Shown: positions 1 through 64,000 of the stretch, piece after piece
How positions within the stretch are numbered: the first letter of the stretch is position 1
Layout of the letters: every line of letters begins with the position of its first letter
DNA from: Desulfohalobiaceae bacterium
GTDB taxonomy: Bacteria > Desulfobacterota > Desulfovibrionia > Desulfovibrionales > Desulfothermaceae
Assembly: GCA_027013815.1 (NCBI GenBank)
Contig: JALWFY010000073.1
Location: 1 to 64,000, forward strand
Direction: 5' to 3'
DNA: 64,000 nt
The notes under the pieces: generated by a model
What the model was told of the DNA's origin: nothing
Database searches by the model: none
What the model saw: the letters and a program-made list of their open reading frames with translations, nothing else
Translations under genes and position numbers: made by a program

Positions 1-133
1 ATCTTTTTATTTCCATCTCATCTCTGGGATTCTTTAAGGGGAGAAAGATACTATCAATATTATGATATCCATCTCCCCTCTTATCTAATATCTTCAGATA
101 AATATTGACCTTCGAAGGACAATAAAACTTCAT
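1..133 (-). CDS. ispE: 4-diphosphocytidyl-2-C-methyl-D-erythritol kinase, N-terminal part
   Basis: Only the first 44 codons lie in the window; the gene runs off the left edge. IspE phosphorylates CDP-methylerythritol in the MEP pathway of isoprenoid synthesis and belongs to the GHMP kinases. The translated start reads MKFYCPSKVNIYLKILDKR, followed by GDGYHNIDSIFLPL. This matches the IspE N-terminus: the P-(A/S)-K-(I/L/V)-N substrate motif, then the G-x-R-x-DGYH motif and an F-x-L stretch. The ATG at 133 is preceded by a weak GGATTAT site; an in-frame TAG lies six codons upstream, so only a TTG at 142 could be an alternative start. It lies 23 bases downstream of the DegP gene on the same strand and may share its transcript. 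Confidence 0.85.
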   Translation of the reverse strand, partial: MKFYCPSKVNIYLKILDKRGDGYHNIDSIFLPLKNPRDEMEIKR

Positions 134-156
134 ATAATCCAATTTAAGGCCCTATT

Positions 157-1563
157 TTATTTGTTAGATAGGGGAATTGACCTAAAAATGGTCTGTCCCC
201 TCCTCTTTATAAGCAACAAGATAGCTCCCCTTTTCCTCGCCTTTTTTATTACTTCCTTTAAATCATTAACACTTTCAAGGTCCTTAAAATTGGCCTTTAA
301 AATTACGTCTAATGGCCTAATATCTGATTCATCTGCCTTTGAACCAGATTTAACATCAACTACAAGAAGGCCTTTATCTTCATCCAGATTATATCTCTCC
401 ACATCTTGAGGCGTCACTGGCCTAAGTTTCATACCCAAGATATACCCAGGCATAGTTGAAGATCCTTGTTCTGCAGATGCAACGTTAAGATGCCTTTCCC
501 CCAATTTGACCCAGATATCCTTTATTTCTCCATTTCTCCAAATAGTTACTTTTGCCTCAGATCCTGGTCTCAATGCCCCTACTTGGATAGTAAGGTCACG
601 AGAATTTTTGATTGGATGTCCATTTAGGGCTATTATTACATCACCAACTTTAATTCCTGCTTTTTCAGCCGGCTGTCCCTTTAAAACTGAAGCGACAAGT
701 GCACCTTGGGGCTTTGAAAGACCCAATGCCTTGGCAGTATTTTCATCTACATCCTGAATAGTTATCCCAAGCCATCCCCTTTTCACCTTTCTATATTTCT
801 TTAGCTGATATATAACCTTTTTGGCCATATTACTTGGAATGGCAAATCCAATACCCTGTCCACTAGCTACTATTGCTGTATTGATCCCAATCACTTCTCC
901 CTTCATATTCAAAAGGGGGCCACCACTATTACCTGGATTTATTGATGCATCAGTTTGTAAAAAGTTATCATATGGTCCTTCTCCTATGACCCTCCCCTTT
1001 GCACTGATAATTCCAGCAGTAACTGTATGATCTAACCCAAAAGGATTACCTATTGCAATAACCCAATCCCCTGGTCTCATCTTGTCTGAATCTCCAAATT
1101 TTAGATAAGGTAATTTTTTCTTTACATCTATCTTTAAAAGGGCCAGGTCTGTCTCAGGATCAGTCCCTATTACCTTTGCTCTATATGCATGTTTTCCACC
1201 CTTTAAAATTACGTCTATTTTATCCGCCTTTGATACCACATGATTATTTGTAACAATATAACCATCTTCCGAGATTATAAAACCTGATCCCAATGCATGT
1301 TCCTTTCTTTTAGATGGAGGAACATTTTCAAAAAACTTCTTAAAGAATTCATTAAAGGGATCATTCTTACCAAAGGGAGAAAAAAACCTCATAATCTGAC
1401 CTGGAACCTTAATCACCTTTACGGTGCTAATATTTACCACTGCTGGACTGGCCTTTTCTGCAAGGTCTGCAAAGCTAGGAAAACTTTTTGACCATAAAGC
1501 ATTTGATGTAGCTGGCATTACAAAAAAGCACAACATACCTATAAGACATATAAGCCTTTTCAT
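157..1563 (-). CDS. degP: DegP/HtrA-type periplasmic serine protease
   Basis: Encodes 468 residues, normal for the DegP/DegQ (Do) family, which degrades or refolds damaged proteins in the periplasm. Residues 1-22 are a signal peptide (hydrophobic stretch, then ATSNA). The trypsin-like domain holds the catalytic triad: H108 in TNNHVV, D139 in PETDLALL, and S213 in the GNSGGP motif. Two PDZ domains follow, one at about residues 262-350 (WLGI...ALGL...AGIKVGDVI) and one at about 370-465 (ADESDIRPLDVI). The start has the AGGAGGG-like site found in the bases just before 1563. It lies upstream of ispE on the same strand and downstream of the small gene at 1585-1830. Identification is firm; whether it is DegP, DegQ or DegS-like in regulation cannot be told. 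Confidence 0.95.
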   Translation of the reverse strand: MKRLICLIGMLCFFVMPATSNALWSKSFPSFADLAEKASPAVVNISTVKVIKVPGQIMRFFSPFGKNDPFNEFFKKFFENVPPSKRKEHALGSGFIISEDGYIVTNNHVVSKADKIDVILKGGKHAYRAKVIGTDPETDLALLKIDVKKKLPYLKFGDSDKMRPGDWVIAIGNPFGLDHTVTAGIISAKGRVIGEGPYDNFLQTDASINPGNSGGPLLNMKGEVIGINTAIVASGQGIGFAIPSNMAKKVIYQLKKYRKVKRGWLGITIQDVDENTAKALGLSKPQGALVASVLKGQPAEKAGIKVGDVIIALNGHPIKNSRDLTIQVGALRPGSEAKVTIWRNGEIKDIWVKLGERHLNVASAEQGSSTMPGYILGMKLRPVTPQDVERYNLDEDKGLLVVDVKSGSKADESDIRPLDVILKANFKDLESVNDLKEVIKKARKRGAILLLIKRRGQTIFRSIPLSNK

Positions 1564-1584
1564 CTGATAACCCTCCTAAAACAG

Positions 1585-1830
1585 TTATAATTGTTCAACA
1601 GGTGTCCTAAAGAACTCCTCTATTATATGTGAATCTTCCTCCCTTGCTTTTACGCCCAATTCTTTTACCTTACCCTTACATACAAATCCCTTGTCTCCTA
1701 AATATACATAACCTCCAGATATCACCTTTGAATACGGTATTTGTTCCCTCATCTCCTCATGAAGGATCCGTTCAGGGAATATTATTGGCATGACCTCCCC
1801 TGAAAAATCCTCAAAGACTAAATATTTCAT
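1585..1830 (-). CDS. small conserved-looking protein next to hypC, function unknown
   Basis: An 81-residue soluble protein without signal peptide or membrane segment. The ATG at 1830 lies 11 bases after the hypC stop and is preceded by an AGGAGG-type site (AAGGAGGCTGG), so it is probably translated from the hypC transcript. I do not recognise the family. The N-terminus (MKYLVFEDFSGEVMPIIFP) looks like a beta strand pair; the middle has a GGYVYLGDKGFVCKG stretch with the only cysteine; the C-terminus is acidic and helical. It contains no known metal-binding motif. Its position between hypC and degP suggests, but does not prove, a link to hypC or to the HAD gene. Confidence 0.6.
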   Translation of the reverse strand: MKYLVFEDFSGEVMPIIFPERILHEEMREQIPYSKVISGGYVYLGDKGFVCKGKVKELGVKAREEDSHIIEEFFRTPVEQL

Positions 1831-1841
1831 GACCAGCCTCC

Positions 1842-2063
1842 TTATGTGGCTTGAAGGGCCTCGTTGAGAAGTCCTATGGTCTCCATGGCTTCTACCTCGT
1901 CTAGCCTCCTCAAGGCAAATCCAGCATGTATTAGTATATAATCACCTACTTTAACCTCTTCATCCATGAGTAGCAATGATGCCTGAACCGTGCCATCCCC
2001 AACTCTGCAGAAGGCCACATTGTCTTCTATCTTCTCCACACGCAATGGTACTGCAATACACAT
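1842..2063 (-). CDS. hypC: HypC/HupF family hydrogenase maturation chaperone
   Basis: A 73-residue protein of normal HypC length. It starts with MCIAVPLRV, the family's N-terminal M-C-(L/I)-(A/G)-x-P motif; after removal of Met, Cys2 is the residue that binds the Fe(CN)2CO precursor with HypD and hands it to the large subunit of a [NiFe] hydrogenase. The (V/I)GDY(V/I)L(I/V)HAGFA segment (residues 38-50) is the second family signature. No hydrogenase structural gene nor hypABDEF is in this window, so the client must be encoded elsewhere. It follows the HAD gene by 13 bases and precedes the 81-residue gene by 11, so these form one unit. Confidence 0.92.
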   Translation of the reverse strand: MCIAVPLRVEKIEDNVAFCRVGDGTVQASLLLMDEEVKVGDYILIHAGFALRRLDEVEAMETIGLLNEALQAT

Positions 2064-2076
2064 ATCATACTCCCTT

Positions 2077-2745
2077 TTATATAAGGCCTTGTTCTTTTAA
2101 GATATAATATAAATTTCTTATATCAGTTTCAATAAAATCTGGGTTTGATGCCCTCAGCTCTTCGAAACTACTATTTCCCGAAGCAACTGCCCCACTCTTT
2201 ATCCCTGCCCTTTTTGCACATAAAATATCAATTGGATGATCTCCTACAAGCAATACCTGTTCTGACTGTACATCCATTCTCTTTATTGCCTCACTCACAT
2301 GCACAGGGTCAGGCTTTACCTTGGGAACGTCTTCCCTTGTTAAAAAAAAGTCTACATAATCATCCAAATCCGGGAAAACTATTTTCACTGCTGGGGTACA
2401 ATTTCTCGTAATGATTCCTAGCTTTATCCCACCTTGTCTCAGATTCATTAAAACCTGCTTTGTGTATGGGAATAGGCTCCCTCTCCTAGCAGCCCTCATC
2501 TCCATATCCACTAATATAAGCCTACACCTTGTGTTAAATTCCTTTGAAAGGTCTAAGTCTTTCATCTTTAGCCGATTGGTAAGCTCTTCAATACACTCCA
2601 ACAGTGGATATCCCTCTAGCCCTTCGACCCTATATTCAAAAAATATCTCTGCAAGTAATAGAATCTTTCGCTTAATCTTTTCAAAATCTATTGTCAAATT
2701 GGCCAGAGTACCATCAAAATCAAAGACTAATCCTTTAAATTTCAT
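2077..2745 (-). CDS. HAD superfamily hydrolase, phosphoglycolate-phosphatase-like
   Basis: About 222 residues from the ATG at 2745. An in-frame ATG at 2793 would add 16 residues, but the HAD motif I begins just after the internal Met (MKFKGLVFDFDGTLANL), as in most relatives, and an AAAAAGG site precedes it. Motif I is DFDGT with the nucleophile Asp; motif II is IITRN; motif III is the Lys in KVKPDP; motif IV is LVGDHPID, with the Mg-binding aspartates. A helical cap of about 70 residues lies between motifs I and II, so this is a C1-cap HAD enzyme of the Gph/PhnX type. The substrate is not clear. It is the first gene of the HAD-hypC-81-residue gene unit and begins after the fdhA terminator. 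Confidence 0.85.
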   Translation of the reverse strand: MKFKGLVFDFDGTLANLTIDFEKIKRKILLLAEIFFEYRVEGLEGYPLLECIEELTNRLKMKDLDLSKEFNTRCRLILVDMEMRAARRGSLFPYTKQVLMNLRQGGIKLGIITRNCTPAVKIVFPDLDDYVDFFLTREDVPKVKPDPVHVSEAIKRMDVQSEQVLLVGDHPIDILCAKRAGIKSGAVASGNSSFEELRASNPDFIETDIRNLYYILKEQGLI

Positions 2746-2913
2746 AACCTTTTTGTTTTTATAAATCCAATTTTTTGGAAAAGAATAAGCCATAACCTAA
2801 AAAATAGCAAGTTTGAACAAACCATGCCAAGATACCACCCCATTTAATAAAAAAGTAGAACCTATTATGAATAATGTCTTCTCCTTTAAATTTTTTCTCT
2901 GCTCTCTATCTAT

Positions 2914-2947
2914 AAAAAAAGCAGCCCACGCCACTGGCGGAGCTGCT
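2914..2947 (-). terminator. Rho-independent terminator of the nuo-fdhA operon
   Basis: Read on the minus strand, 31 bases after the fdhA stop, an outer stem AGCAGC/GCTGCT (2942-2947 with 2920-2925) encloses an inner stem CGCCA/TGGCG and is followed by seven T. This is a strong intrinsic terminator and marks the end of the transcript that begins at nuoA. Confidence 0.85.
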
Positions 2948-2977
2948 CCAATTTACTTGATTTTTAGTTTACCAGAT

Positions 2978-5740
2978 CTATGCCACCTTTGCCACCTTTA
3001 CTGCACAGACCTTATACTCTGGGATCCCTGCGATTGGATCAAATACTGGATTAGTCAGTAGATTTGCTGGGGCTTCTTTAAAATGAAATGGCATAAAAAT
3101 AGTGCCCTTTCTTGCCACATCGCTCACCTTAACCCTGGCTTTGACCTTTCCTCTCCTAGACTCTACTTCTGCAAGGTCACCGTCTTTAAGACCCAATTCC
3201 TCTGCATCCTCTGGAGACATTTCTATAAAACATTCTGGGGCCAGCTTATTTATTCCATCCACCTTCCTAGTCATGGTACCTGTATGGTACTGATACAAAA
3301 TCCTTCCAGTGGTTAACCACATTGGATATTGATCATCTACTTGTTCTGCTGGGGGTAAAAATTCAATGGCATGGAATTTCCCTTTACCAATAGGGAATTT
3401 TTCTGTGTGCAATATTGGAGTCCCTGGATGTCCAACCTCTGGACATGGCCAAAATTTTCCCTCTTTTTCTAATTCTTTATATGTAATGCCCTTATAGGAC
3501 GGGGTTACTTGCCTAATCTCTTCATAAAGTTCTTCTATAGATGAATATTTCATCTCATATCCCATCCGATACGACAACTCCATTATAATATCTCCATCCG
3601 CCTTTGCCTCTCCAGGTGGGTCAATGGCCTTTCTTACCCTAGATACCCTGCGCTCTGTATTTGTAAAAGTGCCTTCTTTTTCAGCAAAAGCAGCTGCTGG
3701 TAACACCACATCTGCCAACTCAGCAGTCTCGGTCAAAAATATATCTTGAACAACCAGAAAGTCCAAACTCTCTATGGCCTTTCTCACATGTCCTATATCT
3801 GCATCAGACAAAACAGGGTTCTCTCCAATTATATACAAGGCCCTAATACTCTTTTCTAAGGCCTTTGGTATCATTTCTGTGACCTTTAGACCAACCTTAT
3901 CTGGCAGGTTTGCAACTCCCCAGGCCTTTGCCATTTTTGAACGAATATCTGGGTTAGTCACCACCTGATAACCAGAATACACATTTGGAAGCCCGCCCAT
4001 ATCACATGCACCCTGGACATTGTTTTGTCCCCTTAAGGGATTTACCCCTCCACCTTCAATGCCCAGATTTCCGCATAGCAAGGCCAAATTGGCCAAAGAT
4101 TTTACATTATCCGTACCAGTTATATGTTGTGTAATGCCCATAGTATATACTATTGCAGCAGATTTGGCCTTTGCATACATCCTTGCAGCTTCAATCAAAT
4201 CCTGTCTAGATATTCCAGTAATCTTTTCTACATATTCAGGAGTATATTTTTCCACGATTTTTTTTAGTTCTTCAAAACCCTCAGTCCTAGTTTCAACAAA
4301 TTTTTTGTCCCAGAGTCCTTCCTTTATGATTACATGCATCATTCCATTTATCCAGGCGATATCTGTACCAAGATTCTGCCTAAGCCACTTTGTGGCAAAC
4401 TTGGTCATTTTTATACCCCTGGGATCTACTACAATAAGCTTTGTTCCTCTAAATTTTACTGCCCGTTTTATATAGGTAGATATTACTGGATGATTTTCTG
4501 TGGTGTTGGAGCCTGTGATTAGAATTACCTCAGCGTTCTGTAAGTCTCCGATATTGTTGGTCATTGCACCACTTCCAAATGCTGCGGCCAGCCCGGCCAC
4601 TGTGGAAGAATGTCAGAGACGGGCACAGTGGTCAACGTTATTAGTACCTATCACTGCCCTTGCAAATTTCTGAACCAGATAATTCTCTTCATTGGTTATC
4701 CTTGCTGAAGTAAATACGCCTATACTATCTGGTCCAAATTGATCCTTTATCTCAGTCAATTTTTTTGAAATAAAGTCAAGTGCATCATCCCAAGATGCTT
4801 CAGTGAATTGTCCATTCTTCTTAATAAGGGGCTTTTTTAGTCTTTCATCAGAGCTTATAAACCTAAAGCCAAATCTCCCCTTTACACACAAGGATCCATA
4901 ATTTGGGGCCTCATTAGCACCTGTTACTAAAAATATCCTATTGTCTTTTACATAAAGGTCTAATTGACAACCAACCCCACAATATGAACATGTAGTTTGG
5001 ACCTTTTTCATTTGCCATTTCTTAGGCCCAAGCCATTCATATGAAGAAGACAGGGCACCTACTGGACATGCTTGAACACATTCACCACAACTTACACAAA
5101 AATTTTCATCTGGAGCAGGCAATATGGGTTCTGTAAACTCTGCCTTTAGCCTTTCTACATATTCTCTACTGTCAAATAAAGAAGTTACCTTATCGTCTCT
5201 ATCTGCTTTTTTTGCCTCACCGTTCACTTCATATACCCTAATGGCATTATTCACCTGTACGTCAAAACAGGCTTGAATACACCTACCACATCTCACACAT
5301 TTTGAAGAGTCCCATCTAATAAATGGCGTGATATATTTTACCACATAGTCCTTTTCCTTCTTTGTAAGATCAATCCCCTTGGCCCCATATTTCCATACCA
5401 AGTCTTGTAATTCACAATCCCCAGGTATTGGGCATGTGGGACAATCATGATAGCCTAGAGCCAAAAGTTTTTCTAAAACCTCTCTCCTATGGGCCACACA
5501 TTTATCTGATTCTGTTATTATATTCATACCAGCTTCAACTTTAGTCAGACACGCATGTACCAATTCTCCTGAGGGTCTAAGCTCAACCATACAGATATTG
5601 CACTTACCTGTTGGCGTACCAGTTTTCTTTAGATAACACAGCGTTGGAATGTATATATTATTTCTCTGGGCTACTTCTAAGATGGTCTCCCCATCATTAA
5701 AATTATATTCTTTGTTATTTATTATACATTTATTTTGCAT
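2978..5740 (-). CDS. fdhA: selenocysteine-containing formate dehydrogenase, NuoG-like N-terminus
   Basis: One gene of 920 residues read through an in-frame TGA at 4615-4613, which encodes residue 376 (Sec). The flanking residues, DHCARL-U-HSSTVAGLA, are the active-site loop of FdhA/FdhF/FdnG, where U or C ligates Mo or W. The enzyme oxidises formate to CO2 at a bis-MGD cofactor. Clusters in order: 2Fe-2S (C35, C47, C50, C64); a NuoG-type H98/C100/C103/C109 4Fe-4S; two ferredoxin 4Fe-4S clusters (C148-C158 and C215-C225); the 4Fe-4S next to the pterin (C251, C254, C258, C285); then the molybdopterin and MopB C-terminal domains. It has an AAGGAG site and starts 15 bases after nuoN, as the last gene of the nuo operon. 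There is no signal peptide, so it is cytoplasmic. No fdhB or nuoEF gene is nearby, so its electron acceptor is inferred to be the Nuo complex. Confidence 0.93.
4572..4615 (-). promoter_or_regulatory. SECIS-like selenocysteine insertion hairpin in fdhA
   Basis: On the minus strand the UGA (4615-4613) is followed after four bases by CUUCC, then ACA, then GUGGCC, a five-base loop GGGCU, then GGCCGC, seven bases and GGAAG. The upper stem has six pairs (one G-U) and the lower stem five pairs. The loop begins 18 bases after the UGA and carries the GG and U that bacterial SelB requires. This placement and shape fit a bacterial SECIS element. Confidence 0.8.
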
Positions 5741-5755
5741 AACTGTCTCCTTGTT

Positions 5756-7222
5756 CTAGAGAGAAACGGCCCTCATGGCCAATTGCAAGACTCCGTATGG
5801 GATTATGCCTAATATCAATGTCCCAATTAAAGATATTATCAAGCCTATTGAATTATATATGCTACCCTCGATAGGTCTATCCTCCACTGTATTTGTCTCC
5901 TCTGCCCTAGTATATATGGTAATTATAAGTCTAAGATAATAATAAGCTGCGATTGCACTATTTATAACTGCTATGACAACTAACCATATATATCCTGCCT
6001 TTACAGCAGAACTAAATACCACGAACTTTGCTATAAACCCCCCTGTAGGAGGGAGCCCCATTAATGAACATAAAAATATTACCATACATAATCCAATTAT
6101 AGGCTTTCTAAATCCAAATCCCTTAAACGAGTCATAATCATCCTTTAGACCAAGGAGATTTTCAACATATATAACCACACCAAAAGCACCTAGATTCATA
6201 AACGTATATACTAAAAGATAAAATAAAATTCCCCCATAACCATAATTACTCCCAGCTACTACTGCGACAAAAATATATCCCGCATGAGCAATACTGGAAT
6301 AAGCTAGCATCCTCTTCACACTATCCTGTCTAAGGGCACATATATTACCAACACTCATTGTTATTACTGCTAACACCCAAAATAATGTATGCCAGTTTAT
6401 ACTAATTTTTAATAAGGTATGCCCAAATATCCTCAAAAATACAGCAAGTGCAGCAGCCTTAACCCCAACCGCCATATAAGCTGTTATTGGCGTAGGTGCA
6501 CCTTCATATACGTCTGGCGTCCACATATGAAATGGTACAATAGCGATCTTAAATGCCAAACCAAACAATACCAAGGTTCCTCCAAACAATAAATAAAATC
6601 TATTTGTTATTTCACCTGCAGCCACTAGATTGGTTATTTTTTGCAGATCCAGTGTACCTGTGGCCCCATAAATATATGTTAGCCCATATAAGAAAAATGC
6701 AGCAGAAAATGCACCTAGTAATAAATATTTTAAAGACGCCTCAGTTGAAATCTTTTTTTGTTTTGTAATACCAACCAACACATACACTGCTAAGGAAAAT
6801 ATCTCTAATGCCAAAAATACCATTATCAAATTAATAGACTGAACCATGAGTATCATACCCGCTGAGCTAAACAATAACAGGACATAATATTCATTTATCT
6901 CAGCACCTTCCTTTGCTATTGCATTCCTAGAAATCAAAATCACAACAATAGTGGCAATCAAAAGTGTTGCCACAAGAAATATGCTAAATTTATCTATTAT
7001 TAACATCCCATTAAATAGGACGTTTCTTTTCAGTCCATATAATACATATAAACTAAGAAGAGCTAGTACAGATCCTATGAGTGCCACCCCACTTCCATAT
7101 CGTCCTTTATCACCAAATCCGCTCACCGCTGATCCCATAAGAATAATTAAACCTGATGCCAACAAAATCAAAAAAGGAAGAAACCCTACACTATCTTTTA
7201 TATACTGAATCCCTAGAATCAT
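5756..7222 (-). CDS. nuoN: NADH-quinone oxidoreductase subunit N (antiporter-like)
   Basis: A 488-residue membrane protein with about 14 hydrophobic segments, one of three antiporter-like proton-translocating subunits of complex I. The Proton_antipo_M signature is seen in the middle: the [21 protein letters not shown] region carries the conserved Lys, and [21 protein letters not shown] the second Lys motif. It overlaps nuoM by four bases (ATGA) and precedes fdhA by 15 bases. Length is normal for NuoN (about 480). Identification against NuoM and NuoL rests on order and on the [15 protein letters not shown] wording typical of NuoN. Confidence 0.95.
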
Positions 7223-8772
7223 GACCTTTCGCCCTTTAAATTTTTCAAAATGTTTATCTTGGTGTTACCTTCACTAATCTTTATCTTCTCGTATTTACTT
7301 ACAATATTCTTTATTGATGGTTCCATCTTTGACAAAAATGTATTTGGATGTACCCCTATCCAAACTATAAATATAATTAAAGGCACTAGTATCCATACCT
7401 CTCTTGCAACAAGATCCTTTAATTTAAGATTCACCTCATGTACCACCTTGCCAAACATTACCCTTTGATACATCCACAACATGTACCAGGCAGCCAGGAT
7501 AACCCCTGAAGCAGCCAACACACCTAACCACCACTTGGCCTTAAAGGCACCTAACATTATAAGAAATTCCCCTATAAAGCCATTGAGTCCAGGTAAACCT
7601 ATTGAGGAAAGTGTGACTATCATAAAAAATGTAGCATATAATGGAAGACATTTTGCCAACCCACCAAATTCAGCTATTAATCTAGTGTGCCTCCTCTCAT
7701 ATATCATGCCCACCAAAAGAAACAAGGCACCTGTTGAAAGCCCGTGGTTTATCATTTGTATCATTCCACCTGTAAGGCCTTGCACATTTAGTGCAAACAC
7801 CCCTAACATAACAAAACCTAGGTGACTCACACTGGAATAAGCAATTAATCGTTTTAGGTCCTTTTGCACTAAACACATAAAGGCCCCATAGATAATGCCT
7901 ATCACTGCCAATATGCCCATGAACTCCATAAAATACATAGTAGCATGAGGAAAAAGAGATAGATTAAAACGAACAAATCCATATGTCCCCATCTTGAGTA
8001 ATACACCAGCAAGTATTACACTCCCAATAGTAGGTGCTTCTGTATGAGCATCTGGCAACCATGTGTGAAAGGGAAACATGGGAACCTTAATAGCAAAGGC
8101 AATCCCAAATGCCAAAAACAACCAAAATTCATACCTAAATGGAAGTTTTAACTGAAACATCTTTAATAAATCAAAGGTATAATCCCCTGTGACCTTGCCG
8201 TGATAAAAATATAATACCAGGATCCCAACTAACATCATCATTGATCCTGCCATTGTATACAAAAAAAACTTTACTGATGCATATACCCTTCTCGCTGGTG
8301 CACCCCAAACCAAGATCAGCAAAAACATTGGCACTAACATAAGTTCCCAAAATATATAGAACAGAAAAAGATCAAGTGCACAAAAGACTCCAATCATAGA
8401 TACTTCTAAGAATAAAAATGCAATCAAAAACTCTTTGACCTTATCTTGTATGTCCTTCCAACACGCAGCAATACATATTGGACATAAAAAAGTGGTTAAT
8501 AATACAAGCAATAGACTAATTCCATCTACACCCACATGATAGCTTATTCCCAATGATGGGATCCAATTTACTTTTTCCACAAATTGAAAATCAGCAACAT
8601 TTTTAAAGGCAAAAAACAAAGGAAGAGAAATGATAAAATCTATAAGTGTTGTCCAAAAAGCTATCCATTTTTGGAGATATCCATCTTTTCGCTCAGTAAA
8701 GGCAATGAGCAAGATTCCAATTATAGGAAAAAAGATTATGATTGATAGGATGGGGAAGTTTGTTTCATGCAT
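7219..8772 (-). CDS. nuoM: NADH-quinone oxidoreductase subunit M (antiporter-like)
   Basis: A 517-residue membrane protein with about 14 transmembrane helices, of the NuoM family. Seen motifs are [19 protein letters not shown] near residue 90, the key Glu in [10 protein letters not shown] (about residue 142), the Lys in [19 protein letters not shown] (about 230), and [16 protein letters not shown]. All are known parts of the proton path. It follows nuoL by 23 bases and overlaps nuoN by four. The last 30 residues form a charged cytoplasmic tail. Confidence 0.96.
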
Positions 8773-8795
8773 AACACAAGACCTTCTTTAATTTT

Positions 8796-10709
8796 TTAAA
8801 ATAAATTCCACAGCAATAAAATTACTGCCCCAAGAAACATGACCAATCCATAAAACTGTACATAACCAGTAGTGGTTCGCCTTAATACTCCTCCAACACC
8901 CATTAAGGACCTTCCGGTCCCATTTACAGATCCGTCTATTACGGCCTGGTCCACTGCAATTGATAAAATCTCACTAAGATTATAAAGAGGCTTGACCACA
9001 ACCATTTGATATATCTCATCTACATAATATTTGTTGAACAACAACTTATATAGACCAGCAAATTTTTCCCCAAGTCTCTTTGGCAACTCAGGATTCTTTA
9101 TATAAAATTTATATGCAATCAATATCCCAAGACCTGCTACTATTAATGAAAGGGTCATTAATGCCCCTTCTAACCAAACACTCACACTGGCCTCTTCCAT
9201 CTTAGATATTTCGTGGGCATGATGAAAGACTGGAGATAGGAAGCCTCCTAATATCTTTAGGTTATGAAAAAATGGAAGCTGAATCCAACCACCAATTAAA
9301 GACAATACTCCAAGTACACAAAGTGGAAGAGCCATTCTCCATGAAGGTTCGTGAATATGTTTTTCCAACTCTGGTTCAACATGAGATTCTCCACGAAATG
9401 CAATAAAATAGAGTCTGAACATGTAAAAGGCAGTCATAAGTGCCCCAATTAATCCAAGTATGTACAACACATTGTGATGACTCATAAATGTTTCAAATAA
9501 TACTTCGTCCTTACTAAAGAAACCTGCAAATGGAATGATACCTGATATTGCCAAGGTAGCAGATAAGAAGGTAATATGTGTAATAGGCATTTTTTTATGT
9601 AAGTTGCCCATTTTTCTGATATCCAACTCACCTGCCAAGGCGTGTGATACGCTTCCAGCACACAAAAATAAAAGGGCCTTAAAAAACGCATGGGTCATTA
9701 AGTGAAATATACCTGCTGCAAATGCACCAACTCCACATCCTAAGACCATATAACCTATCTGGCTTATAGTAGAATAAGCCAATACCCTTTTCATATCCAC
9801 CTGAACCAATGCCATGGAAGCAGCATACACTGCTGTAAGACAACCTATTACAGCCACCACTCCCAAAGAAAAGGGGGCCAAGGCATATAATACACTACAA
9901 CGAGCCATCATATAAACACCCGCAGTAACCATAGTTGCTGCATGTATTAAGGCAGACACTGGTGTTGGGCCTTCCATTGCATCTGGTAACCACACATATA
10001 GGGGAATCTGGGCTGACTTACCAGTAGCACCCACAAAGAGCAACAGCGTTGCAGCAGTTATAAGTCCACTGCCCACTTGGAACATTTGAGGAGCCTTTTC
10101 AAAGACTACCTTAAAATTTAAAGTATGAAAGGTAGTAGCTATTATGAACATGGCAATTAAAAAACCAAAGTCGCCGATCCTATTCACTATAAATGCCTTT
10201 TTCCCAGCATTTGATGCTGAGTCCTTCTCAAACCAAAAACCAATGAGCAAATATGAGCAAAGACCTACTCCTTCCCAACCTACAAACATCAAGAGAAAAT
10301 TATTAGCCATCACCAATGTGAGCATCATTGAAACAAATAAATTTAAATATACAAAAAATCTCACATATCCTGGGTCTTCCTCCATATATTCCCCTGCATA
10401 TATGTGGATCAAAAAACTAACCCCTGAGACCACAAGGACCATCACCATGGTAAGGGGATCTATTAAAAAACCCGCTTCAATGTTAAAGCCTCCTGCCTTT
10501 ATCCAGCTATAAAAAGTAATTTCTATTGAACGTGCCTCTGGAGGATAGGCTAGTAATTTCACAAGGGTGACAAGCCCACACAAAAACGCAAGACCTATTG
10601 CTGAGGCTGCTATAAAGGCAACTACCTTTTTGTTAAAAAATTTGCTCAAAAAACCATTTATCAAAAATCCTAAAAACGGAAAGAATACAATTAACCATAC
10701 ATATTTCAT
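8796..10709 (-). CDS. nuoL: NADH-quinone oxidoreductase subunit L (antiporter-like)
   Basis: A 637-residue membrane protein, the largest antiporter-like subunit and the distal end of the complex I membrane arm. Conserved features seen are WEGVGLCSYLLIGFW (channel Glu), KSAQIPLYVWLPDAMEGPTPVSALIHAATMV (listed here as two adjoining motifs: the Lys of KSAQ and the PTPVSALIHAATMV helix), and QVDMKRVLAYSTISQIGYM. The C-terminal part (about 500-637) contains the long lateral helix that spans NuoM and NuoN. The start at 10709 lies 15 bases after the nuoK stop. Confidence 0.96.
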   Translation of the reverse strand: MKYVWLIVFFPFLGFLINGFLSKFFNKKVVAFIAASAIGLAFLCGLVTLVKLLAYPPEARSIEITFYSWIKAGGFNIEAGFLIDPLTMVMVLVVSGVSFLIHIYAGEYMEEDPGYVRFFVYLNLFVSMMLTLVMANNFLLMFVGWEGVGLCSYLLIGFWFEKDSASNAGKKAFIVNRIGDFGFLIAMFIIATTFHTLNFKVVFEKAPQMFQVGSGLITAATLLLFVGATGKSAQIPLYVWLPDAMEGPTPVSALIHAATMVTAGVYMMARCSVLYALAPFSLGVVAVIGCLTAVYAASMALVQVDMKRVLAYSTISQIGYMVLGCGVGAFAAGIFHLMTHAFFKALLFLCAGSVSHALAGELDIRKMGNLHKKMPITHITFLSATLAISGIIPFAGFFSKDEVLFETFMSHHNVLYILGLIGALMTAFYMFRLYFIAFRGESHVEPELEKHIHEPSWRMALPLCVLGVLSLIGGWIQLPFFHNLKILGGFLSPVFHHAHEISKMEEASVSVWLEGALMTLSLIVAGLGILIAYKFYIKNPELPKRLGEKFAGLYKLLFNKYYVDEIYQMVVVKPLYNLSEILSIAVDQAVIDGSVNGTGRSLMGVGGVLRRTTTGYVQFYGLVMFLGAVILLLWNLF

Positions 10710-10724
10710 AGTTCTCTTAACCCT

Positions 10725-11027
10725 TTACCATTTTAAAAGATTAGCCCTGTCTGCTGATATGGACTTGTGATGCCTATATAAATTAACAATAATTGCAAGC
10801 CCAACAACTACCTCTGCTGCGGCCACAACCATGACAAAAAATACAAAAATCTGACCATCCAAATTTCCCAAGAATCTTGAAAATGCAACAAACGTAAGAT
10901 TTGCTGAGTTCAACATAAGTTCAATTGACATAAAGATAATTAAAGTGTTCCTCCTGTATAACACTCCTATAATTCCTATAGTAAACAGGATACCGCTGAG
11001 GATTAAATAATAATTAAGGGGTATCAT
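10725..11027 (-). CDS. nuoK: NADH-quinone oxidoreductase subunit K
   Basis: A 100-residue protein with three transmembrane helices, normal for NuoK (MrpC-like). It carries the family motif [20 protein letters not shown] with the conserved membrane Glu (about residue 36), and a second buried acidic pair in [11 protein letters not shown] (Glu about residue 72). The start is three bases after the nuoJ stop, so the two are translationally coupled. Confidence 0.95.
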
Positions 11028-11030
11028 GGC

Positions 11031-11555
11031 CTAATCCTTTATTTGTTTTTTCTTTCCAAGAACAATTATGCCTATAGCTGCAACTAGCAATAAAAGAGAG
11101 GTTACTTCAAATGGTAACAAATATTTATTGAATAAAACTTCGCCTATGGCCTTTGTATTGCTATTATTAATAAACATCCAGCTAATACCTTTTAAACCCT
11201 TCATAAATTTCGCATTATATGCTGCATTTGCTACTGTAAAAACTATTACTATAAAAATTAGACACAGAGAAATTATTAAAAAGAAATTATTTTTATAAAG
11301 CACTGTCTCTTTTATAGGGTGTTTAATATCAAGTAACATTATAATGAATAGAAAAAGTACCATAATGGCACCTGCATACACCAATACCTGCATAAGGGCC
11401 ACAAACTCTGCATTTAATATTATATAAATAGCACCCATAGAGAAAAAACTTATGATTAAACTCAAAGCACTTCTTATAGGACTTTTAAAAAATACTACCC
11501 CCAAAGAGGATAGAATACATATCAATGCAAATACTATAAATAAAAATAATTCCAT
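11031..11555 (-). CDS. nuoJ: NADH-quinone oxidoreductase subunit J
   Basis: A 174-residue protein with five predicted transmembrane helices. The NuoJ signature is seen: ALSLIISFFSMGAIYIILNA, then EFVALMQVLVYAGAIMVLFL, the helix with a pi-bulge in known structures. The C-terminal helix ends in a lysine-rich tail. It lies 12 bases after nuoI and three bases before nuoK. Confidence 0.94.
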   Translation of the reverse strand: MELFLFIVFALICILSSLGVVFFKSPIRSALSLIISFFSMGAIYIILNAEFVALMQVLVYAGAIMVLFLFIIMLLDIKHPIKETVLYKNNFFLIISLCLIFIVIVFTVANAAYNAKFMKGLKGISWMFINNSNTKAIGEVLFNKYLLPFEVTSLLLLVAAIGIIVLGKKKQIKD

Positions 11556-11567
11556 AGTCTTACCCTT

Positions 11568-11978
11568 TTACTTTATAAGCTTTGGCAAATCATATATTAA
11601 ATTTCCCCTCTCATATTGGGCCAATTCATATTCTTGTGTCAGTTTAATCGCCTCTTTTGGACATACTTGTTCACAATAACCACAGTATATACACCTTCCT
11701 AAATCAATTACATATTCTCTTGGATATCTAATATCAGGTGTTTTTCCCTCTCCTGCCTCGATTGTAATGGCCTGTGAAGGACATACTGCCACACATAACA
11801 TACATACCACACACTTTATCTTTCCTTCTCTATCAACAACCAGACCAGGTCTTCCCCTAAATCTATCAGGAAGCTCCCTTTTTTCTTCTGGATATTGAAC
11901 TGTAATCTTCTTTTTAAATGCCTGTTGAAATGTCTTTGATAATCCCTGTATCAAAGGATATACAATGGTCCTAATCAT
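11568..11978 (-). CDS. nuoI: NADH-quinone oxidoreductase subunit I (two 4Fe-4S)
   Basis: A 136-residue ferredoxin-type subunit of the connecting arm. Two full cluster motifs are seen: C-VV-C-ML-C-VAV-CP (about residues 56-66) and C-IY-C-GY-C-EQV-CP (about 95-105). These carry N6a and N6b, which pass electrons from the NuoG-side wire to NuoB. The N-terminus begins with an amphipathic helix (IVYPLIQGLSKTFQQAF) that in complex I lies on the membrane. In this operon it is the likely docking partner of the FdhA N-terminal clusters. Confidence 0.95.
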   Translation of the reverse strand: MIRTIVYPLIQGLSKTFQQAFKKKITVQYPEEKRELPDRFRGRPGLVVDREGKIKCVVCMLCVAVCPSQAITIEAGEGKTPDIRYPREYVIDLGRCIYCGYCEQVCPKEAIKLTQEYELAQYERGNLIYDLPKLIK

Positions 11979-11994
11979 TTTATTTCATCCCCAT

Positions 11995-13023
11995 CTATAA
12001 AAAGAGCACACAAATTCCAGTAGCTATTAAATTGGCCATAGCTATAGGAAATAAATATTTCCACCCAACACTCATCAGTTGATCAAACCTGACCCTAGGA
12101 TAAGTACCCCTGACCCAGATAAAAAATATAAATAAACATGCCACTTTTATAATAAACCATATACCCGATGGAAGCCATGGTCCCTGCCACCCCCCAAGGA
12201 ATAAGGTCACTGCAATGGCACTAATAGTTATTATATGAATATATTCAGCTAAATAAAAAAGGGCAAATTTCATAGAGCTATACTCTGTATTAAACCCTGA
12301 GCCCAATTCATTCTCACATTCAATCAAGTCAAAAGGTGTCCTACAGGCCTCAGCAAATCCTGCAATCATATATAATATAAATCCAAGTGGCTGATAGACC
12401 ACAAACCACATATGTTTTTGGGCCTCTACTATTTCAGTCATGCGAATTGAACCAGTTATCATCAACACACCCATTATTGAAATTCCCAAAAACAATTCAT
12501 AGCTCAACATCTGAGAGGCCACCCTCATGGCCCCAAGAAATGAATATTTATTGTCTGAGGACCATCCAGCTAACAAGACCCCATACACACTTAAGGAAGA
12601 TACTGCCAAAATAAACAAGACTCCACCTGGTAAGTCTGCTATGACCCCTCTGTTCAAGCTATATTTTGTAAGATCAAATACCTTACCAAATAGGGTTATT
12701 GTATCAGGGGCAATCTTGTCTGCAAATGGTATAGCCACAAATGGGAATAGGGCAGTGACTCCAGCAATTAATGGAGCAAGTATGTATATGGTCTTTTCTG
12801 TAACTGGAAGGGTTATATCTTGTTTACAAAACAATTTTATACCATCTGCCACTGATTGGAGGATTCCGTAGGGACCACACCTGTTAGGGCCATACCTTAA
12901 TTGAATAAACCCCAAGATCCTCCGCTCTAAATAAACCCCAATCATTACACTGACCATTATCAGTGACACTAATACCACACTTTTAATAAGTGAGACGATG
13001 ATAAATACAAGGCTTTCTGCCAT
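11995..13023 (-). CDS. nuoH: NADH-quinone oxidoreductase subunit H
   Basis: A 342-residue membrane subunit that forms the quinone chamber, with eight predicted helices. Signatures seen are LERRILGFIQLRYGPNRCGP near residue 33 and the FAEACRTPFDLIECENELGSG loop (quoted as FAEACRTPFDL and ECENELGSG), rich in the conserved acidic residues that couple quinone chemistry to pumping. An AAAGGG site precedes the ATG. It follows nuoD by 31 bases and precedes nuoI by 16. Confidence 0.96.
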   Translation of the reverse strand: MAESLVFIIVSLIKSVVLVSLIMVSVMIGVYLERRILGFIQLRYGPNRCGPYGILQSVADGIKLFCKQDITLPVTEKTIYILAPLIAGVTALFPFVAIPFADKIAPDTITLFGKVFDLTKYSLNRGVIADLPGGVLFILAVSSLSVYGVLLAGWSSDNKYSFLGAMRVASQMLSYELFLGISIMGVLMITGSIRMTEIVEAQKHMWFVVYQPLGFILYMIAGFAEACRTPFDLIECENELGSGFNTEYSSMKFALFYLAEYIHIITISAIAVTLFLGGWQGPWLPSGIWFIIKVACLFIFFIWVRGTYPRVRFDQLMSVGWKYLFPIAMANLIATGICVLFL

Positions 13024-13054
13024 AGTAAAACCCTTTTTATTCAGTTAATTAACA

Positions 13055-14224
13055 TTATCTATCTACGTCAGCTAATACTATATCAATAGTGCCTATCAAT
13101 GCTATTAAGTCGGAAAGTAACCTACCCTTTGCCAATTTAGATATTACCTGTAGATTTACAAAGGAAGGTGTCCTTATCTTGACCCTATATGGATGTTCTG
13201 AGCCATCACTTACAATATAAAAACCCAATTCTCCCTTTGGGGCCTCAGTATGATGAAAAATCTCTCCCTTTGGAGCCTTAAAACCCTTTACTACCAATAA
13301 ATAGTGGGGGATCAAATATTCTCCATTTATCACTTTATCCTTTGGAGGAAAAGCAACTTGATAGTCCTCTATCATTATATCCCCCTTTGGAAGGCGATCC
13401 ACGGCCTGCAGGATAATATTACAACTCTGTCTCATCTCTTCCAAACGAATGAGATACCTATCATAGGTATCCCCGTTTTCACCCAATGGTACAACAAATT
13501 CAAACTCATCATACCCAAGATATGGATCTACCCGACGTATATCAAAATTAAGCCCTGATCCCCTTGCCATGGGACCACTTAGGCCATAGTCCAGGACTTC
13601 CTCCTTGGTTAATACCCCAACTCCTTTAGTCCTATTGATCCATATGGGATTTTTTGTAAGTAGGGTCTCATAGTCTCTCATCCTCTGTGGTAATTCTAGA
13701 GCAAATTTTTTTATTTCTTGTTCTAGCCCATCAGGAAAATCCCTTGCCACTCCCCCTACTCTGAACATGTTTGGGAATAACCTTTTCCCTGCCCATGTTT
13801 CAAAAAAATCCATTATTATTTCCCTGTCTCGTAGGGCATAAAACAAGGGAGTCATTGCACCTAGATCATGTCCATGGGTGGCTAACCAAAAAAGGTGGCT
13901 TGCGATCCTGGTTAATTCTGCAACAATAACCCTAATATATCTTGCTCTCTCCGGGATCTCTGAAATTCCAAGAAGCCTTTCCACTGCTAAAACATAGCCC
14001 AGACTATTGGCCGCGCCTGCAAGGTAATCGACCCGCTCAGTAAGAGGTATGGATCTATGATAGGTCCTATTCTCCATTAATTTTTCAATACCCCGATGCA
14101 AGTATCCTATATCAGGATCACAACTAACTACTACCTCGCCCTCTAACTCTACCAATAACCTCAACACCCCATGGGTACTTGGATGTTGTGGTCCTACATT
14201 TAATTTAATTATTTCTTTTCTCAT
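13055..14224 (-). CDS. nuoD: NADH-quinone oxidoreductase subunit D (49 kDa)
   Basis: A 389-residue subunit, the homologue of the [NiFe] hydrogenase large subunit that lines the quinone site. The N-terminus carries NVGPQHPSTHGVLRL with the HPSTHG quinone-binding loop; the DPDIGYLHRGIEKLMENR motif follows, and the C-terminus ends in IDIVLADVDR, as in complete NuoD. The hydrogenase-type Ni ligands are absent, as expected. Its ATG overlaps the nuoC stop (TAATG), so NuoC and NuoD are separate proteins here, not the NuoCD fusion of Escherichia coli. Confidence 0.96.
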   Translation of the reverse strand: MRKEIIKLNVGPQHPSTHGVLRLLVELEGEVVVSCDPDIGYLHRGIEKLMENRTYHRSIPLTERVDYLAGAANSLGYVLAVERLLGISEIPERARYIRVIVAELTRIASHLFWLATHGHDLGAMTPLFYALRDREIIMDFFETWAGKRLFPNMFRVGGVARDFPDGLEQEIKKFALELPQRMRDYETLLTKNPIWINRTKGVGVLTKEEVLDYGLSGPMARGSGLNFDIRRVDPYLGYDEFEFVVPLGENGDTYDRYLIRLEEMRQSCNIILQAVDRLPKGDIMIEDYQVAFPPKDKVINGEYLIPHYLLVVKGFKAPKGEIFHHTEAPKGELGFYIVSDGSEHPYRVKIRTPSFVNLQVISKLAKGRLLSDLIALIGTIDIVLADVDR

Positions 14225-14685
14225 TATCTGCCTTCTACTGGATAATCCTTTCTTAATGGATGACCATCAAACCCTTCCCAAAGTAATATCCTTCTCAAAT
14301 CAGGATGTCCCTCAAAGACTATACCAAACATATCAAAACATTCCCTTTCATGCCAATTTGCAGTATTCCAAAGCCCTACAACTGAAGGTATAGTAGGTGG
14401 TTCACCTTGTGAGGCCCAGGTCTTTACACGTAACAAACAATTTCTCTCATGACACCATAGATGATATACAACCTCAAATCTTGGATCGTCTTCATAACGA
14501 TCCACTGCTGTAACATCTATCAAATATTTGTATCCAAAATCGTCCTTTAATATCTTGAGCACCTCAAGAAGGGAAACTTGTCTTACTACAAGCGTAACCT
14601 GATCTCTAAATTCTACATGTGACACCAAACTTTCAGGGGGAAGAGATTCAATAACACCTTTAATATAATCTTTCAGATTCTCCAT
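14224..14685 (-). CDS. nuoC: NADH-quinone oxidoreductase subunit C (30 kDa)
   Basis: A 153-residue protein of the peripheral arm. The family signature is clear: WHERECFDMFGIVFEGHPDL followed by RRILL.WEGF and HPLRKDYPVEGR at the C-terminus. It starts three bases after nuoB and shares one base with nuoD. The N-terminus is shorter than in E. coli, where it is fused to NuoD. Confidence 0.95.
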   Translation of the reverse strand: MENLKDYIKGVIESLPPESLVSHVEFRDQVTLVVRQVSLLEVLKILKDDFGYKYLIDVTAVDRYEDDPRFEVVYHLWCHERNCLLRVKTWASQGEPPTIPSVVGLWNTANWHERECFDMFGIVFEGHPDLRRILLWEGFDGHPLRKDYPVEGR

Positions 14686-14688
14686 ATC

Positions 14689-15198
14689 CTAACCTTCTAC
14701 CTTTTTTGGAAACTTAATATGCTCATACTTCTTTGTTAACCATTTATCCTGCATAATTTTCTCATGTATCTTTGTTATCCCGTAAAGCAAGGCATCTGGA
14801 GGAGGTGGACACCCCGGCACATAAACATCCACTGGCAAGTATTTATCTATCCCCTGAACCACTGCATATGACCTAAAAATACCTCCACATGTGGCACATG
14901 ATCCCATAACCATTACCCATTTAGGATCTGGCATTTGTTCATACAACCTCAACACTGCAGGCAACATCTTTTTTGTCACAGTCCCAGCTACTATCATCAT
15001 ATCAGCTTGTCTTGGAGAAGGCCTATATGCCTCCATGCCAAATCTTGCTATATCGAATCTTGATGCAGCAGTACAAATCATTTCTATAGCACAACACGCT
15101 AGTCCAAATGTTAAAGGCCATACAGAATATTTTCTAGCCCAATTTACTACCTTTTCTAATGTTGTAACTAATATTCCTCCAGATTCTTCTATTCCCAT
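14689..15198 (-). CDS. nuoB: NADH-quinone oxidoreductase subunit B (N2 cluster)
   Basis: A 169-residue subunit that carries the terminal 4Fe-4S cluster N2, the direct reductant of quinone. Ligand motifs seen are the tandem cysteines in [10 protein letters not shown] (about residues 34-35), MGSCATCGG (about 98) and VPGCPPPPD (about 128), the full set of four. It overlaps the end of nuoA by ten bases. Confidence 0.97.
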
Positions 15199-15545
15199 TT
15201 TAGTGCACCCTTCTTTATTACATAAAATAATCCAATTAAAAGTACTGTAAAAAAGATAACCATCTCAATAAAACCTACTATACCCAGGTCCTTATAAACT
15301 ATCAGCCAGGGATAGAAAAAAACAACTTCAATATCAAATACAATGAATAACATTGCAATTACATAAAATTTTATTGGTACATACGCTTCTTTAGGTCCAG
15401 CAGGATCTAAACCACATTCATAAGGTATTTTTTGAATATCTGTCAAAGGTTTCTTCCCAACCAATGAAGAAATAAATAGAATAGAACCCATCATAACTAC
15501 TATCAATAACAAATATAAAAGTACTGGGATATAGTATACATTCAT
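15189..15545 (-). CDS. nuoA: NADH-quinone oxidoreductase subunit A
   Basis: A 118-residue protein with three membrane helices and the NuoA motif YECGLDPAG, then [21 protein letters not shown]. The frame stays open to a TTG at 15575, but the ATG at 15545 has an AAAGGTG site eight bases away and gives the usual NuoA N-terminus ([14 protein letters not shown]). It is the first gene of an eleven-subunit nuo operon in the standard order A-B-C-D-H-I-J-K-L-M-N, with nuoE, nuoF and nuoG missing. Confidence 0.95.
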
Positions 15546-15607
15546 AATAAACACCTTTACTTCAATTAATTTCAAACCATTATTATTACGTGATTTTTTT
15601 AAATTAT

Positions 15608-15637
15608 TGAATAAAGGAATAGGAATTCCTTTGTCAA
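15608..15637 (-). promoter_or_regulatory. likely sigma-70 promoter of nuoA-fdhA with a palindrome in the spacer
   Basis: On the minus strand a perfect -35 box TTGACA (15637-15632) is followed by an 18-base spacer and TATTCA (15613-15608), 63 bases before the nuoA ATG. The spacer is filled by a palindrome, AAAGGAAT-AGGA-ATTCCTTT (15613-15632), the classic position for a repressor operator. The regulator is unknown. Boxes are read by eye. Confidence 0.5.
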
Positions 15638-15804
15638 GGGGGAAAATTATTTTTTCCTAAAATAGTTTGCACAATTAATATAACTATCTGATTAGACTAT
15701 TCTTTTATTATAATATCCCCCCTAAAAAATTTGATTATATCTTGCTTAATTTCCAAATCCTAGAAATCAAGTAGATATGCATACTTGGCATCGTATTATA
15801 TAAT

Positions 15805-15833
15805 TTGCACAACAGAAATAAATCTTCTATAAA
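15805..15833 (+). promoter_or_regulatory. likely sigma-70 promoter of pyk
   Basis: TTGCAC (15805-15810), a 17-base spacer and TATAAA (15828-15833). It would give a leader of about 135 bases before pyk. The 402 bases between pyk and the unused TTG of nuoA hold this promoter, the nuoA promoter and the leader hairpin at 15883-15926, but no gene. Confidence 0.5.
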
Positions 15834-15882
15834 AAGGGGAGTATAATTAGGAAATTTTGTCTTAAAAACATACTGGACAAAA

Positions 15883-15926
15883 CTTTCGTTTTGTTAGATA
15901 AAGCAAAAACGAAGTATTATTTTTTA
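15883..15926 (+). promoter_or_regulatory. hairpin and T-run in the pyk leader, possible attenuator
   Basis: The arms CTTTCGTTTTG (15883-15893) and CAAAAACGAAG (15904-15914) pair with one bulge on each side, and are followed by TATTATTTTTT. If transcription starts at the promoter near 15833 this is a terminator-like structure in the leader. The same bases could instead be read as a promoter (TTGTTA, 18 bases, TATTAT at 15915-15920). Confidence 0.35.
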
Positions 15927-15977
15927 AGATCATAACCTTGGAGCTAACTATTTATTTTTTAATAAGGAGGAATAATT

Positions 15978-17405
15978 ATGCATATAAAAATAATAGCCAC
16001 TATTGGACCCAGTTCTTCTGATTATGAAACCCTCAAAAAAATGGTTGTGTTGGGGGTTACTATCTTTAGATTGAATTTTTCACATAACACGCCACAAGGT
16101 TTTTTGCCTATAATTAAGGTTATCAGACAGATAGAAACAGAACTCAATACCCCTATAACTATTATGGGGGATCTAAGCGGACCAAAGATTAGGATAGGTG
16201 AGGTAATAAATTCACCCCTCTATCTTGGTAAAGGATATAAGGCCATCTTAGGTTTAGAAGGATTGAGAGATAAATATGAAGACAGAGAAATCCCTTATCT
16301 TTCCATCAAAATACCCGAGGCACTAGTAGGTCTTACACACAACATGAAGGCTATTTTAAGTGATGGAATCCCAATCTTTAGGGTAGAAGAGATCTTAGAG
16401 CAAGACAAAGTATATCTCTTAGAAGTGGAAAGCGGGGGGACAGTCTCATCCAACAAGGGTATAAATTTTCCAGGGAAACCCATCTCCCTACCAGCCCTTA
16501 CAGAAACAGATAAAAAAAATCTACACGATGCATTAGAAATTGGTATTGATTCCTTTGCCCTCTCCTTTGTGCAAGACAAGCAGGATATAATAGATATAAA
16601 AACAGAGATAAAAAAGCACAACGTCTCCATACCTGTTATTGCAAAATTAGAAAGGGCCAATGGGGTTGAAAATCTGGAGGAGATCCTCCAACTAGCAGAT
16701 GGCATAATGGTCGCTAGGGGGGATCTTGGATTAGAATGCCCTCTTCCTGCCCTCCCAATTATCCAAAAAAAAATCATTCAACATTGTAAAAAACAACATA
16801 AACCATCTATTGTAGCCACTCAAATGCTCCTTTCAATGGTACACAACCCCCTGCCAACTAGGGCTGAGACCACTGATGTGGCCAATGCAATCATGGATGG
16901 TGCTGATTGTGTTATGTTATCAGATGAAACAGCAATTGGAAATTACCCCTTGGAAGTTATAAAAATAATAGATGAGATTGCCAAAAATACAGAAAATTAC
17001 ATCTTTGAAAGACAAACAGAACCTATTAAACCATCTCATGAAACAGGCCCAGGATCATATCTTGCCTATTCTGCATGTCTACTTGCAAATTATGCAAAAA
17101 GCAGGGCTATTGCTTGTCATTCCACATCTGGAAAGACTGCAAGGCTCATCTCCAGTTGCAGACCCTTTCACAGGATATATGCACTTACACCTAACAGAGA
17201 AGTGATTAAATTTTTAAATTTTATGTGGGGGGTCACACCTATACTCTCAGACAAGTCTATACCTGTACATTTACATAGAGTAGAATCATTTATACAAAAT
17301 TATAATGAGTTTAAACCAGGAGATTCAATAGTCATAACCTCTGGTCAACCAACTCCAGGACAAAAAGAAAAACATACAAATCAAATCAAGATTTATTATA
17401 AATAG
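15978..17405 (+). CDS. pyk: pyruvate kinase
   Basis: A 475-residue enzyme that converts phosphoenolpyruvate and ADP to pyruvate and ATP. The start has an ideal AAGGAGG site seven bases before the ATG. The barrel begins with KIIATIGPSS and the RLNFSH substrate loop; the B-domain follows MGDLSGPKIRIG; the catalytic Lys is in VIAKLERANGVENL (about residue 222); GDLGLECPL and the MLLSM.NPLPTRAETTDVANA loop bind Mg and substrate. One oddity is SFVQ where most relatives have SFVR. The C-terminal domain ends in GQPTPGQKEKHTNQIKI, close to the usual G-x-T-N-x-I-K ending. It is transcribed away from nuoA and is a single-gene unit. Confidence 0.95.
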   Translation: MHIKIIATIGPSSSDYETLKKMVVLGVTIFRLNFSHNTPQGFLPIIKVIRQIETELNTPITIMGDLSGPKIRIGEVINSPLYLGKGYKAILGLEGLRDKYEDREIPYLSIKIPEALVGLTHNMKAILSDGIPIFRVEEILEQDKVYLLEVESGGTVSSNKGINFPGKPISLPALTETDKKNLHDALEIGIDSFALSFVQDKQDIIDIKTEIKKHNVSIPVIAKLERANGVENLEEILQLADGIMVARGDLGLECPLPALPIIQKKIIQHCKKQHKPSIVATQMLLSMVHNPLPTRAETTDVANAIMDGADCVMLSDETAIGNYPLEVIKIIDEIAKNTENYIFERQTEPIKPSHETGPGSYLAYSACLLANYAKSRAIACHSTSGKTARLISSCRPFHRIYALTPNREVIKFLNFMWGVTPILSDKSIPVHLHRVESFIQNYNEFKPGDSIVITSGQPTPGQKEKHTNQIKIYYK

Positions 17406-17462
17406 CCAAAAAATTTAATGGATCTGTAATAATTTCTTTTTGATAAAAAAACACAGGTTGGT

Positions 17463-18545
17463 TTAAAGATTCAATTTAAGTCCTTTGATCTGATTATACA
17501 ACTCCTTTGTATAAGAAAGGACCTTTTCTGCCATTTGTGGAGGCAGCGACCCTGTTCCACAACTCGGTGTAATAAAAATCTGATTTAATAACGTATTAAT
17601 ATCTATGTCCAACACATCTATGGCCTCCTTTAGTTGAGACTCAAAGGTAGACAACAATGAATCAAAAGAGAGCTTTTCTATTAAATCCTTTTGAGTAGGT
17701 ACAATACCCCACGCAACTACTCCATTGTTGTGCAAAAATGATTTCAAATGGTCTTTAAATAAAAGGAGCTTATTAAAGTAAGAGTATGCATCAAAACTCA
17801 GTATATCTGCACCAGAATCAAATACCAAAGACCAGTCGGTATTTGCACATACATGGATTCCAACATAGACCCCTTTTTCATGTAATAGCGATATGATCTC
17901 TGAAAATGCAGAGATAACGTCCTCTTTACTGATGCTTATAAATTCAGATGAACCAAATCCAGCAAGTGCTGGCTCGTCCAGAAATATTATAACAGGTTTA
18001 TTAAAATGAGATAAGACCTCTGCCTGGTAATATGCCAGCATGGCCAGATGTTTTATTGCCACATCCCTCAATTGGTCATCATAAAAAATAGCCCTCCCAT
18101 CCATGTCTTTTACTGCAGTAGCAAAGGTTATGGGACCAGTTATCTGACCCTTTATGGCAAAAATCTTGTCAATAACAGGAGCATATTTGAGTCTTTGGAG
18201 CAAATAATAAAATCCCCTACAACGTTTTTTATCAAGTTCAAAACAACTATCTACAATATCAAGCTCACCTTCTAACACCTTCATATATTCTTCATAAAAC
18301 CTAAGCAATTCCTCATGAAAAGATCCAGAATTGACATCTATAAATTCCTTGTCCCCTTCAAGGGTGTATCCTGGGAGTCCAACCATAAACTGAGAGATCA
18401 TACCCTCGAACTTATTTTTTGGGAGTTGGACCCAAAGTGGGATATAAGTTGAATATTCAAAAACCAGGTCTAAAGACCTATTGTGATCATCCAATGGAAG
18501 ACTGCCTATCAATAAAGGAAGTCCCTTTGGTCTTAATGTATCCAT
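17463..18545 (-). CDS. core MetE-like (cobalamin-independent methionine synthase) family protein
   Basis: A 360-residue protein resembling only the C-terminal catalytic barrel of MetE, so a core-MetE type. Likely zinc ligands are the His and Cys of GIHVCAN (about residue 228) and the late Cys of TPSCGTGSLP (about 329), where MetE has H-x-C and a distal Cys; LDEPAL is like the family's D-E-P-x-(F/L) loop, and GQITGPITFA resembles the methionine-site TGP(V/I)T motif. The N-terminal folate-binding half of MetE is absent, so the methyl donor may be a corrinoid protein rather than methyl-folate. It lies next to metK on the same strand, which fits methionine and SAM supply. The alternative is a UroD/MetE-fold methyltransferase with a different acceptor. 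Confidence 0.75.
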   Translation of the reverse strand: MDTLRPKGLPLLIGSLPLDDHNRSLDLVFEYSTYIPLWVQLPKNKFEGMISQFMVGLPGYTLEGDKEFIDVNSGSFHEELLRFYEEYMKVLEGELDIVDSCFELDKKRCRGFYYLLQRLKYAPVIDKIFAIKGQITGPITFATAVKDMDGRAIFYDDQLRDVAIKHLAMLAYYQAEVLSHFNKPVIIFLDEPALAGFGSSEFISISKEDVISAFSEIISLLHEKGVYVGIHVCANTDWSLVFDSGADILSFDAYSYFNKLLLFKDHLKSFLHNNGVVAWGIVPTQKDLIEKLSFDSLLSTFESQLKEAIDVLDIDINTLLNQIFITPSCGTGSLPPQMAEKVLSYTKELYNQIKGLKLNL

Positions 18546-18580
18546 TCTATTACCCCTTTCCCCTCTTGTTCCTTAATATA

Positions 18581-18763
18581 ATTTTGGATGTTGAATTTTG
18601 GATTTTGGATTAATCCTTATTCTTATTTTTAATTTAAAATATTAGGCACAGGGATATGGGCAAAAGGACCAAAAATTCTTTTCCTTTAGCCCTTTGCCCT
18701 TCGCCTTATAGCCGTGAGTTGTAAACATCATTATGATTCATATTCTAGCGTTCACTGTTCACA
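18581..18763. repeat. dispersed intergenic repeat, word-like modules (copy A)
   Basis: Between the MetE-like gene and metK. Modules in order: an ATTTTGGATTTTGGATT-type word (18581-18612), then GGGATATGGGCAAAAGG...TTCCTTTAGCCCTTTGCCC (18651-18700), then GTTCACTGTTCAC (18750-18762). The same words recur at 22385, 23033, 23249, 24419, 30690, 46141 and 50402. No gene is seen in these 228 bases. Confidence 0.75.
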
Positions 18764-18773
18764 TTCTTTAGAC

Positions 18774-19943
18774 TTATCCCTTGCAGGCTGTTTTTAAATC
18801 ATCTACAGCATCTGTGATTTCCCATGTAAAATCAGGATGTTCTCTTCCAAAATGGCCATAACAAGAGGTCTCCTTATAGATTGGTCTCTTTAATTTTAAC
18901 TTTTTTATAATAAAATATGGTCTTAGATCAAAGACTTGTAAAATAGCATTGGTTAAGACCTCATCAGGCACTCTACCTGTACCATTTGTATTTACTAATA
19001 CTGATACAGGCTCTGCCACACCAATGACATAAGCGATCTGTACCTCACACATATCAGCAAGGTCTGCTGCAACAATATTTTTGGCTATATATCTGGCCAT
19101 ATATGCAGCAGATCTATCTACCTTAGATGGGTCCTTCCCAGAAAATGCACCACCACCATGAGAGGCCATGCCTCCATAAGTATCTTGGATTATCTTTCTA
19201 CCTGTCATGCCACAATCACCCATTGGACCACCTATAACAAATCTACCAGTGGTATTAATAAATATCCTCAATTCCTCATCAATTAAATCTTCTGGTAAAG
19301 AAGGATAAACCACCTCTCTTATAATTGCATCGCGTAAGTCCTCATACTTTACACTCTCCTCATGTTGAGCAGCTATTACAACATTGTCTATACGAACAGG
19401 CCTCCCATCTTCATATTCCAATGCCACCTGAGTCTTGCCATCAGGCCTTAAAAAGTCCAATATCCCCCTTTTTCTTACATAAGTGAGTCGCCTACTTAGT
19501 TTATGTGCAAGATAGATGGGAGTTGGCATAAGGGTCTCGGTTTCCTTACAGGCAAAACCAAACATCATCCCTTGGTCCCCAGCTCCTTGTTCCTCAGGGC
19601 TCTGTCTATTCACCCCTATGGCTATATCAGGAGATTGTTTATCCAAGGAAGAAATAACTGCACAGGTCCTCCAATCAAAGCCCATCTCTGAGCTATGGTA
19701 TCCTATCTCTTTCACAGTATTTCTCACCACCTCTGGATAATCTACCATGCCTGTACTGCTTATTTCCCCTGCAATAAAACAAAGACCAGTTGTAACTAGT
19801 GTCTCACAGGCAACCCTTGCATCTGGGTCCTGTTTTAAAAACTCATCTAATATTGCATCTGATATCCTATCCGCCACCTTGTCCGGATGTCCTTCTGTTA
19901 CAGATTCTGAGGCAAACATGTATTTTCCTTTTTTCCCTATCAT
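18774..19943 (-). CDS. metK: S-adenosylmethionine synthetase
   Basis: A 389-residue enzyme that makes SAM from methionine and ATP. Signatures seen are [22 protein letters not shown] (quoted as [12 protein letters not shown] and Mg site), [12 protein letters not shown], and the P-loop-like [19 protein letters not shown]. The ATG at 19943 has an AAGGAG site. It lies 17 bases after the radical-SAM gene on the same strand and is probably cotranscribed, so no room exists for a SAM riboswitch directly upstream. Length is normal. Confidence 0.97.
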
Positions 19944-19960
19944 ATCATACTCCTTAAAAA

Positions 19961-22384
19961 TTATTTAAAAAACTGTTGTTGTTTTACAAGACAAAAATCT
20001 AACATTTTTATATCTGGCCATATCTTTCTAATTATCAAAAGTGGATTTATATATACCCTAGCCCAGTCAAAAACCATTTTGACCCTATCCTTATCTATAT
20101 TGAAATCTAGTATTACATCCTTTAATAAAAAGGTTTTATCTTTTTTTTCTATAACCACATTATCAATATCAAGAGAACTAAAATGTTCTATATAACTCCT
20201 CTTGTCTCTAAGAAATTGTATCTCAAAGACCTCTTTAACAGACATAGGGACCTTTTTGTCCTGTTCTATAAACTCCAATTTTGTAAACTTTATGCCATGT
20301 ATAGAAAATTTGTTTAACACTCCTATTATATCAGGATCAAGTCTTTTTTGAACCTGTATGAGTACATATTCATTTAAACTCCACAGGCCTACAGGTAATG
20401 CCCTACCAAAAGACATCTTTGGTCTTGGACTGTATCCCTTTGAAAAATACAGGGGCAGCCTCGCCCTCCTCATTATTCTCTCTAACACCTTTTGTAATTC
20501 TAATTGAGACAAATAACTTGCATAATGGGTCTTTTCAAACCAGAGCATATAAGAAAATCTTCCCTCAACAATTTCTTTTGTGTTGTGTGTAATCAAATGA
20601 GATATGTTGTGTTCATGTTTTTGTCTTGAATTAATCAAAGGTTTTATCTCTTTAAAATCACATGCACCGCACTTAACACATCTGCCCCATCTACAATCTA
20701 AGGTTATTTTCTCGGACCTGGCCTTTTCCATTTCTTTTTCTAAAAAATCTTTACTGACCCCAATATCAATAAAATCCCAATCCATCTTTTTATTTAATTC
20801 CCTGGGCCCAAGATATTTTTTATAGTCTATCCCCAGGGATTCAAATACTTGTAGCCATAATCTAAAATCAAAATGTTCCTTCCATGAAGTAAATACATCT
20901 CCTCTAAGGTATGCCTCTTCTATTGCCTTGGTGAGAATTTTCTCGCCTCTGGCAAAAATCCCCTCAATTATACTCATCTCAAGCATTGGCCAATTCAATC
21001 TAATACGTTTATATGGTCTAAATATTCTTTTTAAATGGAAGATTTTGTCTTTGATCTCTTTGAGGTTATTTTGTCTCTCCCATTGAAAAGGGGTATGTGG
21101 CTTTGGTACAAAAGGAGAGATAGACGCAGTAATACTAATACGTTTCATTCCCTTTGGGGCCATATCTAGGATCTTTAAACAGAGTCTTAAAATACCGTCT
21201 AGGTCCTCTACTTCTTCTGTTGGAAGTCCAATCATAAAATAGAGTTTAATCTTTTGCCATCCATTTTCAAAGGCCCATTTTGCATGATTTAAGATATCTT
21301 CCTCTGTAATTCCCTTGTTAATCACGTCTCTCAATCTCTGGGTCCCTGCTTCTGGAGCAAGGGTAAGACCAGTTTTTTTAAATTTGCCCAAATACTGAAT
21401 CAAAGAGTGCGGGATACTACCAGCCCTAAGAGAAGGTAAGGAGAGTGAGATATTATCCCTATTACACCTAGTCAAGACAACAGAAAAGAGTTCATTCAAT
21501 AGGGAAAAATCTCCAACACTCAAGGACAAGAGGTTTACCTCCTCATATCCAGTAATGTCCAATCCCTTGTTTAAGACCTCTCTAATTGTAGATATATCTC
21601 TTTCTCTAACAGGACGATTAACACTCCCTGCAAAACAAAACCTACAACCCCTAGTACAACCCTTTGCAATCTCTATTACATATCTATCGTGAATAGGTCT
21701 TCCAAATGGAACTACTTGTTTTACTGGAAAAGCCTCTGGATGAAATGCAGAGTACAACCTTCTTTTTATTGGACCTGTGCTAATTGATGGGACATACACG
21801 CCCTTAATGTGAGATAGGGCCTTGAGTATCTCTATCCTAGGGATATCCTTTTCCTTGGCCCCCAATAAAAGTTCAGATATCTCTAAAACTACATCTTCTC
21901 CATCACCTATTACCAGGGCATCAAAAAAATCCTCCATAGGAATTGGGTTTAAGATACCTTCTCCTCCAGCAATTATCAAAGGATATGTCCCATTATCCCT
22001 CTTAGAGGAATAGAGGGGTATATTTGCAAGGTCAAGCATGTAGAGCACTGTGGTATAACACAATTCATGGGTAATGCTAAAACCAAGTATGTCCAGTTCT
22101 TTTAAAGGGATGTCCCCTTCCAATGTAGCCAGTGGAACATTATTTTGCCTTAGTATCTCCCCTACTTCCTTAGAAGGAGCATATACCCTTTGGGCCCAAA
22201 TTCGAGGATGGGTGTTTAAAATATTGTAGAGTATCTGGTGTCCAAAATAAGAGACCCCAACTGGATATAGATCTGGAAAGGCCAGTCCCCATTTCAGGGG
22301 GATATCTTTAGGCTTGTGAACAGAATTTAATTCACATCCAACATAATGTGTGGGGTTTTTAAAAAGGGGTAATAATTCTTTCAT
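19961..22384 (-). CDS. B12-binding-like radical SAM protein fused to a DUF2344 domain
   Basis: An 807-residue fusion. Residues about 1-215 are the TIGR03960-type N-terminus ([34 protein letters not shown]). The radical SAM core follows with the cluster motif C-TRG-C-RF-C in [15 protein letters not shown] (about residue 240), and [19 protein letters not shown] further on. A small Cys-rich linker holds [14 protein letters not shown], a possible second metal site. The last 200 residues are the DUF2344/TIGR03936 domain ([34 protein letters not shown]). In other bacteria these two parts are often split, or fused as here, and sit near ribonuclease G genes, so an RNA-linked role is possible but not shown. 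It is the promoter-proximal gene of the metK unit. Confidence 0.85.
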
Positions 22385-22519
22385 ATTTATAATTTTGGAT
22401 TATGGATTTTGAATTTTGGATTGAAAAATTAAACTCAAAAATAAGGAGGGAAACGAGGAATATAAATCATCATGCCACCTCTACGATTCATAGTTCACAA
22501 TTACACCATTAAATGAATA
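22385..22519. repeat. direct repeat left of the small gene 22566-22931 (copy B)
   Basis: About 135 bases that recur with only a few differences at 23033-23170 in the same orientation. Shared blocks include ATTATGGATTTTGAATTTTGG, split here as ATTATGGATTTTG and AATTTTGGATTG, then AAATTAAACTCAAAA, ACGAGGAATATAAATCATCA and TAGTTCACAATTACAC. Another CCAAAATTTAAAATCCAAAA word follows at 22530-22553. Confidence 0.85.
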
Positions 22520-22565
22520 TTAACCCAACATCCAAAATTTAAAATCCAAAATCTATTATACAGAA

Positions 22566-22931
22566 CTAGGGCTTTAACAGATCTGAGATATTTGTGATTT
22601 TACCTGTACCAGATTGATTTCCCATGAGATTATCTAAATTTCTAAGGTCTGATGTAGAAGATATGGTTAGATTACTAGAGGCCTCTAAATATTTATTCTC
22701 TAACTCCTGTGGCAATTCCTTATACCAATAAACTATATGGTCTTTGGAGATCTCTCCCTCTATAGAGGTCTCAAAAGGATAACCAAAGGGCATAAGGGCC
22801 ATGGATATACCGTTTTGAGTGGGAATAGTTTGTAGTATTGCTGGATCTTTTAATTTTCCTTCTTCTTCAACCCATTTTCCTATAACAAAATCACCAGTTA
22901 CGATTTTCACCAATTTTATCATATGAGCCAT
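22566..22931 (-). CDS. small protein of unknown function, possible Sm-like N-terminal fold
   Basis: A 121-residue protein. The ATG at 22931 has an AAAGGAG site six bases away and a good promoter 57 bases further up, so it is very likely expressed. The N-terminal 70 residues (IKLVKIVTGDFVIGKWVEEE, then DPAILQTIPTQN and MALMPFGYPFE) look like the short beta strands and central Gly of Sm-like proteins found in phages and bacteria (K-L-x-x-G-x-x-(I/V)). This is a pattern impression, not a firm assignment. The rest is acidic and Ser/Asn-rich, likely disordered. It stands alone between two direct repeats of about 135 bases. Confidence 0.6.
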   Translation of the reverse strand: MAHMIKLVKIVTGDFVIGKWVEEEGKLKDPAILQTIPTQNGISMALMPFGYPFETSIEGEISKDHIVYWYKELPQELENKYLEASSNLTISSTSDLRNLDNLMGNQSGTGKITNISDLLKP

Positions 22932-22987
22932 AAAATTCTCCTTTAGTTTTTTTTAATTATGAAAGGATTTCCCTATGGAATTTTATT

Positions 22988-23016
22988 TAATTAGACACAC
23001 AACAATAATGTGTCAA
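22988..23016 (-). promoter_or_regulatory. sigma-70 promoter of the small gene at 22566-22931
   Basis: On the minus strand TTGACA (23016-23011), a 17-base spacer and TAATTA (22993-22988). A perfect 6-base inverted repeat, GACACA (22994-22999) with TGTGTC (23009-23014), covers the spacer and part of the -35 box and could be an operator. Confidence 0.6.
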
Positions 23017-23032
23017 GGATAAACTAGCACAC

Positions 23033-23170
23033 ATTTATAATTCTGAATTATGGATTTTGAATTTTGGATTGAAAAATTAAACTCAAAAGTAAGGGAGAGT
23101 AAAACGAGGAATATAAATCATCATGCCACCTCCACGGTTCATAGTTCACAATTACACGATTAAATGCATA
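23033..23170. repeat. direct repeat right of the small gene 22566-22931 (copy C)
   Basis: Partner of the repeat at 22385-22519, same orientation, about 650 bases apart start to start. The differences are mainly substitutions and one short insertion near GGGAGAGTAAAACG. From 22932 to 23858 (about 930 bases) I see no gene: the stretch holds this repeat, further repeat copies, a GC-richer island and an inverted repeat (TGTCAAAA 23496-23503 with TTTTGACA 23517-23524). Confidence 0.85.
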
Positions 23171-23248
23171 GCTTTCTTCTAAACAATTAATTAGGTCCGT
23201 TTTGCCAATATTAACCCTTGTGGGGTTGTATTTGTGTAATAGTTAGAA

Positions 23249-23378
23249 AAGGCGAAAGGCAAAAGGTACAGAGGACGAAATGCGAATTCTTCCCTTTAGC
23301 CATTAGCCCTTTGCCCTTAGCCTAATGTACGCAATGACTTAGAATTCAGAAAAAACGTAAATTTTTTTCACATGTTTC
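23249..23378 (-). repeat. mosaic repeat element, partial, minus orientation (copy E)
   Basis: Reading the plus strand: GGCGAAAGGCAAAAGG, GACGAAATGCGAATTC, CCTTTAGCCATTAGCCC, then the left-end module in reverse (CAATGACTTAGAATTCAG and AAAAAACGTAAATTTTTTTC). The right-end module (TTTCGGAACTTTAGTTT) is missing, so the copy is partial. Confidence 0.8.
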
Positions 23379-23379
23379 A

Positions 23380-23475
23380 GGAAAGAAGCCTATTTCATCC
23401 GCTCGGGAGTAGGTGCCTTGAAATTTTTGAAAATGCCGACTTTGGCGGAAGCCTGACCTAGTACCTATTAAAAAG
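23380..23475. other. GC-richer island of unknown nature inside the repeat region
   Basis: Roughly 95 bases that are clearly less AT-rich than their surroundings and carry short inverted segments: CCTA...TAGG (23389-23418 region) enclosing CCGCTCGG, and GCCGACTTTGGC near 23440. It directly abuts the left-end module of copy E. It could be another module of the repeat family or a small structured RNA. No open reading frame of note covers it. Confidence 0.4.
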
Positions 23476-23588
23476 TTGAAACATGACAATAACATTGTCA
23501 AAAAAAATAATATTTCTTTTGACAAAAAAAACATATTTTGAGAAGTTTTTCTAAGTTTTAATTATAAGTTTTGAGCTTTAAATTTTAC

Positions 23589-23763
23589 CAAACTAAAGTT
23601 CCGAAATCTGCAGTTTAATATGAAAGGTGGCAAAAGGCGCTAAAGGCTAAAGTATGAAGGATGAAGGCTAATTTTTATTCAGAATTCATAATTCAGAATT
23701 CATAATTTTAAAAACATGGCTTAGAATTCAGAAAAAACGTAAATTTTTTCACGTTTTTGAAAT
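23589..23763 (-). repeat. mosaic repeat element with both ends, minus orientation (copy F)
   Basis: Starts with the right-end module in reverse (CAAACTAAAGTTCCGAAATC, then CTGCAGTTTAATATGAAAGG), continues with GGCAAAAGGCGCTAAAGGC, then a core of ATTCAGAATTCATAATTC words, and ends with the left-end module (CTTAGAATTCAG, AAAAAACGTAAATTTTTTCA, CGTTTTTGAAA). It lies directly before the leader of the CvpA gene. Confidence 0.85.
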
Positions 23764-23858
23764 AAAAAGCATAAATAGTTCCTTTACATCAAGACTTATA
23801 GCTCAACACTTAAAACTTAAATATCTAAAAAACTAGAAACCAAAGTAGAGAGGTCTTT

Positions 23859-24416
23859 ATGAATAAACTAGATATTATATTTATTGCCATATTATCTATT
23901 ACTCTTATCCGTGGGCTTTTAAGAGGGATTGTAAAAGAATTGATCGGAATTGGAGGAATTATTGGGGCATTTTTGATTGCCAGCAATTTCTACAATCATA
24001 TCATTAAATATATAGAACAGATAATATCTGACGAAAAAATTGCTGCTATAATTGCCTTTGCATCTCTATTTATCGTAACTTTGCTATTAATATATTTTTT
24101 AGGTGCCATTATTAGGGAATTTTTAAAGAGCCTGTCCCTAGGATGGTTAGATAGGATAGGGGGAGCTGCTTTTGGCTTTTTAAAAGGGATATTAATATCA
24201 AGCCTTATTATCTTTATGCTTACCCTTATGTTGAGTCCAAGCAGTTCATTGATTTCTAAATCTAGACTATCCCCATATATAACCATGGTAACAGAAAAAA
24301 TAATCTACCTCATACCCAAGGACATGAAACAGGAATTTTGGGACAAGACAAAGGAGATGGAAAAAAAATGGAAACACAGTATATGGTATAAACTCAGACA
24401 CCCAGATAATAAATAA
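23859..24416 (+). CDS. cvpA: CvpA family inner-membrane protein
   Basis: A 185-residue protein with four predicted membrane helices. It matches the CvpA (colicin V production) family: N-terminal N-K-L-D-I-I-F-I-A-I, then RGLLRGIVKELIGIGG (helix 1 to 2 loop), and LGWLDRIGGAAFGFLKG before the last helix, the family's most conserved segment (LDRxLGxxFGxxKG). The C-terminal 45 residues are charged and cytoplasmic. The exact role of CvpA is unsettled; it affects envelope homeostasis. It precedes mazG by about 105 bases of repeat sequence. Confidence 0.88.
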   Translation: MNKLDIIFIAILSITLIRGLLRGIVKELIGIGGIIGAFLIASNFYNHIIKYIEQIISDEKIAAIIAFASLFIVTLLLIYFLGAIIREFLKSLSLGWLDRIGGAAFGFLKGILISSLIIFMLTLMLSPSSSLISKSRLSPYITMVTEKIIYLIPKDMKQEFWDKTKEMEKKWKHSIWYKLRHPDNK

Positions 24417-24418
24417 AG

Positions 24419-24556
24419 GTGAACAGTGAAGGGTAAATGGTAGAATATATATAAATCATAATGACAGGTTACATTTTTTACAGCTCTAAAATTACTGTTA
24501 TAAGACAAAACGCAAAGGGATATGGGCAAAATGAACAAAAAGCAAAAGGTGAAAGA
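24419..24556 (+). repeat. repeat words running into the start of mazG (copy D)
   Basis: GTGAACAGTGAAGGGTAAAT, then TAGAATATATATAAATCATAATGACAG (two words that in reverse occur at 18725-18763), then GGGATATGGGCAAAATGAAC, nearly identical to 18651-18670, and GCAAAAGGTGAAAGACGAAA, like 23259-23280. The last two words contain the mazG start codon and first dozen codons. Confidence 0.7.
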
Positions 24557-25328
24557 CGAAATAAAATGGGACCCTAAAGACGTAATAGAGGTAATATCCC
24601 AACTCCTTGGACCAAATGGGTGCCCATGGGACAAGAAACAAACCCCTGATTCCCTGTGTGAGTATTTGATCGAAGAAGTCTTTGAACTCGTTGAGGCAAT
24701 TAGAAATAAAAAAAGAGAGGAGATAGAAGAAGAGTTGGGAGATGTATTCTTTCTCCTGTTTTTTATTTCTTATTTATTGGAAACCAAAGAGGACATTTCT
24801 CTTGCGACAGTCTTTCAAAAAAATTCTCAAAAAATGAAAAATAGGCATCCCCATGTGTTTGGGAGTAAAAAGATATCCACAGAAAAAGAACTATTTAAGA
24901 TGTGGGAGGATACCAAGAAAAAAGAAAAAAATCACAGAGAAAAAGACCCCATGGATTCTGTACCATCTTCTCTCCCCCCTCTTTTACGGGCATATAGGAT
25001 TCACGCAAAGGCAGCTCAGGCAAGATTTACTTGGGACACAGATAAAGACCAAGAAAAGAGTGTATTGCAAGAAATAAAAGAATGGATAGAGGCTAAATCC
25101 AAAGACCAGACAAAAATGGAAGAAGAATTTGGTGATATACTTTTTTCTTTAGTTGAATACGGGAGACGACATAAAATAAAGGCAAATGCTGCATTGCAGA
25201 AGTCTATAAATAAATTTTTGAATAGATATTACAAGATGAAAGAACTTGCACAAAATAAGGGGCTCTGTTTTGAAAAGCTCAACCAAAGAGAAAAAGATTT
25301 GCTTTGGGAAGAAGTAAAAGGGACATGA
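24522..25328 (+). CDS. mazG: nucleoside triphosphate pyrophosphohydrolase MazG
   Basis: A 268-residue, two-domain MazG of normal length that hydrolyses NTPs to NMP and pyrophosphate. The first domain begins LLGPNGCPWDKKQTPDSL and contains the Mg-binding E-E-x-(6)-E and E-E-x-x-D pattern (EEVFELVEAI; EEELGDVFFLL). The second domain repeats it (FTWDTDKDQEKSVLQEIKEW; EEEFGDILFSL). Two starts are possible, ATG at 24522 and ATG at 24531; both fall in a repeat word (see copy D), and the first recognised MazG residue comes about 20 residues later, so the N-terminus is an acquired extension. Its stop overlaps the start of the next gene (ATGA). Confidence 0.93.
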   Translation: MGKMNKKQKVKDEIKWDPKDVIEVISQLLGPNGCPWDKKQTPDSLCEYLIEEVFELVEAIRNKKREEIEEELGDVFFLLFFISYLLETKEDISLATVFQKNSQKMKNRHPHVFGSKKISTEKELFKMWEDTKKKEKNHREKDPMDSVPSSLPPLLRAYRIHAKAAQARFTWDTDKDQEKSVLQEIKEWIEAKSKDQTKMEEEFGDILFSLVEYGRRHKIKANAALQKSINKFLNRYYKMKELAQNKGLCFEKLNQREKDLLWEEVKGT

Positions 25329-26095
25329 ATGAAATAGCAATATTATACTTCCATGGACTACTAAAAGACCTTTTAAGGACAAAAAGAAATATTACTCTTG
25401 ACAATAAAGACTATAAAAAAATCATATACCCTGTTATTAGGTCATCTTCTATAAAAGATATCATAGAATCTTTGGGTATTCCTCACACAGAAATAGGAGG
25501 GCTAATATTAAATAGTAAGAAAATCTATTTTGATTATATATTACACCCAACAGACAATATCCATGTCTACCCCCACATTAAACCAATTAAACCAGACAAC
25601 TATCTATTTTCCCAACCCATACAAAATTATCGATTTTTAGTAGATGTAAATGTTGGACGCCTAGCAAAACTACTTCGGATCCTTGGATACGACTGTGCCT
25701 ATAATCCATATTGGGACGATGAATTCCTGGCTCAAAAGGCATATGAGGAAAAAAGGATACTCTTGAGTCGAGACATACAACTATTAAAGAGAAAAAAAGT
25801 CCTGTGGGGCAAGTTGATCCTCAATGAAGATCCCAAATCCCAGTTAAAAGAGGTAATAGACCATTTTGGATTAAAGATTTATTATAGGCCATTTTCAAGG
25901 TGCCTTGTGTGCAATACAGAGCTCAAACCTGTTAGAAAAAAACAGATTTTTCACAAGTTAGAGCCAAAAACAAAAAGATATTTCAACCAGTTTGCCCTTT
26001 GTCCAAGGTGTAAAAAAATATATTGGGCAGGGTCCCATGTAGAAAAGATGGAGGCCATGATAAAAGAAATAAAAAGGAGAAAAACAAACACATAA
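25325..26095 (+). CDS. Mut7-C RNase domain protein with ubiquitin-like N-terminus
   Basis: A 256-residue protein. An upstream in-frame start at 25304 lies inside mazG; the ATG at 25325 overlaps the mazG stop (ATGA) and is preferred. Residues about 1-85 form a Mut7-C ubiquitin-like (beta-grasp) domain. Residues about 100-256 form the Mut7-C PIN-like RNase domain: RFLVDVNVGRLAKLLRILGY with the catalytic Asp, YDCAYN, LLSRD, then a zinc ribbon with C-LV-C and C-PR-C (the latter followed by IYWAGSH). The family is predicted to be a nuclease, with biochemical support only for related PIN proteins. The link with mazG may reflect clean-up of nucleotides and RNA. Confidence 0.9.
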   Translation: MNEIAILYFHGLLKDLLRTKRNITLDNKDYKKIIYPVIRSSSIKDIIESLGIPHTEIGGLILNSKKIYFDYILHPTDNIHVYPHIKPIKPDNYLFSQPIQNYRFLVDVNVGRLAKLLRILGYDCAYNPYWDDEFLAQKAYEEKRILLSRDIQLLKRKKVLWGKLILNEDPKSQLKEVIDHFGLKIYYRPFSRCLVCNTELKPVRKKQIFHKLEPKTKRYFNQFALCPRCKKIYWAGSHVEKMEAMIKEIKRRKTNT

Positions 26096-26109
26096 AAAAG
26101 GAGAGCCCC

Positions 26110-27202
26110 ATGGAACTAAAAGAGATTGTTCAACAGTTTAAAGAGATCCTAGATAATCCCTTTGAATATCTAAAAGGACTAAAGAGGCCAATAATTGCAT
26201 ATACATGCACATATGTGCCAGATGAAATCATATGGGGTCTTGGATTCCACCCTGCAAGGATCATTGGAACCTCTGAAAACCTGGAAATAGCACAGATGCA
26301 CCTACAACCCTATTGTTGTCCTGTTGGGAAATCCATCCTACAGGATCTACTATCTAAAAATCTACCTACCGCCCATGTAGTTTTTTGCAAACACATGTGA
26401 TACCATGCAGAGGATTTCAGATATATTTAGGATAAATAAGACCAATGTTCATCATATAGATTTCATGGTCCCTACAAAATTAAATTCCAAACCATCTGAG
26501 GAATATTTATATAATATAACAAAAAAATTCTATCATGTTCTAAAAAAAGACTCCCATTCCGAAGATAAGGTACTAGAATCTATTCATTTATTTAATCATA
26601 TGAGAGATCTAATAAAACGTATCACCTATATATCTAGCCAAAGTACAACACTTTCCAACCTAGATTTATATATTATACAATTAGTTGGAATGCTCATGGA
26701 TAGAAAGGAATATACCAGAGGATTAGAAGGGATTTTAAATTCCATTGAAAGCTCTCCACAACAAAAATTTATGGATCAAAAAAGGATTATAATAAGTGGC
26801 AGTATGTGCCAATCTCCTCTTTTATATAAAATTCTAGACCAATTAAGTGCCAGAGTAGTGTACAATGATACGTGTACTGGGAATAGAGCTTATGATAGGG
26901 ATGTGCACATAACAAAAGATATAATTAAAGGTGTATCTACTAGTTTTATTGATCGTCCAATCTGTGCAGCAAAACATGCTGGGACCTTTTCAAGGATAGA
27001 TTATCTAAAGTCCCTAATAAAAAAATATAGGGCCCAGGGGATGATTTATCTAGTGCCTAAATTCTGTGATCCCCATTCCTTTGATTTCCCAGACATAAGG
27101 GCACATATTAATATCCCGATATTATTTTTGGAAATAGAGCATCAACACGGGCTACATGGTCAAGAACATACTAGGATCCAGGCATTCTTAGAAAGATTAT
27201 AA
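26110..27202 (+). pseudogene. HgdB/BcrC-type 2-hydroxyacyl-CoA dehydratase subunit, frameshifted
   Basis: Two reading frames of one gene. The first (26110-26400) runs MELKEIVQQF to a TGA and contains the family's first Cys motif (YTCTYVPDEIIWGLGFHP). The second (used from about 26387 to 27202) contains ANTCDTMQRISDIF, the second conserved Cys. They join if one T is removed from the run of six T at 26381-26386, giving a 363-residue protein of normal length. These proteins carry a 4Fe-4S or double-cubane cluster and reduce or dehydrate acyl-CoA thioesters after low-potential electrons arrive from an HgdC-type ATPase. Both parts look otherwise intact, so a sequencing or assembly error in the homopolymer, or translational slippage, is as likely as true loss. 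An AAGGAG site precedes the ATG. Confidence 0.85.
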
Positions 27203-27223
27203 CCCAAAATCAGGAGATCAAAT

Positions 27224-28450
27224 ATGGTAGAATATAAAAAAGCACCTATTAAGGCCAAGGACAAGATGAAACAAATAATGACCAATTATTTTTTAGATGC
27301 TTACAGTGCAAAAGATAATGGTAAAAAGATAGCATGGATAACCAGTGGTGGTCCAGTAGAGCCCTTACTAGCCATGGATATCATACCAATTTATCCAGAA
27401 AACCACGGGGCAATGATTGGTGCATCAAAAATGGGTCAAAAACTTTGCTCTTATGCACAGGGGTTGGGATATCCAAATGACCTATGCTCATATGCCTTAG
27501 CAGACATTGCTTGTAGTAAAGGAGAAAAGGGGCCAATTGGACAACTTCCTAAACCTGACCTATTAATATGCTGCAACAATATATGTTCCACTGTAGTAAA
27601 ATGGTATGAGATACAGGCAAGGTACTTTGATGTTCCCCTATTTATTTTAGATACTCCAATGTGTCATACTGGATTTTCTTATGAAATAAGGTCCTATGTT
27701 GAACAACAATTTTATGAACTATTTTTGTTTTTAGAACACATATGCAAAAAAAAATTCAATCAAGAAAGATTACAACACATTGGGATGCTGTCTATCCAAG
27801 CCCAAAGACTGTGGCAAGAGATACTTGAAACTACAAAACATTCACCTGCTCCCATGAGTGCATTTGACGCATTCTTCCACCTGGCCCTTATTGTAACCCT
27901 GAGAGGGACACAGGTCTGTGTGGATTATTATAAGGAATTATTAGAAGAAATGCATCAAAGGATAGAGCAAGGTATTTGCGCTGTTCCACAAGAAAAATTT
28001 AGAATCTTGTGGGATAATCTACCAATATGGTACAGGACTAAATGGTTATCAGATAAATTTGCCCAAAAGGGGGTATGTCTAGTAGCAGATACATATACCT
28101 CTGCATGGTGCAGTTCTTTAAAATATATTGATGAAAACAATTTCTTAAATCCCTTATCAGAGGCATATACTAGGATCTATTTAAACCAAGGTATTGATAT
28201 AATGGCAGATGAAATAATTAAAATGATAGAAAAATATATGATACACGGCTTTGTTATGCACTCAAATAGGAGTTGCAAACCATACTCCTTTGGGCAGTAT
28301 GATATACAAAATATAATTAGAGCTCAAACTGGTATACCTATACTTATAATAGAGGCAGATATGCTAGATGAGACTAAATTTGCAGAGGGACAAATTGAAA
28401 GCAGAATTGAGGCATTTGTGGAACTCTTAGAAACCAGATATGAAGCATAA
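27224..28450 (+). CDS. HgdA/BcrB-type 2-hydroxyacyl-CoA dehydratase family subunit
   Basis: A 408-residue partner of the previous gene, 21 bases downstream. Family features seen: ITSGGPVEPLLAMDIIPIYP near residue 45, the cysteine-rich stretch QKLCSYAQGLGYPNDLCSYA, then LPKPDLLICCNNICSTVVKW, and FILDTPMCHTGF. The C-terminal half has HSNRSCKPYSFGQYDIQ, the third cluster-binding motif. Together with the frameshifted subunit and the activator it forms a complete HgdABC/BcrBC-like set. The substrate is unknown: 2-hydroxyacyl-CoA dehydration, aryl-CoA reduction and double-cubane-type reduction of small molecules are all possible. No acyl-CoA transferase lies nearby. Confidence 0.88.
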   Translation: MVEYKKAPIKAKDKMKQIMTNYFLDAYSAKDNGKKIAWITSGGPVEPLLAMDIIPIYPENHGAMIGASKMGQKLCSYAQGLGYPNDLCSYALADIACSKGEKGPIGQLPKPDLLICCNNICSTVVKWYEIQARYFDVPLFILDTPMCHTGFSYEIRSYVEQQFYELFLFLEHICKKKFNQERLQHIGMLSIQAQRLWQEILETTKHSPAPMSAFDAFFHLALIVTLRGTQVCVDYYKELLEEMHQRIEQGICAVPQEKFRILWDNLPIWYRTKWLSDKFAQKGVCLVADTYTSAWCSSLKYIDENNFLNPLSEAYTRIYLNQGIDIMADEIIKMIEKYMIHGFVMHSNRSCKPYSFGQYDIQNIIRAQTGIPILIIEADMLDETKFAEGQIESRIEAFVELLETRYEA

Positions 28451-28474
28451 CCTTACCTTAAGGAGGGGCCTTTT

Positions 28475-29248
28475 ATGATTAGCGTTGGAATAGATATTGG
28501 TTCAATTACAGTAAAATGTGCCGTAATAAAGGACAATGAAATATTGGCAACATCTTTAGACCTAACTGGATTTGACGTAAAAAAAGCATGGAACAAAGTA
28601 TTTTATGATACCATTAATAAAGCAAACATCCTTGAAAAACAAATAGACTATATTATATCTACCGGCTATGGTAGAGAAAGCGTGGACATTGCAGACAAAA
28701 AAATAACAGAGATCACCTGCCATGGAGCTGGGGCACATTTTTTAGACCCAAGGGTTCGAACTGTGATAGACATTGGTGGACAAGATTCCAAGGCAATATC
28801 CTTGGATAAAAATGGCAGGATCCTGGATTTTGTCATGAATGATAAATGTGCCGCAGGCACTGGACGTTTTTTAGAAGTCATGGCCAGGGCCATGGGGGTT
28901 GACTTAAAGGAATTTGGAAACTTATCATTAGAGGCAAAAGATCCAGTAAAGATAAGTAGTTTATGTACTGTATTTGCAGAATCTGAAGTTATTACCATGG
29001 TATCCAAGGGCAAAAAAAGAGAGGATATAATCGCAGGAATCCATAACTCCATTGCATCTAGGACATTTTCAATGGCCAACAGGCTCCAAATTTCGCCTCC
29101 TATAATGCTCACTGGAGGCGTAGCCAAGAATAAAGGACTTGTGAAGGCATTGGAAAAAAAATTTGCCCAAGATATTATAGTAAGTCCTTTTGCTCAATTA
29201 AATGGAGCAATTGGTGCTGCTTATCTGGCACAAAATCATAAAAAATAG
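28475..29248 (+). CDS. acyl-CoA dehydratase activase (HgdC-type ATPase)
   Basis: A 257-residue member of the ASKHA ATPases, of normal length for HgdC/FldI. It dimerises around one 4Fe-4S cluster and uses ATP to push an electron to the dehydratase. Seen motifs: VGIDIGSITVKCAVI (phosphate 1), DIGGQDSKAI (phosphate 2), DKCAAGTGRFLEVMA with the first cluster Cys (about residue 125), SSLCTVFAESEV with the second Cys (about 164), and LTGGVAKNKG (adenosine). It has an AAGGAGG site and follows the second dehydratase subunit by 24 bases. Confidence 0.95.
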   Translation: MISVGIDIGSITVKCAVIKDNEILATSLDLTGFDVKKAWNKVFYDTINKANILEKQIDYIISTGYGRESVDIADKKITEITCHGAGAHFLDPRVRTVIDIGGQDSKAISLDKNGRILDFVMNDKCAAGTGRFLEVMARAMGVDLKEFGNLSLEAKDPVKISSLCTVFAESEVITMVSKGKKREDIIAGIHNSIASRTFSMANRLQISPPIMLTGGVAKNKGLVKALEKKFAQDIIVSPFAQLNGAIGAAYLAQNHKK

Positions 29249-29261
29249 AGGGGGATGAGAC

Positions 29262-30158
29262 ATGAGAATTTTAGAACCTGGATGGGTATGTGAGGGGATA
29301 TATCTCCTTGGTAAACCTGAATCAAATGTATATCTATTGGATGGCGCCGATGAAATGGCCATTATTGGGGGGGGCATGATATATATTGCACCCCTTGTAA
29401 TGGAGCAGATTAAAAATTTAGGCATTGAGCCAAATAAAATCAAAAAGGGGGTTATCCTGCACTCGCATTTTGACCATATTGGGATATTTCCTTATCTCAA
29501 AAAGAATTGGCCATGGTTGCAAATCTATGGATCAAAGCGAGCAAAAGATCTGCTGGCTACTCCAAAGGTAATTGAGTCTATCCAATTTATGAATGACATA
29601 TTATTTGAAAGGGAAAATATGAAAGAAAAGGCAAAGGAGATGGACTTGGATTTTCCTGGCCTAGAAGTCAATAAGACTTTATCTAACAACGAGACATTAA
29701 GTGTAGGGGAATTTACACTCCAGGTATTGGAGGTCCCAGGGCATTCATCTTGCTCTATTGCCCTTTATGAACCCAACATAAAGGCACTTTTTGCATCAGA
29801 TGCTGGTGGTATACCTATGGGAGAAGATGTATTTACTGCTGCCAACTCCAACTTTGACAAGTATATAGAAAGCTTGGAGAAGATGTCCAAATTGGACGTA
29901 AAAGTCCATTTAGCAGAACATTTTGGGGCCATGACTGAAAATGATGCACAGGAGTTTATGAAAAAATCACTAAAATCTGCAAAATCAACTCGAAAACTAC
30001 TAGAGCAGGTGTATAAAGAAAACAAAGACATCAAGACTGCCACTGAAAAAGTTACTAATATGTTAGAAAAAAAACTGGACAAGGATTTCCTCCCTAAAGA
30101 GGTCATCTCCATAGTGGTTGGCCAGATGCTAAAATACATATCCAAGCACATAAATTAA
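29262..30158 (+). CDS. metallo-beta-lactamase fold hydrolase
   Basis: A 298-residue MBL-fold protein. The metal motifs are complete: HSHFDHIG (residues 67-74), VPGHSS (His about 158), ASDAGG (bridging Asp about 180) and a late His in HLAEHFG (about 225). A C-terminal helical domain of about 70 residues follows. The start is 13 bases after the activase with a GAGGGGG site. The family includes thioesterase-like, glyoxalase-like and flavodiiron-type enzymes; no flavodoxin domain is present. Its place inside the dehydratase operon suggests a thioesterase-like role on a CoA ester, which is inference only. Confidence 0.85.
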   Translation: MRILEPGWVCEGIYLLGKPESNVYLLDGADEMAIIGGGMIYIAPLVMEQIKNLGIEPNKIKKGVILHSHFDHIGIFPYLKKNWPWLQIYGSKRAKDLLATPKVIESIQFMNDILFERENMKEKAKEMDLDFPGLEVNKTLSNNETLSVGEFTLQVLEVPGHSSCSIALYEPNIKALFASDAGGIPMGEDVFTAANSNFDKYIESLEKMSKLDVKVHLAEHFGAMTENDAQEFMKKSLKSAKSTRKLLEQVYKENKDIKTATEKVTNMLEKKLDKDFLPKEVISIVVGQMLKYISKHIN

Positions 30159-30173
30159 AAAAGGCCCAGACCA

Positions 30174-30689
30174 ATGCAAAAGGACTTAAAGAGAACACTC
30201 TCTCCTAATCTTGAGGACTATCTTGAAACAATCTTCTTGCTTGAAAGGGAAAAGGATTCTGCCAAGGCCAAGGACATTGCAGAAAGATTAGGAGTACAAA
30301 GGGCCTCTGTTACTGGTGCCCTCCAGGTCTTGTCTCAAAAAGGACTTATTAATTATAGACCTTATAGTTCTGTAACCCTCACCACAGAGGATTTTAAACT
30401 TGCCAGTGAAATTGTCTATAGGCACAAGGTATTAAAAGAATTTTTTTCCCTTTTCTTAAAATTACCAGAAGATATAGCAGAGACCAATGCATGTAGACTT
30501 GAACATTATATAGATGATCAAGCCCTTGACAGGATTATAGCTTTTATTCAATTTGTGAACCGATGTCCTAGAGCTGGGAATAAGTGGCTCCTAAAATTTC
30601 TTGATTCCTGTTATGTTATAGAAAACAACGAAAAAAAATGTATTAAATGTATCAAGGATTCTCTAAAATCTCTAAACAAAAATAAATAA
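30174..30689 (+). CDS. DtxR/MntR-type metal-dependent transcriptional regulator
   Basis: A 171-residue regulator. The N-terminal winged helix-turn-helix reads NLEDYLETIFLLE, then KAKDIAERLGVQRASVTGAL (recognition helix) and GLINYRPYSSVTLT, typical for the Fe/Mn-sensing DtxR family. The dimer and metal-binding domain follows (RHKVLKEFFSLFL, then ACRLEHYIDDQALDRI with a Cys-x-x-Glu-His metal site). The C-terminus has three Cys in KKCIKCIKD. No SH3-like domain is present. As the last gene of the operon it may sense iron for the Fe-S-dependent enzymes upstream. It begins 15 bases after the MBL gene. Confidence 0.88.
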   Translation: MQKDLKRTLSPNLEDYLETIFLLEREKDSAKAKDIAERLGVQRASVTGALQVLSQKGLINYRPYSSVTLTTEDFKLASEIVYRHKVLKEFFSLFLKLPEDIAETNACRLEHYIDDQALDRIIAFIQFVNRCPRAGNKWLLKFLDSCYVIENNEKKCIKCIKDSLKSLNKNK

Positions 30690-30791
30690 CAAACTAAAGT
30701 TCCGAAAACTGCAGGTTAATATGCAAGGAGGCGAAAGGTGCATGGGGCAAGATGCGAATTCTTTCCTTTAGCCCTTAGCCTTTAGCCCTTA
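30690..30791 (-). repeat. mosaic repeat element, partial, minus orientation (copy G)
   Basis: Begins directly after the stop codon of the DtxR gene with the right-end module in reverse (CAAACTAAAGTTCCGAAAAC, TGCAGGTTAATATGCAAGG), then GGCGAAAGGTGCATGGGGC and AAGATGCGAATTCTTTCC, then CCTTTAGCCCTTAGCC words. The left-end module is absent. Confidence 0.85.
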
Positions 30792-30823
30792 TTACAAATC
30801 TTCCTTATAAAGGGGTTACAGGT

Positions 30824-32875
30824 ATGGGAAAAACGGCAAAAGGAAGCGACAAATATCTCCATAAAATTAGAAACATAGGTATGATAGCCCATATTGATGC
30901 TGGAAAGACCACGCTTACTGAGAGGATTCTATATTATACAAAAAGGATACATCGCATAGGTGAAGTCCATGAAGGCACTGCTACAATGGATTATATGCCA
31001 GAAGAACAAGAAAGGGGAATCACTATTACCTCTGCATGTACTTCATGTCATTGGCAGGACAAACAGATCAATATAATTGATACACCAGGCCATGTGGATT
31101 TTACCATAGAGGTAGAAAGGGCCCTTAGGGTATTAGACGGAGCAGTGGGAATATTTTGCGCTGTGGGAGGCGTTGAACCCCAGAGTGAAACTGTATGGAA
31201 ACAATCTCAAAAATATCGGGTACCTAAGATAGCCTTTATCAACAAGATGGACAGAATAGGGGCAAATTTTGAAAATGTATTAAAGGAAATGAAGGAAAAA
31301 TTAGGCACAAATCCAGTACCATTACAAATACCATGGGGTACAGGTTCAGAATTTTCTGGAGTAATTGACCTACTTGATATGAAATTTTTGTGGTTTGATC
31401 CAAGTTCCAGGGGAGAAGAGATTGAAAAAAAAGAACTCACCATTGAACAAAAAGATATGTGTATTAAATGGAGGGAAAAACTTATTGAAACCTTAGCGGA
31501 GATAGATGAAAATATACTTGAAAAATATCTATTAGAACAAGATATTAACAAAGAAGATATAAAAAAGGCCATTAAAAAAAACACCCTACAGCTTTCCATT
31601 ACCCCTGTTTTTGTGGGTTCAGCACTTAAAAACATAGGGGTACAACCAGTTTTAGATGGAATATGTGAGTTCTTGCCCTCTCCATTGGAGGTAAGACAAA
31701 TCCAAGGTATTGACCCTGATACAAAAGAAAAAAAGACATTTCCTGTATCCACCAACTCCCCTTTTTCAGCACTTGTTTTTAAAATAACCATGGAATCGGG
31801 AAGATTATTAGCTCTCTTAAGGGTATATTCTGGGTCCATTAAGGCAGGAGAAAAGGTCTATAACTCCACACAGGGTATTTATCAAAGGATTGCTAGATTG
31901 TTCACACTGCACGCAGATAGAAAGGAGAGGATCGATGAAGCAAGGGCTGGAGAGATAGTTGGGGCTGCAGGTCTAAAAGATGTAAGGACAGGTGATACCC
32001 TATGTCTAGATGACAATAAAATTATCCTTGAAAAAATAAGTGACTATAAGTCAGTCATATCTGTAGCATTGGAACCCAAAAATAGTGCTGAAGGTGAAAA
32101 ATTAATTGCAGCATTGGAAAAATTTTTAAAGGAAGACCCCACCCTTTTTATGGAAGTAGAAGAAGAGACTGGGCAGATTATTTTATCTGGTATGGGAGAG
32201 CTCCACTTAGAGATAGTCCAAGAAAGACTTAGGAGGGAATATAAAGTAGAATTTAGAGCGGGAAATCCACAGGTAGTATACAGAGAGACCATATTAAAAG
32301 AGGCAAGTGCAAAAGAGGTCTTTTTAAAAGAGCTTGGGGACAATATGCATTATGGATGTGTGGAATTAAGGGTAGAACCCATTGATAGAGATGAACAAAA
32401 TAAAATCATGTTTGAAATAGATACAACTATGTACCCTGAAAAATTAGTCAATGCCACAGAAACAGCCATTAAAGACGGCCTGCAAAGTGGTGTCCTAAAG
32501 GGTAGCCCAATTAATGGGGTCAAGGTAGTAATCCTTGATATGGGAGAGATAAAAGAAGAATCCTCTGAAATTGGATATCATATGGCTGCTGCCAGTGCAC
32601 TAAAAAAGGCGCTAACAAAGGCATCTCCTGTACTAATGGAACCTATAATGTCTTTAGAAATATATGCACCTGAAGAATTTGTAGGAGATGTGATATCCTT
32701 GATTGGTTCCAAAGGGGGAAAGATTGAAAACATGTTTGAGAGGGGTCCAGACAAGGTGATCCAGGGACTTGCCCCACTTAGAAGGCTATTTGGCTTTTCC
32801 ACTGAGTTGAGATCAGCGACCCAAGGACGGGCAGGTTTTGTAATGAAGTTTGAAAAATTCGATGTCCTAGATTAA
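30824..32875 (+). CDS. fusA: translation elongation factor G
   Basis: A 683-residue GTPase that drives ribosomal translocation. The G-motifs are complete: AHIDAGKTT (G1), RGITI (G2), DTPGH (G3), NKMD (G4) and SALK (G5). Domains II-V follow, including GELHLEIVQERLRREYKVE of domain III-IV and the domain IV/V LRRLFGFSTELRSATQGRA motif. The gene is not in a str operon with tufA and rpsL, so it may be one of two EF-G paralogues. The ATG has an AAAGGGG site; upstream lies repeat copy G. It precedes rsmA by five bases. Confidence 0.95.
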   Translation: MGKTAKGSDKYLHKIRNIGMIAHIDAGKTTLTERILYYTKRIHRIGEVHEGTATMDYMPEEQERGITITSACTSCHWQDKQINIIDTPGHVDFTIEVERALRVLDGAVGIFCAVGGVEPQSETVWKQSQKYRVPKIAFINKMDRIGANFENVLKEMKEKLGTNPVPLQIPWGTGSEFSGVIDLLDMKFLWFDPSSRGEEIEKKELTIEQKDMCIKWREKLIETLAEIDENILEKYLLEQDINKEDIKKAIKKNTLQLSITPVFVGSALKNIGVQPVLDGICEFLPSPLEVRQIQGIDPDTKEKKTFPVSTNSPFSALVFKITMESGRLLALLRVYSGSIKAGEKVYNSTQGIYQRIARLFTLHADRKERIDEARAGEIVGAAGLKDVRTGDTLCLDDNKIILEKISDYKSVISVALEPKNSAEGEKLIAALEKFLKEDPTLFMEVEEETGQIILSGMGELHLEIVQERLRREYKVEFRAGNPQVVYRETILKEASAKEVFLKELGDNMHYGCVELRVEPIDRDEQNKIMFEIDTTMYPEKLVNATETAIKDGLQSGVLKGSPINGVKVVILDMGEIKEESSEIGYHMAAASALKKALTKASPVLMEPIMSLEIYAPEEFVGDVISLIGSKGGKIENMFERGPDKVIQGLAPLRRLFGFSTELRSATQGRAGFVMKFEKFDVLD

Positions 32876-32880
32876 GGTAT

Positions 32881-33675
32881 ATGAAAAAAAACAACCAGTT
32901 CTTTCCCAAAAAAAGTCTTGGGCAAAACTTCCTAATAGACCTAAATATCATAAAAAAAATAATAAATCTAATAGGACCAGGGCCTAAAGACTCCATACTT
33001 GAGATAGGTCCTGGTAGAGGCGCTCTAACACAACATCTTATAAATTCTTGTAAAAGACTAATATTAATTGAACGGGACCAAGGGCTAGCTTTTTATATCA
33101 AAAAAAAGTGGCCATGGACTGAACTCATATTAATGGATGCTCGTAATGCACCTTGGGATCGTATCCATGAGAAAATAAATAAAATTGTTGGTAATCTACC
33201 ATACAATATTGCATCTAGACTTATCTGGGATATATGCTCCACTTGTACAAATTTAGACCTAATGGTGTTTACAATCCAAAAAGAAGTAGCAGAAAAAATA
33301 GCAGCAAAGGCAGGACAAAAAAAATATGGTCTTTTTTCAGCCTGGGTCCAGACTTTTTGTGATGTTGAGTTAAAATTTTTAATAGGTCCCAATTGTTTTT
33401 TCCCAAGACCCAAGGTTCAATCCCAGGTAGTGATCCTTAGGCCAAAAAAAAATATAGTACTAGACAAAGTTGCACAAAAAAGGTTATCTATTTTTTTGAA
33501 ATTTTGTTTTAAATGTCCAAGGAAACAACTAGGTAATATATTAAGGGATTCTTGGAATCCTGATATTGATAATTATATAGGAATGAGAGGATTCACAAAA
33601 AAAACAAGGCCAGGGATGCTAACGCCTAAAGATTTTTACGAACTCTCACGAATTCTATATAACTTTAATAGATGA
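32881..33675 (+). CDS. rsmA: 16S rRNA (adenine1518/1519-N6,N6)-dimethyltransferase
   Basis: A 264-residue RsmA/KsgA that dimethylates two adjacent adenines in helix 45 of 16S rRNA. Motif X is KKSLGQNFLID; motif I is ILEIGPGRGALT; motif IV is NLPYNIASRL, the catalytic N-L-P-Y-N. The C-terminal domain is normal. It starts five bases after fusA and is followed by a hairpin and T-run at 33768-33789. Confidence 0.95.
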   Translation: MKKNNQFFPKKSLGQNFLIDLNIIKKIINLIGPGPKDSILEIGPGRGALTQHLINSCKRLILIERDQGLAFYIKKKWPWTELILMDARNAPWDRIHEKINKIVGNLPYNIASRLIWDICSTCTNLDLMVFTIQKEVAEKIAAKAGQKKYGLFSAWVQTFCDVELKFLIGPNCFFPRPKVQSQVVILRPKKNIVLDKVAQKRLSIFLKFCFKCPRKQLGNILRDSWNPDIDNYIGMRGFTKKTRPGMLTPKDFYELSRILYNFNR

Positions 33676-33767
33676 AAAATTTAAGGTGAAGGTAATTTGT
33701 GGTAATTATTTGTAATTTATAGTAATTTTTGTTAAATTAATATTATATAATTTTAGATGCTGTAAAG

Positions 33768-33789
33768 TGAAGCTTTGCTTCAGTTTTTT
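33768..33789 (+). terminator. probable Rho-independent terminator after rsmA
   Basis: Stem TGAAGC (33768-33773) with GCTTCA (33777-33782), a three-base loop, then G and six T. It is short but lies 93 bases after rsmA in an otherwise very AT-rich spacer. The 437 bases between rsmA and the HU gene hold this hairpin, the promoter candidate below and no gene. Confidence 0.55.
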
Positions 33790-33914
33790 AAATACGTGTT
33801 AGATTAATATTCAAATTCAATTCAAAATTATAAAAAAGACAAAACAACGTATAAGGGCAACCTATTGTTATAGAAAAAATTTTTTAAGTTTAGTTGATGA
33901 AATACTTATAAAAT

Positions 33915-33954
33915 AAGGGATAATCCCTTGACAGGAGATTTTATTTAATATTAG
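33915..33954 (+). promoter_or_regulatory. promoter-like site with adjoining palindrome upstream of the HU gene
   Basis: A perfect palindrome, AAGGGAT-A-ATCCCTT (33915-33929), overlaps the first two bases of a TTGACA box (33928-33933). The -10 is uncertain: TATTAG at 33949-33954 leaves 15 bases. A second TTGACG...TAATAT pair lies at about 33968-33990 with a similar layout. The leader to the HU start would be about 150 bases. Confidence 0.35.
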
Positions 33955-34112
33955 AAGTGTTGTCTATTGACGGACTACGCACCTAATATTTCAAGGAGGG
34001 TAGATTCTTCTAATAGAGAATATTAATTAGGTATATTAGTAGGTTATGGTATATTAAAGATTGGGAATAGTTTTTTTAGTAGAGCCACAATTTTAGTAAG
34101 GAGGAAGATATA

Positions 34113-34385
34113 ATGACAAAGGCAGATCTTATAGCAAAGGTCGCAGAAAAGACAGAAATCACAAAAACCGAAGCTGAAAAAGTAGTAGGGGCCTGTTTAG
34201 AGTCCATTAAGGAAATACTTCAAAATGACAAAAAATTGACTCTTACAGGTTTTGGGACCTTTGAGGTGGTCCAGAGAAAAGAAAGAAAGGGGAGAAACCC
34301 ACAAACCGGGGAAGAAATGATCATACCTGCAACTAAAGTAGTAAAATTCAAACCAGGCAAATTATTAAAAGAGGCCGTAAAATAA
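34113..34385 (+). CDS. hup: HU-family DNA-binding protein
   Basis: A 90-residue nucleoid protein. It has the HU fold: helical dimer part (MTKADLIAKVAEKTEITK), the GFGTFEV turn (residues about 46-52), then the beta-arm with GRNPQTGEEMIIPA, including the Pro that inserts into the minor groove, and the C-terminal FKPGKLLKEAVK. An AAGGAGG site lies eight bases upstream. It is followed 20 bases later by a small membrane protein gene and then a strong terminator. Confidence 0.96.
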   Translation: MTKADLIAKVAEKTEITKTEAEKVVGACLESIKEILQNDKKLTLTGFGTFEVVQRKERKGRNPQTGEEMIIPATKVVKFKPGKLLKEAVK

Positions 34386-34405
34386 TAACATAAGGAGAAA
34401 ATTAT

Positions 34406-34579
34406 ATGCTTCCAGGGGAAACTATCCATTCAATGCTGCCGCAAGACCTTCCCTGGTGGAGACCTGATCATGCAATCTTTTTTGGAATAGTTTATATAAT
34501 ATTAATGGTGATTGGATCAGGTGTGGGGCTTGTAGTATTGAGATCTTTATTACAAGTATTTAAAGATAGACGCTCGTAA
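34406..34579 (+). CDS. 57-residue single-span membrane protein
   Basis: An ATG at 34406 with a TAAGGAG site eight bases away opens 57 codons to a TAA. The product starts MLPGETIHSMLPQDLPWW and has one membrane helix (about residues 24-48, FFGIVYIILMVIGSGVGLVV), then a short basic tail (KDRRS). The Pro/Trp-rich N-terminus before the helix (LPWWRPDH) looks designed for the membrane surface. It lies 20 bases after the HU gene and before the terminator at 34632, so both share a transcript. I do not recognise a characterised family. Base composition is like the neighbours. Confidence 0.75.
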   Translation: MLPGETIHSMLPQDLPWWRPDHAIFFGIVYIILMVIGSGVGLVVLRSLLQVFKDRRS

Positions 34580-34631
34580 TAAAATAAATAGTCTCTACCC
34601 TGCAAGTCCTATGAACACATAAAATTCTTAA

Positions 34632-34667
34632 AGAGAGGTGGAGAGTTGAAAACACCTCTCTTTTTTT
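34632..34667 (+). terminator. Rho-independent terminator of the HU operon
   Basis: Stem AGAGAGGTG (34632-34640) with CACCTCTCT (34653-34661), a 12-base loop, then a run of seven T. It lies 52 bases after the 57-residue gene. Confidence 0.9.
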
Positions 34668-34732
34668 CTTGCCAAACTATTAAAAGATTCTTATTGTATT
34701 AAGATTAGTTCATAAAAAGGGGGTGAAGCTAA

Positions 34733-34933
34733 GTGCCTGGAGTTTTTTTACATGATGGAGAGAACTTTGAGATAGCAATCAAAAAGTTCAAAAAACAGTG
34801 CGAAAAGGCAGGGATCCTATCAGAATTAAAAAAAAGACAACACTATGAAAAGCCCAGTGTAAAGAGGAAGAAAAAGGAGGCTGCTGCCAGAAAAAGGTTA
34901 ATGAAAAAATTGAGAAAGGCTGGATTGATTTAA
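34733..34933 (+). CDS. rpsU: 30S ribosomal protein S21
   Basis: A 66-residue basic protein with GTG start (34733) and a GGGGGTGA site nine bases upstream. The family features are the N-terminal [20 protein letters not shown] and the Lys/Arg-rich C-terminal helix ([19 protein letters not shown]). It starts the macromolecular-synthesis cluster rpsU-(mutS2)-dnaG-rpoD. Confidence 0.96.
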
Positions 34934-34952
34934 TTTTTTGTGACTACAAAAA

Positions 34953-34991
34953 CCGGGTTTCTATCTTTTATCATACTGATTAGAGACCCGG
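34953..34991. terminator. hairpin after rpsU, possible attenuator or bidirectional terminator
   Basis: Arms CCGGGTTTCTA (34953-34963) and TAGAGACCCGG (34981-34991) pair with one mismatch. There is no T-run on the plus side; on the minus side TTTTTG follows. In other bacteria a partial terminator lies between rpsU and dnaG and lets S21 be made in excess; this hairpin is placed to do that. Confidence 0.5.
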
Positions 34992-35005
34992 CCCTCCTCA
35001 TAATA

Positions 35006-35020
35006 TTTCACATTGTGAAA
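35006..35020. promoter_or_regulatory. perfect palindrome before mutS2
   Basis: TTTCACA-T-TGTGAAA, a 15-base perfect palindrome 49 bases before the mutS2 start. It resembles an operator in symmetry and length. No regulator is assigned. Confidence 0.3.
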
Positions 35021-35068
35021 CGCGTATAAACTTGTTCATAATTAACCCCTGAAAGACCTGTATGAAAC

Positions 35069-37369
35069 ATGATGGATAATAATACATTAAAACTACTAGA
35101 ATTTACTAATATATTAAAATATTTATCAATTTTTTGTGCATCCGAAAGTGCAAAAAGTAGATGTCTAGAACTTAAGCCAGAAGCTGATATCCTCAAGATC
35201 AAAAAAAGTCTATTGCTATTAAAAGAAGCAATAGGATCGTCTGATGAAATAAGCAAGATTGTATATGAATTTCCCCCATTAGAAGGGTTATTTATACATA
35301 TTAGCAAGGGCAATAACCTAGATGAAGATGGCTTATTTGCTCTGAGGATATTCTTAGAAAAAAGCAAAAGATTAAAAGAAGTTATCCAAGGACTTGATCA
35401 AAGATTATTTCCCACTTTTATTGAAAAATTTTCCCCTATCCCATGGCCTCAAGAGACATGGATGGCCCTTAAAAGATGTGTGGATCTAAATGGAGAAATA
35501 AAGGATCAAGCTAGCCCTGGACTTTTGGCAGTTAGGGATGAAATCAGAAAGATTCAAAAAAAATGTACAAAAAAGATTAATGATTATATAAGTGAGTTAA
35601 ATATAGGAGAGATGGTTCGTGATGAATATCTTACCATTTCCTCGGATAGATATGTAATCGCACTAAAGTCCAATTTCAAGGGTAGGGTTAAGGGTATCAT
35701 ACATGACTACTCCCAGAGTGGGGAGACCTGTTATTTTGAGCCAATATTTTTAGTAGAACTAAATAATAGATTACAAGAGCTAAAAAATAAGGAAAGGGAA
35801 GAAAAAAACAAAATTTTAAAATATCTGACCTCCCTTGTAACCCATGAACAGGAAAAAATAGAGACACTCTATAGCTACATGATAGAATTGGATATCCTTC
35901 AGGCAAAAATAATATTCAATGAAAAAATAAAGGGCAATATAGTAAGTATAACCACAGAAGAGGTAGCACTGAAAAATTCAAGACATCCTTTGCTCTATTT
36001 AAAACACAAAGGGGAAATTGAACCTATAGACATAGTTTTAAAAAAGGATCAAAAGGGTCTAATCTTAACTGGAGGTAATTCAGGAGGAAAGACCGTATCA
36101 CTTAAGACCTTGGGTCTATGTGCGCTTATGGCTTATTGTGGGTTACCTATCCCCTGTGATGAGGGTAGTTCAATCCCTTTTTGGAAAGATATATTTGTAT
36201 TTTTAGGGGATGAACAGTCCTTACAAGAAAGCCTTAGCACTTTTACAGCACAAATAAAAAAACTAAAAGATATTTGGCCCAAAATAGATAATTCCACATT
36301 GGTGTTATTAGACGAATTTGGTACAGGAACTGATCCATCTCAGGGTGCCGCCCTGGCGCAAGCTGTAATTGAATCATTATTAGAAAAAGGGAGTTGGATA
36401 TTTGCAATAACCCACTTTCCTTCTCTGAAGCTCTACGCCTTGGAAAGAGAAAATGTAAGGGCGGCAATGGTACTTTTTGATCCATCTACAAAAAAACCCC
36501 TATATAAGATAGCCTATGATCAAGTAGGACATTCCCAGGCACTTGAAGTAGCCAAGGAATTTGGAATGCCTAAAGAAATACTCTCCAAGGCAAGAAAATA
36601 TCTCCTAATAAATAATGAAGAAACCACTAGGATAGTAGAGAAACTAAATAAACTAGCAGTTCAAAGAGAAAGAGAACTCCAAAAATTACAAATGGCTCAA
36701 AAGGAACTAGACCAAAAGAAAAGGGAATTAAAGACCAAATATGAAAAAGAAATCCAAAAATTAATCCAAGACATAAACACCAAGGTAAAAGAGATTCTAA
36801 TCAGTTATAGAGAGCAAAAAATACAGAGAAAAGAGGCCAGAAAAAGATTAAAACAATATAGAGAGATTTTAAAACAAAAAATAGAGGTCCCTAAAAAAAT
36901 AGAACCACCCTCTTTTGAAGAAATAAGGATAGGCCTTAAAGCATTATATTTGCCCTGGGATAAAAAGGGAATCATTGAAGAAATTGACCAAAAGAAGAAC
37001 AAAATAAAGGTAAACGTCTCAGGGGTTAGCATGTGGGTAAAATTAGAGGAGATATCTATATTGGGAAAAATAGCCCCAGATAGAGATAAAAATAAGTGTT
37101 ATATGAGCTCAAACACAAAGGCCACGTATCCCTATTCCCTAGATATTCGTGGTAAAAGGATTGATGAGGCTGAGGTATTGTTAAATCAATTTTTGGATAA
37201 GGCCATATACACAGGAAAGAGGGAGGTGGAGATTATTCATGGGAGGGGACAGGGAATACTGAGGCGATTTGTCCATGAAATTCTAAAAAACTTTCCCCAC
37301 ATAGAATCCTTTTCCTTTGCAACAGAAGATAGAGGTGGAGATGGGGTTACCATAGTAAAACTCCGTTAA
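35069..37369 (+). CDS. mutS2: MutS2 endonuclease / ribosome-rescue ATPase with Smr domain
   Basis: A 766-residue protein, normal for MutS2. The core and clamp helices (about 1-330) lead into the ABC ATPase: Walker A GGNSGGKTVSLK (about residue 333), signature SLSTFTAQIKKL, Walker B LLDEFGTGTDPSQGAALAQ. A long coiled coil (about 515-625, KLQMAQKELDQKKRELK and onward) follows, then the KOW-like link and the C-terminal Smr nuclease domain with LDIRGKRIDEA and IIHGRGQGILR. MutS2 proteins act on branched DNA and, in recent work, on collided ribosomes. Two Met codons in a row make the start 35069 or 35072. It sits between rpsU and dnaG. Confidence 0.95.
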   Translation: MMDNNTLKLLEFTNILKYLSIFCASESAKSRCLELKPEADILKIKKSLLLLKEAIGSSDEISKIVYEFPPLEGLFIHISKGNNLDEDGLFALRIFLEKSKRLKEVIQGLDQRLFPTFIEKFSPIPWPQETWMALKRCVDLNGEIKDQASPGLLAVRDEIRKIQKKCTKKINDYISELNIGEMVRDEYLTISSDRYVIALKSNFKGRVKGIIHDYSQSGETCYFEPIFLVELNNRLQELKNKEREEKNKILKYLTSLVTHEQEKIETLYSYMIELDILQAKIIFNEKIKGNIVSITTEEVALKNSRHPLLYLKHKGEIEPIDIVLKKDQKGLILTGGNSGGKTVSLKTLGLCALMAYCGLPIPCDEGSSIPFWKDIFVFLGDEQSLQESLSTFTAQIKKLKDIWPKIDNSTLVLLDEFGTGTDPSQGAALAQAVIESLLEKGSWIFAITHFPSLKLYALERENVRAAMVLFDPSTKKPLYKIAYDQVGHSQALEVAKEFGMPKEILSKARKYLLINNEETTRIVEKLNKLAVQRERELQKLQMAQKELDQKKRELKTKYEKEIQKLIQDINTKVKEILISYREQKIQRKEARKRLKQYREILKQKIEVPKKIEPPSFEEIRIGLKALYLPWDKKGIIEEIDQKKNKIKVNVSGVSMWVKLEEISILGKIAPDRDKNKCYMSSNTKATYPYSLDIRGKRIDEAEVLLNQFLDKAIYTGKREVEIIHGRGQGILRRFVHEILKNFPHIESFSFATEDRGGDGVTIVKLR

Positions 37370-37392
37370 GCAGTTGTTTAATTTTAGGTATT

Positions 37393-39087
37393 ATGGGCAA
37401 AATAAACAAAGAAATCATTCAAGACATTAAGGATAGAATAGACGTAATTAACCTTGTGGAAAGATATGTCCCTCTTCAAAGGGTAGGCTCCAGGTTCAGG
37501 GGACCATGTCCTTTTCACCAAGAGACAAAGCCATCTTTTTATGTAGACCCAAACCTTGGATTATATCATTGTTTTGGTTGCCATGCGTCTGGAGATATTA
37601 TTGATTTTTATTGCAAAATCAATGGATTAGACTTCTATCAAGGTCTTATAGACCTTGGTCGAGAAGTAGGGATAGATATAGACATCAATACATCCTATGG
37701 GGGAAAAACCTCTAAGCGAAGGATCATCTTAGAATTAAATTCAGTTGCCTTAAATTTTTTCCAAGAATCCTTAAAAACAAATAAAAGGGCCAAAGAATAC
37801 CTAAAGGAGCGTCATATCAATGAAGACCTGATTCGTGATTTTCAAATAGGATATGGGCCTGATTCGTGGGATGGGCTAAAAAATTTCTTAAAGAGAAAGG
37901 GATACTCCCTCTCTGACGCAATCCACTCAGGCTTAATCGTAGAAAATGAAAAAAAACATGTATACGACAGATTTAGGTCTAGGATTATATTCCCCATATT
38001 AAATATTAGTGGACATTGCATTGGTTTTGGTGGAAGAACAATAACAGATATGGAGCCCAAATACCTAAACACTAGTGAAAACCAGGTATTCAAAAAAGGA
38101 GAAAATTTATACGGTCTTTATCAGGCAAGAAGGGAAATTGGACTAAAAAAATCTGTTATACTCACCGAAGGATATATTGATGTAATAAGATTACATCAGT
38201 TTGGGTATAAAAATTCTTGTGGTGTATTAGGCACGGCCCTGACCCCAGCTCATGTAAAAAAGGTCTCCAATCTATGTTCCAAGGTAATCCTGATATTTGA
38301 TGGAGACGAAGCTGGAATTAAGGCAACATTAAAAAGCGCACAGTTATTTTTGTCCCATGGTACCAGGGTAGAAGTAGTACAACTGCCTCAAGGGGAAGAT
38401 ATAGACTCTTTTTTATTAAAACAAGGTCCAGATTCTCTTGACAAACTTATAAAAAATTCAGAGGAAGGACTTGTCTTTTGCACAAAGATGATTAGAGTTA
38501 ACCATTCGCCAAGAGAGATAATCCTCTGGTGCAAAGAATTTATCTCTTCTATCGAGGATCCAGCATTATCGGGATTTTATATCCCTATCATTTCAAAAGA
38601 ACTGGGTATTTCAGAGATGGAACTCAGATCATCCCTTAACTTCAATAGAAAAAAGGTCCCCATGAACAGACAATCTATAAACCCTAGCAAAAAAATATGT
38701 TTAGGGGACAGAGAAGTATTAAAATTTGCTATTTGTTTTCCTGAACATATAGAGGGATTAAAGGGATTGGAAGTAGATAAATATTTTAAAAACAACTTTG
38801 CAAGATTATTATGGAAAAAATTAATCGCATATTCCCCTGAGGAGATCCTCTACCAATTAGATGAGATGGAGAGGGAATTTTATATTGAATCCCTTTTTTA
38901 CAAAGAAAAAAGTGGCGATAGTTTAAAATTATGGGAACAAATCAAAACGTTCCTCAAAAACAAACAAAGAGAAAGGCTCTTAGAACAAACTAGACAGGCC
39001 CTACGTGAGGCAGAGATTGCAAAAGACTCAAATAAAATAAAATTTTATGTATCCCAATTAAATAGTCTAGTAAAAAACAAAAATTAA
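37393..39087 (+). CDS. dnaG: DNA primase
   Basis: A 564-residue primase. The N-terminal CHC2 zinc finger reads C-PFH ... YHC-FG-C (Cys about residue 40, His 43, Cys 61 and Cys 64). The TOPRIM domain has [17 protein letters not shown] with the catalytic Glu and [12 protein letters not shown] with the D-x-D pair. The C-terminal DnaB-binding domain is present but diverged. It starts 23 bases after mutS2 and ends 13 bases before rpoD. Confidence 0.95.
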
Positions 39088-39100
39088 AAAAGGGGGGAGA

Positions 39101-40852
39101 ATGAGAAGCATTAAAGAAGTTCAACAAATCAAAGCTCTTATAGCCAAGGGAAAGGAAAAGGGATTCTTGACCTTTCAGGAACTAAATGCCTCTCTTCCAT
39201 CAGATGTGAATGACCCTGACCAAATAGAAGAAATTATAAATCTCTTTCAACAAATGGAAATCTCTATTGTAGATGAAGAGACCAATAAAAAGATAGAAAT
39301 AGTGAATGATGTAGAATTAAATTTTGTAGACCTTTCCAAATCTGAAGAGGATATCCCAGAAACGTCTAGGAGTATGGACCCTGTTAGGATGTATTTACAT
39401 GAGATGGGTCTTGTCCCATTACTAGATCGAGAGGGAGAGGTCAGGATTGCAAAAAAAATTGAACAGGGTGAATTAGAGGTCTTATTTTCTTTTGCAGAGA
39501 TACCAGTAGCTGTTGAATATTTGATAAATGTTGGGGATGAACTAAAAAAAGGTCAAATCAAACTCAAGGACGTAGTCAAGACCATAGAAGAAGATGACCC
39601 TGCTGAAGAAGAGATGAATCAAAGGGAGAGGGTGATCTCTCTATTAGAGGAGATAAAACAGATATATAGAAAAAAAAGACACTTATATAACAAACTCAGT
39701 GAAATGTGTACATTGAATAAAAGGACCAGGGCCATTGCAAAAAGATTTTTAGACCTTAAATACGATATAGTTGATAGGCTCAAGGCAATTAAATTAGAAA
39801 AAAAATTGGTAGATGAGGTAATTGAACATATTGAAGACTATGTTCGTCAGATGAACAACTGTAGGCGAGATTATTCAGCTTATATAATTTCTGTGGGTAA
39901 GACACAGGGAGACATAGAAAATTTGTTCAAAAAATTAGACAGGCGGGACTTAAAGCCTATTGAAGTAGCAGAAGAGTTAAATATGACAGTAGAGGAAATG
40001 TTCTCTTTTAAAGAGATGTTAACTGCCAAGGTGGAGATTTTAAAAAGATTGGAGGAAAATTGTTGTCATGATGTAAATGAACTAGAAGATATATTGTGGC
40101 GCATGAAATATGGAAATGAATATGCCTTAAAGGCCAAGCAGGAACTCATTAGGGCAAATCTAAGACTAGTAGTTAGCATTGCAAAAAAATATACCAATAG
40201 AGGACTCCAATTCCTAGACCTAATTCAGGAAGGGAATATTGGGCTTATGAAGGCCGTGGACAAGTTTGAATATCAGAGGGGATATAAATTTTCCACTTAT
40301 GCCACATGGTGGATTAGACAAGCAATAACTAGGGCAATCGCTGACCAGGCCAGGACGATCAGGATACCTGTACACATGATTGAAACAATAAATAAATTGA
40401 TTCGCACATCTAGGTACCTAGTCCAGGAGCTTGGGAGAGAACCATTACCTGAAGAAATCGCTGAACGCATGGATTATCCCCTAGAAAAAGTGAAAAAGGT
40501 CTTGAGAATAGCAAAAGAACCAATATCCCTGGAAACACCTATTGGAGATGAAGAAGATTCAAGTCTTGGAGATTTTATTGAAGACAAAAAGGCAGTAGCT
40601 CCAGCGGAAAAAGTGGTTCACTCTAAATTAGAGGAACAGATAAATAAAATACTCTCAGAACTTACCCCAAGGGAAGAACAGGTCATTAGAAAGAGGTTCG
40701 GTATAGGTGAAAAGTCTGATCATACACTTGAAGAGGTTGGAAAATTATTCAATGTTACTAGGGAAAGGATCAGACAAATTGAAGCAAAGGCCTTAAGAAA
40801 ATTAAAACACCCCTCTCGCAGCCAAATATTAAAGGCATATTATGACTTGTAA
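39101..40852 (+). CDS. rpoD: RNA polymerase primary sigma factor (sigma-70)
   Basis: A 583-residue primary sigma factor. Region 1.1 is at residues 1-75; region 1.2 is [21 protein letters not shown]; a long non-conserved region follows; region 2 has [37 protein letters not shown] and the -10 reader [17 protein letters not shown]; region 4 has [20 protein letters not shown], which reads the -35. The conserved region 2.4 residues agree with TATAAT-like promoters seen in the window. A GGGGGGA site precedes the ATG. Confidence 0.97.
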
Positions 40853-41594
40853 AGGATATCTCAAGGTATTAGTTTTAGGGGACACATGTCCCCCTAAAAC
40901 TAATACACAACTATACAAAATACCTCTGATTATTATTCCCTCATTAATCACCATCTTATATATTATTATAACCCCTGTCTCTTGCCTGCCCCAAAAAATA
41001 GATCAAGGTTGGTATGTTAAGGTAAAATGGGTAATAGATGGGGATACCTTTGTCCTTAAAAACAATGATATTCTTCGGTTAAAAGGAATAGATGCCCCTG
41101 AACTTGGACATGAAAAAGGAGAACGCGATCAATATTATGCCATACAGGCAAAAAATAAGCTAAAGGAACTAGTGTACAAGAAATATGTGATTATAAAAAA
41201 ATATGGACTTCAAAGGGATCGTTTTAACAGGCTACTCGCCTATGTCTATTTACCTGATGGAAGATTTTTAAATTTACTCATGATAAAAGAGGGTTATGCG
41301 TTCTTTTTCCCACATAAAGACTTAGAATATAAAATGGCCAGAAAATTCCTTGCAGCCCAAAGGACTGCTATGGCTCAAAGACGGGGATTTTGGAATCATA
41401 TTTTGAGCATGGATATCGCGCAACGACCTTATATTGGAGACAAAAAAAGCCGTAGGTTTCATACATTAAACTGTGTTTTTGGTAAAAAAATTTATTGGAA
41501 ATATAAAGTCAAATTTTCTTCCCTTTATGAAGCCTTTTACAAGGGTTTCTCACCAGGCAGAAAATGTACTCCTTGGCCTTATGTATCTAGATAG
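40842..41594 (+). CDS. thermonuclease (SNase) family protein with Ada-like C-terminus
   Basis: The SNase domain spans about residues 60-190: VIDGDTFVL, then [12 protein letters not shown] (catalytic Arg, Asp, Glu), and [16 protein letters not shown] (second Arg). The C-terminal 50 residues ([14 protein letters not shown] ... GFSPGRKC) match the small metal-binding module with S-x-x-F-H-x-x-x-C and a distal Cys often found after SNase domains. An N-terminal hydrophobic stretch ([19 protein letters not shown]) suggests export or lipidation. The start is uncertain: the ATG at 40842 overlaps rpoD by 11 bases and the first 20 codons lie in the long hairpin 40866-40906, so the true start may be a non-ATG codon downstream of it (a CTG lies at 40926). 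Confidence 0.82.
40866..40906. other. long near-perfect hairpin after rpoD
   Basis: Arms GTATTAGTTTTAGGGGACA (40866-40884) and its complement (40887-40906) pair over 19 bases with one bulged C and a two-base loop. There is no T-run. It could be a transcript 3' stabiliser, a cruciform or a small palindromic repeat. It covers the first codons of the thermonuclease frame. Confidence 0.8.
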
Positions 41595-41716
41595 ATATAA
41601 ACTCATTATCAAAACTTTTATTTTATACTTGAAAACCGTTTACATATTTTATACATCTAAAGAAAATATTGCCATTTTTTAAAGGAACAATTTTGTAATG
41701 AAGGAGCTCTTATAAT

Positions 41717-42349
41717 ATGGGTAAAAGATCTACTTTTTTAGAATTAAAAGAAAGAGAAAGGGAAAAACGACGGGAATTAATATTGGAGGCAGCTACCAAT
41801 CTTTTCTCCAGCAGAAACTTTTCAGAGATAGGGATGAGGGATATTGCGGAAGAGGCAGGGATCTCTCCTGCGTCTATATATAGATATTTCCCAAACAGGG
41901 ATGCAATACTCTTAGAAGTACTAGGTCAGGATATAAACGAAGGAAGACTTAGACAACTCAAAAGGTTAGAACAGGGTGCATCATCTTTAGAGGAATTTGG
42001 GGTAGGAATTGTTGACTTCTTTTTTGACAAAGAGTCCACCCTGCATATGCTCACACATTTTTTATTGAATGAAAAAGTGGATCCTGTTATACTTAGTCAG
42101 TTTAAGTTAAACCAAAAATTTTTTTTAGAACACTTTGCAGGGGTCTTAGAGAATATAGGGATATCTATTCCCAATATTCAAGAATTTGCAGAAGTATTTT
42201 TTTCATCTATATTTGGAATTATTATTACTTTTAAAAATACAAATGAGCAAGACAGGGAAAAGGCAAAGGAAGAGATATACAACATTGTAAAATTTACGTG
42301 TCAGATATTTGAAAGGGCATTAACTAACTTTAAAAAGACAACTAGGTAA
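41717..42349 (+). CDS. TetR/AcrR family transcriptional regulator
   Basis: A 210-residue regulator. The N-terminal helix-turn-helix is clear: RRELILEAATNLFSSRNFSE, then MRDIAEEAGISPASIYRYF and PNRDAIL. The C-terminal ligand domain is not recognisable beyond being helical. A TTGAAA/TATACA promoter candidate lies at about 41630-41656. It precedes cheV by six bases, so it may be cotranscribed, but no transporter or enzyme target is adjacent. Confidence 0.9.
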   Translation: MGKRSTFLELKEREREKRRELILEAATNLFSSRNFSEIGMRDIAEEAGISPASIYRYFPNRDAILLEVLGQDINEGRLRQLKRLEQGASSLEEFGVGIVDFFFDKESTLHMLTHFLLNEKVDPVILSQFKLNQKFFLEHFAGVLENIGISIPNIQEFAEVFFSSIFGIIITFKNTNEQDREKAKEEIYNIVKFTCQIFERALTNFKKTTR

Positions 42350-42355
42350 TCTTTC

Positions 42356-43264
42356 ATGGCCACCAACATCCTCTTAGAAACAGGTACTAATGAACTAGAA
42401 TTAGTAGAGTTTTTTATAGAAAAAGATGAAGGGATTAAAGAATATTATGGAATCAATGTAATCAAAGTACAAGAAATCATAAGGTTTCCTGAGCTAACCA
42501 AGGTCCCCGTCACTCCACATGAATGCTTTTTAGGACTCATTAGACTTAGAGATGAGGTCATTCCTTTAGTAGATTGTGGCATATATCTATACAACAAACC
42601 CCTTGACTCTAATGGAAAGGTTATAATCACAGAATTTAACAAAATGAAAGTGGGATTTTTGGTGTCTGGTTTGACTAGAATACACCGTATTAGTTGGGAA
42701 GAAGTAGATCCACCAGTAGGAATTGATTATGGGAGTAAAACTCCTTGCATAACTGGTGTGGTAAAATTTCATGACCACATTATATTCTGTTTAGACGTTG
42801 AAAAAATCGTAGCGGATCTTGTTCCAATGCTAGCTAATACTGGGATTATATCAAAAGAAAATACACCTAAGATATACAAGGTCCTAATCGTCGATGACTC
42901 ACCCACTGTTAGAAATATGCTAATAAATAATTTATCAGGATTTGATATCCATGCCACTAAAAACGGCCAAGAGGCGCTGGAATATCTAATGGGTCTAAAA
43001 GATACAGAAGGAGACATCTTAGAGAAAATAAACCTTGTAATAACAGATATAGAGATGCCTCAAATGGATGGCTTTACATTGACAAAAAAAATAAAACAAG
43101 ATCCAGTTTTGCAAAAACTACCTGTGATCCTATTTTCCTCTATGATAACTGACAAAATAATGCATAAAGGACAGTCTGTTGGGGCAGATGATCAAATTTC
43201 TAAACCAGAAATAAATGAGCTTGCCCAAAGGGCGATAAAATTAATAGAAAATACAAAAAAATAA
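42356..43264 (+). CDS. cheV: chemotaxis coupling protein CheV (CheW-receiver fusion)
   Basis: A 302-residue protein with a CheW domain (about 12-165; YGINVIKVQEIIRFPELTKV, LIRLRDEVIPLVDC) followed by a response-regulator receiver domain (about 172-300). The receiver has the acidic pocket VDDSPT, the phosphoacceptor Asp in ITDIEMPQMDG (about residue 226), the Ser/Thr in LFSSM, and the Lys in SKPE. CheV links receptors to CheA. No other chemotaxis gene is in the window. The stop codon touches the stop of the convergent AddB-like gene with no base between. Confidence 0.94.
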   Translation: MATNILLETGTNELELVEFFIEKDEGIKEYYGINVIKVQEIIRFPELTKVPVTPHECFLGLIRLRDEVIPLVDCGIYLYNKPLDSNGKVIITEFNKMKVGFLVSGLTRIHRISWEEVDPPVGIDYGSKTPCITGVVKFHDHIIFCLDVEKIVADLVPMLANTGIISKENTPKIYKVLIVDDSPTVRNMLINNLSGFDIHATKNGQEALEYLMGLKDTEGDILEKINLVITDIEMPQMDGFTLTKKIKQDPVLQKLPVILFSSMITDKIMHKGQSVGADDQISKPEINELAQRAIKLIENTKK

Positions 43265-46108
43265 TTAAATACAAGAAGTACAACAAGGTTTATATTCACA
43301 GTATTTACAAGTAGTAGGTTCAACAGGACCAGAGACCTGCCCATATATCATATGTTCAATGAGATAGGTCAAAATCTGAGGAAAGGTGTGTTCAAAAAAA
43401 TCCTTATACCTTTCTTGTATCTCTCTTTTATTCCTAATATCCATCCATATCTTTTCTTTTCCATCAAAGGACAAATCCACAATTCCTCCCCTTATCTTTG
43501 AAAAACAGATCTTGTTATTCATCCCATATAAATATATGTAAAAGGGTATTTGTATGTCCTTTATAAATTCATATACCTGAGATATTCCCTCATGCTCATA
43601 GGCAGTTGGGACATCAAAGTCCTTGAATATATTTGCGAATAAAGGGATCCTCCCTGTTTTATAATCTAATATATAGAAGATATCCCCCCTTAGATCTATC
43701 CTATCGATCCTACCTTGTAATGTTATGTCTTTCCCATGAAATTGAAAAGGAACGGTTACATTCCTCTCCATGTCAATTATGTTAGTCTGTTCAGGGAAGT
43801 TAGTAAGAAATTGTTTTAATCTAAATTTTGTAAAGTATATTAACATATGTTTCTTTGAATTAGATATTTTTTTTAATAATCTATTCGCTTCAAAACTTTC
43901 CAAAAAATATTTCTCAAGTATCTCAAACCTCAATTCCCTTTTATTAATACAGCCATTATTTGTACTTATCTTGCTAAAATATTTATATAAACTTAGATGA
44001 ATTACTTCCCCAAGTTTGTCCAATCTAACCTCTTCAATCTCTTTTCTACCTGATAGATCAAGGATATTTGAGAACAAAAACCTTTTAGGACATTTCAGAT
44101 ATTCATTTAGGATCGAGGGATTTATTTGCATAATACGTGTAGATATTCTTTCCCTTAATAAGGAATCCTTTGACAATTCTATGGACCTTTTCTCAGGGAT
44201 TATTATATCTGAACATGAACTCTTAAATTCCAGATAAAAATCCTTATCAACAACGGGATTAGTTTCGTAAGTAATTGTCTTTTGGTCCTTTTCTAGCTCC
44301 CACAATATCTTTTCTATAAACCTACTCCTCACCCTCTTTCCTTCTATATCTCCATTGGAAACAGTCCTATGTTGATAAAATAGGTTTATCTCTTCGCTAC
44401 TTTTAATAAGCCTCTGAAAATGATACTCATATATAGCTTCTTCCCTGGACCTTGTGGGGAAGCCAAGGGCTTCTCTTACTTCTAAGGGAAGCAAAGGGCT
44501 GGGAAGAGATATCCCAGGCAATATCCCTTCATTTACATCTAGGACATATACTTTTTTAAAGCTAAGTGCCCTACTCTCCAACACCCCCATAACCTGCAAA
44601 CCAGATAGGGGCTCACCTTCAAAGGGTATCCTTAGACTAGAGGAGACCCTATTTACAAAATTATAAAGTTGCCTACCCTCCATATGTACATCAGAGAACA
44701 AGGAATCTTCTAAAAGAGGTACACACTTATCTATCAAATATGCAAAAAATTCTCTTTCTAATATTGCCAGTTCACTCTCAAAATGGGACACAAAATCTAT
44801 TACAGACCATATAGCCGAGGCCAGTTCTTTTAAGGATCTGCTCTTCTCAATTGGCCCTATGACAAATTCAAACAACTTATTGACCTCTGCACTTACCTCC
44901 TCTGGTGGTACTTCCAAATCATCTTGGACCTTTTCACACAAACCATTTATTTCATCCCTTGTAATAAATGGATCTGAGAATTCCTCTAGTATCTTCAGAA
45001 AAAAACTTAATTTTTTATTTTCTCTTAAATAAGGACCAGTTAGTAGCCTTGAAAATTCCTTGATCGTATAACCAAGTGTATCATTTTTTTTTAGAATTAG
45101 CCTAAAAAGTAGGTCTATTAATATAAATATCCCGGACAAATTAAAGGGATATCCCATAGTAATATTTATTTTAACATCTTTGGGAAGGGCATATATAGTT
45201 GGAATTAGGATAGAAGGATCAGGGAGTATTATTGCGATCTGGTCTGGAGACTCTGCGTCCTGTTTTATTTTTAATGCTTTTTTTAATTCTTCTAGCTCCA
45301 AGTGTAGGTCATGGGCCTCTAATATTTTGATATGTCTTTTTTTTGAACTCTCCACTTCATAAATAATCTCTGAATTATTTATAGCCCAGTCCTTTAACCA
45401 TTCCCTGTATACGTCATGTAGGCACTCCAAGCCTCCATGCCAGTAAAATCTGGCACCGTGGTCATAAAATTTCTTTAACAATTTGCTCTCTGCCTTGGTC
45501 AATGCAAAAAAACCTAAAAAATAATAGGGCCCCTCTCCTATCTCAAAATCCTTATCAGCCAGAAATCTCAATTTTTTCCAGTGGGTAATATACCTATTTT
45601 TATCTAAGTATGTGTTGAATTCCAGATAGATATCAGCCAATCTCTTTAGAATCTCTTGTGCAACCCTGTCCAATTTGTCTTCTGGTGGATATAATATATC
45701 TTCAGGAACTACCATCTCCAAATCTAATTCCCTAAATATAGAAGCTATTTCCATGGCCCAGGGGAAAAAATCTCCAAAATTGGTCCTATATTTTGCTGGC
45801 AATACTTTCATGGCACATAAATACGCCACATAGGCCTGGTCATAATCATTCAAGGTCAAATATGAGCTATATCCTCCACCAGTTTTGAAAAAAAGCATAT
45901 CTACCCAATCTTCAAAACTCTGTACTACCCCCAAAAAAGTGGGAAAGGGTATCTCCTTTGACAGATAATAATGAAAAAAATGGATTGGCCTCTTGTGAGT
46001 AAATATTACATTTACTTTATCTAAATTAGTTCTAAATTCTTTGGTTATATCCTTAACTAGTGTTTGAACTAGATTCTTTGAATATGGCACTATTTTAATA
46101 TATCTCAT
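43265..46108 (-). CDS. AddB-like protein with PD-(D/E)XK nuclease and Fe-S staple
   Basis: A 947-residue protein of the AddB/RexB-like type. The N-terminal half is a helicase-like fold without an intact Walker A, as in many AddB-like proteins. The C-terminal third is a RecB-type nuclease: QGRIDRIDLRGDIFYILDYK followed by TGR holds the D and D-x-K catalytic motifs. The Fe-S staple is indicated by one Cys before the nuclease (EYLKCPKRFLF, about residue 680) and a C-terminal C-KY-C-EYKP-CC set. It works with the AddA-like helicase upstream in DNA end resection and recombination. The repeat copy H lies between it and the nuclease gene at 46420. Start at 46108. Confidence 0.85.
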   Translation of the reverse strand: MRYIKIVPYSKNLVQTLVKDITKEFRTNLDKVNVIFTHKRPIHFFHYYLSKEIPFPTFLGVVQSFEDWVDMLFFKTGGGYSSYLTLNDYDQAYVAYLCAMKVLPAKYRTNFGDFFPWAMEIASIFRELDLEMVVPEDILYPPEDKLDRVAQEILKRLADIYLEFNTYLDKNRYITHWKKLRFLADKDFEIGEGPYYFLGFFALTKAESKLLKKFYDHGARFYWHGGLECLHDVYREWLKDWAINNSEIIYEVESSKKRHIKILEAHDLHLELEELKKALKIKQDAESPDQIAIILPDPSILIPTIYALPKDVKINITMGYPFNLSGIFILIDLLFRLILKKNDTLGYTIKEFSRLLTGPYLRENKKLSFFLKILEEFSDPFITRDEINGLCEKVQDDLEVPPEEVSAEVNKLFEFVIGPIEKSRSLKELASAIWSVIDFVSHFESELAILEREFFAYLIDKCVPLLEDSLFSDVHMEGRQLYNFVNRVSSSLRIPFEGEPLSGLQVMGVLESRALSFKKVYVLDVNEGILPGISLPSPLLPLEVREALGFPTRSREEAIYEYHFQRLIKSSEEINLFYQHRTVSNGDIEGKRVRSRFIEKILWELEKDQKTITYETNPVVDKDFYLEFKSSCSDIIIPEKRSIELSKDSLLRERISTRIMQINPSILNEYLKCPKRFLFSNILDLSGRKEIEEVRLDKLGEVIHLSLYKYFSKISTNNGCINKRELRFEILEKYFLESFEANRLLKKISNSKKHMLIYFTKFRLKQFLTNFPEQTNIIDMERNVTVPFQFHGKDITLQGRIDRIDLRGDIFYILDYKTGRIPLFANIFKDFDVPTAYEHEGISQVYEFIKDIQIPFYIYLYGMNNKICFSKIRGGIVDLSFDGKEKIWMDIRNKREIQERYKDFFEHTFPQILTYLIEHMIYGQVSGPVEPTTCKYCEYKPCCTSCI

Positions 46109-46140
46109 AACTCAAGTAAGTAATAAGTGTTAAGCTTTTT

Positions 46141-46421
46141 CTTTCAAAAACGTGAAAAAACTTATGTTTTTTCTGAATACTAATTCATTGTATATAAGGG
46201 CTAATGGCTAAAGGCTAAGGGCTAAAGGAAAGAATTCGCCTCTCGCCCCATATACCTTTTGCCTTTAGCCCTTTGCCACCTAAGCGAAACTTCGTTTCGC
46301 TTAGTGCTAACGCATATTTTTTTATAAGGATTTATTCCTTATTTTAAAATTTGGCCAATGGCCAAAGTAAAGCGAAACTTCGTTTCGCTTTAACCTGCAG
46401 ATTTCGGAACTTTAGTTTGTT
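46141..46421 (+). repeat. mosaic repeat element with both ends and four hairpins (copy H)
   Basis: Left-end module AAAAACGTGAAAAAA...TTTTTTCTGAAT (46145-46178), TCATTGTATATAAGGGCTAA, then GGCTAAAGG/CCTTTAGCC words, a block of hairpins (46280-46391), and the right-end module AACCTGCAGATTTCGGAACT TTAGTTTG (46391-46418). It occupies the whole 311-base gap between the AddB-like and nuclease genes, which are on the same strand; it contains no gene. Confidence 0.88.
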
Positions 46422-46944
46422 ATAATATGGGTATCACCTTTTTTGAAAGGATATATATCAAAAAACCTTTCGTGTATTTATTAAAAATTTTTCTTACAGC
46501 ATAAATGTATTCTTTTACCTGGGAAAGATGTTTGTTATATACATCTTTAGAATATTCACTCTTAAATTCTACTACAATAATTTCATTATCTCTAACAACT
46601 ACCCTATCTGGTCTAATTAGATTAAATCCATCTTTTCGTGGAACAAGTATATCTCTTTCAATATAAGTACAATATCCTGGTTGATTAAACAGGCCTTTTA
46701 CCTGAGATATTTTAAAAATCTCCAATATTGGAGATATAAAGTCTCTTTTAATATGCCATTTGTGTCTTTTTTCTCCAAAATATGCCAACGCATTTTCTAC
46801 AATCTCCTCGATCTTCTCTATATCGTCATAGGAATATATATTGGATAAGATAAAATGAATTATCTCACCCTTTTTTCTTTTAAGGGGTCTATCTCTAAAT
46901 ACTTTTTCTTCATAACTTCTAATCAATATCTTTGAAAAAAACAT
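46420..46944 (-). CDS. separate AddA-type PD-(D/E)XK nuclease domain
   Basis: A 174-residue protein equal to the C-terminal nuclease domain of AddA. Seen: KRKKGEIIHFILSNI (the G-x-x-x-H start of RecB nuclease domains), IRPDRVVVRDNEIIVVEFKS (catalytic D and E-x-K), and QVKEYIYAVRKIF (the Q-x-x-x-Y motif). It is in the same frame as the AddA-like gene, separated from it only by one TAA and three codons. An AAGGAT site lies eight bases before its ATG, so it can be made as an independent subunit. The stop codon is directly followed by the right end of repeat copy H. Confidence 0.85.
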   Translation of the reverse strand: MFFSKILIRSYEEKVFRDRPLKRKKGEIIHFILSNIYSYDDIEKIEEIVENALAYFGEKRHKWHIKRDFISPILEIFKISQVKGLFNQPGYCTYIERDILVPRKDGFNLIRPDRVVVRDNEIIVVEFKSEYSKDVYNKHLSQVKEYIYAVRKIFNKYTKGFLIYILSKKVIPIL

Positions 46945-46953
46945 ATATAATCC

Positions 46954-49485
46954 TTAACTTATTTCTTTAATAAAAGATTCAAGTCCTGACCTTTTTACTA
47001 ACTCTTCTATCCAAACTGATACAGGGGGAGCACCTTTTTTGGTTGTATTAAAGAGATAGCAGTAAACTCCAAGCTTTGCACGAGTAACTGCAACATAGAA
47101 CAGATTTAAGAGCTCCTGGGCTTCTTGGGCCCTGAGCCTTTGTCTACAAAGTTTTATGTCCTCAGATAGTACATCAGCCTTGCTACTTAGACATACTAGT
47201 TCCTTATCTTTTACCACTAAGGGGGAAAAATTCTTTATCCTCCAATCTGTAAATGGAACAAGTACATATGAAAATTCCAATCCCTTGGCCTTGTGAATGG
47301 TTATCACCCTCACCGCATTAACTGCTTCAGGAAGACCAATTTGGACTTCCATGACCCCATCTTGGGCAAATTCTACAAATTCATCTAGAAAAAGAGGGTT
47401 TCCAACCTGGGACTCATAGGCAAACTCCAAAAACTTGTCTACAAATACCTTGTGCGGTGTTAGATCTCCAGATTCTAACCTCTCTTCTAGACCAAATAAA
47501 TTTAAGACCAGTTTTATTAACTCATAACATGAGACAAATGACATAAACCTTTTTACATAAGATACCTTGTCTAACACCTCCTGTTTCCAAGTATTCATTT
47601 TTGCATCATCACTATACCAACCTTTAATAAGATCCTGTTCATCTCTTGGACCATTTTGTAATATTCCTGATACCAAAAAACCATATAAGGCTACATCATC
47701 AAAAGGGTCAATCAAAAGACGAAGGAAACACATAATCCCTCTAATTATTAAAGATGTCCATAAATTCAGAGAGTTTTCTGTGACAACAGGCAAATTCGCT
47801 TCCATTAGCCATGAGGAGACTTCCCTTGCCTGATCATTTGTACGCACAATTACTGCCACCTGGGAGCCTTCAATTTTATTTATCTGGGATTTCCATAAAA
47901 AAGATACCGATTGGACTAGACTTGTCTTTAATTGATCGAGTATCTCGTCTTTATCTCCTGTTATTTTATAAAACCTTATTTGGGCATCTACATCCATTTC
48001 CCTGGCAGGAGATTGAATAAGATCTTTAAAACCATTGCTTAAACTATCTGCAAATTCTCTTCTTACTTCAGGTAGTATGTCCCTTCCCACTGCTATATTA
48101 GAAAAACATTCCTCAATCCATTGTTTGTCATTTAATGGAGAAAACAATTTATTAAAAAAATCTACTAACTGGGGATGAGACCTATAATTATTCTCAAGGG
48201 TCCTTTCAACACAATATGATACACTTGGAAAGGCGTGTTTTAATTCTTCAAATAGTTTCCAATCCCCCCCTCTCCACCTGTAAATTGCCTGTTTTATATC
48301 TCCAACCACAAATAGGGATCCCCCTTGGGATAAGGCCTCTTCAAACAAGGGCATAAGGGTATTCCATTGTTTCCTTGAAGTATCTTGAAACTCATCAAAC
48401 AAAAAATGCAAAAAACGAGACCCCATAAAACTATACACTATTGGAAAACCTTTTTCCTTAATGTATGAATCTATCTTCTTAGTCCAAGTGATACTTAAGG
48501 AGACTCCATCCCTTTTCATTATATTATCAATAACCTCACTCATTAGGTATAAAATGGGGACATATCCTATTGCCTGATAATAAGCCAATCTGGCCAACTC
48601 CAGTTGATAAGAAATAGCTGCTCCCTTTAATCTCTCAAATATATTTTTAAACTCTTGGAGTGTGGAGCCACTTATTTTAGAGGCCATACCCTTTTTGAAT
48701 AGAGAATCAAAATCATTTTGCCAAAACTTTTTACCTATTATTTCACCCTCTGAAAGCTCAGGGGCAAGTGACCTCAGTTTATTTTTATTCAAATAATTAT
48801 CCAGTTCCTTGTATTTTAAATAAAACTCCATATACAATTTTTTTAATTTGTTCCTTGCCAGGGTGTATCTTTTCAAATCCAGTTCCACAATCTTTAGACC
48901 TTCGTCCAAAAATCCATATAACTCAGCCAGCCGTTTTTTTATACCTTTTTCAGGATAAAATCCCCTTTTATTCTCAACTGTTAAGTAAGTATCAAATACC
49001 TTTATAATTGTATTATTGTTCTGAGGATCACTAGACATAATGAGAAAATCAAATGCCTCATCCACAAATCTCTGTACTGAAAATTCCACCTCCATGTCTG
49101 GGCCTAGATTTAGTTCAAAGGCCAGGGCCTTAAAGATTGAAAAAATCAAGGAATCAATAGTGGTGACATGAAAATCTGAATAATTATCAATTATTGTATC
49201 TATCCAAGAGCTGGCCTCCATAGGAGCTAGTCCTGTTTGAGCTCTCAATACATGACCGATATCAGTTTCAAGGGCTATTTGTTTCAAGAAATAAAGAACA
49301 CGCTCCTTCATCTCAGATGCTGCCTTATTAGTAAAAGTTATAGCAACTATTTTCCTGAGATTAAAGGGAGTAGGTCCTTTTTGGGCCTTTAATAGCCTCA
49401 AAAAATGGAGGGACAACTCATAGGTCTTCCCTGATCCAGCAGAGGCCTTTATGATTGATATTGGAGATATGTTGTATAATTCCAT
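46954..49485 (-). CDS. AddA-like UvrD/RecB superfamily 1 helicase
   Basis: An 843-residue helicase. Motif I is IKASAGSGKTYELS, Ia is AITFTNKAASEMKERV, II is FHFLFDEFQDTSRKQW (DEFQ in place of DExx), III is VVGDIKQAIYRWRGGD, and the later RVITIHKAKGLEFSYV (motif V) and LFYVAVTRAKLG (motif VI) are intact. AddA proteins usually have about 1,000-1,250 residues with a fused C-terminal nuclease; here a TAA ends the gene just before that domain, which follows as its own gene. It starts 14 bases after the speE stop on the same strand with a weak ribosome site. Confidence 0.9.
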   Translation of the reverse strand: MELYNISPISIIKASAGSGKTYELSLHFLRLLKAQKGPTPFNLRKIVAITFTNKAASEMKERVLYFLKQIALETDIGHVLRAQTGLAPMEASSWIDTIIDNYSDFHVTTIDSLIFSIFKALAFELNLGPDMEVEFSVQRFVDEAFDFLIMSSDPQNNNTIIKVFDTYLTVENKRGFYPEKGIKKRLAELYGFLDEGLKIVELDLKRYTLARNKLKKLYMEFYLKYKELDNYLNKNKLRSLAPELSEGEIIGKKFWQNDFDSLFKKGMASKISGSTLQEFKNIFERLKGAAISYQLELARLAYYQAIGYVPILYLMSEVIDNIMKRDGVSLSITWTKKIDSYIKEKGFPIVYSFMGSRFLHFLFDEFQDTSRKQWNTLMPLFEEALSQGGSLFVVGDIKQAIYRWRGGDWKLFEELKHAFPSVSYCVERTLENNYRSHPQLVDFFNKLFSPLNDKQWIEECFSNIAVGRDILPEVRREFADSLSNGFKDLIQSPAREMDVDAQIRFYKITGDKDEILDQLKTSLVQSVSFLWKSQINKIEGSQVAVIVRTNDQAREVSSWLMEANLPVVTENSLNLWTSLIIRGIMCFLRLLIDPFDDVALYGFLVSGILQNGPRDEQDLIKGWYSDDAKMNTWKQEVLDKVSYVKRFMSFVSCYELIKLVLNLFGLEERLESGDLTPHKVFVDKFLEFAYESQVGNPLFLDEFVEFAQDGVMEVQIGLPEAVNAVRVITIHKAKGLEFSYVLVPFTDWRIKNFSPLVVKDKELVCLSSKADVLSEDIKLCRQRLRAQEAQELLNLFYVAVTRAKLGVYCYLFNTTKKGAPPVSVWIEELVKRSGLESFIKEIS

Positions 49486-49499
49486 ATGTTACTTCTAAA

Positions 49500-50336
49500 C
49501 TACCATTTGGCCATGCCATTCATTATCCTATTATACAAAGACATTGGCAAAAAACACCATGAATGGACCTGCGTGTCATATATCTTGGTACCATCTACAG
49601 TCTCCCTATTAGGTTTCCTTGGCTCATATTTTTTTGAACCTATAGCAAAACTCCACCAATTACCAGGATAAGTAGGGATGGGGAAAGAATATAGGTCAAC
49701 TATTGGAAATATTTTCTTTAAACTGTTTTGTACCTCAATTGCCATTTCCCTGTGAAAACCCAGAGATTCACTATGGGTCACATATAAGCCATTATAAGAC
49801 AAGCAGTGAAAAATATTTTTAAAGAATTCCTCACTATATAAACTCCTGGCCATACCAATGGCATCTGTGGAATCCACAATAACTACGTCAACATCTTGCT
49901 GTTTTTTTATAAACTCTGCTCCATCCACATAATGTATCTCTACTCTAAAGTCATCTAGCCCTGAAGACACAAAGGGGAGATATTTTTTTGAGATTTCTAC
50001 AACTTTTTTGTCTATTTCTACTAGATATGCCTTTTTAACACATTTATGCCGTAATACCTCTCTCATGGTCCCTCCATCTCCACCCCCTATGACCACGACT
50101 TTTTCTGGGTTTGGATGAGTATGCATAGCTATATGAGTCAGCATTTCGTGATAAAAGAATTCATCTCTTTCTGTTAACTGGACAATATTATCAAGTACAA
50201 AAACCCTTCCAAAATCAGGACTTATAAATACCATTAGTTCCTGAAATTTACTTTTTCCCTTGTATAGTATCTCCTCTACTTCGTATACATATTTTATTGG
50301 AGAAAAGGGCTCATTTTCCATAAAACTGACTGCCAT
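49500..50336 (-). CDS. speE: spermidine synthase
   Basis: About 278 residues from the ATG at 50336; the frame stays open to a TTG at 50360, but the ATG has an AGGAGGTG site eight bases away. It transfers an aminopropyl group from decarboxylated SAM to putrescine. Seen motifs: YHEMLTHIAMHTHPNP, VIGGGDGGTMREVLRH (SAM-site Gly loop), VEIDKKVVEISKKYLP, and VVIVDSTDAIGMARSLYSEE (the catalytic Asp). No speD is in the window. The ornithine-decarboxylase-like gene lies upstream on the same strand, beyond repeat copy I. Confidence 0.94.
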   Translation of the reverse strand: MAVSFMENEPFSPIKYVYEVEEILYKGKSKFQELMVFISPDFGRVFVLDNIVQLTERDEFFYHEMLTHIAMHTHPNPEKVVVIGGGDGGTMREVLRHKCVKKAYLVEIDKKVVEISKKYLPFVSSGLDDFRVEIHYVDGAEFIKKQQDVDVVIVDSTDAIGMARSLYSEEFFKNIFHCLSYNGLYVTHSESLGFHREMAIEVQNSLKKIFPIVDLYSFPIPTYPGNWWSFAIGSKKYEPRKPNRETVDGTKIYDTQVHSWCFLPMSLYNRIMNGMAKW

Positions 50337-50401
50337 GATGTGCACACCTCCTAAAATCAATTTAAATTACCACATTGAAAAACACTATTATACTTTTTAT
50401 T

Positions 50402-50653
50402 TCAAAAACGTGAAAAAAATTTACGTTTTTTCTAAATCCTAAGTCATTGTATATAAGGGCGAAGGGCTATTTGTTAAATTTTGAATTATAAATTTTGAAT
50501 TTTAAATTAAAATAAGGAACAAAATCTCTTTTAAAAATTAATCCAAAATCCAAAATTCAACATCCAAAATCATATTGGAATCCTTTCGCCTTTAGCCTCA
50601 TGTGCCTTTTGCCACCTTTCATATTAACCTGCAATTTTCGGAACTTCAGTTTA
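50402..50653 (+). repeat. mosaic repeat element with both ends (copy I)
   Basis: Left-end module CAAAAACGTGAAAAAAATTT, ACGTTTTTTCTAAAT (50403-50435), TCATTGTATATAAGGGCGAA, then a different core than copy H: ATTTTGAATTATAAATTTTG words and CCAAAATCCAAAATTCAAC, then CCTTTCGCCTTTAGCC, and the right-end module (CACCTTTCATATTAACCTGC, AATTTTCGGAACTTCAGTTT). It fills most of the 331 bases between speE and the decarboxylase gene; no gene lies there. Confidence 0.88.
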
Positions 50654-50667
50654 ATATTTTATACTCA

Positions 50668-51876
50668 CTAAATAATCACCACTAATGGCACAGGAAAGCC
50701 ATTAAACTCAGATGCATAAGAGGTGGTATATGCACCTGCTGATGGTATCAAGACCGTCTGGCCAGGCCTTAACTCTTGTTCAAAAAATACATTTTTTTCT
50801 ATAACATCCATTGAATCACAACTTGGACCTGCAAGTACCCATTTCTTTGCCTTTTCAAAAAATCCTTGTTCATTTTCCAACAAGTTATCTTCTTCATCTC
50901 CTATTTTTTCAGGTACATATGAATATTTTATCCCACCTATGGCTTCCATAAGACCATTGAATACTCCTACATCTAAGTACGCCCAATTTTCATACCCCCT
51001 TTTTGCTACCCCAATTACCTTAGTAATCATAATACCACATTCTCCAACTACTGCCCTACCTGGTTCTAAAAAAATCTTGACCTTTCCATGAAATTTCTCC
51101 TTTAAATACCCATGGATTTTCTCTTCTATCTCTTTGATCTTTGGGGCAACCTTTGTATAACTTATTGGATAACCTCCACCTATATTTAAAAATTTTAAAT
51201 ATATTCCCTCTGTTTTGCAAAGTTCAAATAGTCTCTTTGCCTTATCAATGGCAATACACCAGTTATAAGGATTCAAACACTGGGATCCCACGTGAAAGGT
51301 TACCCCTGCTGGCACCAATATACCACCTTGCTTTACCCTCTTTAAAAGTGCAAGACCATCTTCTATTTCAACTCCAAATTTTTTACTAAGGGGCCATTCA
51401 CTACCTTCATTTGGAACAGATAACCTAACATAACATTGTGCCCCAGGGGCGAATTTCTCTAGTTTTTCTATCTCAGATATAGAATCAAAAACAAAATACC
51501 TAACCCCATAACTGTATAGGGCCTCAATAAACTCAATAGATTTTACTGGGTTACTTGTGATAATCCTTTTAGAAGACACTCCCAATTTCTTTAAAAGACT
51601 CAACTCCCCAAGGGAGGCTATCTCAAAACCTATATCTAGATCTTTTAAAATAGATAATACCTTTGGATCACCATTTGCCTTTACTGCATAAAATACCTGT
51701 GAATTTTGTATTCTAGCACCTATGATCTGGGTATTCTCAATCAGTCTATCCTTGTCTATAAAAAGCAAGGGAGTCCTGACTCCAGGATTGGAATCAATAT
51801 AATTAAGTACCTTAAATAACATTTTTTTTGAAAGGATCCTTTTGTGAATATAATTTAAATTAAATCTCTTTACCAT
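50668..51876 (-). CDS. ornithine decarboxylase-like PLP enzyme (alanine-racemase fold)
   Basis: A 402-residue fold type III PLP decarboxylase. The PLP Lys lies in FYAVKANGD (about residue 70), the phosphate-binding Gly loop is LNIGGGYPISYT, the PLP-ring contacts are in FLEPGRAVVG, and the second-subunit substrate loop is GPSCDSMDVI with the conserved Cys, the pattern of ornithine/lysine decarboxylases. Nearness of speE supports ornithine to putrescine. Diaminopimelate or carboxynorspermidine decarboxylase is possible; the GPSCDSMD loop argues for ODC. A GGGAG site precedes the ATG. Confidence 0.88.
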   Translation of the reverse strand: MVKRFNLNYIHKRILSKKMLFKVLNYIDSNPGVRTPLLFIDKDRLIENTQIIGARIQNSQVFYAVKANGDPKVLSILKDLDIGFEIASLGELSLLKKLGVSSKRIITSNPVKSIEFIEALYSYGVRYFVFDSISEIEKLEKFAPGAQCYVRLSVPNEGSEWPLSKKFGVEIEDGLALLKRVKQGGILVPAGVTFHVGSQCLNPYNWCIAIDKAKRLFELCKTEGIYLKFLNIGGGYPISYTKVAPKIKEIEEKIHGYLKEKFHGKVKIFLEPGRAVVGECGIMITKVIGVAKRGYENWAYLDVGVFNGLMEAIGGIKYSYVPEKIGDEEDNLLENEQGFFEKAKKWVLAGPSCDSMDVIEKNVFFEQELRPGQTVLIPSAGAYTTSYASEFNGFPVPLVVII

Positions 51877-52038
51877 AGGTTACTAACTCCCTTTTTTGTA
51901 ATTTTTCCTCAACCAATGTTATAATAAAAAAGGTAGCCCTGTGTACTAAAAAAAGTGGACATTTTCAATTATAAAAAATATAATTTACCAGGCAACCAGT
52001 TAGGATATATTAAACTAAGTAAAACAGGAGGAATTTTT

Positions 52039-53304
52039 ATGTTTTACAGGGAACTTATGAGTGACTCTGAATCATTAATTCAAAAACATGTAAGAGAATT
52101 TGTAAAAAATGAGGTAAGTCATGAATTGGTAAGACAGATGGACCGAGACGAGGTGGAGTATCCAAGGGAGTTTATAAAAAAGGCTGGTGAGCATAATTTA
52201 CTTGGGCTGCGTTTTGCTAAAGAATGGGGAGGTAGAGGACTGTCATGGAAAGAAGAAGTAATTGCTGAAGAGGAAATAGGGGTATTGGGAACGGCATTGG
52301 GATGTGCCTTTGTAATGCCCTCTATAGTCGGTGAAGCACTTGATAAGTTTGGGACAAAGGAACAAAAGGAAAAATATTTAAAACCCATGCTCAAGGGTGA
52401 ATTAATCTCTGCTGAGGCACTCACTGAACCTAGGGGAGGGTCTGATTTTTTTGGTGCTACTACCCTAGCAGTCTTAGATGGAGACCATTTTATAGTAAAC
52501 GGTCAAAAAAGATTTATAGTTGGCGCAACAGAGGCCGATTTTTTTCTCGTGTATTGTAAAACCAATCAAGATCCAAATGCCAATAAATATGAACGAATAA
52601 GTGCGTTGATTGTAGATAGATCACCTGGAGTAGAAACAGAGTATAAATATGGCCTTATGGGAACTAGGGGGGGAGGTACTGGAAGATTGGTCTTAAAAGA
52701 TGTCAAGGTCCCCAAAGGAAACCTAATTGGACCATTACACCAAGGTGCCTTGGTCTTTCATCAAATGATGATACCAGAGAGGCTCACATCCGCTGCTGCG
52801 TGTCTTGGTATGGCTAGGGCAGCCTTAGATGTAGCAGTAAGATACAGCGATAGACGTTTTGCCTTTGGCAAGCCCATTAGGAAATATCAAGCAGTAAACT
52901 TTATGGTGAGCGAGGCCATCACTAAATTAGACGCAGCAAGGGCTATAGTATATATGGCTGCAAAGGCCGTGGACAACCATGCTCCAAATTCAAGGAGATT
53001 GGTGAGTGAGGCAAAAAAATTTGCAACAGACGCTGCGTGGGAGATAACAAATAAGGCCATGCAGATCATGGGGGGGATTGGATATACAGATGTATATCCA
53101 ATTGAAAAGTTTATAAGGGATGTGAGGCTCACCCAGATCTGGACAGGCACCAATGAGATAATGAGCCTCCTCATTCAACACGAATATTATAAAGAGGTAT
53201 TAAATACCCCAAAAGATGATAGGGATGTAGAAAAAGATGCCCACCATTTTATGGATGAGGCTGAAAAATGTTTCACAGATGAAGACATGTGGAGGACCAA
53301 ATAA
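52039..53304 (+). CDS. acyl-CoA dehydrogenase, long-chain-like
   Basis: A 421-residue flavoprotein from the ATG at 52039, which has an AGGAGG site; the open frame to 51955 is unused. Seen features: AEALTEPRGGSDFFGATTLA (FAD/substrate site), YGLMGTRGGGTGRLVL, RRFAFGKPIRKYQAVNFMVS, and QIMGGIGYTDVYPIEKFIRD then GTNEIMSLL. The position used by the catalytic Glu in medium-chain enzymes (Y-E-G-T) is Thr here (IWTGT). Long-chain and isovaleryl-type enzymes place the base on another helix, and an Asp lies near that position here (ALDVAVRYSDRR). It oxidises an acyl-CoA to enoyl-CoA; the electron acceptor EtfAB is not nearby. Single-gene unit. Confidence 0.93.
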   Translation: MFYRELMSDSESLIQKHVREFVKNEVSHELVRQMDRDEVEYPREFIKKAGEHNLLGLRFAKEWGGRGLSWKEEVIAEEEIGVLGTALGCAFVMPSIVGEALDKFGTKEQKEKYLKPMLKGELISAEALTEPRGGSDFFGATTLAVLDGDHFIVNGQKRFIVGATEADFFLVYCKTNQDPNANKYERISALIVDRSPGVETEYKYGLMGTRGGGTGRLVLKDVKVPKGNLIGPLHQGALVFHQMMIPERLTSAAACLGMARAALDVAVRYSDRRFAFGKPIRKYQAVNFMVSEAITKLDAARAIVYMAAKAVDNHAPNSRRLVSEAKKFATDAAWEITNKAMQIMGGIGYTDVYPIEKFIRDVRLTQIWTGTNEIMSLLIQHEYYKEVLNTPKDDRDVEKDAHHFMDEAEKCFTDEDMWRTK

Positions 53305-53349
53305 CCAGATCACATCCACTCATCATAGAGTTAAGTTGTACATCTAAAA

Positions 53350-54114
53350 TTATTTCTTACGGGAAGAGAGATGGGCCATCTCCTTTTCTACACGCATGAT
53401 ATTCGCACCTGTAATCTTTGTGCCATCTTCCAAAATAAATGTAGGGACTGCGCCTATATTGAGCTTCCTGGCTAAGGTTAGTGATGCCTCTAATATCTCT
53501 CTTCCTTTCTTACAAGTCCTCTCTTTATCTTTTAGAGGGAAATTAGTGTTTATAAATTTATCAAACCCCATATTTGAACAAATAACTTTCTCCGCCTCTA
53601 TCTCCCCTTCAGGCATATGGACAGGACAGAATATAACCTTGATCTTTGAATTAGTATCCTTTGCCAAGGTCTTTAATTTTTTCAAGGTTCTATGGCAAAA
53701 GGGACATAGGGGATCTGTGAAAAAATAGATGGTGTGCTTTGGATGAGTATTTGGAGTGATATAGGTAAAAAATACTACTTTATCTAACTGGTTCTTCACC
53801 TTTTGAAAAATTTTTTTCTCTATAAGTGATAAGGTATCTAATGTGACGTTCTTCCCCTGTTTAAACATTTGACCAATAAGTACATATTTCCTAGTAGAAT
53901 ATACAGGTATATTCCTTCCTCTAATCTCAATAATACTTTCACATAGACCATCTACCTTTCTCTGATATATAATCTTTGACTTAGGGGGCAGAGGGCCAGG
54001 TAGATGTTTTTGGATATTAGAAAGTGTCGCTCCCTTACAAGGATCTTCACAACGTCCAGAGCTACCCATTAAAACAAAAAAGAAAAATAAAGATACGAGA
54101 ATGATTTTTTTCAT
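53350..54114 (-). CDS. periplasmic DsbC/DsbG-like thiol:disulfide interchange protein
   Basis: About 254 residues from the ATG at 54114 (AAGGTGG site; the open frame to 54132 starts with TTG). A signal peptide precedes SSGRCEDPC. The N-terminal dimerisation domain is followed by a thioredoxin fold with FFTDPLCPFCHRTLKKLK, the active-site C-P-F-C, and the cis-Pro loop GAVPTFILEDG. Two more Cys pairs occur (RCEDPC near residue 27; CKKG and VICSNMG later). It is predicted to isomerise or oxidise disulfides in the periplasm. It is divergent from the envelope operon at 54374, whose proteins carry several cysteines. Confidence 0.88.
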   Translation of the reverse strand: MKKIILVSLFFFFVLMGSSGRCEDPCKGATLSNIQKHLPGPLPPKSKIIYQRKVDGLCESIIEIRGRNIPVYSTRKYVLIGQMFKQGKNVTLDTLSLIEKKIFQKVKNQLDKVVFFTYITPNTHPKHTIYFFTDPLCPFCHRTLKKLKTLAKDTNSKIKVIFCPVHMPEGEIEAEKVICSNMGFDKFINTNFPLKDKERTCKKGREILEASLTLARKLNIGAVPTFILEDGTKITGANIMRVEKEMAHLSSRKK

Positions 54115-54373
54115 TATAAACCACCTTATCAACCATCTCTAAATATTAATTATTAACCTTTCCTCAAGTTTCCTTTACTCAAACCTACCATCTATTGTCA
54201 ACTTTTAGCATCTATTTCTTTTTAAATTTTATCTACTGTGATTTATCTCATTGACAACTTGCCATAAAAAAGAAAAATATTAAAATTAATAATACTTGTT
54301 AAAAATTTGATTTTAACTTATAAAATATACTTAAATAATTGAAGACAAAATAGCTAAGTATAAGGAAGTTGCT

Positions 54374-56599
54374 ATGAAAAAATTGATTTTAATAATCATT
54401 TTTTCCCTGGTAATAGGAGGGTCTATTTCATGGGCAGAAAAAAACGTAGTTTTTATTCCAGAAAAAAATCTTCCTAGAAAAATAGCTATCTTAGGGCCTA
54501 TTCCATTAAAGAAAAAAAACATAGAGCTTTCTGCATTGGGAATGATAAAAAACGTTATAAAAAATTATATGTCAGGAAAAGGTTATATAATTGCTCCTTT
54601 AAAAGGAGACTACTCTGCATCAAAAAGAATATCCTCCAAGGAACTAAAAAAACTGTTTAAAGGCAACCCTGAATTAGACGGCATCCTCACCATAGGTATA
54701 TACCAGCTCTCTAGTTTCAATATAGCCTTTGCACAATATTACAAAATGGACGGAGAGCTTTGTCTCTATAAAAAATACAAAAAGTTGGGTTGTTGGAGAG
54801 AAACAGCTACCAGGAAAAAACTCTCTATTGCAACAGACCCTCTTAGTGCCATAGCAACAGTAGTATCTTCAGTTGTAAGCAGTGAAGGAGACGTAAATAT
54901 AAAAAATATTATATTCGATTGGGCCTTTAAGGTATCTAGCCTTATACCTACGTTCTCCAGTGCAGCTAAAAAACCAAAGATCATAAGGGTTGTCACAAAT
55001 GTGTCAAAGAATACCTTTAAATTAGGAGATAAAATAGTTGTGGGGTTAGAGGGTACAGCCGGGGGAAAGGCATACTTTGACATAAACCCCTTAATAAAGA
55101 ATATACCAATGCCTGAGATACAGAATGGGATTTATAAGGGCATGTATGTGGTAAAAAAAGGGGATAGCTTAGACAGTGGAATCATTTATGTGCACCTTGA
55201 AAATGAGAGGGGAGAAAGAAGGGATTGGATAGAAACATCCCCACTAGTATATATTGATGGAATCCCTCCTTCTCAGGTCAAAAATTTTTCATTTATTCCA
55301 CAGAAAAACAGCATCAAGTTAACTTGGAATACAACAGATACAGATGTAGTAAAGTTTGAACTCTATAGGAGTGAAAAACCACTTTCAGGCTATAAAAAAA
55401 TTGCAGAACCCACTAATTTCTATTGGGTAGATAAAGAGGTAGAGCCTGGGAAATCTTATTATTATAGAATAGTATGTCTAGATAAAGTGGGTAACCCATC
55501 TAAGGCATCACAAATTGGACCAGTGTCTCTTCCAGTCCTTGGTAGCAAACCATTGCCTGATGTTATAGTATCAGATATTTCTTCTGGTAAATACTTTTTG
55601 AACTCTACCACAACTATTCCTTTTGGGATGTCCATAGTTATTGGTCCTAATGTAGATATAGAATTTCGCAATAATGCAACTCTAAAAATTAATGGGAGTG
55701 TAAAATTAAAATCTTCTTTTATACACTCTGACACCAAAAACGGGACAAAAACAATTCAAGTGTCACAAACAGGTAATCTTGAAATCAATAAGCTTCTTAT
55801 GCAAGGACTTGATTGGATGAAAATAAATGGTAATCTGAAAGCTGATAGTCTTTCTATTATTAATGGAAAGACAGGATTAAAAATAAATACCCTTGGTTCT
55901 ATACAGTTAAATAATTGTATATTTAGAGGACTAGATAACGCAATCATAATAAATGATGGAAAGGTATCTATAACTAAATGTAATTTTGAGAGAAACAAAA
56001 TAGCTCTTTTTATTGACAGAGGAGAATTGAATATAATAAATAATAATTTTATTGGAAATAAAATAAATATCAAATCAAACATTCCTCTAAAGATAAAAGC
56101 CAATTTTTTTAACACACAAACCATATCAGATTTCAAGTTGTATGGAAAAATAGAGATAGATTCCTTTTTATCTGCCCCCTATCCAGGAGGCAAGGAGATC
56201 TTGGTCAAGGATCTAATAAAACAAGCAAAAAAGGAAAAACAAGAGGCAATCCAGTATTTGAATAAAGGAAATTACGGGAAGGCAGTAGAAATATTTAAAA
56301 GGATAGTTCCCATATATTCTGATGCCACTACCTATATTTACTACATATACTCACTTTCCATGGCAGGTGACCCAAGTATTGAAAAGGTAATTGACCAGGC
56401 CCTAAAAAAATATCCATATGAGACCCGTATATATCAAATGGGAATAAGGTATTTTCTACAAACCAACAAGATAGATAAGGCAAGAAAATTATTAGAAAAG
56501 GGACTGAGATTAAATCCAAAAAATCCTACTTTAATGTCAATGAAGGTATTTTTTAATGAAAATAATAATAAACAACAAGGAGGTAAGGGACATGAATAG
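54374..56599 (+). CDS. large exported protein: GNA1162-like, FnIII-like, beta-helix and TPR
   Basis: A 741-residue exported protein with a signal peptide (cut after about SISWA, residue 21). Residues about 28-200 resemble the GNA1162/TolB-N-like lipoprotein fold (KIAILGPIPLKKK, MSGKGYIIAPL, LDGILTIGIYQL). Residues about 293-385 look like an FnIII-like domain (GIPPSQVKNFSF, VKFELYRSEKPLSGYKKI, YYYRIVCLDKVGNPSKA). Residues about 394-600 are a right-handed beta-helix of short Asn/Ile-rich repeats (NCIFRGLDNAIIINDGKVSI and similar). Residues about 616-735 are TPR repeats (EAIQYLNKGNYGKAVEIFKR; KARKLLEKGLRLNPKNPTLM). I know no characterised protein with this order. It is the first gene of a six-gene operon and overlaps the second by eight bases. 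Confidence 0.8.
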   Translation: MKKLILIIIFSLVIGGSISWAEKNVVFIPEKNLPRKIAILGPIPLKKKNIELSALGMIKNVIKNYMSGKGYIIAPLKGDYSASKRISSKELKKLFKGNPELDGILTIGIYQLSSFNIAFAQYYKMDGELCLYKKYKKLGCWRETATRKKLSIATDPLSAIATVVSSVVSSEGDVNIKNIIFDWAFKVSSLIPTFSSAAKKPKIIRVVTNVSKNTFKLGDKIVVGLEGTAGGKAYFDINPLIKNIPMPEIQNGIYKGMYVVKKGDSLDSGIIYVHLENERGERRDWIETSPLVYIDGIPPSQVKNFSFIPQKNSIKLTWNTTDTDVVKFELYRSEKPLSGYKKIAEPTNFYWVDKEVEPGKSYYYRIVCLDKVGNPSKASQIGPVSLPVLGSKPLPDVIVSDISSGKYFLNSTTTIPFGMSIVIGPNVDIEFRNNATLKINGSVKLKSSFIHSDTKNGTKTIQVSQTGNLEINKLLMQGLDWMKINGNLKADSLSIINGKTGLKINTLGSIQLNNCIFRGLDNAIIINDGKVSITKCNFERNKIALFIDRGELNIINNNFIGNKINIKSNIPLKIKANFFNTQTISDFKLYGKIEIDSFLSAPYPGGKEILVKDLIKQAKKEKQEAIQYLNKGNYGKAVEIFKRIVPIYSDATTYIYYIYSLSMAGDPSIEKVIDQALKKYPYETRIYQMGIRYFLQTNKIDKARKLLEKGLRLNPKNPTLMSMKVFFNENNNKQQGGKGHE

Positions 56600-57743
56600 G
56601 AAACTATGTATCTTTGGATTATTGGTCTTTTTCTTAATGGGTTCTCCATTATGGGCCAGGACTGTAACTGCAATAGGAGAGGGACAAACCAGACAGGCAG
56701 CTATCAACAATGGGATCAGGGCAGCAGTAGAAGAGGCCCTGGGTAGTTATATCACTTCTTCTTCTAATGTATCTCAGGGGAAACTAATCTATGACCGAAT
56801 AACATCAGCAAGCGCAGGATATGTTAGGAGTTATAATGTAATTGCTGAAGGGAAAGACCCTGTCACTGATGTGTATAAGGTAAAACTAAATGTAGTATTA
56901 GACGACATTAAGTTAAAAAATGCAGTATCTAAATTTATGGAAGATCCAAGATTTCAACGGACATTCCAGGAGACAAAGTTTGATGAAAGGAAAGTGGTGG
57001 TCTTGTACAAGCCCAGGACAGGACTAGATCTTCCATACAATTCCAAGGCAGTACAATCTGTAATGGATCTAATTCAAGACAGGCTTTCAAGTAAAGGATT
57101 TAGAGTATTTCTCCCATCTCAATTAAAACGTATAAGGGGACGTGCAGCAGAAATGGTAGTTGATGAGGAAAGTGCGATAAATATAGCCAGGCAAGAGACA
57201 GGAGATGCTGTAGTATTAGTAAGCTTTGATGCAGGGAAACGGCCAACTAGTGATGGATATTATTTGATTTATGCCACCCTTACCCTCAAGGCATATGACT
57301 GTACCACAGGAGAATTATTTGCAAACGTCCAAGATAGGGGTAAGACCATTACCAGGGGTGGCGAATATGGACTCCAAGATGGTATTGCCAGGGTAGCCAT
57401 CAAGATAGGTCCTAGGGTAGTAGATAGGCTTATAAGCAAAATAGTAAGACGTTTTAGTGGCGCTAGGGCAAAATTTGTGATGTTAATCCTCAGAAATATA
57501 AGCATTAATAACCAGGATAAGGTTGAAGACGTGTTAGAAGAACTTGGATGGAGATATAGGATTGCCAGACAGACTGGAAGTTATATGGAAGTAGAAATAT
57601 TCAACGATGCAGATCCAACATCTATCAGAAGGATCTTAAGAAAGTCTTTTAAGAGAAAGGCCTTGGGTTTAATCCCAGCAGAGGTCTCAGGTTCAAGGGT
57701 AATATTTGATGGGAGTTACTCAGGAGCAGGAGGAGGTTATTAA
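56592..57743 (+). CDS. FlgT-like exported protein
   Basis: About 383 residues from the ATG at 56592 (AAGGAGG site, overlapping the previous stop); signal peptide to about residue 22 (SPLWA). The N-terminal domain (TVTAIGEGQTRQAAINNGIR, then ALGSYITSSS and SYNVIAEG) fits the FlgT N-terminal/LPP20-type fold. Residues about 130-270 resemble the TolB-N-like middle domain of FlgT (RKVVVLYKP, SVMDLIQDRLSSKGFRVFLP, ARQETGDAVVLVSFD). The C-terminal domain (VEDVLEELGWRYRIARQTGS) is a small alpha/beta module. In Vibrio FlgT builds the outer flagellar H-ring; here no flagellar gene is near, so the homology is of domains and not proof of function. Confidence 0.75.
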   Translation: MNRKLCIFGLLVFFLMGSPLWARTVTAIGEGQTRQAAINNGIRAAVEEALGSYITSSSNVSQGKLIYDRITSASAGYVRSYNVIAEGKDPVTDVYKVKLNVVLDDIKLKNAVSKFMEDPRFQRTFQETKFDERKVVVLYKPRTGLDLPYNSKAVQSVMDLIQDRLSSKGFRVFLPSQLKRIRGRAAEMVVDEESAINIARQETGDAVVLVSFDAGKRPTSDGYYLIYATLTLKAYDCTTGELFANVQDRGKTITRGGEYGLQDGIARVAIKIGPRVVDRLISKIVRRFSGARAKFVMLILRNISINNQDKVEDVLEELGWRYRIARQTGSYMEVEIFNDADPTSIRRILRKSFKRKALGLIPAEVSGSRVIFDGSYSGAGGGY

Positions 57744-57745
57744 CC

Positions 57746-58705
57746 ATGAAAAAAACAATGGTTATTTCCATTTTTCTTATGCTGCTTTCAGCAGGATGTG
57801 CTACCACCTATGTAAGTTCAAAAGGGGCGCTAGTAAGTGTCTACCGCCCCAACACCATAAAAGAGGGTTTAGTGTGTTCATCAGGTGGCAATGAGGGTAT
57901 TGCCTTTATGTATGTTGGCCCTGATACCATTAGTGGTAACGTATCAAGGGCAGATAAATACTTAATATCTCAATATGCAAAGGCAGTACTTGGTGAGACT
58001 AGATTTATAAATCCAGTTACTGTGTCTTCTATGGAAGGTGAATATCCTGATCTCAGTATAAAGGTTATAAACTTTGGAGTTAGAACCACCAGACAAGGAG
58101 GTATGATAAAAAGGCATGGTGTATTCCAAGCCAACTTTTCAGTTAAACAGGCGGGATTACTTGAGTGTTCCACTGCAGATCCCATATTAATTGAAAAGAC
58201 CTTTGTTCAACCTACATTTAGGCAAGACAAACTTCCATCTATTTTAAGGGTTAAAGAAAAACTTATTAAAGAGGCCGTACGCAGGGTGGTAAGACAATTT
58301 GTACCTGTAAAATCTACAATACTTCGCCCTGTTAAGGGATTAAGTGGTATGGCTAAAAGTGCAGCAGACATGATAAATGCAGGCAATTGTATTGGGGCAT
58401 ATGAGATCTTAAAGCCTATGGCAGATAGTCCTGGGTGTAGAGACTCAGCAGTTCTCTATAATGCAGGAGTTGCCCTGGAATGTATGGCTTGGAACAATGC
58501 AAATGACACCAATACTCAACAACGATATTTAAATAAGGCGCTAAAATATTACCGCAGGGCAGCAATGTTAAAACCTAGTGACCCGGACATCCAAAGGGCT
58601 ATGGGAGATGTCTCTTATGAACTCAACACCGCATTTTCTTCATCAAAGAGGCAAATAAGGACAAAGAAGTTATTGGAAGAATTTAAGACACCAACAGGAT
58701 ATTAA
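57746..58705 (+). CDS. lipoprotein with TPR-like C-terminus
   Basis: A 319-residue lipoprotein: signal sequence ending in the lipobox LLSAGC, Cys about 18. The start is two bases after the previous stop, with the AGGAGG site inside that gene. The N-terminal 190 residues show an FlgO-/GNA1162-like mix of strands (EGIAFMYVGPDTISG, YPDLSIKVINFGVRTTRQGG, HGVFQANFSVKQA). The rest has helical repeats of TPR type (AADMINAGNCIGAYEILKPM, NKALKYYRRAAMLKPSDPDI). It contains several extra cysteines. I do not recognise a named family. Confidence 0.75.
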   Translation: MKKTMVISIFLMLLSAGCATTYVSSKGALVSVYRPNTIKEGLVCSSGGNEGIAFMYVGPDTISGNVSRADKYLISQYAKAVLGETRFINPVTVSSMEGEYPDLSIKVINFGVRTTRQGGMIKRHGVFQANFSVKQAGLLECSTADPILIEKTFVQPTFRQDKLPSILRVKEKLIKEAVRRVVRQFVPVKSTILRPVKGLSGMAKSAADMINAGNCIGAYEILKPMADSPGCRDSAVLYNAGVALECMAWNNANDTNTQQRYLNKALKYYRRAAMLKPSDPDIQRAMGDVSYELNTAFSSSKRQIRTKKLLEEFKTPTGY

Positions 58706-58717
58706 AGGAGTTTTTCC

Positions 58718-60109
58718 ATGTACTTTAAAAGACCACTGTTCTTGATTGTCCTGATTTTATTTATGGGAGGATGTGCCACCACTGGGATGATGACAGTGGG
58801 AAATATAGCTAACTACCTAGGAGGGAAAGAAGCTGCTCAAAACAAAAATCCCTTAATTGAGGCTGAAACAGATATCACTTTAGTAGATGAACTCGCTGCT
58901 ATTGTAAAACTCAACCAAGTGATGTTAAGTCGCATGCCTATTTCATATGGAGACAAGTGGCCAGAATTACTAAATGATTATTATCATACAACCCATTTAA
59001 CAGAGGATCAAAGAAAAAAAAGATCTCGATATAACAATTGCTTAAAAAAACTCTTAAAAAAGGACTTTTCTTTTTATGCCCTGTACAATGCGAACATATA
59101 TGCAGTAAGTATAATATCTACAAACAACAATATACTTTGTAGTATGCTTGGAGCCCTTGGGTCTAGAATGTTCATAAAAGGGTGTGAAAACCTTGGTATT
59201 GAATATGAACACGTTAAAACAGTACTCTCCTATGTCCCATTTGGATGCGATTGTCTATATTATAGACCTGAGTTTATAGATGTAGAGCCAACTAAGTATA
59301 AGTATGTATGCAAGAGGATAAGACGGTCTTCTTTTTATAGGAAATGTGATTTTTTTAATAGACCTACTGAATTCATGTTGACAAAATATCTATACAGAAA
59401 GGGAGGACTGAAATACTGGGCAGACTTACCAATCAGGACATATTGCTTTAGGCCAGTAAAAGGGGAACAACTTGGGACATTTAAAGATGTGTTTTATTCT
59501 CTTCTTTCTCCATCAATCAGATCTCAAATTCAAAGGATAGATGAGGAGATCATGGTAGTGAGGGCAGATCTAGAATCCACAAAGGCCAGGCTCCAGTGTA
59601 AGGGTTTTAGTTCTCCTGAGATAGCGGCACTTAGGCGAAAAAAGAGTCAGTTAGTGGCTGAGTTGAAAAACAAGCAGGTACTTCAAAAAAAGTTGTATAA
59701 ACAGGCACTCTCTATATTAAATGTAACTCCTGAAAATATAAAAAAGGCAAAGAAATTAAAAGAAATCGCAGATTATATTGACAGGAGCTTTGTTGAAAAC
59801 ATGTCTATAATATTAAATCTCACTGCAAAGATTGTAAATGATGTACAGACCATGAAGACAATGAATATTACAAGGGCATTTGTTACTTATCCTCTATTGG
59901 TCAGAAAAGGAGTTTTCTTAAAAAGGAATAGGAGATTTTATGAAAGGAGGTTTAAAAATATAGCCAAAAAATTAATAGCCCTACCTGTAACTTATTTCGA
60001 GATCCTAGGTTATTCAGTTGCCCAAAAATATCAGGTAGCCAAATACAAGGGTTATTTAGAGGCTATGATAAAAATGGAAGAAAAAATGAACAACAGGAGG
60101 AAGTTATGA
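58718..60109 (+). CDS. cysteine-rich lipoprotein with coiled coil
   Basis: A 463-residue lipoprotein (signal ending LFMGGC, Cys about 20). Residues about 125-245 are cysteine-rich (NNILCSML, FIKGCENLG, PFGCDCLYYRP, YVCKRIRRSS, RKCDFF, RTYCFRPV), more than eight Cys in 120 residues, which would need oxidative folding. Residues about 270-345 form a coiled coil (RIDEEIMVVRADLESTKARL; RKKSQLVAELKNKQVLQKKL). The C-terminal part is helical and basic. I know no family for it. It starts 12 bases after the preceding gene, and its stop overlaps the next start (ATGA). Confidence 0.75.
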   Translation: MYFKRPLFLIVLILFMGGCATTGMMTVGNIANYLGGKEAAQNKNPLIEAETDITLVDELAAIVKLNQVMLSRMPISYGDKWPELLNDYYHTTHLTEDQRKKRSRYNNCLKKLLKKDFSFYALYNANIYAVSIISTNNNILCSMLGALGSRMFIKGCENLGIEYEHVKTVLSYVPFGCDCLYYRPEFIDVEPTKYKYVCKRIRRSSFYRKCDFFNRPTEFMLTKYLYRKGGLKYWADLPIRTYCFRPVKGEQLGTFKDVFYSLLSPSIRSQIQRIDEEIMVVRADLESTKARLQCKGFSSPEIAALRRKKSQLVAELKNKQVLQKKLYKQALSILNVTPENIKKAKKLKEIADYIDRSFVENMSIILNLTAKIVNDVQTMKTMNITRAFVTYPLLVRKGVFLKRNRRFYERRFKNIAKKLIALPVTYFEILGYSVAQKYQVAKYKGYLEAMIKMEEKMNNRRKL

Positions 60110-61305
60110 GAAAATTATGGTGTATAATTTTGCTATTTGGATTAATTATGGTGGGAGCGTGTACCCCAAAAAAACAACCAGGGATATCCCTTGAAGACAA
60201 CCCTGTGCACCATTATTTAATGGGGATGCAGCTTATAGAAAAACAGGACATCGCTGGAGCAAAAAAACATTTTGATAGGGCTCTATATTTAGATAAGACG
60301 TATAGCCCAGCACTTGCTGGAAAGGCACTTACTTTTGCTATTGATGCCTATGGACAAAAGGACAAGGGATTTTGGGAAGTAGATTTCAAAAATGCCCTAA
60401 AATTCCTTAAAAAGGCAAAAAAGAATGCAGAGAATGATAGTGAGAGATTTATTTACCACGTAACAGCGATTAGGGTTTATTTCACTGCACATCCCAAAGG
60501 ATGGTTATCTGAAGCAGAAGAGAATTATGAAGATGCCATAAACTTAGATAATGTTAAGGAAACAGACTTACCATATTATCAAACCAAGGCTGCTGCCCAT
60601 TATTTTATGGGATATGGCTATTATATGGCCTATGAGTTCAGAAAGGCAGAAGATGCCTTTTCAAAGGTCCTGTCTTCAAAGCCAGGGAAATGGCACGATA
60701 AGGCAGACACCATGTTTAAAAGGGTACAGAAAATAGTAAGGGCCATGGGACAATACACCCTTACTAAAGTAGGAAAAGAAATTGCTGTAAAACCAGAGGT
60801 GACCAGGGGAGATGTGGCGGCCCTGTTAGTAGATGAACTCCATCTTGATAAATTTATGGCTGGTAGGATAGTAATAAAATCAAAACTCCCTAAGGCAGCG
60901 TTTATCCCAGCTGATGTTTTAAACAGCCCATTTAAAGAAGAAATACTAACTGTTATAAAATGGAATATAAGGGGGTTACAACCAGAATATGACAAGACCA
61001 CTCAAGCATATTTATTTAAGCCCCAAGAACCAATCACAAGAAAACAATTGGCATTTATCTTGGAAGACCTACTCATTAAACTCACAGGAGACAATTCAAT
61101 TGCTACTGCGTATTTTGGCACGCAACGGTCTCCATTTCCAGACGTCCCAGTGAATGTGGCATGGTTTAATGCTGTAATGAATTGTACAACTAGGGGACTT
61201 ATGGAGCCCGATATATCTGGAGAATTTAGGCCAGATGACAAGGTAGAAGGGGCAGAACTCATTCTAGCCCTTATGAAGCTAAGAAACATAATGAATATTT
61301 ATTAA
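60106..61305 (+). CDS. lipoprotein with TPR repeats and S-layer-homology-like domains
   Basis: A 399-residue lipoprotein (lipobox MVGAC, Cys about 19). Residues about 30-215 are TPR repeats (GAKKHFDRALYLDKTYSPAL, AEENYEDAINLDN, EFRKAEDAFSKVLSSKPGKW). Residues about 228-395 contain SLH-like modules (EVTRGDVAALLVDELHLDKF; EPITRKQLAFILEDLLIKL; SPFPDVPVNVAWFNAVMNC, then GEFRPDDKVEGAELILALM). SLH modules usually bind cell-wall polymers, which suggests peptidoglycan anchoring across the periplasm. Start ATG overlaps the previous TGA. Confidence 0.78.
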   Translation: MRKLWCIILLFGLIMVGACTPKKQPGISLEDNPVHHYLMGMQLIEKQDIAGAKKHFDRALYLDKTYSPALAGKALTFAIDAYGQKDKGFWEVDFKNALKFLKKAKKNAENDSERFIYHVTAIRVYFTAHPKGWLSEAEENYEDAINLDNVKETDLPYYQTKAAAHYFMGYGYYMAYEFRKAEDAFSKVLSSKPGKWHDKADTMFKRVQKIVRAMGQYTLTKVGKEIAVKPEVTRGDVAALLVDELHLDKFMAGRIVIKSKLPKAAFIPADVLNSPFKEEILTVIKWNIRGLQPEYDKTTQAYLFKPQEPITRKQLAFILEDLLIKLTGDNSIATAYFGTQRSPFPDVPVNVAWFNAVMNCTTRGLMEPDISGEFRPDDKVEGAELILALMKLRNIMNIY

Positions 61306-61320
61306 AAGGAGGGAGGGAAA

Positions 61321-62232
61321 ATGAAAAAAATAGGTTTTATTTTAGGAATTATGTTGTTTTTCAGTGTAAGTGCAATGGCCCAGGACCAATGGCAACCTGT
61401 AACTGACCCTGTAAAGGTGTTTTCAGAGGGATATATTCAAGTAATTGGAGCATCAGAAGAAGGACAAAGTAGATACAGGGCAATTAGGGCTGCCACAGTT
61501 GTAGCTCAAAGAGACCTTTTAGAGGTGTTACAGGGCATTACATTATATGGGACTACAACTGTAAGGGACGGGATGTTACAAAGTGACAATATTAGGACAA
61601 CAGTCCATGGTATACTAAGAGGTGCTGTAAAATGCGGAGAAAAATATTATCCCAATAGGGGATACGCAGAAGTATGTATGAGGCTTTACTTAAGGGGCCA
61701 TGGAGGTTTGTACGATGTAATCCTACCACTTTTAAAAGAGGAAGGCCTTCTCCCCCCACCAAGACCAACCTTTAAACCCAAAATGATACCTAAGGTCATG
61801 AATGCACCTACACCAGTTCCCAGTGCAACAACACCCACTACTCCATCTGTCCCTAAAAAACCTGAAGTAATAACTCCATCTAAAATGAAAAATCCATATG
61901 ATGGCGTAATTGTGGATGTTAGGGAATTTCCTTTTAGACCAGCGCTTGTTAATAGAATATTAACTGCCCAAGGTGAAATTATATTTGACCCATCTAAAAT
62001 TGTAAGCTCTATTTTAGTGGAAAGGGGATGTGGGGGATTCACTAACAATGAGTCAAAGGCTATGGCCCTACTCAAGACCTGGGGTGCAAAAAATCCCATG
62101 AAAATAAAGGCCATAAAAGTATTAAAAAATACTGATGTTGAGGTTGGAAAAGACGACGCAGCATTAATCTTTACCAGTAATGAAAGGACCCAATTCTTAA
62201 ATCAGGCTAGGGTGGTATTTTTATTGAAATAA
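61321..62232 (+). CDS. LPP20/FlgP-like exported protein
   Basis: A 303-residue exported protein with a plain signal peptide (cut after SAMA, about residue 20). The LPP20-type domain occupies residues about 35-140 (VIGASEEGQSRYRAIRAATV, ALQR-like VAQRDLLEVLQGITLYG, VCMRLYLRG). A Pro/Thr-rich linker (about 142-190) leads to a C-terminal alpha/beta domain of about 110 residues (PYDGVIVDVREFPFRPALVN, IKAIKVLKNTDVEVGKDDAA), of a type often seen after LPP20 domains. In Vibrio and Campylobacter FlgP (LPP20) forms the outer-membrane basal disk. It is the last gene of the operon; a hairpin follows at 62250. Confidence 0.78.
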   Translation: MKKIGFILGIMLFFSVSAMAQDQWQPVTDPVKVFSEGYIQVIGASEEGQSRYRAIRAATVVAQRDLLEVLQGITLYGTTTVRDGMLQSDNIRTTVHGILRGAVKCGEKYYPNRGYAEVCMRLYLRGHGGLYDVILPLLKEEGLLPPPRPTFKPKMIPKVMNAPTPVPSATTPTTPSVPKKPEVITPSKMKNPYDGVIVDVREFPFRPALVNRILTAQGEIIFDPSKIVSSILVERGCGGFTNNESKAMALLKTWGAKNPMKIKAIKVLKNTDVEVGKDDAALIFTSNERTQFLNQARVVFLLK

Positions 62233-62249
62233 GACAAACCTTATATCCA

Positions 62250-62279
62250 AAAGGGAGAGAATTCATATCCTCTCCCTTT
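62250..62279 (+). terminator. hairpin terminator after the envelope operon
   Basis: Perfect ten-base stem AAAGGGAGAG (62250-62259) with CTCTCCCTTT (62270-62279) and a ten-base loop, then AATTGATTTT. The T-run is weak, so part of transcription may continue into the gene at 62290. Confidence 0.65.
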
Positions 62280-62289
62280 AATTGATTTT

Positions 62290-64000
62290 ATGAAGATTAA
62301 TTTTAAAAAATCTTGGATATATCTTTCTCCCTTTGTATTCATCATCTTATTATCTATCCCTTATAATTGGATCTATGCTGAAAAACTAAATGTGAATATT
62401 ATAGGTAAACTGGGAATTGATTTACCTGTAAATGCCACCCATTTTAAGATAAATGGTGACCTTCAGATACTTAATCTAAAATTATCAGGTGATTTTGACT
62501 TCAGATTAGTCTCTCAAAAACCCTTTAGTTTTAAACTCTTTTCAAAATCATTAAAAATAGATTCTAAACAGCTTCTAATAACATTAAAAAAATTGGGATA
62601 CTTAAAATCTCTCCCCAAAGAATTGAGTGGCCCCTTAATAGCACAAAAGGTAAATATCATAGGTAATGATAAGAATTATAGTCTAATAGTAAATAAAGTA
62701 TCTGGCCTTCTATTTAAACACAATAAAATTACAATAAAAGGTATTAACATTCAAATAAAACAAAAAAATAAAGAAATACATCTAAATTTTAATAAATTAT
62801 TATGGGGGAAAAATAAAATAAATAATTTAATACTTACATACTCCCCTGCTAAGATAGATATGTGTTCAGACAATATTTATCTGGACTTAAATCTTGTGTC
62901 CAAGACCCTCTTTTCTTTTTCAAAAGAATTAAAGACAAGAATTCTTTCAAGGCTAAATAAGATATTGGCAGTAAGGGATATATCACTGAATGGGGATTTC
63001 AGGGCCAAGGAGTTTAAAATTTCTTTGTTGCATGAAGGAAGAGGGTATACGCTAAAAAATTTATCTTGTGCCTTATCAACACAGGGTAGTTCTGTAACTT
63101 TATTTAATAAAGGTCAAAAATTGCCTAGTATAGCAGCATTTACAACTAATTCCACGTTTATAAATTACAATAAGAAATTAAAGATTAGTTCAAATGGAAT
63201 TAATTTAAACATAAAAAATATCTTTTACCCAAAAAAGATTAAGGAGATTGGATGGGAGAGTGTATATATCCCCAAAATTTTAATAAATACAAAATTATCA
63301 TACGAACAAAAAAATGGAACATCAAATATTTATCTTCAAGTATCTAGCATAAAACCTATTACTTTAAAAAATATAAAAGGTTCTATTATTACATTAAATC
63401 CTACTAAAATAGATATAAAATTAAAAGATAATATCTTATCAATATTATCAAAAAATGTATCAACACAATTATCCAAAATAAATTATTATTTCTCACCAAA
63501 GAAAAGTATATTATACTCTGGCATAAATAAATTTAAAGACATCTCATTCAAGATAAATTTAATTGACAAAAAAAGCAAGTTAACAACAAATTATAGTATG
63601 TCTAATTCATATCTAAAATATGAAGATATTACATCAAGGATAAAAAAATTAAATATATACATAAATAAGTATCACAATCTACTTGTTTTTAGATCAGGGA
63701 TATTAGATGCAAAAATAAATAAAAAAGGAGATATATTAGCACATTTTCAATGTAAGATTCCTTTAGTGAAAGCAAAAATTCACTTAAGAGAGATATTAAA
63801 AAACCTTGTATTTGATATTAATACAAAAAATATTCTGTATAGGAACATGGTATTTTACAGCATTAATGCCAAAAAGAAGAAGAATAAAACAATTCAAATA
63901 AAATATAATACAAGGCTAAATAATATTAATCTTTCTGGAAACACAGAATTGGATATATTAGATAAGGAAGTAGATATTATAACAAGGTCTATTTTAATAA
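62290..64000 (+). CDS. large AsmA/TamB/YdbH-like envelope protein, N-terminal part
   Basis: An open frame of 570 codons from the ATG at 62290 to the window edge without a stop. The N-terminus is a signal anchor (KSWIYLSPFVFIILLSIPYN) followed by AEKLNVNIIGKLGIDLP. The rest is a long run of short alternating beta strands very rich in Lys, Asn, Ile, Leu and Ser (KFKDISFKINLIDKKSKLTT and the like), the look of the elongated beta-groove proteins AsmA, TamB and YdbH that carry lipids between membranes. No specific family motif is visible, so this is a fold-level guess. It starts 11 bases after the terminator hairpin and has no clear ribosome site. It is even more AT-rich than its neighbours. Confidence 0.65.
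   Translation, partial: MKINFKKSWIYLSPFVFIILLSIPYNWIYAEKLNVNIIGKLGIDLPVNATHFKINGDLQILNLKLSGDFDFRLVSQKPFSFKLFSKSLKIDSKQLLITLKKLGYLKSLPKELSGPLIAQKVNIIGNDKNYSLIVNKVSGLLFKHNKITIKGINIQIKQKNKEIHLNFNKLLWGKNKINNLILTYSPAKIDMCSDNIYLDLNLVSKTLFSFSKELKTRILSRLNKILAVRDISLNGDFRAKEFKISLLHEGRGYTLKNLSCALSTQGSSVTLFNKGQKLPSIAAFTTNSTFINYNKKLKISSNGINLNIKNIFYPKKIKEIGWESVYIPKILINTKLSYEQKNGTSNIYLQVSSIKPITLKNIKGSIITLNPTKIDIKLKDNILSILSKNVSTQLSKINYYFSPKKSILYSGINKFKDISFKINLIDKKSKLTTNYSMSNSYLKYEDITSRIKKLNIYINKYHNLLVFRSGILDAKINKKGDILAHFQCKIPLVKAKIHLREILKNLVFDINTKNILYRNMVFYSINAKKKKNKTIQIKYNTRLNNINLSGNTELDILDKEVDIITRSILI

Follow-up and report, generated by a model that had tools for sequence, protein, structure and literature searches.

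What supplies electrons to a complex I that has no NADH module? In eleven-subunit complex I, which has nuoABCDHIJKLMN but not nuoEFG, the electron donor is an open question and a common donor has not been found (PMC11238625). Published accounts either give the donor as unknown or propose ferredoxin or others (PMC11238625, PMC5736913, PMC12142623). These accounts mention no linked donor enzyme, in contrast to the operon considered here, where the same eleven genes are followed by fdhA, a gene for a formate dehydrogenase (FDH). The operon lies in a 64,000-nucleotide stretch of DNA (the window) from an uncultured bacterium of the phylum Desulfobacterota, and an earlier note on this DNA had proposed that FdhA replaces NuoG.

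The nuo-fdhA operon

Twelve genes, nuoABCDHIJKLMN and fdhA, run along the minus strand from 15545 to 2978, in the order and positions given in the earlier note; all features below are on this strand. As in respiratory complex I (Nuo), all eleven Q- and P-module subunits are present in canonical order, here together in one operon. Curated models were passed by the three subunits that were given scores, namely NuoD (389 aa; 13055..14224; TIGR01962, 538 bits), which carries the quinone-site motif GPQHPSTHG, NuoI (136 aa; 11568..11978; TIGR01971, 139 bits), which has two CxxCxxCxxxCP motifs and is presumed to be the electron entry point, and NuoN (488 aa; 5756..7222; TIGR01770, 425 bits). The nuoA gene (118 aa; 15189..15545) was read as an open reading frame from the ATG at 15545, with tblastn matches to the nuoA of relatives. 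Open reading frames and comparison with relatives identified nuoB (169 aa; 14689..15198), in which the N2-cluster Cys motifs are present, nuoC (153 aa; 14224..14685), nuoH (342 aa; 11995..13023), nuoJ (174 aa; 11031..11555), nuoK (100 aa; 10725..11027), nuoL (637 aa; 8796..10709) and nuoM (517 aa; 7219..8772).

Intergenic distances from nuoA to fdhA are -10, 3, -1, 31, 16, 12, 3, 15, 23, -4 and 15 nt. Gaps of 0 to 31 bases had been given before; the range here is -10 to +31 nt. The final 15 nt separate nuoN from fdhA (2978..5740) and contain the AAGGAG ribosome-binding site of the latter (5747..5752), and a terminator-like hairpin with a T run lies downstream (2912..2935), all of which had been noted before. 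A promoter scan at the operon gave a signal no higher than in shuffles.

The operon comparison across relatives that the earlier note called for found the nuo-fdhA linkage kept in three species of the genus. The two besides the host, G002 (L009, 80% identical) and G001 (L144), share the nuoA-N-fdhA order, their nuoN-fdhA gaps being 26 nt, so the arrangement is not an assembly artefact. Linkage is therefore seen in 3/3 genus members having nuo and fdhA; G003 shows neither.

Absence of the NADH module

The subunits that mark the 14-subunit NADH-dependent complex I are NuoE, NuoF and NuoG, and this set was not found. There are no matches to PF01257 (NuoE) genome-wide, the single PF01512 (NuoF) match genome-wide was identified as RnfC, and nuoG was not found within the operon. 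The absence of all three genes had been claimed from the operon, and both this claim and the suggested genome search for other nuoE and nuoF genes came out in its favour. With the assembly 95% complete, the absence of NuoE and NuoF is strong, although not absolute. Two other members of the genus (G002 and G003) have no NuoF beyond weak RnfC-sized matches.

Judged by NuoD, the nearest nuo operons are those of families f76, f56 and f12, with the NuoD of the window 71-74% identical to that of f76. In these operons nuoG still lies between nuoD and nuoH, a spot that spans only 31 nt in the window, and the f76 operon that was read from end to end encodes a NuoEF protein further upstream. Because these relatives keep nuoG, and f76 the upstream NuoEF as well, the ancestor of the window's operon probably lost EFG. 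Where respiratory complex I has NuoE, NuoF and NuoG, the window has none of them, and its operon has instead an FDH whose Mo/W-Sec site is intact.

FdhA as a selenocysteine formate dehydrogenase

The fdhA gene encodes a formate dehydrogenase alpha subunit of 920 aa, with one TGA read through as selenocysteine (Sec, U). It passes the Fdh-alpha model TIGR01591 (915 bits, cut-off 666) and fails the NuoG model TIGR01973 (321 bits, cut-off 470), so it is not classed as NuoG, even if it may still work in NuoG's place. The in-frame TGA (codon 376; 4613..4615) sits exactly at the Mo/W-ligand position, in the context CARL-U-HSST, and Sec or Cys followed by His, U376-H377 in FdhA, is invariant across a 27-member alignment of relatives (A1). 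A tRNA-Sec gene (84 bits) is present in the genome; the folding of a putative SECIS hairpin at fdhA (-19.4 kcal/mol, z -1.1) is not significant. Read from its sequence, FdhA is a selenocysteine formate dehydrogenase with an intact active site, and formate oxidation is predicted. The selenocysteine had been absent from the earlier account.

The N-terminal Fe-S domain of FdhA (residues 1-232; 5045..5740; Pfam Fer2_4, PF10588, Fer4_7) comprises a 2Fe-2S domain (51 bits), an N5-like site, HxCxxCx5C (residues 98-109; 5414..5449), supported by the alignment and by PF10588 (38.7 bits, cut-off 27), and two 4Fe-4S motifs. Between the latter, the alignment places a genus-specific insertion of ~23 residues (~residues 185-207; 5120..5188). 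The NuoG cluster order that had been pointed out in this region is indeed shared, including the PF10588 region, and taken alone counts for little, as the same order is found in ForC, in soluble FDHs of the FdsA type and in most stand-alone relatives. The compact N5-like site was also considered as a special feature of FdhA and dropped, since 23/27 members of A1 match PF10588 and the site is not diagnostic. A structure model of the lone FdhA chain has low confidence over residues 163-214, which cover the insertion. Its best structural matches are the NAD-dependent FdsA and MeFDH1 (6tg9, 7vw6; TM about 0.78, 36-38% identity), which share the full-length fold and cluster order of FdhA; however, those enzymes pair with a NuoF-like FMN subunit, and none was found in this genome.

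Formate dehydrogenase genes linked to nuo operons in Desulfobacterota

Gene arrangements in which a predicted FDH is linked to complex I are scattered through Desulfobacterota. FDHs with an intact U/C-H site stand at the NuoG position in six families (f1, f27, f40, f43, f45 and f47), and in family f13 such an FDH lies directly ahead of nuoA. Two f43 genomes (G097 and G286) have the operon nuoABCD-fdhA(Sec)-nuoHIJKLMN, which contains no diaphorase gene. One operon slot holds a series across the phylum, from intact-site FDHs to NuoG-like proteins in which the Sec/Cys-His site has been lost.

Evolution of the two domains of FdhA

In NuoG, the N-terminal Fe-S domain contacts NuoI. The corresponding N-domain of FdhA and its C-domain were compared separately with those of 26 mostly stand-alone relatives, giving identities of 43-51% (N) and 61-70% (C), whereas among those relatives the 93 pairs whose C identity was 55-68% had a mean N identity of 61 and a minimum of 52.7. 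A branch-length test on a fixed topology, with an overall N/C ratio of about 1.1, assigned to the genus stem 1.16 (N) versus 0.20 (C) substitutions per site, the N-domain changing about six times faster. The sole comparable branch is the stem of the NuoG-position FDHs (1.22 versus 0.09). The N-terminal domain of FdhA is thus fast-evolving in the nuo-linked genus.

The catalytic domain clusters with stand-alone cytoplasmic FDHs (support 97-100), and the topology test speaks against placing it with the NuoG-position FDHs (p-AU 0.04). For the N-domain, a 43-row tree places the genus with NuoG-position FDHs (96.7) and an 89-row tree places it with stand-alone FDHs. Domain recombination was rejected, as the placement differs between the trees; the two long N stems make the first grouping a likely long-branch attraction artefact, and only acceleration is claimed. 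At 13 diagnostic N-domain sites, FdhA of the window has the complex I-linked state in 4, compared with 0-1 in the 26 relatives, a pattern that is no more than suggestive.

The NuoI of the genus is 53-56% identical to that of f76, f56 and f12, against 61-65% between the NuoI of f76 and that of f56 and f12, a lower similarity than the other subunits would lead one to expect. NuoI shows no clear co-acceleration, since it is as near to outgroup f43 as the NuoI of these three families are. A motif, YCGxCExVCP, found in this NuoI and in that of the f43 operons lacking a diaphorase gene was dropped, as f43 operons having an SfrB-like gene contain it too.

Possible electron donors

On balance we lean, if narrowly, towards the operon encoding a 12-subunit proton-pumping formate:menaquinone oxidoreductase, in which FdhA would stand in for the complete NADH module (NuoEFG). 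The Mo/W-Sec site of FdhA would oxidise formate, which could come, for instance, from formyl-tetrahydrofolate in reverse Wood-Ljungdahl acetate oxidation; FTHFS, a CdhC match and tRNA-Sec in the genome fit this reading. Electrons would pass through the 4Fe-4S clusters and N5-like cluster of FdhA to NuoI (N6a/N6b) and NuoB (N2), and menaquinone would be reduced while the membrane arm NuoAHJKLMN pumps protons. We infer that FdhA docks on NuoI/NuoCD and that protons are pumped, and likewise the route of the electrons, the kind of quinone and the direction in the cell. Formate hydrogenlyase (FdhF plus a HycE-type complex I relative) likewise couples an FDH electrically to a complex I-like membrane arm, a coupling proposed here from the genes; however, it reduces protons at a NiFe site, whereas the window has a quinone-type NuoD and a complete set of the eleven nuo genes.

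The proposed substitution for NuoG was upheld in part. The absence of NuoEFG, the NuoG-slot FDHs of relatives and the fast N-domain argue for it, whereas the catalytic domain belongs to a stand-alone FDH clade. Many genomes with members of that clade had no NuoD match at the threshold used, which counts against a simple replacement of NuoG, as does the placement of fdhA at the operon end, outside the nuoG slot.

A somewhat unlikely alternative is that complex I is fed by reduced ferredoxin (or flavodoxin) and that FdhA is a separate soluble FDH, co-transcribed as both serve one pathway and possibly reducing that ferredoxin with formate. Many Desulfobacterota do have stand-alone FdhA orthologues at sites apart from nuo genes, ferredoxin is among the donors favoured for eleven-subunit enzymes (PMC11238625), the RnfC homologue in the genome makes a ferredoxin/NADH link likely, and the 3' end is the easiest site for an unrelated addition. 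By itself, though, this would predict neither the sharp acceleration of the FdhA N-domain nor its new insertion, and it leaves the recurrent intact FDHs in the NuoG slot unexplained. The same complex might also run in reverse during autotrophy, menaquinol and the proton motive force pushing electrons uphill to FdhA, which would then supply the Wood-Ljungdahl pathway with formate made from CO2. Sec/W FDHs are capable of CO2 reduction, complex I can be reversed, and FTHFS and CdhC matches were found in the genome; but sequence cannot tell direction, about 4 H+ would be spent per formate and the genome has other FDH-like enzymes, which leaves this improbable.

FdhA could instead partner the SfrB-like NAD(P)H flavoprotein of contig C170, or another soluble diaphorase, as an NAD(P)-dependent FDH. 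SfrAB-type pairs are regarded as soluble NADP(H) enzymes. SfrB-like proteins adjoin FdhA in many relatives, and one copy in the genome has a NuoF-type PF10589 domain. We think this distinctly improbable: the C170 gene adjoins an FDH paralogue of its own, whose catalytic residue is Cys, and the two form one of the pairs of FdhA-like subunit and flavoprotein known from SfrAB and fdhF2-nfnB (PMC10553843), whereas fdhA of the window has no flavoprotein neighbour and the nuo operon no diaphorase gene. Direct reaction of FdhA with menaquinone, independent of complex I, would follow Bacillus subtilis ForCE, a menaquinone-reactive FDH that has no membrane helices (PMC8808070), and the solved folds nearest to FdhA include ForC (8rqz). 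Both are FdsA-like FDHs tied to menaquinone, the tie here being proposed, but ForCE lacks a proton-pumping arm and includes a small partner, ForE, and inspection of the operon found no small ForE-like open reading frame, making this very improbable indeed.

Returning to the formate-driven complex, it is quite possible, though we hold it tentatively, that complex I serves as a platform for docking and that, at least twice within Desulfobacterota, NuoG was replaced on it by an active selenocysteine FDH; the products would be reversible proton-pumping formate:menaquinone oxidoreductases. The window's genus, with the NADH module gone, would have recruited a stand-alone FDH independently and re-shaped the Fe-S docking domain of that enzyme.

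Significance

Searches of the open-access PMC literature turned up no published account of an FDH substituting for NuoG, a scope that does not alone support a claim of priority. The series from intact FDH to NuoG-like protein in one slot bears on the relationship between NuoG and FDHs. A genus without the NADH module, with an FDH fixed in its nuo operon, offers a concrete and testable donor for eleven-subunit complex I. If the proposal is true, it would add a proton-pumping route of formate oxidation, or of CO2 reduction driven by the proton motive force, in Wood-Ljungdahl anaerobes.

Operon structure and conservation

A run of twelve genes occupies the minus strand of the window from 15545 to 2978, in the order nuoA-B-C-D-H-I-J-K-L-M-N and then fdhA, with successive spacings of -10, 3, -1, 31, 16, 12, 3, 15, 23, -4 and 15 nt. 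The gap between nuoN and fdhA contains an AAGGAG site, and downstream of fdhA there is a hairpin with a run of Ts. This confirms the gene order and coordinates described in the earlier note, and NuoD, NuoI, NuoN and FdhA all pass curated models. FdhA scores 915 bits against the Fdh-alpha model (cut-off 666) and 321 bits against the NuoG model, under its cut-off of 470. The selenocysteine codon of fdhA is an addition to the earlier description: the gene contains one in-frame TGA, at codon 376 (CARL-U-HSST), which is the place of the catalytic selenocysteine, and a tRNA-Sec gene (84 bits) was found in the genome. Elsewhere in the window, the interval 26405-29248 encodes two proteins similar to subunits of 2-hydroxyacyl-CoA dehydratase/benzoyl-CoA reductase, and then an activator-like ATPase.

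The same twelve-gene order is kept in two more species of the genus, G001 and G002 (locus L009), where the nuoN-fdhA gap is 26 nt and holds a Shine-Dalgarno-like site in each; neither nuoD nor fdhA was found in the fourth member, G003. Flanking genes are common to the genus loci as far as the contigs extend, and the linkage of nuo and fdhA is therefore not an artefact of assembly or binning.

The NADH module and its probable loss

The absence of nuoE, nuoF and nuoG, previously noted for the operon, appears to extend to the genome assembly (95% complete). NuoE (PF01257) gave no matches, and the single match to NuoF (PF01512) is RnfC, as judged by its sequence and neighbour, so the search turned up no NuoEFG-type NADH module that could serve this complex I. 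Only weak, RnfC-sized matches to NuoF occur in G002 and G003.

The nearest operons by NuoD identity belong to families f76 (71-74%), f56 (about 65%) and f12 (about 62%). All have nuoG between nuoD and nuoH, encoding a protein without the Sec/Cys-His site (e.g. VDATTALDHQRM in L186), and the fully read f76 operon has, ahead of nuoA, a gene for a NuoEF fusion protein. From these relatives, it is therefore most likely that NuoEFG was lost in the genus rather than never present.

The genome has further FDH-like enzymes. Contig C170 (L145:1374-6054) carries an SfrA-like FDH paralogue with a catalytic Cys, adjoining an SfrB-like flavoprotein which occurs in G002 too; this pair is a second cytoplasmic FDH-like enzyme. 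On contig C23 (L154:1520-6589) the gene for an FdnG-type Sec FDH, which has a TAT-like signal and a TGA in frame, precedes those for an Fe-S protein and a membrane subunit, and a TAT-type molybdoenzyme is found on contig C106.

Origin of FdhA and divergence of its N-terminal domain

In a 100-sequence tree, FdhA of the window and of L009 falls outside the FDHs at the NuoG position and inside a clade of stand-alone cytoplasmic FDHs from Desulfobacterales and relatives (27 rows, SH-aLRT 100). The catalytic domain alone is also placed with stand-alone FDHs (support 97-100), and grouping it with the NuoG-position FDHs is disfavoured (p-AU 0.04). Many genomes with close stand-alone orthologues have no NuoD match at the threshold applied. 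Together with the tree placement, this makes recruitment of an FDH to nuo in this genus look independent.

The N-terminal Fe-S domain of FdhA (residues 1-232) corresponds to the part of NuoG which contacts NuoI in established complex I structures. Compared with 26 mostly stand-alone relatives, FdhA is 43-51% identical in the N-terminal part (N) and 61-70% in the C-terminal part (C), in domain tests picked after inspection of the data; 93 pairs of relatives with C identities of 55-68% have a mean N identity of 61 and a minimum of 52.7. On a fixed topology the genus stem measures 1.16 (N) and 0.20 (C) substitutions per site, against an overall N/C ratio of 1.13. The sole other branch with a comparable N excess is the stem of all NuoG-position FDHs (N 1.22, C 0.09), on which the direction of change depends on the root. 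An insertion of about 23 residues, private to the genus, lies between two 4Fe-4S motifs. The N excess and the insertion are the pattern expected of a protein that has changed partners, but do not themselves identify the partner.

A lone-chain model of FdhA from a 27-sequence alignment has a mean pLDDT of 75.5, with residues 163-214, spanning the insertion, below 50. It matches FdsA-type FDHs and ForC over the full length (TM 0.78-0.81), and complex I NuoG chains rank lower (TM 0.60-0.66).

FDHs in complex I operons of other Desulfobacterota

NuoD and FdhA were used to search 395 Desulfobacterota genomes, and the loci were then read. FDHs with an intact U/C-H site were found within nuo operons in several arrangements. 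The order nuoABCD-[SfrB-like]-fdhA-nuoHIJKLMN occurs in families f27, f40, f43 and f47 and in one f1 genome (G006), and may link complex I to both NAD(P)H and formate. In the SfrB-like protein a GltD/NfnB-type reductase is joined to the C-terminal domain of NuoF; this protein is seen with an intact Sec/Cys-His FDH at the NuoFG position in L137, L208, L209, L214-L219 and L224. In f45 (L199:3500-14000) the operon has Hdr/MvhD-like genes separating nuoD from fdhA, in f13 fdhA immediately precedes nuoA, and a Desulfobacteraceae MAG (L075) has nuoM-nuoN-[NuoF C-terminus-like protein]-fdhA(Sec). The intervening protein (L075:3439-4170, 243 aa) resembles only the C-terminal part of NuoF. As FDHs are found in nuo operons across families, the linkage of FDH and complex I is recurrent in the phylum.

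Compared with the window, a cleaner test case is provided by two f43 genomes, G097 (L206) and G286 (L207), with nuoABCD-fdhA(Sec)-nuoHIJKLMN and no diaphorase gene in the operon; both encode NuoF-like proteins elsewhere. The NuoG-slot protein has no catalytic motif in G005, G007 and G010 of the window's own family (G010 judged on partial sequence), and no Sec/Cys-His motif in L138, L139, L140, L202 and L186-L198. The NuoG-slot proteins of the phylum appear to grade from FDH into NuoG.

A short Sec FDH (about 685 aa, without the N-terminal Fe-S domain) is also encoded just 5′ of nuoA at L138:4948-6996, L139:7985-10045 and L222:13461-15497. Genes for a molybdopterin oxidoreductase and for a 4Fe-4S protein precede an 11-subunit nuo operon at L151:13571-16281 and near 5125 in L152, and may form a further donor module for complex I.

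FdhA as a proposed substitute for NuoG

Complex I of eleven subunits whose electron donor is unknown has been described (PMC11238625; PMC12142623; PMC5736913), as have ForCE (PMC8808070) and fdhF2-nfnB pairs (PMC10553843). No description of an FDH in the place of NuoG was found in the open-access literature, to which the search was limited, so the arrangement is only provisionally novel.

The earlier note proposed that FdhA replaces NuoG, giving a proton-pumping formate:quinone oxidoreductase. The observation behind this proposal is confirmed and the interpretation is partly supported. Gene content, motifs and evolutionary pattern are directly observed, and the docking of FdhA, the electron path, pumping and direction are inferred. 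Formate would be oxidised at the Mo/W-Sec site of FdhA, and electrons would pass through its clusters to an N5-like site (HxCxxCx5C), then via N6a/N6b of NuoI and N2 of NuoB to menaquinone, while the membrane arm would pump protons. Textbook potentials of about -0.42 V and -0.08 V give a drop of about 0.35 V (67 kJ/mol), which would roughly pay for moving four protons against 0.15-0.18 V. The genome also encodes formyl-THF synthetase and a fragment of acetyl-CoA synthase (CdhC), suggesting a Wood-Ljungdahl pathway which makes or uses cytoplasmic formate.
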